Origin: Candidatus Omnitrophota bacterium
GTDB taxonomy: Bacteria > Omnitrophota > Gorgyraeia > Tantalellales > Tantalellaceae
Length of the DNA: 32,537 nucleotides
Direction: 5' to 3'
Assembly (NCBI GenBank): GCA_014728075.1
Contig: WJMG01000007.1
Location: 1-32,537 of the forward strand
Both the position numbers and the translations under genes were made by a program. The notes under the pieces are model-generated. The model did not search any database. It was given only the letters and a program-made list of their open reading frames with translations, and was not told the origin of the DNA. Below are positions 1-32,537 of the stretch, piece by piece; the stretch's first letter is position 1, and each line of letters opens with the position of its first letter.

Positions 1-2
1 CT

Positions 3-254
3 ACTACGGCCGTTATAGACAGGATGATAGAACAGGAATATGTTGAAAGGGAAAGGGATTCCCGGGACAGGAGGGTAGTGCTGGTCAAGGCCTCTCCGAA
101 AGGTAAAAAGATGCAGAGAGAACTCATGAGGTTAAGGACCCGAACCACCAATGATATGTTCTCGGTGCTTACCGAAAAGGAGAAGAAAGAATATCTGCGG
201 CTGATCAGGAAAGTTCACGATAACCTTATTGCGGGGGAAAAAGATGGCCGGTAG
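3..254 (+). CDS. MarR-family transcriptional regulator, C-terminal part (5' truncated by window edge)
   Basis: The reading frame is open from base 3, upstream of the ATG at 24, so the gene starts outside the window. The visible part includes a wing of the type RERDSRDRRVVLVKASPKG, which is the DxRDxR wing characteristic of MarR winged-helix repressors, followed by a C-terminal dimerisation helix. MarR proteins bind operator DNA as dimers and release it on binding small phenolic or toxic compounds. The stop codon lies inside the start of the TolC-like gene (about 11 bp overlap), so it is co-transcribed with the efflux genes that follow and probably represses them. The N-terminal helix-turn-helix is not visible. 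Confidence 0.85.
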   Translation, partial: TTAVIDRMIEQEYVERERDSRDRRVVLVKASPKGKKMQRELMRLRTRTTNDMFSVLTEKEKKEYLRLIRKVHDNLIAGEKDGR

Positions 255-1734
255 ATCCTTAAAGACGCTATTGTGTTTTTTCTTTCTTGTCGCGGTGACG
301 CCTTTCCCCGCGGCTTTTTCCGCTGAGGCCCCCTCCGGGAAAGATCCCGAGCAGGTACATGTGCTTTCGCTGGTCGACTGCCTGAATATCGCTTTGGACA
401 ACAGCTTTGAGGTCAAAATGGCCAGGCTCGACCTCTTGATCGCCGAAACCGACCTGATGTATTCCAATGCGGTATTCGATACGGTACTTTTCGGGAATAT
501 CGGGTATACCGAGGATAAAAGGCAGGAGCTTTCGGTCTTTTCGGCCGATGACGACCAGGTCAATGTCTATTCGGCCGGCATTTCCAAAAAGCTGCCATCG
601 GGGACCGAGGTAAGCGCGGTTTTGACCGACACCCGTTACTGGGACAACAGCGGGTTCATCTCCAAGAACCCTTCTCATAACGCGGAGCTTCAGTTCGAGG
701 CCAGGCAGCCGATAGGAAAAAATTTTTTCGGTTACGCGGACAGGGCGGGCGTGACCATGACCGCCCTGGCTGTAAAGAACTCGGACCTTGCTTCCCGGGA
801 CCGTATCGAGCAGCTTCTTGCCGATACCGCCTTGTCCTACACGGACCTTCTTTTCGCTAAAAGGTCTCTGGACATATACAGTGATATCTACGACAGGGCA
901 GAAAAGCTTTACGGAAGCATAAAGAAGAACTACCAGATAGGCATAAGCGAGAAAGTCGACCTGCTGGCCGCCGAGGCCAACCTGGCCAACAGAAAGGCGG
1001 ACCTGATAATCGCCCGTAACTCGTACCGGGACGCCATGGAGAGCCTCAAACTGATAATGAACCTCGGGGAGGATGTCCGTATCCTTCCCGAAGAGGGCCT
1101 GTCTTTCGAGCCCCTTAAGGCGGAACTTTCGGATTGCCTTGAAAAGGCCTTCAGGTACAGGCGTGACTACAGGATAAATAAACGGGACCTGGAGATCAGG
1201 GGGATAGACCTTAAGGTCAAGAAGAACGCGCTATGGCCGGAGATAGACCTTGTGGGCACCTTTTCCATGAACGGTCTTGAAAAGGATTTCAGCAAGGCGA
1301 TATCAAAGACTACCGTAGCCGACAATACTTATTACTTCGGAGGCGTGGAGTTCTCGTGGCCTCTCGAGAACAGGGCCGCCCGCGCTCTGAGCCGCAAGGC
1401 TTCCCGTGAGAAGGAAAAAGCTGTACTCGCCATAAAGCGGACGGAACGGAGGATAATCACACAGGTCGGTATAGCTTACGAGGATACGGTTGCTTACGGC
1501 GCCGGCAGGGAATTCACTCGCCGGGCCATGGGTCTGCAGTCCGAAAAACTTGAAGAGGAGGAGAAGAACTTCCTTCACGGAAGGTCCGGGACCAAACGCC
1601 TTATCGATTATCAGCAGGACCTTCTTTTCTCGGAGCTTGAGGACGCCCGGGCGCTTTTGAACCATAGAAAGGCCAAAGTGGAGCTTTTCAGGAAAATGAA
1701 CATAATACTCGAAAATTTCGAAGAGGTGCTATGA
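244..1734 (+). CDS. TolC-like outer-membrane efflux protein
   Basis: A protein of about 496 aa with a signal peptide (MAGRSLKTLLCFFFLVAVTPFPAAFSA, described here from the frame) followed by two halves rich in long helices with coiled-coil character, as in the outer membrane efflux protein (OEP/TolC) family. TolC-type trimers form the outer-membrane channel for tripartite pumps. The ORF track begins at a TTG at 229; I prefer ATG 244, which places the signal peptide correctly and has a purine-rich GGGGGAAAAAG just upstream. The stop overlaps the RND pump start by 4 bp (ATGA), showing translational coupling. Family assignment is from overall pattern and context; the exported substrate cannot be inferred. 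Confidence 0.85.
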   Translation: MAGRSLKTLLCFFFLVAVTPFPAAFSAEAPSGKDPEQVHVLSLVDCLNIALDNSFEVKMARLDLLIAETDLMYSNAVFDTVLFGNIGYTEDKRQELSVFSADDDQVNVYSAGISKKLPSGTEVSAVLTDTRYWDNSGFISKNPSHNAELQFEARQPIGKNFFGYADRAGVTMTALAVKNSDLASRDRIEQLLADTALSYTDLLFAKRSLDIYSDIYDRAEKLYGSIKKNYQIGISEKVDLLAAEANLANRKADLIIARNSYRDAMESLKLIMNLGEDVRILPEEGLSFEPLKAELSDCLEKAFRYRRDYRINKRDLEIRGIDLKVKKNALWPEIDLVGTFSMNGLEKDFSKAISKTTVADNTYYFGGVEFSWPLENRAARALSRKASREKEKAVLAIKRTERRIITQVGIAYEDTVAYGAGREFTRRAMGLQSEKLEEEEKNFLHGRSGTKRLIDYQQDLLFSELEDARALLNHRKAKVELFRKMNIILENFEEVL

Positions 1735-4700
1735 GCCTGCCCAAGTTCAGCGTGAACAATTCTATCTTCGTGAACATGATATCGGTTATCATTCTGATAA
1801 TCGGGGGCATTACCCTCATGGGGATGAACCGCGAAGTGTTTCCCAATGTTTCTTTCGACATTGTCAGCATTTCCACCTATTACGCCGGCGCGACCCCTCT
1901 GGATGTTGAGAAATTGATAACCGTCCCGATAGAAAAAGAGCTGCAGGAAGTCGACGGCATCAAGGAGGTAAATTCCACTTCGGCGTCGGGTGCCTCCGTT
2001 ATCTTCGTGAAGCTCGACCCGGACGAGCCGGACAAGGATACGGTAATACGCGACATACAAAGCGCGGTGGACAAGGTCAGGGACCTGCCCGAGGATGTCG
2101 AGGACCCCGTGGTCACGGAGATCGACAGCAAGCAGTATCCTATAGTAGAGGTAGCCCTCTCGGGGGATATGAGCGAACGCCGGCTTCGAGAATACGCCGA
2201 TGTCCTGGAGGACCTTATAGAGGACATAAAAGGGGTCTCCAAGGTCACCAAGGACGGTTACAGGGACCGCGAAATGCAGATCATGGTAGACCCCCAAAAA
2301 ATGAAGGCGCGGTATGTTTCCATTGACGAGATAGAAGCGGCCCTGGCAAGGCGTAATATCAGCCTTCCCGCCGGAAAACTGGATACCGCGACCACCGAAT
2401 ACAATATACGGACCACGGGGGAGTTCGAAGATCCGGAAGAGATAGAGGATGTGATAATACGAGCCAACGACGCCGGTAACTGGCTTCGAATAAGGGATGT
2501 AGGCCGTGTTGTTGACGGGTTCAAGGAAGAGACCGTAATAACCAAGTCGTGGGGTTCACGCTCCATAAACCTGATAGTCATGAAAAAGGGGTCCGGGGAC
2601 GCTATTACCATAGTGGACGAGGTGAAGGAGGTCTGCGCGGCTTTTCTGGAGAAGATACCGGACGAGCTGAAAATATCATACATCAACGATTACTCTTTTT
2701 ACGCCAGGAGACGGCTGAATGTCCTCATGAACAACGCCTGGGTAGGCCTGGCCCTGGTCATCGGCATAATGCTGGTCTTTCTGCAGAAACGGATGGCCCT
2801 CCTAACGGTGCTTGGTATTCCCATATCATTCTTTGCCACCTTTATAGTAATGGGGGCCATGGGTGTCACGATAAACCTGATAAGCATGTTCGGGCTCATA
2901 GTCGTCCTTGGTATGCTCGTCGACGACGGCATAATCGTGGCGGAGAACGCCTACAGGTACATAGAAGAAGGCATGGAACCCAGGAAAGCCGCGGTAAAAG
3001 GCGCCGAGGAGGTTATGGGCGCGGTCACCTCGGCGATCCTGACGACCATAGCGGCTTTTTCCCCGCTTCTTTTTATGACGGGTATCATCGGGAAGTTCAT
3101 ACGCAATATTCCGACGGTCGTTATCATAGCCCTGATCGCCTCACTGGGGGAGGCGCTCGTAATACTCCCAAGCCATATCGCGGATTTTGTCAAGGTAAGG
3201 ACCGACGCTTCCGGGAAACCGGTGGGCATGAAAAAGGACCTTGCCTGGTTCAAGGCGCTTATCAAGTTCTACACGGGGGTAGTGGAAGGGGCCATAAAGC
3301 ATCGTTACAAAGTTGTGGCGGGGTTCATAGGAGTGCTTGCGGTCGCTCTCTTTTTCGCGTTCAATGTCCTGAAGTTCATCCTGTTCCCGGCCGCGGGAAT
3401 AAACTTTTTCTTTATCAGGGGAGAAGCTCCTATAGGCACACCGCTTTACAGGACAAACGAACTTATAGCCCCGGTGGAGGACATAGTTTCCGGGATGTCG
3501 GACGAAGAACTTGACGCTTATGTTACGACCGTCGGCAGTATAGCGGAAGACAGGAACGATCCCTTCAGCGGAAAGGCGAGCAACCTCGTACAGGTAACGG
3601 TATATCTCACCCAGGAACAGGACAGGGAAAGGAATGTCACGGAGATAATAGACGAGCTGCGAGAGAAGACCCGGGATATCGAGGGGTTTGACGACCTCCG
3701 GTTCGATATCCCCGAAACGGGGCCTCCCGTCGGTAAGGCCGTGGAGGCTAAGATACGGGGAGAGGACTTCGAGGTCCTGGACAGGATAGCGCACGAATAC
3801 ATGGATTACCTGAACACCATAGAGGGGACCACGGATGTTACCTGGGACCACAAGCCCGGTAAAGAGGAAATAAGAGTGAAGGTGGACCACGACAAAGCGG
3901 CCATGGCCGGACTTTCCATAGGTCAGATAGCCAGCACGGTAAGAGCGGTTTTCGAGGGAGGCATAGCCACGAAGATAAAACCGGTTAAAGCGGAAGAAGA
4001 AACGGATGTCACCGTCATGTTCGATAAGGAAGAAACGCACGACATGTCCGTTTTCAACGAAATATATGTCGCCAACAGTTACGGCAAGCTGATCCCCCTT
4101 AATAAAGTCTCTACAATAAAGAAGGTCCCCAGCACCACGAACATCCACCACCTTGACGGAAAAAGAGTGGTAACGGCCTCGGCAAATGTAGATACCGACA
4201 AGACCACCTCTCTGGAGGTGAACGCTAAACTTAAAGAGAAGTTCAGGGGCATTCCCGACAGGTATATAGGTTATTCGGTAAAATACGGAGGAGAGCAGGA
4301 AGAGACCGTGGAATCCCTGGTGAGCCTCCTTAAGGCTTTCTTCTTCGCTTTTCTTGTCGTTTACCTGATACTTTCCTCTTTCTTCAAATCGGTCGTGCAG
4401 CCTCTGGTAGTCATGCTGGCCATACCCTTTGGCCTTATAGGCGTCGTGGTAGCTTTCCTTGCGCACGGGATACCTATCTCTTTTCTCGCCATACTGGGTG
4501 TGGTCAGCCTGAACGGTATAGTGGTCAACGACTCCATAGTACTCGTGGATTTTATCAACAAACTCCGCCGGGAAGGCGCGGAAAGGAGGGAATCCATAAT
4601 CAAGGCCGGCCAGATGAGGCTGAGGCCCGTTATCTTGACCACCGTGACTACGGCCGGAGGCCTGTCTACTGTGGCTTACGGGATAGGGGGCAAGGACCCG

Positions 4701-4889
4701 TTCCTGGTGCCTATGGCGCTAGCGCTTTGCTGGGGGCTTGTTTTTGCCACACTTCTTACACTTGTAATAATACCCTGTATATATTCAATAATCGACGATT
4801 TTGCCATGAAAGTACTGCACCGTTCCAGCATGATCCGATGCGAAAGGATGGAGAACGGGAAATGCGAAGAGTATACTGACAGTGGCTAG
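1731..4889 (+). CDS. RND efflux transporter permease (AcrB/HAE-1 family)
   Basis: A 1052-aa protein, the normal length for an RND pump, with an N-terminal TM helix, a large periplasmic porter domain, TM2-6, a second porter domain and TM8-12. The TM4 proton-relay pair is present as LVDDGIIVAEN (Asp398-Asp399). In TM10 the motif is GIVVNDSIVLVDF, where the AcrB lysine (K940) is replaced by Asn; this is the common variant in many non-Enterobacterial RND pumps. It overlaps the TolC-like gene by 4 bp and sits behind the MarR regulator, so the unit is a regulated drug or toxin efflux operon. No membrane fusion protein (AcrA/HlyD) is encoded between or after these genes; it may lie upstream of the window. 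Confidence 0.95.
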   Translation: MSLPKFSVNNSIFVNMISVIILIIGGITLMGMNREVFPNVSFDIVSISTYYAGATPLDVEKLITVPIEKELQEVDGIKEVNSTSASGASVIFVKLDPDEPDKDTVIRDIQSAVDKVRDLPEDVEDPVVTEIDSKQYPIVEVALSGDMSERRLREYADVLEDLIEDIKGVSKVTKDGYRDREMQIMVDPQKMKARYVSIDEIEAALARRNISLPAGKLDTATTEYNIRTTGEFEDPEEIEDVIIRANDAGNWLRIRDVGRVVDGFKEETVITKSWGSRSINLIVMKKGSGDAITIVDEVKEVCAAFLEKIPDELKISYINDYSFYARRRLNVLMNNAWVGLALVIGIMLVFLQKRMALLTVLGIPISFFATFIVMGAMGVTINLISMFGLIVVLGMLVDDGIIVAENAYRYIEEGMEPRKAAVKGAEEVMGAVTSAILTTIAAFSPLLFMTGIIGKFIRNIPTVVIIALIASLGEALVILPSHIADFVKVRTDASGKPVGMKKDLAWFKALIKFYTGVVEGAIKHRYKVVAGFIGVLAVALFFAFNVLKFILFPAAGINFFFIRGEAPIGTPLYRTNELIAPVEDIVSGMSDEELDAYVTTVGSIAEDRNDPFSGKASNLVQVTVYLTQEQDRERNVTEIIDELREKTRDIEGFDDLRFDIPETGPPVGKAVEAKIRGEDFEVLDRIAHEYMDYLNTIEGTTDVTWDHKPGKEEIRVKVDHDKAAMAGLSIGQIASTVRAVFEGGIATKIKPVKAEEETDVTVMFDKEETHDMSVFNEIYVANSYGKLIPLNKVSTIKKVPSTTNIHHLDGKRVVTASANVDTDKTTSLEVNAKLKEKFRGIPDRYIGYSVKYGGEQEETVESLVSLLKAFFFAFLVVYLILSSFFKSVVQPLVVMLAIPFGLIGVVVAFLAHGIPISFLAILGVVSLNGIVVNDSIVLVDFINKLRREGAERRESIIKAGQMRLRPVILTTVTTAGGLSTVAYGIGGKDPFLVPMALALCWGLVFATLLTLVIIPCIYSIIDDFAMKVLHRSSMIRCERMENGKCEEYTDSG

Positions 4890-5009
4890 AGGCTCGGGGC
4901 CAGAGGTTTCGCAGGGGTGCAGGTAGGGTACAGGTATATGTATTTGCTGTCAGCCTTAGACTTGCGGATCCTGCGTCGGTTCGCTTCTTGCCTTCCTTTT
5001 CCTTTTTCC

Positions 5010-5028
5010 TTTCAGGCGCAGCCTGAAA
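5010..5028. repeat. Perfect 8-bp hairpin after the RND gene
   Basis: TTTCAGGC-GCA-GCCTGAAA is a perfect inverted repeat in the 279-nt gap between the RND pump and the peptidase. There is no T-tract after it on the + strand. On the minus strand the bases following are A/G rich. It may be a 3' stabilising hairpin or part of the intergenic palindrome family seen across the window. The rest of the gap holds pyrimidine-rich sequence and the promoter of the next gene. Confidence 0.45.
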
Positions 5029-5112
5029 TAGCCCGGCTCCATGCGCCAGGCGCCATCCCTTCGCGATATATGCCGTCCCGCATCTATCCTTTTCCCGGCT
5101 TGCGCAATGGTG

Positions 5113-5118
5113 TATAAT
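5113..5118 (+). promoter_or_regulatory. Predicted -10 box of the M16 peptidase gene
   Basis: A perfect TATAAT sits 24 bp upstream of the strong Shine-Dalgarno AAGGAGG (5142-5148). The -35 region, 17 bp upstream, is poor (TTTTCC). Transcription would start near 5125, giving a short leader that carries the SD. Confidence 0.55.
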
Positions 5119-5168
5119 AGACAAGTCTTAAAAAGCATGACAAGGAGGATATTATCAGACGGTTTAAT

Positions 5169-7742
5169 GTGTCTATATTGCTTGCGGCCCTGCTGGCCCT
5201 GTCTTCGGGAGTTTCCGGGGCGCTTCCCGCGCCGCCGGAAAAGAAGGTGCTGGAGAACGGCGCTACCGTGCTTTGCCGGCATCTGCCTGATTCCCGGATG
5301 GTGACGGTGCAGGTCCGTGTTCTTTCAGGCCTTTCGAACGAAGGGCCTTATGCCGGTACCGGCGTATCCCATTTTCTGGAACATCTCTTGTTCAAAGGCA
5401 CCGAGAAACTCGATTCCCAAGCGGTCAGAAGCGAGATAAAATCAATGGGAGGGATTACGAACGGCTCCACAGGGCTGGACTCGGCCGAATATCATATTAC
5501 CGTGCCCGAGGAGAACTTTGAAAAGGCGTTATCGCTACTGGTGAATATGGTAACCCAGCCGGTATTTTCCGAAGAGGATTTCAGGAAGGAACGGGATGTC
5601 ATACTGAAAGAGTTAAACCTGCATTACGACGATCCCGTGAGCAGGCGCATTTTTCTGCTTTTCTCGGAAGCTTACAGAGAGCATGTCTATAAATACCCCA
5701 TTGTCGGCTATCCTAATACCCTCGGGGCTCTCTCTCCCGATGACATATTGAGATACCACAGGTCGGTCTATACCCCCGAAAGGATGATAATAGGCGTGAC
5801 CGGAGGGGTTCCTCCGGCGAGGGTATTCCCGGCGGCGGAAAAGGCCATGGAAGGGATCTTGAGAGGGAAACAGTGGATGTCCTTCTCGGAAAAAGAACCC
5901 AGGCAGCTGGTAAAGAAGAGGTCCGATTTCAGCGCGAATGTAACGCTCGGCTACATAGCCATAGGATTTCACAGTTCGGACCTTTATTCAAAAGACCTGT
6001 ATGCCGGTGATGTCCTCAGCGTCATACTGGGTGAAGGCAACGATTCACGCCTTTACACGCGGATGGTCAAGGAGAAAGAGCTTCTTTATGCAGTGAACTC
6101 GGGCAATTATACCCCTAAATATCCCGGCCTTCTGGTCGTGACCGGGATAGGAGATCCGGAGATCACGGAAAAGGCCGTAGACGGCATCTTTGAGCAGATA
6201 GAGGAGCTCAAGGACGGCAAAATAGACAACGACGAGCTGGAACGCGCGAAGAACATGATAATCTCCGATTATCTGGGGTCTCATGAAAGCATAGAGGTCA
6301 TGAACTCTTCCATGACGACCGCTTATCTGCTTACGGGTGACGCTGCATTTTTCGACAAGTATGTGGAGGGTATCAAGGAAGTCACTTCTTCCGATGTCAG
6401 GGACGCCGCGCGGAAATACCTTCGAGCCGATAATTCCACGGTCGTTACCCTGTACCCTTCGTTTATGGCGAGGCGCCGGGAGGATGCCGTTGCCGGCCCT
6501 GCCGGAGAGCCTTCCGAAAAATACCTTGAACTGGACAACGGCATGAGGATCATCGTCAGGGAAGATGACAGGGTCCCTCTGGTGTCGTTCACACTGGCCT
6601 GTCCCGGCGGGCTGCGCGCCGAGACAAAAGACAACAACGGAGTTTCCAACCTTACCGCCATGATGCTTACCAAGGGTACCCGTAGAAGAGGCGAGGATGA
6701 GATAGTTCCCGGGATCGAGCGCCTGGGAGGCAGCCTGGAGCCTTTCAGCGGGATGAACAGCGTGGGTGTTTCCATGAAGGTACTTTCGTCCAACCTGGAG
6801 GAAAGCCTGGACATATTCGAGGATGTTATAAAAAATTCCGAGTTTCCCGAGAACGAATTGCGCAAGCTTAAGAAAAGGGTGAAAGCGGCCATAAAGGAAC
6901 AGGAGAAGGATATTTTTTCTCACGCGCTCAATGTTTTCAGGTCCCGCCTTTACGGAGAACATCCTTACGGGATGAAGTTGTCGGGTACGGTGGATTCCGT
7001 GTCCTTCATCACCCGGGAAGAAATCCGACGGTTTTACGACCGTCACCTGGCGCCTTCAAAGGCAGTGCTGACAGTTGTCGGAGATGTTAACGCGGAAGAT
7101 ATGGTGTCCGAACTTACCGGCAGGTTCTCGCGCTGGAAAGGCGAAGCAGTACAGCTTAAGTCCGAAAAGATCGAAGAGGCGGGCTCGTTCTCCGAATATG
7201 CCGTTAAGATGGAAAAGGAACAGGCGCTTGCCGTAATAGGTTCGCTGGGAGTGAAGCTAGGCGATGACAGGCGTTACGCGCTGGCCGTGCTGAGCTCCGT
7301 GCTGTCAGGTTCCGACGGCATGCTTTTTAAAAGCCTGCGGGAGGAAGAAGGCCTTACCTATGCCTCCGGGGCTTTCAGTGTGCCCGAGGTCGACAGAGGC
7401 TATTTCGCGATATACGCCGCCACCGTCGAGGAGAATCTCGTAAAGGTCAAGAACACAATACTCGGCCTGCTGAAAAAAATAAGGGACGGGGAAATAAGCG
7501 GGGAAGAGATAGACGCTTCCATAGAGAAAGTTGTGTCCCGGTACGAACTTTCCCTCGAGACCAACAGTTCGCTGTCAATGGTCATGTGCCTGGACGAGCT
7601 TTACGGGCTGGGATATCGCAACTATACCGGATACCCGGAAGAGATCCGAAAGGTGACGAAAGAGGATGTGGTAAGCGTTGCCGGAGAATTACTTGAGAAG
7701 GACGACCTTGTGGCCGTACTGGTAAGGTCGTCGGGCCTGTGA
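5169..7742 (+). CDS. Exported M16-family zinc metallopeptidase, two-domain fusion
   Basis: The protein has about 857 aa from this GTG. The N-terminal half carries the inverted zinc motif HFLEH (about residues 68-72) and a downstream Glu in VILKELNL, the third metal ligand. The C-terminal half has the M16 fold signatures (RRFYDRHLAPSKAVLTVVGDV) but no HxxEH, so it is the usual inactive partner half, fused in one chain as in pitrilysin/PqqL-type enzymes. A hydrophobic segment and small residues at the N-terminus indicate export to the periplasm, where it would degrade peptides. Start: 5169 is the first standard start codon, but it lies 20 nt from the only SD. In-frame ATT (5151) or ATC (5154) would fit the SD better and add an Arg-Arg n-region (see findings). 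Confidence 0.92.
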   Translation: MSILLAALLALSSGVSGALPAPPEKKVLENGATVLCRHLPDSRMVTVQVRVLSGLSNEGPYAGTGVSHFLEHLLFKGTEKLDSQAVRSEIKSMGGITNGSTGLDSAEYHITVPEENFEKALSLLVNMVTQPVFSEEDFRKERDVILKELNLHYDDPVSRRIFLLFSEAYREHVYKYPIVGYPNTLGALSPDDILRYHRSVYTPERMIIGVTGGVPPARVFPAAEKAMEGILRGKQWMSFSEKEPRQLVKKRSDFSANVTLGYIAIGFHSSDLYSKDLYAGDVLSVILGEGNDSRLYTRMVKEKELLYAVNSGNYTPKYPGLLVVTGIGDPEITEKAVDGIFEQIEELKDGKIDNDELERAKNMIISDYLGSHESIEVMNSSMTTAYLLTGDAAFFDKYVEGIKEVTSSDVRDAARKYLRADNSTVVTLYPSFMARRREDAVAGPAGEPSEKYLELDNGMRIIVREDDRVPLVSFTLACPGGLRAETKDNNGVSNLTAMMLTKGTRRRGEDEIVPGIERLGGSLEPFSGMNSVGVSMKVLSSNLEESLDIFEDVIKNSEFPENELRKLKKRVKAAIKEQEKDIFSHALNVFRSRLYGEHPYGMKLSGTVDSVSFITREEIRRFYDRHLAPSKAVLTVVGDVNAEDMVSELTGRFSRWKGEAVQLKSEKIEEAGSFSEYAVKMEKEQALAVIGSLGVKLGDDRRYALAVLSSVLSGSDGMLFKSLREEEGLTYASGAFSVPEVDRGYFAIYAATVEENLVKVKNTILGLLKKIRDGEISGEEIDASIEKVVSRYELSLETNSSLSMVMCLDELYGLGYRNYTGYPEEIRKVTKEDVVSVAGELLEKDDLVAVLVRSSGL

Positions 7743-7815
7743 CCCGCTTTCAGCGGTATATGACAGACGGCCGCTGATGCAAGGGGGGGCGTCCTTCGAC
7801 CGCTCAAAACATTCC

Positions 7816-7844
7816 TTTACCTCCCGGAGCGTTTCACTTATAAT
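7816..7844 (+). promoter_or_regulatory. Predicted promoter of the MEMO1-family gene
   Basis: TTTACC (7816-7821), a 17-bp spacer and a perfect TATAAT (7839-7844) form a good sigma-70-type promoter. Transcription would start near 7851, about 75 nt before the chosen start codon, and the leader would carry the GC hairpin at 7882-7904. Confidence 0.65.
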
Positions 7845-7881
7845 ATTAAAATAATAAAAGACCAGTGGTATGGATGAGTTT

Positions 7882-7904
7882 GCGGGGCGAAGCCGCTGCC
7901 CCGC
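7882..7904 (+). promoter_or_regulatory. GC-rich 5'-UTR hairpin before the MEMO1-family gene
   Basis: GCGGGGC and GCCCCGC form a perfect 7-bp stem with a 9-nt loop, ending about 10 nt before the GGGAGGTG Shine-Dalgarno. It lies between the predicted transcription start and the ribosome binding site, so it may stabilise the mRNA or modulate initiation. No U-tract follows, so it is not a simple terminator. Confidence 0.45.
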
Positions 7905-7926
7905 GGTCCTACCGGGAGGTGATCGT

Positions 7927-8727
7927 ATGACCAGGCAGCCGGCAGTAGCGGGACAGTTCTATCCTTCGGACAAAAAAACCCTTCTTGACGATATTTCATC
8001 GATGATGACCGGGAACCCCGAAAAAATAGATGCGATAGGCGTAGTTTCTCCCCATGCGGGGTATGTCTATTCCGGGCCCGTCGCGGCGGAAGTCTTCTCC
8101 GGTATCGAACCTGCTCCGGTATATGTTATCCTCAGCCCTAACCACACGGGTTCCGGTGAGCGTTTCGCGGTCAGCGGACAGGACTGGCATACTCCTCTGG
8201 GCACATTGAGGTCAGAGCAGGGGCTCATAAGAGAACTTTGCGCGAATACCGGCCTGGCTTCGGTTGACGAGAACGCCCATTTGTACGAACATTCGGTGGA
8301 GGTGCAGCTTCCGTTCATACAGGCCGTATCGCCTGAAGCCCGTATAGTCCCTGTGACCATTTCGCATGCGGGGAAAGAAGAGATCAAGGAATTTGCGTCC
8401 GCCCTGGCGGATTCCGTGAGCGGACACGGGGAGAAAGTTATCATAGTGGCCTCCAGTGACATGACACACTACGAAAGCCGGGAATCCGCCTCAATCAAGG
8501 ACGGGAAGGCCATAGAGAAAATACTCGCTCTCGACCCCGAGGGGCTTATGGAAACCGTAGGCTCGGAAAGTATAAGTATGTGCGGGTACTTGCCCGTAGC
8601 TCTCATGCTCATGTACGCCAAACGCATGGGAGCTAAGAACGCCAGTCTTGTAAAGTATACCGACAGCGGTGAGGCAACGGGAGATACCTCTCAAGTCGTC
8701 GGTTACGCGGGTATAGTCGTGTATTGA
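7927..8727 (+). CDS. MEMO1 family protein (AmmeMemoRadiSam system protein B type)
   Basis: The protein has 266 aa from ATG 7927, which has the SD GGGAGGTG at the right distance; the ORF-track start at 7870 would add residues that do not look like the family. Family signatures are clear: RQPAVAGQFYP at the N-terminus, VVSPHAGYVYSGPVAAEVF, LSPNHTG, EHSVEVQLPF and SSDMTHYE. These supply the conserved His/Asp/Cys-type metal or active-site residues of the MEMO fold, which resembles extradiol dioxygenases. In many anaerobes the protein is encoded beside AMMECR1 and a radical SAM protein, but neither partner is visible here. The molecular function of bacterial MEMO proteins is unsettled. Confidence 0.93.
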   Translation: MTRQPAVAGQFYPSDKKTLLDDISSMMTGNPEKIDAIGVVSPHAGYVYSGPVAAEVFSGIEPAPVYVILSPNHTGSGERFAVSGQDWHTPLGTLRSEQGLIRELCANTGLASVDENAHLYEHSVEVQLPFIQAVSPEARIVPVTISHAGKEEIKEFASALADSVSGHGEKVIIVASSDMTHYESRESASIKDGKAIEKILALDPEGLMETVGSESISMCGYLPVALMLMYAKRMGAKNASLVKYTDSGEATGDTSQVVGYAGIVVY

Positions 8728-8782
8728 GGATAAGATCAAGAGCTCAACGGCCGGACGCCGGCTCTAACCATGGCAGGTATCA

Positions 8783-9598
8783 ATGTTCCGCAGATTATTT
8801 AAAGGTTTTCGCAGGCCTAAGGTAGTTCTGGCCCTTGGCGGCGGAGGCGCGAGAGGCCTTACGAATGTAGGCGTACTCAAGGTGCTTGAAGAGGAATTCG
8901 GCTCCGGAAGCATGCCTTTCGACATGGTAGTGGGTACCAGCATCGGCAGCCTTATAGGCGCCGCTTACTGCCTCGGTGTGCCACCGGCGCGTCTGGAAAA
9001 GGCGGCCGGAGGTTTCAGCTGGCCCAACATAGTCGATATCGGGCTTCATTCCACAGGGCTTATAACGGGAAAAAAATTCGAGAATATTATCACAGACCTC
9101 ATCGGCGACAAAGGTTTCGAGGATATGAAGATCCCTTTTGCCCTTACCACCACGGACATAGAGAACGGTGAGGAGCTTACACATTCCTCGGGAGACCTTG
9201 TGAGGCTCATAAGGGCGAGCTGTTCATGGCCCGGCATCTTTTCCGCCGTCGAGATCGACGGCCGCCTTCTTTCCGACGGAGGTATCAGGAACAGCATACC
9301 TACCAAGGCGGCTCTCGAAGCCGGAGCGGGTTTCATAATTGCCGTGAACCCGGGATTCTCGGTCAAGGACCAGAAAATATCGAATATACTGGACACTCTG
9401 GTGCAGTCCGTCCAGATAATGGGTGAAGAACTTAACCGGTACCAGTCGAAAGAAGCGGATATAGCGATAACGCCCGAACTGAAGGGTATAGACCAGTTCG
9501 ATTTTGACAAAGCGGATGCTATAATACGGCAGGGAGAAAAGACAGCCCGGACACACATAAAAGAAATAAGGAAGAGGCTGGGGATAGGTAGGGGCTAG
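8783..9598 (+). CDS. Patatin-like phospholipase (RssA/NTE type)
   Basis: The protein has 271 aa. All patatin motifs are present in order: the oxyanion-hole glycine loop GGGGARG (about 19-25), the nucleophile elbow GTSIG with Ser53, and the DGG motif with the catalytic Asp near 165. Patatin enzymes use this Ser-Asp dyad to hydrolyse acyl groups from phospholipids or similar lipids. It lacks a signal peptide and starts with a basic amphipathic segment (MFRRLFKGFRR), suggesting action at the cytoplasmic face of the inner membrane. It lies 55 nt after the MEMO1-family gene, probably in the same transcript. The SD is weak. Confidence 0.93.
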   Translation: MFRRLFKGFRRPKVVLALGGGGARGLTNVGVLKVLEEEFGSGSMPFDMVVGTSIGSLIGAAYCLGVPPARLEKAAGGFSWPNIVDIGLHSTGLITGKKFENIITDLIGDKGFEDMKIPFALTTTDIENGEELTHSSGDLVRLIRASCSWPGIFSAVEIDGRLLSDGGIRNSIPTKAALEAGAGFIIAVNPGFSVKDQKISNILDTLVQSVQIMGEELNRYQSKEADIAITPELKGIDQFDFDKADAIIRQGEKTARTHIKEIRKRLGIGRG

Positions 9599-9695
9599 GC
9601 CCGTAAGCGGTACGCCTGCGGACGGCCCCATTATGCGGCAGGCGAGAGACCGGAGGCGAGAGGCTTCGTTTAGGCACAGGGACCTGTACCTTTTG

Positions 9696-9725
9696 ACCGG
9701 TGAGCCGGTGCCCCGGCTCACCGGT
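9696..9725. repeat. 13-bp perfect hairpin with 4-nt loop
   Basis: ACCGGTGAGCCGG and CCGGCTCACCGGT are exact reverse complements separated by TGCC. This is the strongest simple hairpin in the window. It lies between the patatin-like and DUF1844 genes with no T-tract on either side, so it is more likely an intergenic palindromic repeat or an mRNA stabiliser than an intrinsic terminator. Confidence 0.7.
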
Positions 9726-9796
9726 ACGCTAACTTGACGCTTAACGCTGAGAATGGCGCGCTGCTTTACGATGTGCGCCGGGACCAAGGAGTTGAC

Positions 9797-10096
9797 ATGG
9801 AAAACGATAAAGTAACTTTCACCGGATTTCTTTCCGGTATTGCCGCTGAGGGCATGATGGCTCTCGGTATGATCGAGAACCCCGTAACTAAAAAGACCGA
9901 AAAGAACCTGGGGCACGCCGGTTCCGTCGTCGACCTGCTGGAAGTCATAAAGCTGAAAACCCAGGGCAACAGGACGCGGGAAGAGGACAAGCTGCTTGAT
10001 GATATACTACACCAGCTGAGGATGGCGTATGTCTCGTTCCTTGAGTCGAAAGACGCGAAACCCGAAGCGGAGAAAACGCCCGAAACGAATGGGTAG
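9797..10096 (+). CDS. DUF1844 family protein
   Basis: A small acidic protein of 99 aa from ATG 9797, which has the SD AAGGAG at correct spacing; the ORF-track start at 9734 is inside a palindromic intergenic region and is rejected. The pattern (TGFLSGIAAEGMMALG, then NLGHAGSVVDLLEVIKLKTQGNRT, then EEDKLLDDILHQLRMAYV) is that of DUF1844, small proteins of unknown function that are frequent in deltaproteobacteria and candidate phyla. It looks helical and soluble. It precedes a membrane protein gene by 67 nt, but no functional link is known. Confidence 0.85.
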   Translation: MENDKVTFTGFLSGIAAEGMMALGMIENPVTKKTEKNLGHAGSVVDLLEVIKLKTQGNRTREEDKLLDDILHQLRMAYVSFLESKDAKPEAEKTPETNG

Positions 10097-10112
10097 CGAA
10101 CAGCGTACAGGG

Positions 10113-10145
10113 TACAGCGTATAGATCTAAACGCTAAACGCTGTA
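10113..10145. repeat. Inverted repeat TACAGCGT...ACGCTGTA
   Basis: An 8-bp perfect stem with a 17-nt loop in the 67-nt gap after the DUF1844 gene. The words GCGTACAG, GTACAGCGT and CGCTAAACGCT recur in it, resembling other intergenic palindromes of this window. Confidence 0.5.
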
Positions 10146-10163
10146 TATAAACGAAAGGACAAT

Positions 10164-11126
10164 ATGAAGGGCAAGCTGGGGGCATTCCTGAGGATATTCG
10201 TCAGCGCCGGTCTTATGGCGCTTTTACTGTGGCTTATGCGCGACGAGTTCGGCGATATCGTCGGAACCATATCTTCGGGCAACCAGCTGATGATAGCGGG
10301 GGCCATGCTGGTTTTCGCTTTGACCGCCGTGCTTCTCTCGATACGCCAGAAGATAATATTCATGGGTGAAGACCTCACTCTTCCTCTGGGCAAGTCGGTA
10401 CAGCTCACTTTTCTGGGGTATTTTTTCAATAATTTTATGCCTACGGCGGTCGGCGGAGATATAATCAAGGCGCATTACGCTTCAAAGCTGTGCCGGCATA
10501 AACTGAAATCATACGCCAGCGTCCTCATGGACCGTTTTCTCGGCCTTTATACTTTTCTTATCATAGCCGGCGCGGCGCTTGCCGTTGACAGGGGAAAGAT
10601 CGGCCTGCAGGCAGTAAGGCCCACCGTTTTCGCTCTTCTTCTGGTGGGTATAGCCGGTTTTGTGGTAGTGACCAACCGCAGGGTCTATCTTACCCTTGAG
10701 AAGGCTATAGGCCGGCTCAAGATGTTCGGACTGGGGGACAAACTTAACTCGATCTACGGCATTGTCCACGATTACAGGAACCGCTACGGCATAGTAGGCA
10801 AGTCCATAACGGTATCCATAATCTCCCAGAGCGTTTATTTTCTGGTGGTTTACATGTTCTTCCGTTCCCTGGGAAGCGATATGGGGTTGGGCAATGTGTT
10901 TCTGGTAATGCCCGTGGTGACCTTTGTCAGCATGATACCTTCAGTCGGGGGTCTGGGGGTACGAGAGGGAGCTATAGTAGCACTGTTCTCCCCCCTGGCC
11001 GGAAAAGAGACCGCCTTCGCGGTCAGTCTGCTGCTTCTTTGCGGGCTTCTGTTTCTGAGCCTGATAGGCGGCCTCATTTATCTCTGGTGGGGATTTACGG
11101 GGCATATAGATAAGGATGAGATGTAA
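10164..11126 (+). CDS. Lysylphosphatidylglycerol synthase TM region / UPF0104 family membrane protein
   Basis: A 320-aa polytopic protein with about seven or eight hydrophobic helices. The family signature FLGYFFNNFMPTAVGGDIIKAHYASK followed by SVLMDRFLGLYTF matches the membrane domain of MprF and AglD-like proteins (PF03706), which translocate or accommodate lipid-linked substrates. The second signature, MIPSVGGLGVREGAIVALF, is also present. There is no aminoacyl-transferase domain, so it is the stand-alone flippase-like form often found beside glycosyltransferases. The SD is GAAAGGA before ATG 10164. The lipid substrate is unknown. Confidence 0.88.
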   Translation: MKGKLGAFLRIFVSAGLMALLLWLMRDEFGDIVGTISSGNQLMIAGAMLVFALTAVLLSIRQKIIFMGEDLTLPLGKSVQLTFLGYFFNNFMPTAVGGDIIKAHYASKLCRHKLKSYASVLMDRFLGLYTFLIIAGAALAVDRGKIGLQAVRPTVFALLLVGIAGFVVVTNRRVYLTLEKAIGRLKMFGLGDKLNSIYGIVHDYRNRYGIVGKSITVSIISQSVYFLVVYMFFRSLGSDMGLGNVFLVMPVVTFVSMIPSVGGLGVREGAIVALFSPLAGKETAFAVSLLLLCGLLFLSLIGGLIYLWWGFTGHIDKDEM

Positions 11127-11132
11127 AATTTA

Positions 11133-11189
11133 GGCCAAAGGCAAAAGGCAGGGGGCGCCAGGCCAGAAAACAGCCATTTGCCCTTAGCC
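11133..11189. repeat. Imperfect inverted repeat upstream of aroQ
   Basis: GGCCAAAGGCAAAAGGC pairs with GCCATTTGCCCTTAGCC at 14 of 17 positions. It fills most of the 95-nt gap before aroQ. Similar words (CCATTAGCC, AGCCCTT) recur near 20726-20750, so this belongs to a repeat vocabulary specific to intergenic DNA here. Confidence 0.5.
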
Positions 11190-11221
11190 ACCAGCCATTA
11201 GCCTTGATTAAGGAGGAAATC

Positions 11222-11650
11222 GTGAAGATCTTAGTCATACACGGTCCTAACCTGGACCTTCTGGGAAAAAGGGAAAAGGATATTTACGGTGAGGACACTA
11301 TAGAGACCATAAATGCCGAGATCCGGAAAGCGGCTGAGGAAAGTTCGACCGATGTCGAGTTTTTTCAGTCCAACCACGAAGGCGATATCGTCGATAAGGT
11401 CGGGTCGACGGAGTCCGACGGCATACTTATCAACCCGGCGGCGTATACCCACACCAGCGTTGCCATCAGGGATGCCATGAGTGCCAGAGAGATCCCTTCG
11501 GTCGAGGTGCACCTGTCCAATATTTACGCCCGGGAGGAGTTCCGCCACAAATCGCTGATAGCCCCGGTTGTCACCGGCCAGATAAGCGGATTCGGGAAGA
11601 AAAGCTATATTTACGGTCTCAAAGCGCTTATAGAGCTTATAAATGGATAG
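11222..11650 (+). CDS. aroQ: 3-dehydroquinate dehydratase, type II
   Basis: The protein has 142 aa from GTG 11222, chosen because AAGGAGG lies 5-6 nt upstream and the family begins exactly at MKILVIHGPNLDLLG; the track start at 11204 would precede the SD. It dehydrates 3-dehydroquinate to 3-dehydroshikimate in the shikimate pathway. Visible active-site elements are GKRE with Arg17, the catalytic Tyr22 in IYG, QSNHEGDIVD, NPAAYTHTS and EVHLSN with His97. The length equals the family norm (about 145 aa, a dodecamer in characterised enzymes). Its end overlaps the peptidase gene by 8 bp. The aroQ-peptidase-efp-accB-accC order is common in many bacteria. Confidence 0.96.
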   Translation: MKILVIHGPNLDLLGKREKDIYGEDTIETINAEIRKAAEESSTDVEFFQSNHEGDIVDKVGSTESDGILINPAAYTHTSVAIRDAMSAREIPSVEVHLSNIYAREEFRHKSLIAPVVTGQISGFGKKSYIYGLKALIELING

Positions 11651-12695
11651 AATAGAAAAGATCATAAAACAAGTCGCCCGGAAGATAGCGGACCGTTCCG
11701 TTGACGCCTTTCTCGTAAGCGATCAAAAGGACCTGCTTTATATTTCGGGTTTTTCGGTGCCCGGGGCGATGGCGTTACTGTTCCCGGACAAGCCCCCGGT
11801 TTACTTCATAGACGGGATGAATTTTTCCCTGGCTGAAGAGGAGCTTTGCGGGACGCCTTTCTCGGACCCCGTAAGGGGGGATGTGAGAAGCAACCTGGCT
11901 CAGTTCTGTTCGGAGGCCGGGATCGCCCGTTTGGGAATAGATCCGGGAGCTCTTACCAAGAAAGAAGCCGACTTTTTTTCCGACAGGCTGGATGATACCG
12001 AATTTGTGGATCTTTCCGGGTTTATCGCCGCCATGCGCTCGGTGAAGAGCGGGTCCGAGATCGTTTCCATGCGCAGGTCCGCCCGCCTGGCGTCGTCCGT
12101 ATGGAAAAAACTCCGCGGGAGCCTGTGTGCGGGCATGACGGAGATAGAGATCGCATCACTTGCCGATATGACAATAAGGGAGACCGGATGTGTCAACTCG
12201 TTCCCGACCATAGCGGCCACCGGACCTAATTCCTCTTTTCCGCACGCTGTGCCTACACGCAGAAAACTCGGAGCAGGAGAGCATCTTCTGGTGGATTTCG
12301 GGCTCATCTACAACGGCTACTGTTCTGACTTGACAAGAATATACTACAAGGGTAGAATAAACCGTCAAATCGGCGGTTTTCTTAAAGCGGTCCGTAAAGC
12401 CCGGGACGAAGCTATCGCCCGTATAAGACCCGGGGTCATGATATCGACCGTCGCCGCGCATGTTAATAATATTATTAAAGAGGAGGGCTTCGGTCCTTAC
12501 CTTCTTCACGGTTTGGGCCACGGTCTGGGCCTTGAGGTCCATGAACGGCCTTATATCGGTATATCGTGCAGGGAAAGGTTCAGGAAAGGCATGGTTGTAA
12601 CCGTCGAGCCCGGGCTTTACCTTAAAGGCCTCGGCGGGGTAAGGATCGAGGATATGGTCCTTGTAACGGCAAAAGGATGCGAGGTGTTGTCATAA
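11643..12695 (+). CDS. Xaa-Pro aminopeptidase (M24 family)
   Basis: The protein has 350 aa: an N-terminal creatinase-like domain and a C-terminal pita-bread catalytic domain. The five metal ligands can be located in LVDFGLIYNGYCSDLTR (two Asp), LLHGLGHGLGLEVHE (His), VVTVEPGLYL (Glu) and GGVRIEDMVLV (Glu). Such enzymes remove N-terminal residues preceding proline. It overlaps aroQ by 8 bp and shares a TAATG stop/start overlap with efp. The neighbourhood with EF-P is widespread and suits a link with proline-containing peptides, though that link is inference. Confidence 0.94.
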   Translation: MDRIEKIIKQVARKIADRSVDAFLVSDQKDLLYISGFSVPGAMALLFPDKPPVYFIDGMNFSLAEEELCGTPFSDPVRGDVRSNLAQFCSEAGIARLGIDPGALTKKEADFFSDRLDDTEFVDLSGFIAAMRSVKSGSEIVSMRRSARLASSVWKKLRGSLCAGMTEIEIASLADMTIRETGCVNSFPTIAATGPNSSFPHAVPTRRKLGAGEHLLVDFGLIYNGYCSDLTRIYYKGRINRQIGGFLKAVRKARDEAIARIRPGVMISTVAAHVNNIIKEEGFGPYLLHGLGHGLGLEVHERPYIGISCRERFRKGMVVTVEPGLYLKGLGGVRIEDMVLVTAKGCEVLS

Positions 12696-13252
12696 TGTTG
12701 AAAGCAGTTAATCTCCGGCCCGGGAATATAATCACATTCAAGGGCTCTCTCCACGAAGTCATCGAATACCAGCATATTAAACCCGGAAAAGGCCCGGCTT
12801 TCGTAAGGGCCAAATTCAGGAACCTTGATTCGGGCGCCATCTTCCAGGAGACCCTGAGGCCCGACGATTCCTTCCAGGACGCGTTCATCGAACAGAAGAA
12901 CATGCAGTACCTTTACAGAGACGATATGGGATACTGTCTGATGGACACGGAAACTTACGAACAGATACATGTTCCCGAAACGGTCCTGGGTGAGAAAGCG
13001 GAATTCCTTAAGGAGAACATGGAAGTGACCGTTAAGATGCACGAGGGGAAGATCCTTTCGGTTGAACCGCCCATACATGTGGTCCTGAAGGTCGTGCAGA
13101 CCGATCCCGGGTTCAAGGGCGACACCGTCAGCGGAGCGACGAAACCCGCTACTCTTGAGACCGGTAAGGTAGTGAAAGTCCCTCTGTTCGTGGAGCAGGA
13201 TACCCTTATCAAGGTCGATACGCGCACCGGCGAGTATGTGGAAAGAGCGTAA
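12695..13252 (+). CDS. efp: Translation elongation factor P
   Basis: The protein has 185 aa, the family length, from ATG 12695, which overlaps the previous stop by one base (TAATG). The three beta-barrel domains are all present. The tip loop IKPGKGPAF places Lys32 where EF-P is post-translationally modified, and the C-terminal signature DTVSGATKPATLETGKVVKVPLF is intact. EF-P enters the ribosomal E site and relieves stalling at polyproline. No modification enzyme (EpmA/B, EarP, YmfI) is encoded in the window, so the modification type is unknown. Confidence 0.97.
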   Translation: MLKAVNLRPGNIITFKGSLHEVIEYQHIKPGKGPAFVRAKFRNLDSGAIFQETLRPDDSFQDAFIEQKNMQYLYRDDMGYCLMDTETYEQIHVPETVLGEKAEFLKENMEVTVKMHEGKILSVEPPIHVVLKVVQTDPGFKGDTVSGATKPATLETGKVVKVPLFVEQDTLIKVDTRTGEYVERA

Positions 13253-13267
13253 GAGGAAACTATTCTT

Positions 13268-13374
13268 TGCTTGATCCCGCTTTCGCGGTAATGACATTTT
13301 TTACTTTTGTTCCGAGAGATCAAAGATAGAAATTGTCATCCCCGCAAAGGGTTTGAGCGGGGATCACGATAAAG
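13268..13374. repeat. Palindromic intergenic element, two hairpin arms (MITE-like)
   Basis: The left arm reads TGATCCCGC-TTT-CGCGGTAATGACA and the right arm TGTCATCCCCGC...GCGGGGATCA, so the two arms are inverted relative to each other and each is itself a hairpin. The element fills the gap between efp and accB. A second relative with the same words (GATGTCATCCCCG, ACGGGTTTGA, GGGGATC) lies at 20318-20388. Terminal TGTCAT/GGGATCA words and absence of coding capacity suggest a miniature non-autonomous mobile element. Confidence 0.65.
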
Positions 13375-13419
13375 TATATACCAAAACATTTGGTAACAAT
13401 GTCCATGAAGGGGAGCAAT

Positions 13420-13884
13420 ATGAATATCAAGAAGATCCAGGAACTTATCGAGCTCATGAGCGCCAACGAGCTTACGGAAGTCGAGATCGAACAGGAAGGC
13501 CTTAAGATCAGGCTTATCAAGAAACCGTCCGGGGTTATCGAGCAGGCCGTTTTACCGGCCGTCCCCGCAGGTCCCCAGCCGGCCCAGGCCGCCCCGCAGA
13601 GCGTTCCTCAGCAGACTCAGGAGCCTCAGGCGTCCGCTTCGAACCTTAAAGAGGTCAAGGCTCCGATGGTCGGTACTTTTTACAGGTCGCCCTCCCCGGA
13701 GGAACCGGCTTATGTTGAAGTAGGCGATGTCATCAAACCGGGCGCGGTTCTTTGCATAGTAGAAGCGATGAAGCTCATGAACGAGGTAAAAGCCGAGTTC
13801 GGAGGAAGGATAGCGGAGATCTGCGTCGATAACGCCGAGGCAGTAGAGTTTGGCCAGCCGCTTTTCCGTGTGGAGCCGGCCTGA
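13420..13884 (+). CDS. accB: Biotin carboxyl carrier protein of acetyl-CoA carboxylase
   Basis: The protein has 154 aa from ATG 13420 (SD AAGGGGAG). It has an N-terminal helical segment, a Pro/Ala/Gln-rich linker (about residues 40-75) and a biotinyl domain with the motif EAMKLMNEV, where Lys118 would carry biotin. The track start at 13390 is rejected because it adds residues foreign to the family and lacks an SD. It works with AccC, encoded 42 nt downstream, to carry CO2 for malonyl-CoA formation in fatty acid synthesis. accA/accD are not in the window. Confidence 0.97.
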   Translation: MNIKKIQELIELMSANELTEVEIEQEGLKIRLIKKPSGVIEQAVLPAVPAGPQPAQAAPQSVPQQTQEPQASASNLKEVKAPMVGTFYRSPSPEEPAYVEVGDVIKPGAVLCIVEAMKLMNEVKAEFGGRIAEICVDNAEAVEFGQPLFRVEPA

Positions 13885-13926
13885 GGCGTTTTTGTACTCT
13901 TTCACAATTAAATCAGGGACCGTATT

Positions 13927-15273
<1,347 letters not shown>

Positions 15274-15304
15274 TGCCGCTTACTCCATATAAAAGGAGGG
15301 TAAA

Positions 15305-15922
15305 ATGAGATTTTTCAGGAAAACAGCTATCTTTATAAACATGATACTCATGCTTTTCGTGGGGCTTGTGGCTCTGGCCATCGCGGTAAAGGCCCTTCCG
15401 GCTGAAACCGCCTCAAAAGCCCTCGGAAGGGTTTACGCTTCCGCCGAGCTGCAGGCGGCAGCGGGCGTGTTCGGCGCTTTTTTCATACTTACCGGGCTGT
15501 GGGGGACCCTGAGGTCCCTCAAGAAGCTCAAAAAGAGCAAACTCATAACTTTCCGGAACCCGGACGGTGAGGTCACGGTCTCCGTTTCCGCGATAGAGGG
15601 CTATGTCCTTCGCGTGGCAAGGGAAATACCCGGGATAAAGGATGTCAAGTCCAATGTAAGCGTTAACAAGAAAGGTATAAACATTAAAAGTTATGTTTCG
15701 ATGGTCGCGGGAACTAACATCCCCGAAGCGACCGAAATGATACAGATGACCGTAAAAAGCAAGGTCCAGGATATGCTCGGGGTCGAGGAAAAGATCAATA
15801 TAAGCATGCACATAAACAAGATCCTCAAGGGCCCCGAAGGAGTGCCGGCGCAGACGCCTCCCGAGGAAGAAGAGATCGAAGAGCCGTCCGGAGAAAGGGC
15901 CGTGCCTTACAGGGAGATGTGA
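15305..15922 (+). CDS. AmaP-like membrane-anchored Asp23/Gls24-type protein
   Basis: The protein has 205 aa. Two N-terminal hydrophobic helices (about residues 8-30 and 48-70) are followed by a basic segment and a soluble domain with VTVSVSAIEGYVLRVAREIPGIKDVKSNVSV, similar to the alkaline-shock Asp23/Gls24 domain of the membrane anchor AmaP. The tail is acidic and proline-rich (EEEEIEEPSGER). In Firmicutes AmaP tethers Asp23 to the membrane under envelope stress; no separate Asp23 gene is visible here. The SD AAAGGAGGG is excellent. Its stop lies 5 nt before the preferred gmhA start, so it sits in an LPS-heptose operon, an unusual setting for this family. Confidence 0.78.
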   Translation: MRFFRKTAIFINMILMLFVGLVALAIAVKALPAETASKALGRVYASAELQAAAGVFGAFFILTGLWGTLRSLKKLKKSKLITFRNPDGEVTVSVSAIEGYVLRVAREIPGIKDVKSNVSVNKKGINIKSYVSMVAGTNIPEATEMIQMTVKSKVQDMLGVEEKINISMHINKILKGPEGVPAQTPPEEEEIEEPSGERAVPYREM

Positions 15923-15927
15923 AACGG

Positions 15928-16509
15928 ATGGATGTCGAACAACGGGTGAGAGATCTTTTCAAGGAGAGCGTTCGGGCGAAGGAAGCTTTTCGGGAAGACG
16001 AAGGATGTGTGCGGGCCGTAAGTTCCGCGGCCGAGGCCATTGCCGGGTGCCTTAAAAGGGGCGGCCAGATACTGGTTTTCGGCAACGGAGGAAGCGCCGC
16101 CGACAGCCAGCACCTCGCCGCAGAGCTTGTCGTGCGCTTCGAGTCCGACAGAAAAGCCCTTCCGTGTATTTCCCTTAATGTCAATAACTCCGTTCTCACG
16201 GCCGCCGGTAACGATTACAGCTTCGAAGAGATCTTCAGCAGGCAGATAGAGGCTCTGGGTCGTCCCGGGGACATTGCCTTCGCCATCTCCACGAGCGGCA
16301 ATTCGCCCAATGTCACAAAAGGCGCACGCGCGGCCAGGGAGAAAGGCCTGAAAGTAATATCCCTGACCGGAAAGTCCGGCGGCGCTCTGGCGGCGCTCTC
16401 GGATATCGCCGTAATAGCGCCATCGGAGGTTACGGCCCGGATACAGGAAGTCCACATAACCGCTATACACGCTATCTGCAAACTTGTCGAGGAAGCGTTC
16501 ACGAAATGA
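15928..16509 (+). CDS. gmhA: Phosphoheptose isomerase
   Basis: The protein has 193 aa with a SIS domain. The signatures [17 protein letters not shown] and STSGNSPNV are those of sedoheptulose 7-phosphate isomerase, which makes D-glycero-D-manno-heptose 7-phosphate, the first step of ADP-heptose synthesis for LPS core. I prefer ATG 15928 over GTG 15919, because AGGGAG (15911-15916) would be only 2 nt from the GTG. It overlaps the next gene by 4 bp (ATGA), and that gene encodes a later step of the same pathway. Confidence 0.94.
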
Positions 16510-16976
16510 TATCGGATAAGATCATTACAGCCGGGGTGGAAGAGGTCATAAAAGATCCGGGCGCGAAGATAGGGTTCACCAACGGCTGTTTCGATATTTT
16601 ACATGCCGGCCATGTGAAATACCTTGAAGAGGCTAAAAATCTATGCGATATCCTTTTTGTGGGGGTCAACAGTGATTCATCGGTCAGGAGGCTGAAAGGC
16701 GACGAAAGGCCGGTGAACGGAGAACGGGCCCGGATGGAAGTCGTCGCCGCGCTGGAAAGCGTGGATTTCGTCCTTAAGTTCGAGGAAGATACTCCTATCC
16801 GACTTATAGAGGCGATAGAGCCGGATGTGCTGTTCAAGGGCGGGGACTGGAAAGAAGATGACATCGTGGGATCCGATATAGTGAAAGCGGGTGGGGGCAA
16901 GGTAGTCGTCATACCTTTCGTGGAAGGATTTTCTACTACGGGAACCATAGAGAAACTTAAGCGGAAACAAAGCTAG
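16506..16976 (+). CDS. rfaE2: D-glycero-beta-D-manno-heptose 1-phosphate adenylyltransferase (HldE C-terminal domain type)
   Basis: The protein has 156 aa, a stand-alone nucleotidyltransferase. The [20 protein letters not shown] segment carries the HxGH motif of the cytidylyltransferase-like fold, and LFKGGDW and [10 protein letters not shown] are family-specific. It transfers AMP from ATP to heptose 1-phosphate to make ADP-heptose. The kinase half (HldE N-terminal domain) is absent, so this organism uses the split form; the kinase must be elsewhere, unless the PfkB protein at 18787 serves, for which there is no evidence. It overlaps gmhA by 4 bp. Confidence 0.94.
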
Positions 16977-17012
16977 CTATTCTCGCGGAGCGAGCAGACG
17001 AAAGGGAACAGG

Positions 17013-17438
17013 ATGGATACGGGCGTATACAGGATCATCGACGCTAACCTCAACAGGGTAATGGAAGGGACCAGGGTATGTGAGGATATAGTCAGGTTCT
17101 CCTCGGACAACGAGAAGCTCACCAGGCGGCTCAAGGATCTCAGACACGATATATTCACGGCCATAAAGGACCTGCGGAAAGAACATCTTGACGAACTGGT
17201 CTCGGCGCGCAATATAGAGGATGTTGGCCTCAAGTCCAACGATTCCGAGAAGAAGAGGGCGGACCTGGTCGACCTGTTCCTCGCCAACACGCAGAGAGGA
17301 AAAGAATCGTTGCGTGTTCTTGAGGAAGTCCTGAAACTGTTTGACGCGGAACTTTCCCAGAAGTTCAAGAGCTTCCGTTTTAAATTGTACGATATAGAGA
17401 AGAAAGCGGTAAAAGAGATAGAGAAGATAGCGAAATAA
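17013..17438 (+). CDS. ThiD2-type protein (domain otherwise fused to ThiE)
   Basis: The protein has 141 aa, all-helical in appearance. The pattern YRIIDANLNRVMEGTRVCEDIVRF, then LKDLRHDI, SARNIEDVG and ANTQRGKESLRVLEEVLKLF matches the ThiD2 domain found at the N-terminus of cyanobacterial and Aquifex-type ThiE proteins. That domain has been linked to monofunctional hydroxymethylpyrimidine phosphate kinase activity. Here it stands alone, without a ThiE domain, and is followed by thiC, which makes hydroxymethylpyrimidine phosphate. The pair would therefore make and phosphorylate HMP-P for thiamine. SD GGGAACAGG before ATG 17013. ThiE, ThiG and ThiD are not seen in the window. Confidence 0.82.
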   Translation: MDTGVYRIIDANLNRVMEGTRVCEDIVRFSSDNEKLTRRLKDLRHDIFTAIKDLRKEHLDELVSARNIEDVGLKSNDSEKKRADLVDLFLANTQRGKESLRVLEEVLKLFDAELSQKFKSFRFKLYDIEKKAVKEIEKIAK

Positions 17439-17487
17439 CAGGCCGGAGGCGTGAGGCTATGGCCTCTAGCCTGTTGCCTCCTGCCTG
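17439..17487. repeat. Long imperfect palindrome between the ThiD2-type gene and thiC
   Basis: Two 20-nt arms (17439-17458 and 17468-17487) are reverse complements at 16 of 20 positions with a 9-nt loop; an inner GAGGC/GCCTC stem is also possible. It begins right after the upstream stop and ends 10 nt before the thiC SD, so it would form in the mRNA between the two thiamine genes. It does not match a TPP riboswitch; it is one of the intergenic palindromes of this genome. Confidence 0.65.
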
Positions 17488-17503
17488 TTCTATAGGAGAT
17501 CCC

Positions 17504-18787
17504 ATGATACGCGTTAACGATGATGTTTTGAGAAAAGCAGCCGCGAAAGAGGACGCAAGCCTGGAGCATATAAAGGCGGGCCTTGCTGCGGGGACCATAG
17601 TTATCCCGGCGAACAACCGGCGTTCTATGGATAAACCCTGCGCCGTGGGCAAAGGCCTCAAGACCAAGGTCAATGCTAATATAGGCGTTTCCCACGGCTA
17701 TTCGGACATAGACGCCGAGATCCGCAAGATGGAGGCGGCTGTCGACGCGGGAGCGGACGCCCTGATGGACCTTTCAACCGGGCCGCTGGTCAAAAAGCTC
17801 AGGGAAAAGATCATGTCCCTCTGCCCGATACCCGTGGGCACGGTGCCCATATACGAGATAGCCGACGAACCCGAGGGGGCTTTCCTGTCGCGCGGAGAGG
17901 AGGATTTTCTCGATGTTCTCCGGCAACAGGCGGAGGCGGGAGTGGACTTTTTTACCATACACGCGGGCATATCGCTCGATATAGCGCGCAGGGCAGCCGA
18001 GAACAGGCGGGTCATGAACATAGTCAGCCGCGGGGGAGCGCTGCTAGCATCCTGGATGCTCAGCGGTGACAGGGAGAACCCCTTCCTTTCCCGGTACGAC
18101 GATGTGCTGGATATACTTAAGGAATATGATATCACTATAAGCCTGGGCGACAGCCTGAGGCCCGGTTCGGTCTGCGATGCCACGGACGATCTTCAGATAA
18201 GTGAACTCGTTCTTCTGGGAGAACTCCAGCGAAGGGCTTTTGAAAAAGATGTACAGGTAATAATAGAGGGACCGGGACATGTGCCCCTCGACCAGATAGA
18301 AGCGAATGTCAAACTGGAGAAATCCCTGTGCCACGGAGCGCCTTTTTATGTGCTGGGGCCCTTGGTCACTGACGCGGCCCCTGGCTACGATCACATCGTC
18401 TCCGCCATCGGGGGCGCTATCGCCGCTTCAGCGGGAGCGGATTTTCTCTGTTATGTTACCCCGGCAGAACATCTGCGGCTTCCCGGTGAAGATGATGTCA
18501 GAAGCGGCGTGATAGCCTCCAAGATAGCGGCCCACGCGGCGGACATAGTCAAAGGAGTGCCTTCGGCCATCCAACTAGACCGGAAGATCTCCGAAGCCAG
18601 AGCGGCCAGGGACTGGAAAAGACAGTTCGCTCTGGCGCTTGATCCCCGGCTTCCGGAGAAGGTAAGGAAATCGCAGGAGCCGGACAAGGAAGATGTATGC
18701 ACCATGTGTTCGGAATACTGTTCTATAAAGATAATGGAAGATTGCGTAAAGGCGCGCCAAGCGCTTAACGAAAGCGGGAGCAAATAA
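17504..18787 (+). CDS. thiC: Phosphomethylpyrimidine synthase (HMP-P synthase)
   Basis: The protein has 427 aa from ATG 17504, which has the SD TAGGAG; the track start at 17459 lies inside the palindrome. It is the compact ThiC form without the N-terminal extension of E. coli ThiC. The radical-SAM cluster motif sits at the C-terminus as CTMCSEYC, as is normal for this atypical radical-SAM family. Other signatures include NANIGVSHGY, IPVGTVPIYE, FTIHAG, SLGDSLRPG and EGPGHVPLDQI. It converts aminoimidazole ribotide to HMP-P with SAM. Its stop overlaps the PfkB gene (TAATG). Confidence 0.97.
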   Translation: MIRVNDDVLRKAAAKEDASLEHIKAGLAAGTIVIPANNRRSMDKPCAVGKGLKTKVNANIGVSHGYSDIDAEIRKMEAAVDAGADALMDLSTGPLVKKLREKIMSLCPIPVGTVPIYEIADEPEGAFLSRGEEDFLDVLRQQAEAGVDFFTIHAGISLDIARRAAENRRVMNIVSRGGALLASWMLSGDRENPFLSRYDDVLDILKEYDITISLGDSLRPGSVCDATDDLQISELVLLGELQRRAFEKDVQVIIEGPGHVPLDQIEANVKLEKSLCHGAPFYVLGPLVTDAAPGYDHIVSAIGGAIAASAGADFLCYVTPAEHLRLPGEDDVRSGVIASKIAAHAADIVKGVPSAIQLDRKISEARAARDWKRQFALALDPRLPEKVRKSQEPDKEDVCTMCSEYCSIKIMEDCVKARQALNESGSK

Positions 18788-19686
18788 TGAGGTTAACGGT
18801 ACTGGGGTCGACGGCGCTGGATTCGATAGAGACACCCTTCGGGAACAGGAAAGAGATACTGGGCGGTTCGGCCACCTACGCATCCGTGAGTGCCTCCTTT
18901 TTTACCCCCGTTAATCTCATGAGCGTAGTGGGAAGCGATTTCCCCGCGAGATACCTCTCCATGTTCGACAAAAGAGGGATAGACACATCCTCCCTAGAGA
19001 TAAAGAAGGGCAAAACTTTCCGCTGGAAAGCGAAATACAATTACGATATGAGCGTGGCCACGACCCTCAGCACTAAACTGGGGGTATTTGACGGATACAT
19101 GCCCGAGGTGCCTGATTCACTGAGTTCCAGCTGCAACCTGCTCCTGGCGAACATCGATCCGGACCTCCAGAACCATGTCCTTAAGAAACTGAAGCCGGCC
19201 GGCCTGGTGGCGTGCGATACGATGAACCTCTGGATAGACCTCAAGAAACGGTCCCTGCTCAAGCTTCTCAAGAAAGTCGATCTTCTGCTCCTGAACGACG
19301 CCGAGGCCAGGCAGCTTTCAGGCGAAGAGGGCCTTTTCGCCGCGGCCAAGTGGATCTCATCTAAGGGCGTAAAGATGGTCGTTATCAAAAAGGGCGAACA
19401 CGGCGCGCTTTTCTTTTCCAAAAAGCTCGGATTTATAGTCCCGGCCTATTTGCTCGAGGTCATAAAGGACCCCACCGGCGCCGGGGACACCTTCGCCGGG
19501 GCCATGATGGGGTACCTCTCAAGATGCAGGAAAATTAACGACAGGAACTTGAGAAGAGGCCTTGTTTATGGTACTATAATGTCGTCTTTCGCGGTTGAAA
19601 GGTTCTCGGCCGACGGCCTGATCAAGACCACGCCGAAGGATATCAGAGATCGTTACTCGCATTTTGAAAAGCTGACAAGGTTCTAA
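18787..19686 (+). CDS. PfkB-family carbohydrate/nucleoside kinase
   Basis: The protein has 299 aa of the ribokinase fold. The N-terminal glycine motif is GGSATYASVSASFF and the C-terminal PfkB signature DPTGAGDTFAGAMMGYL contains the catalytic Asp and the anion hole. It is closest in style to the small sugar or nucleoside kinases of this superfamily. It starts within the thiC stop (TAATG), so it is the third gene of the thiamine operon. A role in thiamine salvage is possible because HMP and hydroxyethylthiazole kinases share the fold, but the sequence pattern is not that of ThiD or ThiM. The substrate is unknown. Confidence 0.88.
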   Translation: MRLTVLGSTALDSIETPFGNRKEILGGSATYASVSASFFTPVNLMSVVGSDFPARYLSMFDKRGIDTSSLEIKKGKTFRWKAKYNYDMSVATTLSTKLGVFDGYMPEVPDSLSSSCNLLLANIDPDLQNHVLKKLKPAGLVACDTMNLWIDLKKRSLLKLLKKVDLLLLNDAEARQLSGEEGLFAAAKWISSKGVKMVVIKKGEHGALFFSKKLGFIVPAYLLEVIKDPTGAGDTFAGAMMGYLSRCRKINDRNLRRGLVYGTIMSSFAVERFSADGLIKTTPKDIRDRYSHFEKLTRF

Positions 19687-19820
19687 GTAAAAAGTAAAAA
19701 GGATAGGTAGTTTCTGGGACAAGCTCTTTAAAATAAATTGCAACAGTTCTAGAATTTCCTATATTTTTAACTTTTTACTTTTAACTTTTTCCTTAAGATG
19801 CTGGTTTAGAGGAAATACGA
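19687..19820. other. AT-rich spacer before tRNA-Gly with TTTTTACTTTT-type inverted words
   Basis: The spacer begins with AGTAAAAAGTAAAAAGGA and ends with AACTTTTTACTTTTAACTTTTTCCTT, two purine- and pyrimidine-rich arms that are roughly reverse complementary. It may form a loose hairpin after the PfkB gene and could end that transcript. A tRNA promoter is not obvious. Confidence 0.35.
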
Positions 19821-19894
19821 GCGAGCGTAGTACAATGGCAGTACACCAGCTTCCCAAGCTGGCTACGGGGGTTCGATTCCCCTCGCTCGCTCCA
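19821..19894 (+). tRNA. tRNA-Gly (anticodon CCC)
   Basis: A full 74-nt cloverleaf: acceptor GCGAGCG/CGCTCGC, D-arm GTAC-AATGGCA-GTAC, anticodon arm CCAGC-TTCCCAA-GCTGG with anticodon CCC, T-arm with TTCGATT loop, and an encoded CCA end. It would read glycine GGG codons. An intrinsic terminator follows 10 nt downstream. Confidence 0.95.
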
Positions 19895-20174
19895 AATTTT
19901 AAGATAGCCCGGTTGATATTCAGCCGGGCTATTCTTTTCCTTGGGCTTTGATATGTCCCTTCGCAGGATGTAATATTTTCTTCCAGCGGAAAATATTACT
20001 CGATATTGTCCTCGCAAATCTGCTTTTCAAGCAGATACCAAGCTTGCTCGAACAATAGACGCCGTTGTCGTAACATATCAAAGCCCTTCCTGTAGCCATC
20101 TGAATATCAACCGATGTGGCAAATTTGGAGCGAGCGAGGGGAATCGAGATGCTTTCGTAGCATCATTGGGAAGC
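19849..20174. repeat. Large inverted repeat: tRNA-Gly 3' end plus terminator region copied in opposite orientation
   Basis: The right arm (about 20074-20174) on the minus strand repeats, in the same order, the anticodon-loop block GCTTCCCAA, a 27-nt block covering the tRNA T-loop to CCA and beyond (19873-19899 versus 20121-20147), the terminator loop block CGGTTGATATTCAG, and the block GGGCTTTGATATG (19943-19955 versus 20074-20086). Segments between blocks have diverged. The 118-nt centre contains the hairpin GTAATATTTTC/GAAAATATTAC (19970-19999). The right arm lacks a D-arm and 5' acceptor strand, so it cannot be a tRNA. Confidence 0.85.
19904..19938 (+). terminator. Rho-independent terminator of tRNA-Gly
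   Basis: ATAGCCCGG and CCGGGCTAT form a perfect 9-bp stem around an 11-nt loop TTGATATTCAG, followed by TCTTTTCC. It sits directly behind the tRNA. The loop and part of the flank are copied in inverted orientation at 20100-20113. Confidence 0.85.
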
Positions 20175-20317
20175 ATTCAGTTTAGAATGGGGGGGAGTTA
20201 TGTCCCCCAAACCCCCTAAAGTTGTTGTCCCGCTGAATCGTAGACGAGAGCGGGAGTTTATGCATGCGATAGTGGTATAGCGTACCTTTGTTAGGCATAT
20301 AGCAGTAAAAATAAAAG

Positions 20318-20388
20318 ATGTCATCCCCGAAACGGGTTTGAAAGTTTGCCTTTTGTTTGTGATAAGGACATAACGAGTGAGGGGGGAT
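20318..20388. repeat. Second copy of TGTCATCCCCG-type palindromic element
   Basis: It begins GATGTCATCCCCGAAACGGGTTTGA, close to TTGTCATCCCCGCAAAGGGTTTGA at 13337, and ends GGGGGGATCG, comparable to GCGGGGATCA. The middle differs from the first copy. It is likely the same intergenic repeat family. Confidence 0.6.
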
Positions 20389-20483
20389 CGAACTGGAGGA
20401 GCCGGTCTTTACTATAGCGAGCTGCGATGAATAAGAGCAGCGAAGCGCATGCCCGGCGACGGATGGCTGACCGGAGGGCGAAA

Positions 20484-20524
20484 ATAAGATCCTGCGCGAG
20501 CCCTGGGCGAGGGCAGGATCTTAT
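20484..20524. repeat. 12-bp perfect hairpin
   Basis: ATAAGATCCTGC and GCAGGATCTTAT are exact reverse complements around a 17-nt GC-rich loop. There is no T-tract. It lies in the gene-free stretch after the tRNA region. Confidence 0.6.
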
Positions 20525-20810
20525 AACCATCCCGCGCCATGAGTTTGTATGATCCGGATAAATTGAAGTAAAAATGGAGGTGCCGGGCTCCGCGCCGGCA
20601 CATAATAATTATTTTTATCTCCTCCAGGGACGGTTCTGATTTTGTTCCTGCACCTGTCCCCGCGGCACCCGCTCCGCGGTCCATCTCTCATCCCTCATTT
20701 CTCATTCTACACCCTAAACCTTAACCATTAGCCCTTTGCCTTTAGCCCTTCGCCTGAATCTGTGCTCCGTGGACAATTCCTCGATCATCCGTGTATAGAT
20801 CCGAAAAACA

Positions 20811-20819
20811 TGCTATACT
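20811..20819 (+). promoter_or_regulatory. Extended -10 promoter of the EamA gene (leaderless)
   Basis: TGC-TATACT matches an extended -10 (TGn-TATAAT). Only 6 nt separate it from the ATG at 20826, so transcription should begin at or very near the start codon. No Shine-Dalgarno is present. Confidence 0.65.
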
Positions 20820-20825
20820 ACCTCC

Positions 20826-21719
20826 ATGAACGAACAGGGGACGATATACGGAGGTGTGCTGTGCGCTCTCGGGTACATTTTTCTGGCCGTCATGTCAGGG
20901 GCTTCCAAGTACCTGCAGGAGATCTCCGGCATACCCGCCATCGAGATAACCTTTTTCAGCTATTTTTTCGTTCTCTTGGCGAGCCTCCCGTGGATATTTA
21001 TGACGGGCCCGGCCAACCTTTTCAAGTCCCCCTATATACATCTGGTGCTCACCCGGACCTTTCTGGGCACGCTCACATATTACCTTTATTTTATCACCGT
21101 GGACAGCATGCCCCTGGTGACCGCGGTCACGCTCATTAACACCGCGCCGTTCTGGGTCGCGCTGCTCGCGGCCATCCTGCTGGGGGAGAGGGTGGGAAAA
21201 GCGGCCCTTGGCTTTATCGCCGCCGGGTTCACGGGTGTGGTGATGGTTATCGGTCCTACTTCCCGCGGTATGAACGCCCGGTCCGTTTTGCTCGCTTTGC
21301 TTGTAGGCGTTCTCGCGGCTTCGGTCATAGTCTGCCGCAGGTCTCTCAAGGACGAATCCTGGCAGAGGACAGTCGCCGTATATTCGCTTCTGGCCACACT
21401 TCTTACCGGAATAGCCATGGCGCCTTCTTTCACGATGCCTTCGGGATGGGAATGGATCTTTGTCGCGTGCATAGGCGCGTGCATGTACGCGATGCAGGCG
21501 CTCGTACAGCTTGCCGCGCGTTACGCCAGGGCCAGCACGCTGGGGCCGATAAGCTACGCTTCCATCGTCGCCTCTGGGATGATAGGATGGCTCGTCTGGG
21601 GCCATGTTCCCACACTCCTTGAAACCGCCGGAATACTTCTTATCATCGCGTCGGGCGTCGTGATCCTGCTTTCGGAAAAACGCCGTGTCAGTGCGCCAGC
21701 GGACAATAACGCCGGTTGA
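20826..21719 (+). CDS. EamA/DMT-superfamily membrane transporter
   Basis: The protein has 297 aa with about ten hydrophobic helices arranged as two EamA repeats (roughly residues 8-140 and 150-285). The pattern with EITFFSYFFVLLASLPW in TM2 and PFWVALLAAILLGERVG at the end of the first repeat is typical of drug/metabolite transporters of the RhaT/S-adenosylmethionine-type group. The substrate cannot be predicted. The gene has no SD and its ATG lies 6 nt after an extended -10 box, so it is predicted to be leaderless. Confidence 0.9.
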   Translation: MNEQGTIYGGVLCALGYIFLAVMSGASKYLQEISGIPAIEITFFSYFFVLLASLPWIFMTGPANLFKSPYIHLVLTRTFLGTLTYYLYFITVDSMPLVTAVTLINTAPFWVALLAAILLGERVGKAALGFIAAGFTGVVMVIGPTSRGMNARSVLLALLVGVLAASVIVCRRSLKDESWQRTVAVYSLLATLLTGIAMAPSFTMPSGWEWIFVACIGACMYAMQALVQLAARYARASTLGPISYASIVASGMIGWLVWGHVPTLLETAGILLIIASGVVILLSEKRRVSAPADNNAG

Positions 21720-21761
21720 CCCGGAGGCTTTTTCAGCGGCAGGCGTCAAGTCAGCGTGCCG

Positions 21762-21778
21762 GCGTTCCCGTTTAACGC
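21762..21778. repeat. Short hairpin CCGGCGTT...AACGCCGG
   Basis: An 8-bp stem around CCCGTTT-type loop in the EamA-MarC gap, next to a GCGTCAAGT word that recurs in other gaps (21744, 23698; as TTGACGC at 9736 and 31621). Positions are approximate by a few bases. Confidence 0.5.
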
Positions 21779-21805
21779 CGGGCCCTGTACGCAGTACGCT
21801 AATGA

Positions 21806-21814
21806 TGGTATACT
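21806..21814 (+). promoter_or_regulatory. Extended -10 promoter of the MarC gene (leaderless)
   Basis: TGG-TATACT ends 6 nt before ATG 21821, the same geometry as the EamA promoter. There is no SD. Confidence 0.65.
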
Positions 21815-21820
21815 AGAGCC

Positions 21821-22441
21821 ATGAACGATATATCTTCCGTAATGCGATCAATGGCGCTTCTTCTGGTTCTTCTTAATCCTTTTCTGGTGGTGGTCTACCT
21901 TATAGATGTGATGGAGAAATACGACAAGCGCAGGTTCACCTTCGTCCTGGTAAGGGCCGGGGTGATAGCGACCCTGGTCTTCTGTGTTTTCGCCATTCTC
22001 GGCGACTATATCTTTGCCAATGTGATGCAGGCCAATTTTGCCTCTTTCCAGATATTCGGAGGCATTGTGTTCCTTTTGATAGCCCTGCAGTTCGTCTTCC
22101 GGGGGCCCAGGGCAATAGAGATACTGAGGGGGGAATCCGAGCATGTCGCCGGCGCGATCGCCATGCCCATCCTGATAGGCCCCGGAACTATAAGCGTGAG
22201 CGTCCTGATAGGGGAGAAACACTCCCCCCTTACGGCTTGCGCCGTAGTGGTCGTTGCCCTGGGAATATCCATAGCTACTATACTTATACTCAAGCGCATA
22301 CACGATTTTGTGCGTCCCAGGAGGGAGAGCGTGATCGAAAGGTACATAGAGGTGACCGGACGGATCACCGCTATGTTCGCCGGAACGATATCCGTGGAGA
22401 TGATAATAAGGGGCATCCGTACCTGGGCGGGTAAGCTCTAA
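21821..22441 (+). CDS. MarC family integral membrane protein
   Basis: The protein has 206 aa with six hydrophobic helices. The family motif LLVLLNPFLVVVYLIDVMEKYDKR at the N-terminus and MPILIGPGTISVSVLIGE in the middle match the MarC/YchE family (PF01914), whose transport role is unresolved despite the historical antibiotic-resistance name. The gene stands alone with its own extended -10 promoter and a predicted leaderless mRNA. Confidence 0.9.
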   Translation: MNDISSVMRSMALLLVLLNPFLVVVYLIDVMEKYDKRRFTFVLVRAGVIATLVFCVFAILGDYIFANVMQANFASFQIFGGIVFLLIALQFVFRGPRAIEILRGESEHVAGAIAMPILIGPGTISVSVLIGEKHSPLTACAVVVVALGISIATILILKRIHDFVRPRRESVIERYIEVTGRITAMFAGTISVEMIIRGIRTWAGKL

Positions 22442-22562
22442 AGCCCAGTGCGTGGCGTACAGGAGGGGCTCTGGCACAGAATATAGGATTGCTTTCAGAT
22501 CTTTACCCCGGCCCCCGGATGGCCTCTAACCCCCGGCCGCGATCCCGGTCTCTGCAAAAAAC

Positions 22563-23048
22563 ATGAAAGAACTGTTCCTCCGTAAAAAACTCACTTTCAG
22601 GACAGGCGGCAAAAAGATAGTTCTCGTCAAGAAAAGCAACGAGACCTTTGAGCATGTAGCCGCCAAGGCCGTAGGGTATGCCATGTATCTGCCGGTATAT
22701 CCGCAGGTCAAGATAGAGGTCAAAATAGGGGAAAGGTACAAACCTGACCTGGTTGCCCTGAACGGCCGCGGGGAACCCGTTTTCTGGGCCGAGTGCTGCA
22801 TGGTGGGAAAAACCAAGATCGAGAAGATACTGAACAAGCATCCCAGCGCCCATTTTGCTTTTATCCGAGTTACCGAGCATGTCGACCAGTTCGCGGACCT
22901 GGTCTCTTCGCTCAGGGAGAGGACACGACATAAGGGAAAGCTTGATATAATACGCCTGAAGCCCCCGGTCACCCGATACTTCGACGGGCACGATATAAAG
23001 GTCCCGCCCTTCGGCGAGGCCGTGGAGTATACGGCGGGCGGAGGATAA
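22563..23048 (+). CDS. Conserved hypothetical protein, possible PD-(D/E)XK (YaeQ-like) fold
   Basis: A 161-aa basic soluble protein that I do not recognise with certainty. The segment RYKPDLVALNGRGEPVFWAEC followed by MVGKTKIEKIL has the spacing of a PD-x(n)-E-x-[CG] nuclease-type core with a trailing lysine, as in YaeQ proteins, which place E-x-G before a KRLRKA-like helix. A DNA-processing role would follow from the fold but is speculative. There is no SD and no obvious -10 close to the ATG. It is flanked by the MarC and HdeD genes with no functional link. Confidence 0.6.
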   Translation: MKELFLRKKLTFRTGGKKIVLVKKSNETFEHVAAKAVGYAMYLPVYPQVKIEVKIGERYKPDLVALNGRGEPVFWAECCMVGKTKIEKILNKHPSAHFAFIRVTEHVDQFADLVSSLRERTRHKGKLDIIRLKPPVTRYFDGHDIKVPPFGEAVEYTAGGG

Positions 23049-23136
23049 GCGCTCCGGTTTCTCTGCCGCTGCCTCTACCGTTATCTAACAAAGCCTCTGG
23101 CCTGCCGGATCTCTCTTTAACCCGCAAGAAAAAATA

Positions 23137-23145
23137 TGGTATAAT
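23137..23145 (+). promoter_or_regulatory. Extended -10 promoter of the HdeD-family gene
   Basis: TGG-TATAAT is a perfect extended -10. Transcription from about 23152 would give a 14-nt leader consisting almost only of the SD AAAGGAGGT. Confidence 0.7.
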
Positions 23146-23165
23146 ACCCGAAAAGGAGGTTGCAT

Positions 23166-23687
23166 ATGAACGCGTTCCTTAGTGAATACAAGAAGCCTTT
23201 CAATATAGCGGGCATAATTATGATACTTCTCGGGATGGGAGCCGTCGCGCTGCCGGTTTTCGCTTCTATCGCCGTAGAGGTGATCTTCGGATGGATCCTT
23301 ATATTCGGCGGTATAGTCACGATGATCCATTCCTGCGCGGGGTTAAGAACGGGCAGCTGTGTTTTCAGGTTCACCATCGGCCTTTTATATACCGCCATAG
23401 GCGTAATGTTCCTGGCTTTCCCTATGACCGGCGTCCTCACTCTGACCCTTCTTCTTGGGGTTCTTTTTATCTTTGAGGGGATCATAAAAGTATGGCTTTC
23501 CCTCAAGATACATCCGGTAGCCAGATGGGGGTGGATGCTGGCGAGCGGCGTGGCTTCGCTTCTTCTGGCGTTCATAATCTTCACCAATTATCCCGGAGGC
23601 GTAGCCTGGATACTGGGCCTTCTCGTAGGGCTTAACCTGATATTCAGTGGTATTACTATGCTTCTACTGGCCTCCGCGGCCGAGTAG
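23166..23687 (+). CDS. HdeD family (DUF308) membrane protein
   Basis: The protein has 173 aa from ATG 23166, which follows AAAGGAGGT; the track begins at a TTG two codons earlier. Six hydrophobic helices in three pairs, with repeats of the form IAGIIMILLGMGAVALPV and GLLYTAIGVMFLAFPMTG, match HdeD/DUF308 proteins. E. coli HdeD contributes to acid resistance at high cell density, but in most bacteria the role is unknown. It is a single-gene unit. Confidence 0.88.
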   Translation: MNAFLSEYKKPFNIAGIIMILLGMGAVALPVFASIAVEVIFGWILIFGGIVTMIHSCAGLRTGSCVFRFTIGLLYTAIGVMFLAFPMTGVLTLTLLLGVLFIFEGIIKVWLSLKIHPVARWGWMLASGVASLLLAFIIFTNYPGGVAWILGLLVGLNLIFSGITMLLLASAAE

Positions 23688-23756
23688 GGGGCGGTAGCGT
23701 CAAGTGCCGGCCTGGTTGACTTATCGGCGCCGAAGATAGTCGGCGTTCCGGTTTAA

Positions 23757-23852
23757 GAGGTACAGGCGGAGGATAGAAAAACAGATGTTGCGGAACCATA
23801 TTTACCTCTACCCGTACCTCAACGAAGCTCTGGCCTGGCGAAGGCCGAAACT
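23757..23852. repeat. Intergenic palindromic repeat, copy A (before the L7/L12-C-like gene)
   Basis: The core GGTACAGG...AACAGATGTT...GAACCA...CTCTACCCGTACC forms an imperfect hairpin, then AACGAAGCTCTGGCCTGGCGAAGGC. Copy B at 24585-24700 repeats these words in the same order and orientation, so the gene between them is bracketed by direct copies. Confidence 0.75.
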
Positions 23853-23942
23853 CGCTTTCATCTGTAACAGACCTGTGATCATCTCTGGAAAAAGACCTTC
23901 CCTGGTCCCGAAAAAATCCTGTAACTCCAATATGTTAAAAAA

Positions 23943-23951
23943 TGGTATAAT
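23943..23951 (+). promoter_or_regulatory. Extended -10 promoter of the secreted L7/L12-C-like gene (leaderless)
   Basis: TGG-TATAAT ends 6 nt before ATG 23958. This is the third gene in the region with this exact leaderless geometry. No SD is present. Confidence 0.7.
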
Positions 23952-23957
23952 ACGAAT

Positions 23958-24536
23958 ATGAAGATCTTTACGGTTTTAGCTCTGACATTGATGCTTTCAT
24001 TGCTCCCGGGGGCCTTTGCGCGGGCAGAGAGACCTGAGGGCTACGCCGTCGAGATACTTTCCTACGAAGGCGACAATGAGTTCCGGGCCATAAAAGACCT
24101 GCAGGAGACCGCCGATATAGGGATGTTCGAGGCGAAACGAATACTTGACTCCATTCCTTCTTTCGTAAAATACGGCCTTACTCTAGAAGAAGCAAATGAC
24201 ATGAAAACATTTCTTGAGATAAAGGGCTTCTCCTGCGTTGTCAAAAAGGCTTCATCGGCGGGCGTCCTGACCGAGAACGGGATGATGAAAGAAAGTTCCG
24301 ACGGACTTTACGCCGTCGTCTACGAAGGAACGGACCTTACACGAATAGAGACAATAAACCTTCTCCGCATACAGACAGGTAACAGCCTTAAAAAGGCAAA
24401 AGACATCGTGGACAGGCCCGGCAGGTCCTCCATCCGTTATTCCATTCCGCTGGAAGAGGCCAGAAAACTCAAATCCTGGTGCGACCGTAACGGGATCCGA
24501 TCCCGCATAGTCGCTAATCCCGGGCGCCCCGGATAA
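23958..24536 (+). CDS. Secreted protein with two tandem ribosomal-L7/L12-C-terminal-like domains
   Basis: The protein has 192 aa. A signal peptide (MKIFTVLALTLMLSLLPGAFARA) is followed by two repeats of about 70 aa. Repeat 1 (about 29-98) reads AVEIL...AIKDLQETADIGMFEAKRILDS...LEEANDMKTFLEIKGFSCVVKK; repeat 2 (about 115-187) reads AVVYE...ETINLLRIQTGNSLKKAKDIVDR...LEEARKLKSWCDRNGIRSRIV. Both follow the L7/L12 C-terminal pattern of an IK/IN helix, a G-L/M-x-EAK helix, then EEA-x-x-(L/M)K and a final strand. In ribosomes this domain binds translation factors, but export makes that role impossible here. The function is unknown. It is flanked by two copies of an intergenic repeat and predicted leaderless. 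Confidence 0.7.
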   Translation: MKIFTVLALTLMLSLLPGAFARAERPEGYAVEILSYEGDNEFRAIKDLQETADIGMFEAKRILDSIPSFVKYGLTLEEANDMKTFLEIKGFSCVVKKASSAGVLTENGMMKESSDGLYAVVYEGTDLTRIETINLLRIQTGNSLKKAKDIVDRPGRSSIRYSIPLEEARKLKSWCDRNGIRSRIVANPGRPG

Positions 24537-24537
24537 A

Positions 24538-24700
24538 GAACATCTGTTTTCAGCGTCAAATTACTGAACTCGAGCCCGGCTAAAGGGTACAGGTAAAGGC
24601 AGAGATATTGAAAACAGATGTTCTAGAACCACACTTATCTCTACCTGTACCTCTATCTTTATCTTAACTACCTCAACGAATCCTCCGGCCTGATGAAGGC
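24538..24700. repeat. Intergenic palindromic repeat, copy B, with a 15-bp perfect inverted repeat
   Basis: GAACATCTGTTTTCA (24538-24552) and TGAAAACAGATGTTC (24609-24623) are exact reverse complements. Overlapping this, GGTACAGGTA...TACCTGTACC (24586-24651) forms a second stem. The words GGTACAGG, AACAGATGTT, GAACCA, CTCTACC and AACGAA...GGCCTG..GAAGGC are shared with copy A. The rest of the 370-nt gap to the fur gene shows only the Fur promoter region. Confidence 0.75.
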
Positions 24701-24858
24701 TGATATCTGAAAACTGCGCAGCCTCTGGTCCGTGGACCTGTGCCTCAAGCCTTTATCGGTAGCGTACCGAAGAACCGGCTGCCATTCACAACTTACTTTT
24801 AATAATTCACGAACCAAGGTTATGCGTCAGCTTTCCCCTTGAAAGAACCTTTATATTA

Positions 24859-24867
24859 TGCTATACT
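24859..24867 (+). promoter_or_regulatory. Extended -10 promoter of the Fur-family regulator
   Basis: TGC-TATACT with the Fur box placed directly downstream, so bound repressor would cover the transcription start. Confidence 0.7.
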
Positions 24868-24868
24868 T

Positions 24869-24887
24869 GATAATGGAAATCATTTTC
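24869..24887 (+). promoter_or_regulatory. Fur box overlapping the transcription start
   Basis: GATAATGGAAATCATTTTC matches 16 of 19 positions of the classical Fur operator GATAATGATAATCATTATC. It lies between the -10 box and the SD of the Fur-family gene, indicating autorepression and probably iron control of the cluster downstream. Confidence 0.8.
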
Positions 24888-24906
24888 AATAAGAAGGAGG
24901 CTTGGT

Positions 24907-25392
24907 ATGCCGGGCAGGAACGGACGAGGAAGGATCGGGGGAAGGAAATGGCAGGGCATGGTGCGGGGATGCGGTTATCGCCTCACTATACCCAGAAGAG
25001 CCGTAATGGAGGTCCTTTCCTCAACGGATGAACATCTGAGCGCGGAAGAGGTTTACCACCGCGTACACGATCAATACCCGGCCGTAGGCCTGACGACCAT
25101 TTACCGCACGCTGGAACTTCTTTTCGGACTGGGGCTGGTCTCACGGCTGGATTTCGGTGACGGCAGGGCAAGGTACGAGCTTTCGGCGGGTTCGCCAAAA
25201 GGCCATCACCACCATCTCATATGCACCAAATGCAGAAAGGTTATAGATTACACCGAGTTCATAAAGGATGAACTGGAATTTCTTGAACGGGCCGAAAAAG
25301 GGTTGGCGGAAAAATACGATTTTGAGATAAGAGACCATGTGATACAGTTTCGTGGCCTGTGTAAGGATTGTAAGGACAGAAATAACAAGTAA
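24907..25392 (+). CDS. Fur-family metal-responsive regulator with N-terminal MPG-tag extension
   Basis: The protein has 161 aa. The first about 25 residues (MPGRNGRGRIGGRKWQ...) are an unusual Gly/Arg-rich extension resembling the start of the DUF5320 proteins downstream. Then comes a normal Fur: winged helix with RLTIPRRAVMEVL and VGLTTIYRTLELL, and a dimerisation domain with the GHHHHLICTKC metal site and a second CxxC (CKDC) for structural zinc. SD AAGGAGG, ATG 24907. It could be Fur, PerR or Zur by sequence alone; the upstream operator is Fur-like. It is followed at 142 nt by the metal-cluster genes, which it probably controls. Confidence 0.92.
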   Translation: MPGRNGRGRIGGRKWQGMVRGCGYRLTIPRRAVMEVLSSTDEHLSAEEVYHRVHDQYPAVGLTTIYRTLELLFGLGLVSRLDFGDGRARYELSAGSPKGHHHHLICTKCRKVIDYTEFIKDELEFLERAEKGLAEKYDFEIRDHVIQFRGLCKDCKDRNNK

Positions 25393-25400
25393 AATTTCTG

Positions 25401-25510
25401 AAGACCGAATGGTTCGGTCTTTAGAAGTGATGTTTTTCCGGAAACTAAAGTAAAGAAGGAGAGACTTATCGAGAGCTGAACGATCCGGTCTCTCGAGATG
25501 ATTTTTCCCT
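25401..25510 (+). promoter_or_regulatory. Two related hairpin leader elements between fur and the DUF5320 gene
   Basis: Element 1: AAGACCGAA-TGG-TTCGGTCTT (25401-25421), a perfect 9-bp stem, followed by TAGAAGTGATGTTTTTCC. Element 2: GAACGATCCGGTCTCTCGAGATGATTTTTCC (25478-25508 region) repeats the same string with changes and can fold as GAGAGAC/GTCTCTC (25459-25494) or CGAGAG/CTCTCG (25470-25495). The T5 runs suggest partial terminators or attenuators. The duplicated layout suggests a regulatory leader of the cluster. Confidence 0.6.
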
Positions 25511-25534
25511 TCACAAAAAATAAGGAGGTGTGTT

Positions 25535-25858
25535 ATGCCGGGTTTTGACGGAACAGGACCGAGAGGGATGGGGCCGATGACCGGTGGCGGCCGCGGATAC
25601 TGCGCTGTTCCCGCGGGCCAGGGTTACTCAAGATATCCCGCCGGGAGACCTTACGGATACGGCAGAGGAGGCGGAAGAGGCTTCAGGAACCGTTTCTACG
25701 CTACGGGTCTCTATGGCTGGCAGAGGGATATTTACGCCCAGAGGCCGCCGGCGCGGGAGGAAGCCGCGATACTTAAGGCCGAAGCGGAAAGCCTGAAGGC
25801 GGAGCTTGAGGAAATTCAGGACCGTTTAAAAGCTATCGAAGGCGAAAATAACGAATGA
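25535..25858 (+). CDS. DUF5320 family protein
   Basis: The protein has 107 aa. The Gly/Pro/Met-rich N-terminus MPGFDGTGPRGMGPMTGGGRGYC is the hallmark of DUF5320, followed by a Tyr/Gly/Arg-rich middle and a charged C-terminal coiled coil (about residues 73-104, EEAAILKAEAESLKAELEEI). These small proteins accompany NifX/NifB-type and MinD-ferredoxin genes in many anaerobes; no function has been shown. SD AAGGAGGTG. A single Cys (about 23) may contribute to metal binding. It opens the metal-cluster gene set. Confidence 0.88.
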   Translation: MPGFDGTGPRGMGPMTGGGRGYCAVPAGQGYSRYPAGRPYGYGRGGGRGFRNRFYATGLYGWQRDIYAQRPPAREEAAILKAEAESLKAELEEIQDRLKAIEGENNE

Positions 25859-25880
25859 CAACTTATCGGAGGTACCGCTT

Positions 25881-26288
25881 ATGCGAATAGCTATATCTAC
25901 CGACGGGGGTGATGTATCCGCTCATTTCGGAAGGTGCCCCTCGTTCACGCTTTTCAATGTGGAAAGCGGAAAAGTTACGGGAAAAGAGGAAGTCCCTAAC
26001 CCGGGACACCATCCGGGTTTTCTCCCCGATTTCCTTCAGGGGAAAGGCGTCAATTGTATTATCGCCGGCGGCATGGGCCAAAGAGCTTCCATGCTTTTCG
26101 GACAGAAGGGAATAGCTGTGATCGTCGGCGTCGAGGGCGATGTCGACGAAGCCGCCGAGGCCTTCGCTTCGGGGAAACTTTCAGGCGGGGAAAGCCTCTG
26201 TAAACCCGGCGCCGGAAAAGGTTACGGCGTGGAAAAAACCGAATGTGATCATGCTGAAGAAGATGGTCACGCCCATCAGGGAGGATAA
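25881..26288 (+). CDS. NifX/NifB-associated (MRA, dinitrogenase Fe-Mo cofactor-type) protein 1
   Basis: The protein has 135 aa. MRIAISTDGGDVSAHFGRCPSFTLF is the N-terminal strand and loop of the dinitrogenase iron-molybdenum cofactor-biosynthesis family (PF02579), and CIIAGGMGQRASMLFGQKGIAVIVG its core. The C-terminal tail is His/Asp/Glu-rich (CDHAEEDGHAHQGG), a likely metal-binding appendage. NifX/NafY/NifB-C proteins bind FeMo-cofactor precursors; stand-alone relatives occur in organisms without nitrogenase and presumably carry another Fe-S or metal cluster. No nif structural gene is visible here. SD GGAGGT. Confidence 0.93.
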   Translation: MRIAISTDGGDVSAHFGRCPSFTLFNVESGKVTGKEEVPNPGHHPGFLPDFLQGKGVNCIIAGGMGQRASMLFGQKGIAVIVGVEGDVDEAAEAFASGKLSGGESLCKPGAGKGYGVEKTECDHAEEDGHAHQGG

Positions 26289-26293
26289 AGATC

Positions 26294-26659
26294 ATGAAGA
26301 TATGCGTAACATCGGAAGGTAGTTCCGCGGATGCCGCTATAGATCCCAGGTTCGGCAGGTGCGCCTATTTCGCCATAGCCGATACCGAAACCGGGGAGAT
26401 AGAATTCCTTCCCAACGGGAACAGGGACGGAATGGGAGGAGTTGGAGTCCGTTCCGGCCAGCTGATGGCCGAAAAGGGAGTAAAGGCCGTTCTCACGGGT
26501 AATGTCGGGCCGAACGCCTTTGACACCCTTAAGGCCGGCGGTATAAGCGTTTATACCGGGCTATCGGGCAAAGTGTCGGAGGCGGTTGAAAAGTTCACCA
26601 GGGGCGGCCTCGAGACCGGCGAAGGCCCCAGCGTGGATCCCCATCACGGGATGAAATAA
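26294..26659 (+). CDS. NifX/NifB-associated (MRA) protein 2
   Basis: The protein has 121 aa, a paralogue of the previous gene and only 5 nt after its stop. It has MKICVTSEGSSADAAIDPRFGRCAYFAI, the GNVGPNAFDTLKAGGISVYTG core and a C-terminal DPHHGMK tail. The typical GRC motif is present in both copies. The pair may form a heterodimer or carry different cluster intermediates. SD GGGAGGATAAAG. An IS110 element is inserted right after it, separating it from the ferredoxin gene. Confidence 0.93.
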   Translation: MKICVTSEGSSADAAIDPRFGRCAYFAIADTETGEIEFLPNGNRDGMGGVGVRSGQLMAEKGVKAVLTGNVGPNAFDTLKAGGISVYTGLSGKVSEAVEKFTRGGLETGEGPSVDPHHGMK

Positions 26660-26699
26660 ATGTAACATATACAAGGAGATGATACGATAAAAATCAAGT

Positions 26700-26870
26700 A
26701 ACAGCGGTGTAGCTTCTGACATAAAATAATAATACGTCAGGAGTAGATTAGGTTATAGGCTGTATCGTTTTACTGAGGCAGATGACCTCGACAAGGAGAT
26801 TAACTAGTACCTATAACTGAGTCGTCACCATAGGGCATATGACCCTGAATAGGAGGATGGGTGACACCGC
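26700..26870 (+). ncRNA. Candidate bridge RNA of the IS110 element
   Basis: Three hairpins lie in order upstream of the transposase. H1: CTTCTGAC/GTCAGGAG (26713-26743). H2: GTTATAGG/CCTATAAC (26752-26817) with inner GAGG/CCTC stem and a large internal loop. H3: GTCACC/GGTGAC (26824-26865) with inner AGGG/CCCT stem and internal loop. H2's loop contains ACAAGGAGAT (26791-26800), identical to the left target flank (26671-26680). H3's loop contains ATAGGAG (26849-26855), identical to the right IS end plus core (27978-27984). This is the layout expected of target- and donor-binding loops in IS110 bridge RNAs. Confidence 0.72.
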
Positions 26871-26914
26871 AAAAGATGTTCTGCTCTAAGACGTACAAAG
26901 ACAGGGGGTAAGAT

Positions 26915-27943
26915 ATGAAAAGGTATGTTGGAGTAGATCTTCACAAGAACAATTTTCAAGTATGTTACTTGAGCAAGAGAGAGGTCAAACAAGAAGTTTT
27001 TGAAGTAAGTCGGTCTGGGATAGAAGAGTTCAAAGAGAGCTTGAGAAGAACGGATGAAGTAGGGATAGAGGCCACAGGCAACGCGAGGTATTTGACAGGA
27101 GAAATAGAGGGCCAGGTAAAGCGGGTGGTAATTATAAACCCCTGGCAATTTAAGGTAATAAGTCAATCCGTTAAGAAGACAGACGAAGAAGACGCTAAAA
27201 CGATAGCCAAGTACATGAGCAAGGATCTGGTTCCTAAAGTGAGGATGAGAAGCAAAGAAGAGCAGGAGATATCGAGTTTAATAACCACAAGAGATAAGTT
27301 GGTTAAATTAAGAACATCGCTAAAGAACAAGGTACATGGTATTTTGAACGCGAACGGCTATGTGACAAAGAAAGAGATGTTCTCAGGTAAAAAAGTTTTT
27401 GAAACCATCTTTGATCTGGAGATAAGTGAAGCATATAAATTTGAGTTGAAAGTGATAGTGGGTCAGATAAAGAGTTTGACAAAAAGTATAGATGAGATAA
27501 CGGAAGAATTGAGCAAACGAGGCAGAGGATTAAAAGGGTACAAAAGTTTAAAAAGCATAACAGGTATAGGAGATGTATCGGCGACGATAATGTTAAACGC
27601 TATAGGAAATGTAAAAGATTTTGAAAATGAGGACAAATTATCGGCGTATTTTGGGATAGTGCCTCGGATTAGCAACTCAAATGAGACGATTCGGCAAGGA
27701 CGGATAACAAAGATGGGCAATAAGATAGCAAGAACAGCTTTGGTGCAATCGACATTAATAGCGATTAGATACAATCCGTATTTACGATCATTTTACGAAA
27801 GATTAAAAGCTAAAAAAGGCTCGGGTAAGGCAATTATAGCGACATCGAGAAAATTGTTGGGGATAATTTATCGAGCGTTAAAATATGATTTAGTATATGA
27901 AGATTTTAATCGTTACCAATTGGCGGTAACGCGGACAAAATAA
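26915..27943 (+). CDS. IS110-family transposase (DEDD recombinase)
   Basis: The protein has 342 aa. The N-terminal RuvC-like DEDD domain shows Asp8 in YVGVDLHK, Glu52 in GIEATG, and Asp90/Asp93 in KTDEEDAKTIAKY. A helical middle region follows, then the C-terminal Transposase_20 domain with LKSITGIGDVSATIML, FGIVPRISNSNETIRQGRITKMG (catalytic Ser expected among Ser253/Ser255) and RTALVQSTLIA. Length and motifs are complete, so it is probably active. A long 5' non-coding region and short 3' end place it in the IS110 rather than IS1111 group. SD GGGGGTAAG. It is read in the same direction as the host cluster. Confidence 0.95.
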   Translation: MKRYVGVDLHKNNFQVCYLSKREVKQEVFEVSRSGIEEFKESLRRTDEVGIEATGNARYLTGEIEGQVKRVVIINPWQFKVISQSVKKTDEEDAKTIAKYMSKDLVPKVRMRSKEEQEISSLITTRDKLVKLRTSLKNKVHGILNANGYVTKKEMFSGKKVFETIFDLEISEAYKFELKVIVGQIKSLTKSIDEITEELSKRGRGLKGYKSLKSITGIGDVSATIMLNAIGNVKDFENEDKLSAYFGIVPRISNSNETIRQGRITKMGNKIARTALVQSTLIAIRYNPYLRSFYERLKAKKGSGKAIIATSRKLLGIIYRALKYDLVYEDFNRYQLAVTRTK

Positions 27944-27990
27944 AAGTCTTACGAGTAGATTAGACTTGATTTTTAACATAGGAGGGTTAG

Positions 27991-28155
27991 ATGTCCGTTT
28001 CTATAGATAAGGAAAAGTGCACGGGCTGTAGCGCCTGCGTAGAGGTGTGCCCCGTGAACGCGATAAGCATGGAAAACGGAAAAGCCGTTGTAAGCGACGC
28101 ATGTATAGACTGCGGCGCGTGTATAGCACAATGTCCCGTTGAAGCTATATCATAA
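27991..28155 (+). CDS. Small 2[4Fe-4S] ferredoxin (54 aa, missed by the ORF track)
   Basis: An open frame of 54 codons with start ATG 27991 and SD GGAGGG 6 nt upstream. Two complete bacterial-type cluster motifs are visible: CTGCSACVEVCP (Cys10, 13, 16, 20) and CIDCGACIAQCP (Cys38, 41, 44, 48). It is a clostridial-type 2[4Fe-4S] ferredoxin, a low-potential electron carrier in the cytoplasm. It was too short for the 60-aa track cut-off. Its SD lies exactly at the IS110 insertion junction. It likely supplies electrons to the MinD-ferredoxin proteins or to the flavoprotein downstream. Confidence 0.95.
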   Translation: MSVSIDKEKCTGCSACVEVCPVNAISMENGKAVVSDACIDCGACIAQCPVEAIS

Positions 28156-28252
28156 GAGTATCCAGAGCGGTCCCGTTCCGGCACATCGATCGGGGGAGAA
28201 ACACCGGGACCTATCTGTGAGTTCGGGGCGGCAGACAGACAGGAGGTGTATT

Positions 28253-28447
28253 ATGCCCGGAAGGAACGGAACAGGCCCCGCCGGCAGGGGCCGGTCCGCA
28301 GGACGCGGTACGGGAAGAGGTAACAGGCCCGGCGCGGGAGCTGACTGCGTATGCCTTAAATGCGGGAATAAGGTCCCGCATACCCCGGGAGTACCCTGTT
28401 CCTCGCTTCAATGTCCGCAATGCGGATATAAGATGATAAGGGAGTGA
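28253..28447 (+). CDS. Small Cys-rich zinc-ribbon-like protein with MPG tag
   Basis: The protein has 64 aa from ATG 28253, which has the SD AGGAGGTG; the track start at 28139 is wrong because its N-terminus is random sequence. The first half, MPGRNGTGPAGRGRSAGRG, matches the DUF5320-like tag. The second half holds six cysteines arranged as CVCLKC and CSSLQCPQC, a zinc-ribbon or rubredoxin-like knuckle pair. A related small family occurs with MinD-ferredoxin genes in anaerobes. It may bind zinc or iron. It lies between the ferredoxin and the first MinD ATPase. Confidence 0.82.
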   Translation: MPGRNGTGPAGRGRSAGRGTGRGNRPGAGADCVCLKCGNKVPHTPGVPCSSLQCPQCGYKMIRE

Positions 28448-28452
28448 AAACA

Positions 28453-29313
28453 ATGATAATTGCCGTAGCCAGCGGAAAAGGGGGAACGGGTAAGACGACC
28501 GTCGCTACCAATCTTTCTCTTTCCATAGAAGGCGAGAAACAGCTGCTTGATTGTGATGTAGAAGAACCCAATTCCCATATTTTCATTAAACCGGAAGCCG
28601 TCGAAAAGGGAACGGTCTATGTCCGTACGCCCGAAGTGGACCCTGAAAAGTGCGTCCTGTGCGGCAAATGCGCCGAGGTCTGCGCGTATAACGCTATCGC
28701 GGTTATACCCTCAAGCGATACTTCAAAAGGGCGGGTGATGGTGTTCGAAGAGCTTTGCCACTCATGCGGTGCGTGTTCATATCTGTGTCCCGCCGCGTGT
28801 ATAAACGAAAAACCCAGGAAAATAGGTATCGTGGAGACCGGTTCGCGGGGCGCCTTGAGCTTTGCCGCCGGAACGCTCAATATAGGGGAGGCAATGGCCC
28901 CTCCGGTCATAAGGGCCGTCAAAAAGAAGGCGGACGGGAATACCGTTATTATCGACGCCCCTCCGGGCACTTCCTGTCCCGTGATAACGGCGGTCAAGGG
29001 GGCGGACTTCTGCGTGTTAGTGACCGAACCTACTCCTTTCGGGCTTAACGACCTGGTGCTTGCCGTGGAGGTCCTGAGGGAAATGAATATACCGTTCGGG
29101 GTGGTCATAAACCGTTCCGACCTGGGGGACGGAAAAACAGCCGGGTATTGCGCCAAGGAAGGCATACCGATACTGATGGAAATACCTTTCAGCAGGGAAA
29201 TAGCCTCGGCTTACGCCGGAGGCATACCCGCGGTTGAGGCCTTTCCCGAAATGAAAAAAGATTTTGCCGACCTTCTGGCCCGGATCCGTAAAATACTTAG
29301 CGAGAGGAGCTGA
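28453..29313 (+). CDS. MinD-superfamily P-loop ATPase with inserted ferredoxin domain, 1
   Basis: The protein has 286 aa from ATG 28453 (SD GGGAG 8 nt upstream); the GTG at 28444 is less likely. The deviant Walker A GKGGTGKTT (about 9-17) is followed by an inserted ferredoxin domain with CVLCGKCAEVC (Cys67-77) and CHSCGACSYLCPAAC (Cys102-116), and the switch motif DAPPGTSCP. The family resembles Mrp/NBP35 and NifH in fold: an ATP-driven conformational switch coupled to [4Fe-4S] clusters. It is paired with a second such ATPase two genes on, and the two could form a heterodimer that delivers electrons or clusters. Confidence 0.95.
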   Translation: MIIAVASGKGGTGKTTVATNLSLSIEGEKQLLDCDVEEPNSHIFIKPEAVEKGTVYVRTPEVDPEKCVLCGKCAEVCAYNAIAVIPSSDTSKGRVMVFEELCHSCGACSYLCPAACINEKPRKIGIVETGSRGALSFAAGTLNIGEAMAPPVIRAVKKKADGNTVIIDAPPGTSCPVITAVKGADFCVLVTEPTPFGLNDLVLAVEVLREMNIPFGVVINRSDLGDGKTAGYCAKEGIPILMEIPFSREIASAYAGGIPAVEAFPEMKKDFADLLARIRKILSERS

Positions 29314-29319
29314 AAGACC

Positions 29320-30672
29320 ATGAAAGAGAAGACCGACATACTGATACTTGGGGCCGGTCCGGCGGGTATGATAAGCGCCCTCACGGCCCTGAAATATTAC
29401 CCCGATAAGCAGATCACTGTCCTCAAGAGCGTAGCGAAAGGGGTCGTCCCCTGCGGAATACCGTACATGTTCTCGAGCCTGACGGATCCCGAAGACAACG
29501 AACTGGACACAACGGGTCTTGAGAAAAAGAGGGTTAGAGTGCATATTGACGAGGCTGTCACGCTGGAGCGCGCAAAAAAGACGGTGTTAACGCTCTCCGG
29601 AAAAGAGTATTCCTATGAAAAGCTGATCGTAGCCGTCGGTTCGAAGCCGATCGTCCCGCCTATACCCGGAATAGACAAAGAAGGTATATACCCCATACTA
29701 AAGGATATGGAATACCTTAAACAGATGGTGGAGAAAGTAAGATCCGGCGGTAATGTGCTTGTCATAGGAGGAGGTTTTATAGGAGTCGAGTTCGCGGACG
29801 AAGTATCCAAAATACCTTCCTGCAAAGTACGGCTCGTGGAGATCCTTCCCCGCCTGCTTTCGCGTTCCTTCGACCCCGAATTTTCCTGTGAAGTGGAGGA
29901 AAAGCTAAGATCCCGCGGCGTAGAAGTGCTCACCGGTCGTAAGGTCACGGCCTTTCTGGGGGATAAAAAGGTTACAGGAGCGCGTTTTGAGAACGGCGAA
30001 GAGTTTGCGGCTGACAGAGTGATCCTGGGCATAGGGGCCGTGCCCAACACGGAACTGGCCTCCCTGGGAGGAATAGAGTTAAGGAAAGCTACCGGCGGGA
30101 TCTGGGTGGACGAGTACATGAGGACCAGTGACAGCGATATCTTCGCCGTGGGAGACTGCGCCGGAAAGAGGGATTTTTACACCCATAAGGACACTTCCGT
30201 AATGCTGGCCTCGACCGCGACGGCCGAAGCGCGTATAGCGGGCGCCAACCTGTACAGCCTGAAAGTCGTGAGAGAGAACAAAGGGACCATAGCCGTATAT
30301 TCGACTTATGTGGACGGCCTGGTGCTCGGTTCAGCGGGGCTTACCGGGTACTCGGCCGACAAAGAGGGTTTCGAGACAATAACCGGATCTGCAGAAGGTA
30401 TGGACAAGCATCCCGGAAAGCTTCCGGGCTCCGGGAAACTGAAGGTTAAACTTATCTTCTCAAAACAGAGCGGCACGCTTATGGGCGGACAGGTGTCCGG
30501 CGGTATTTCCGCGGGCGAAATGATAAACATAATAGGAATGGCCATACAGCAGAGGGTTTCGGTATCCGAGCTGGAAACGCTGCAGATGGCGACACATCCT
30601 TTTCTGACGGCGGCTCCTACAAAATATGGCATAGTGGTGGCGGCCCAGGACGCTTTGAGCAAAATGAGGTGA
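29320..30672 (+). CDS. FAD-dependent pyridine nucleotide-disulfide oxidoreductase, CoA-disulfide reductase/NADH oxidase-like
   Basis: The protein has 450 aa. The FAD-binding Rossmann motif GAGPAG is at residues 11-16, the redox cysteine Cys45 lies in VPCGIPY, the NAD(P)-binding GGGFIG is at about 150-155, and the second FAD contact in FAVGDC at about 275-280. A C-terminal dimerisation domain ends with THPFLTAAP. A single redox Cys in xxCGIPY is the arrangement of CoA-disulfide reductases, NADH oxidases and persulfide reductases rather than of dithiol enzymes. It starts 6 nt after the first MinD gene and could reduce a thiol/persulfide or feed electrons to the ferredoxin ATPases. The substrate is unknown. 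Confidence 0.9.
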   Translation: MKEKTDILILGAGPAGMISALTALKYYPDKQITVLKSVAKGVVPCGIPYMFSSLTDPEDNELDTTGLEKKRVRVHIDEAVTLERAKKTVLTLSGKEYSYEKLIVAVGSKPIVPPIPGIDKEGIYPILKDMEYLKQMVEKVRSGGNVLVIGGGFIGVEFADEVSKIPSCKVRLVEILPRLLSRSFDPEFSCEVEEKLRSRGVEVLTGRKVTAFLGDKKVTGARFENGEEFAADRVILGIGAVPNTELASLGGIELRKATGGIWVDEYMRTSDSDIFAVGDCAGKRDFYTHKDTSVMLASTATAEARIAGANLYSLKVVRENKGTIAVYSTYVDGLVLGSAGLTGYSADKEGFETITGSAEGMDKHPGKLPGSGKLKVKLIFSKQSGTLMGGQVSGGISAGEMINIIGMAIQQRVSVSELETLQMATHPFLTAAPTKYGIVVAAQDALSKMR

Positions 30673-30681
30673 GGGAAAATA

Positions 30682-31539
30682 ATGAAACAGATAGTGGTCA
30701 TAAGCGGAAAAGGCGGGACCGGTAAAACAATAGTTACTTCCTCTTTCGCGGCTCTGGCGAAAAATAAAGTAATGGCCGATTGTGATGTCGACGCGGCGGA
30801 CCTGCATCTAATACTCGAACCGGACATAAAGGAAAGGCACATATTCAAAAGCGGCTTCACCGCCCGGGTGAACAGGGAAAAATGCGGGGAATGCGGCAAA
30901 TGCAGAGAGATCTGCAGGTTTGACGCCGTGACGGATGACTTTCGCGTGGACCCCGTTTCCTGCGAAGGCTGTTTTTTCTGCAGCCGCGTATGCCCCGAAG
31001 GCGCCATTGAGATGGTAGAGAACACCACCGGTGAATGGTTCCTCTCCGGCACCCGTTTCGGTCCCATGGTGCACGCTAAACTGGGTGTCGCGGAGGAGAA
31101 TTCGGGGAAACTGGTCACGCTGGTCAGAAACAAGGCAAAAGAGGTCGCGGAAGAAAAAGGATGTGATACCGTGATAATAGACGGATCGCCCGGCACCGGA
31201 TGCCCCGTTATAGCCTCTCTTTCTGGTGTCGACCTGGCCCTTGTGGTTGTCGAACCTACGATGTCGGGTCTTCACGACGCCGACAGGGTTATCCGGGTAG
31301 CGGAAAGGTTCGGGATAAGAACGAGCATGATCATAAACAAATACGACCTTAACATGGAGGTGACTTCCCGGATAGCGGTTTTTTCCGGAGAAAAGGGGAT
31401 AGAGCTCCTGGGTAAGATCCCTTTTGACAGCAAGGTCGTTAGCGCCCTTATCGAGAAAAAGACGACACCCGAGGTGCCCGGCTGCGAGGCGGGAGAAGCG
31501 ATAAGGGAGATATGGGGAAAGATCCTGGTCCGGGTCTAG
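30682..31539 (+). CDS. MinD-superfamily P-loop ATPase with inserted ferredoxin domain, 2
   Basis: The protein has 285 aa with Walker A GKGGTGKTI (about 9-17), inserted clusters CGECGKCREIC (Cys68-78) and CEGCFFCSRVCP (Cys94-104), and DGSPGTGCP. It is a diverged paralogue of the protein at 28453. Such pairs are encoded together with NifX-like proteins in many anaerobes. It starts 9 nt after the flavoprotein gene. The likely role is ATP-dependent cluster or electron transfer within the same system; direct evidence is not visible in the sequence. Confidence 0.95.
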   Translation: MKQIVVISGKGGTGKTIVTSSFAALAKNKVMADCDVDAADLHLILEPDIKERHIFKSGFTARVNREKCGECGKCREICRFDAVTDDFRVDPVSCEGCFFCSRVCPEGAIEMVENTTGEWFLSGTRFGPMVHAKLGVAEENSGKLVTLVRNKAKEVAEEKGCDTVIIDGSPGTGCPVIASLSGVDLALVVVEPTMSGLHDADRVIRVAERFGIRTSMIINKYDLNMEVTSRIAVFSGEKGIELLGKIPFDSKVVSALIEKKTTPEVPGCEAGEAIREIWGKILVRV

Positions 31540-31620
31540 GTTGAGCTTACGGATATCAGGTATCGGTTGTCGGGTGTCTGCCTGCGCCCTATGACCTCCG
31601 AACTTAGACCCGGAATACGC

Positions 31621-31649
31621 TTGACGCTATCAGGCTTGCTCTGTATCAT
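31621..31649 (+). promoter_or_regulatory. Predicted promoter of the DUF89 gene
   Basis: TTGACG, a 17-bp spacer and TATCAT form a near-consensus promoter (5 of 6 in each box). Transcription would begin near 31656, 39 nt before ATG 31695. This suggests that the DUF89 gene can be expressed separately from the cluster upstream. Confidence 0.7.
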
Positions 31650-31694
31650 ATCATATTATTTTTCAAAGAACGATAAAACGCGAAAGAAGCCGGT

Positions 31695-32537
31695 ATGAGG
31701 ACATATCTGGAATGTATACCCTGTTTTTTTAAACAGGCGCTGGAAGCGGCCAGGATCTGCAGCTCGGATCCGGCCGAGCACAAAAAGATACTGGACGAAG
31801 TAGCCGGGCTTATCGGGGGAATATCCCTTGGATCTTCTCCGCCCGAGATGGGCAGGACGATCCACTCGATCATCAAAGAACGCATGCGCGTCCCGGACCC
31901 CTACCGGGAAATAAAGGAAAAAAGCAATAGAATGGCGCTGAGGATATATCCGGGCCTCAAGGAAAAAGTGGCCGGAAGCAGGGACCCCCTTTTAACGGCT
32001 GTTGAACTTGCGGTGGCGGGGAACATAATAGATTATGGGGTAAAGAATACCCTTAATGTCGAGGAGGAGATAGAAAAGATACTCAAAAGAGAGATCGATA
32101 CTATAAAAAAAGAGGACAGCCGTTTTTTCAACTACGGTCTTTTCAGGGAAAAAATGGAAGGCTCAAAAGACATCCTTTACCTGGCGGACAATGCCGGTGA
32201 GGCCGTCTTCGACAGGGTCCTTATAGAAGAGATCGTTTCCATGAAAGGCAAAAAGATCACTTACGCGGTCAAGGAGAGGCCTATAATAAACGACGCTACG
32301 GAAAAAGACGCCCTTGACTGCGGCATAGACCGGATAGCCCGGGTTGTTTCGTCGGGCTCTGACGCTCCGGGAACGGTCCTGCCGTTGTGCTCAAAGGATT
32401 TCCTGGAGCGTTTTGAGAGTGCCGACATGATAATCAGCAAGGGTCAGGGGAATTTCGAGGCGCTTTCGGGAGAGAAACGGCCCGTGTTCTATCTTTTTAT
32501 GGCAAAATGCGCGGTAGTCGTTAAAGATGTCGGATGC
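31695..32537 (+). CDS. DUF89 (ARMT1-like) family protein, 3' end beyond window
   Basis: The frame is open from ATG 31695 to the last base (281 codons seen), so it was omitted from the ORF track. The N-terminal CxxC (MRTYLECIPC), the central LYLADNAGEAVFD with metal-binding Asp/Asn, KERPIINDAT and SKGQGNFEAL are signatures of the DUF89/ARMT1 fold, metal-dependent phosphatases proposed to hydrolyse damaged or sugar phosphates. The prokaryotic form with an N-terminal CxxC often sits beside ferredoxin-type and MinD genes in anaerobes. It has its own promoter 155 nt after the MinD gene. The SD is weak (AAGAAG). Confidence 0.9.
   Translation, partial: MRTYLECIPCFFKQALEAARICSSDPAEHKKILDEVAGLIGGISLGSSPPEMGRTIHSIIKERMRVPDPYREIKEKSNRMALRIYPGLKEKVAGSRDPLLTAVELAVAGNIIDYGVKNTLNVEEEIEKILKREIDTIKKEDSRFFNYGLFREKMEGSKDILYLADNAGEAVFDRVLIEEIVSMKGKKITYAVKERPIINDATEKDALDCGIDRIARVVSSGSDAPGTVLPLCSKDFLERFESADMIISKGQGNFEALSGEKRPVFYLFMAKCAVVVKDVGC

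Follow-up and report, generated by a model that had tools for sequence, protein, structure and literature searches.

A stand-alone tandem of L7/L12 C-terminal domains with a predicted signal peptide in a Candidatus Omnitrophota genome

Within a 32,537-nucleotide stretch of DNA from a Candidatus Omnitrophota bacterium, referred to as the window, we have characterized a gene encoding two diverged copies of the C-terminal domain of the ribosomal stalk protein L7/L12 (L12-C), here termed D1 and D2, behind a putative Sec-type signal peptide (Table 1). The reading frame of 192 amino acids starts with ATG, ends with TAA and contains neither a stop nor a frameshift. Its codon usage is typical for the genome and clearly coding-like, with this frame being the best of six, and the coding character of the gene is, like the identity, number and fold of its domains, directly evident from computation. 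We infer that the diverged domains, exported as a tandem via Sec, would constitute a small extracytoplasmic protein-binding adaptor, a role to which we assign about an even chance.

Table 1. Features of the tandem gene and its immediate surroundings (positions in the window).
Feature	Position	Strand	Basis
Upstream copy of a dispersed intergenic imperfect palindrome, outside the gene	23758..23820		Sequence comparison
Candidate extended -10 promoter element TGGTATAAT	23943..23951	+	Pattern scan, consensus match only
Whole gene, predicted exported tandem L12-C protein, 192 aa	23958..24536	+	ORF, Pfam, sequence features
Predicted Sec-type signal peptide MKIFTVLALTLMLSLLPGAFA	23958..24020	+	Hydrophobicity and AXA motifs
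D1, first L7/L12-C domain, residues ~27-98	24036..24251	+	Pfam PF00542, shuffle test, alignment-free model
Linker, residues ~99-112	24252..24293	+	Model: low confidence, little secondary structure
D2, second and more diverged L7/L12-C domain, residues ~113-188	24294..24521	+	PF00542, shuffle test, model
Downstream copy of the intergenic imperfect palindrome	24591..24653		Sequence comparison

Two L12-C domains and their fold

The comparison of the encoded protein with Pfam identified the L7/L12 C-terminal family PF00542 with an E-value of 1.1e-14 and a score of 54.9 bits (cut-off 25.9), distributed over two stretches, and no other family above its own cut-off. A scan of the genome with PF00542 separates the copies, with 35.9 bits for positions 24057-24242 and 22.6 bits for positions 24315-24476. 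An L12-C profile derived from the ribosomal proteins found in relatives gives 40.0 bits for D1 and 22.1 bits for D2, compared to a maximum of 11.2 bits among 4000 shuffled sequences of the same domains. The earlier note on this DNA had proposed two L7/L12-C-like domains and no other, which is confirmed by the twofold match to PF00542, the large distance of both scores from the shuffled sequences and the otherwise empty Pfam scan. The two domains are 32% identical to each other over 60 residues (E=3e-5, for a single comparison), and D2 shares about 23-33% identity with L12.

The mature protein, modelled by AlphaFold without an alignment, shows the beta-alpha-alpha-beta-alpha-beta order twice, at a pLDDT of only 54.5, and a Foldseek search of the PDB with this model returned L7/L12-C as best match (probability 0.99, several entries), followed by ClpS. 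D2, when modelled from an alignment that combined D1 with the L12 domains of ribosomal proteins, reached a pLDDT of 88.5, with L7/L12-C structures as top PDB matches at TM values of up to 0.83. Since this alignment favours the L12 fold, the alignment-free run constitutes the more independent evidence. Models and PDB comparison agree in assigning to the protein the arrangement of strands and helices that defines PF00542, and the structural comparison with L7/L12-C that had been suggested as a check identified this domain as the closest match for both models.

The shared fold and the ranking of ClpS behind L7/L12-C in both searches would be compatible with a ClpS-like peptide-binding protein engaged in N-end recognition, which would serve as protease adaptor in the periplasm. 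We consider this most improbable, since at the sequence level the protein matches L12-C, the Pfam scan lists no match to the ClpS family at E<=10 and the PDB identities of the D2 model amount to about 9-14% for ClpS vs 20-28% for L12.

In L12 of E. coli, the residues I69, K70, R73, A83 and K84 belong to the helix pair that is used for GTPases, and G79 is likewise among the residues used for them. The residues matching I69, A83 and K84 are kept in both domains, K70 is retained in D1 only and R73 in D2 only, with R73 being replaced by Q in D1, and K70 by N and G79 by S in D2. The helix pair itself is well kept in the tandem protein. Since the contact residues are only partly kept, the ancestral binding of GTPases has probably been lost in D1 and D2.

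Predicted export and proposed role

In the N-terminus MKIFTVLALTLMLSLLPGAFARAERPEG, a single lysine and a hydrophobic core are followed by a Pro-Gly break and two AXA motifs, which together support the signal peptide that the earlier note had anticipated. The core (residues 3-16) shows a mean Kyte-Doolittle value of 2.56 over 14 residues, resembling the membrane proteins encoded in the window, and the rest of the protein contains no comparable hydrophobic stretch. Candidate cleavage motifs are AFA/RA (after residue 21) and ARA/ER (after residue 23). These features of the sequence strongly suggest that the protein is exported via Sec and that its mature form, with a mass of about 19 kDa after cleavage, would be periplasmic or secreted. 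The N-terminus might instead persist as uncleaved anchor that tethers both domains to the inner membrane, on its outer face, which would leave the adaptor role unchanged. Such tethering would agree with the presence of a single hydrophobic stretch near the N-terminus and with the location of Lys2 ahead of it, which according to the positive-inside rule favours an N-in/C-out orientation. We regard it as unlikely, though, since signal peptides that are cleaved usually show such a Pro-Gly break with two AXA motifs behind it and since the hydrophobic core, at about 14-16 residues, is short.

The candidate promoter element TGGTATAAT ends 6 nucleotides upstream of the ATG, and no ribosome-binding site fits between the two; the motif ATGGTATAATAC recurs at the upstream gene, at position 23137. 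At this distance of the element, the transcript would be expected to start at about the ATG, which makes a leaderless message with M1 as natural start codon likely. The assignment of the start also bears on a scenario where the protein would be a cytoplasmic stalk mimic that modulates translation, with its N-terminus being either an anchor with the domains facing inside or the result of a mis-annotated start. Although translational GTPases are bound by L12-C domains (PMC10931766) and K84 is retained in D1 and D2, we hold this to be very unlikely: the sole alternative start in the region, M12, resides inside the hydrophobic core, the TATAAT element points to M1, the contact residues are partly lost and the protein is devoid of the N-terminal dimerisation domain required to reach L10.

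For the favoured extracytoplasmic adaptor, we infer a mode of action in which a protein that descended from L12-C-type domains would have left its ribosomal role. Upon export by the Sec pathway, the two domains, joined by their short linker, would act outside of the cytoplasm, where each might present the face of its two N-terminal helices, which in L12 holds the GTPases, to an extracytoplasmic partner. The calculated pI is 4.6 for D1 and 10.0 for D2, and the acidic D1 and the basic D2 may each bind a partner of their own or, alternatively, copies of one another. An exported tandem that stands alone in this way would suggest that the fold is detachable from translation and usable outside of the cytoplasm and, should a partner be identified, would be a natural case of a core translation domain repurposed as extracellular binding module.

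Occurrence, neighbourhood and repeats

Among 59 related genomes searched at E<=0.01, matches occur singly and at the level of ribosomal L12, and those that were aligned are ordinary ribosomal L12. No relative was detected in any other genome of a 384-genome sample of the phylum at 1e-9, close-relative scans found none among 84,980 species genomes or in viral contigs, and none was found in plasmids. Five phage records match D1 weakly, presumably through ribosomal L12 of the host in records that lack annotation. With no relative in genomes, plasmids or viral contigs, the tandem gene is, at this depth of search, a singleton specific to its lineage. The inspection of homologues and their neighbours, which the earlier note had also proposed, thus came back empty in these genomes for homologue and conserved neighbour alike.

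The gene is located just upstream of a conserved Fur-NifX-NifX-MinD/Mrp block. In several relatives that contain the block, neither the tandem gene nor the DUF308 gene was found beside it, and since the block is kept without the tandem gene alongside, an operon comprising both was rejected. In the window, the block (24907-31539) encodes a Fur-type regulator, a small Gly-rich protein, two NifX-like proteins and two MinD/Mrp ATPases with ferredoxin-like inserts, and it is interrupted by an inserted IS110-type transposase (26915-27943). A separate frame of 161 residues at 22563-23048 (KIEVKIGERYKPDLVAL...) shows no match in Pfam or NCBIfam and, on inspection only, looks like a nuclease-fold protein.

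A gene that arose recently in this lineage and has little or no function under selection, with a duplicated L12-C fragment that had been combined with a signal peptide and is now drifting, would account for the lack of relatives beyond ribosomal L12 in all three genome collections and for the downstream block that occurs in relatives without the tandem gene. We view this explanation as doubtful, since D1 and D2 are far from L12 and yet have kept the full fold in an intact frame with genome-typical codons, whereas drift over such distance would normally break the reading frame, and since the promoter element is in register with the start.

The two 63-base repeats flanking the gene are 76% identical. 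The bracketing described in the earlier note is in this respect real, but a special meaning of it is not upheld, since the repeats are members of a family of imperfect palindromes, each about 65 bases long, with about ten copies scattered over the genome, mostly in intergenic regions (about eight further places, L055-L063). Members of the family have the sequence AGGTACAGGTAAAGGCAGAG...CTCTACCTGTACCT with a conserved central core near GAAAAAGGATGTTCCAGAACCA, and the single-strand folding of the repeat shows nothing out of the ordinary (z -0.3 and -1.8). As the repeat is dispersed genome-wide and not specific to an element, its two copies around the tandem gene make no cassette, and a composite transposon or mobile cassette was rejected. 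Elsewhere in the window, a second short repeat, TGTCATCCCCG(A/C)AA(A/C)GGGTTTGA, occurs at 13322-13356 and 20307-20341 with 83% identity, and a perfect 27-base inverted repeat connects positions 19873-19899, where a tRNA gene (about 19824-19897) apparently has its 3' end, with an inverted copy located 221 bases downstream (20121-20147).

Relation to bL12 and other uses of the fold

The assignment of the gene as ribosomal bL12 was ruled out. The bL12 equivalog model TIGR00855 scores 47.5 bits vs a cut-off of 84.4 and matches with its positions 51-125 only; positions 1-50, and with them the dimerisation domain and the Ala/Gly-rich hinge of bL12, are unmatched and a putative signal peptide is found instead. 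The best L12-C match of the genome is a normal rplL (105.5 bits), which is located on contig C20, away from the tandem gene. D1 and D2 share their fold and detectable sequence homology with the C-terminal domain of bL12 (PF00542; PDB 1ctf, 1dd3, 2zjq), the common docking site of translational GTPases (PMC10931766). The tandem protein differs from bL12 by its predicted export, its two domains, the missing dimerisation domain and hinge and the partly changed GTPase-contact residues. With the ClpS adaptor, it has the superfamily fold in common.

Domains of the L12/ClpS type recur outside of ribosomes in multidomain proteins, as insertions in the vWA-beta-propeller proteins found in bacterial conflict systems (PMC7159879), which resemble the tandem protein in their reuse of the fold. 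Whereas those domains lie within the vWA proteins that belong to MoxR-vWA systems of Bacteroidetes, the tandem is stand-alone and predicted to be exported. Within the phylum of the window, a sister class often has proteins with an N-terminal L12-C-like domain preceding a long, mostly coiled-coil-like region. These proteins (e.g. L038, L043 and L049) also contain a non-ribosomal L12-C-like domain but, unlike the tandem protein, only a single one at the N-terminus, with no signal peptide seen and 400-600 mostly coiled-coil-like residues following. In the loci L037-L049 of this class (families f56, f60 and f63), the L12-C-like domain carries a conserved NTPLILxxxLSF-type stretch. A short membrane-anchored protein encoded in genome G235 (L053:1873-2223) includes the helix pair of L12-C and no other part of that domain (KIPAIKLYREINGVGLKEAKEAVEKL), with a second match resembling it at G235:C75:2506-2595. 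In the partial collection of literature searched, we have come across no description of an exported tandem of L12-C domains. Its novelty is reduced by the non-ribosomal uses of the L12/ClpS fold that are already described (PMC7159879) and present elsewhere in the phylum, and the tandem gene presents a known domain in a new architecture.

The class of the window contains another L12-C domain on a predicted exported protein. This frame of 294 residues (L052:5-886; genome G374, contig C77) combines a prepilin-like N-terminus with a PKD domain (58.6 bits) and a C-terminal L12-C domain (PF00542, 70.4 bits); its prepilin motif is weak and below its own cut-off, with the sequence FTLLELIV being typical, and the protein is unique in its family. 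In contrast to the tandem protein, of which it is not an orthologue, it has a single L12-C domain that is near true L12 and placed on a PKD stalk behind the prepilin-like N-terminus. Judged from sequence, it would represent a second, independent case of an exported L12-C domain in the class, both cases being singletons. This case strengthens the recruitment of the fold as periplasmic or surface binding module, as envisaged in the earlier note, which we consider the most plausible reading. A far-reaching and rather improbable extension would regard the tandem as dedicated two-faced extracytoplasmic adaptor in a class where the export of domains derived from the ribosomal stalk recurs, on pilin-like stalks as well, with the stalk domain serving as general exportable docking module.
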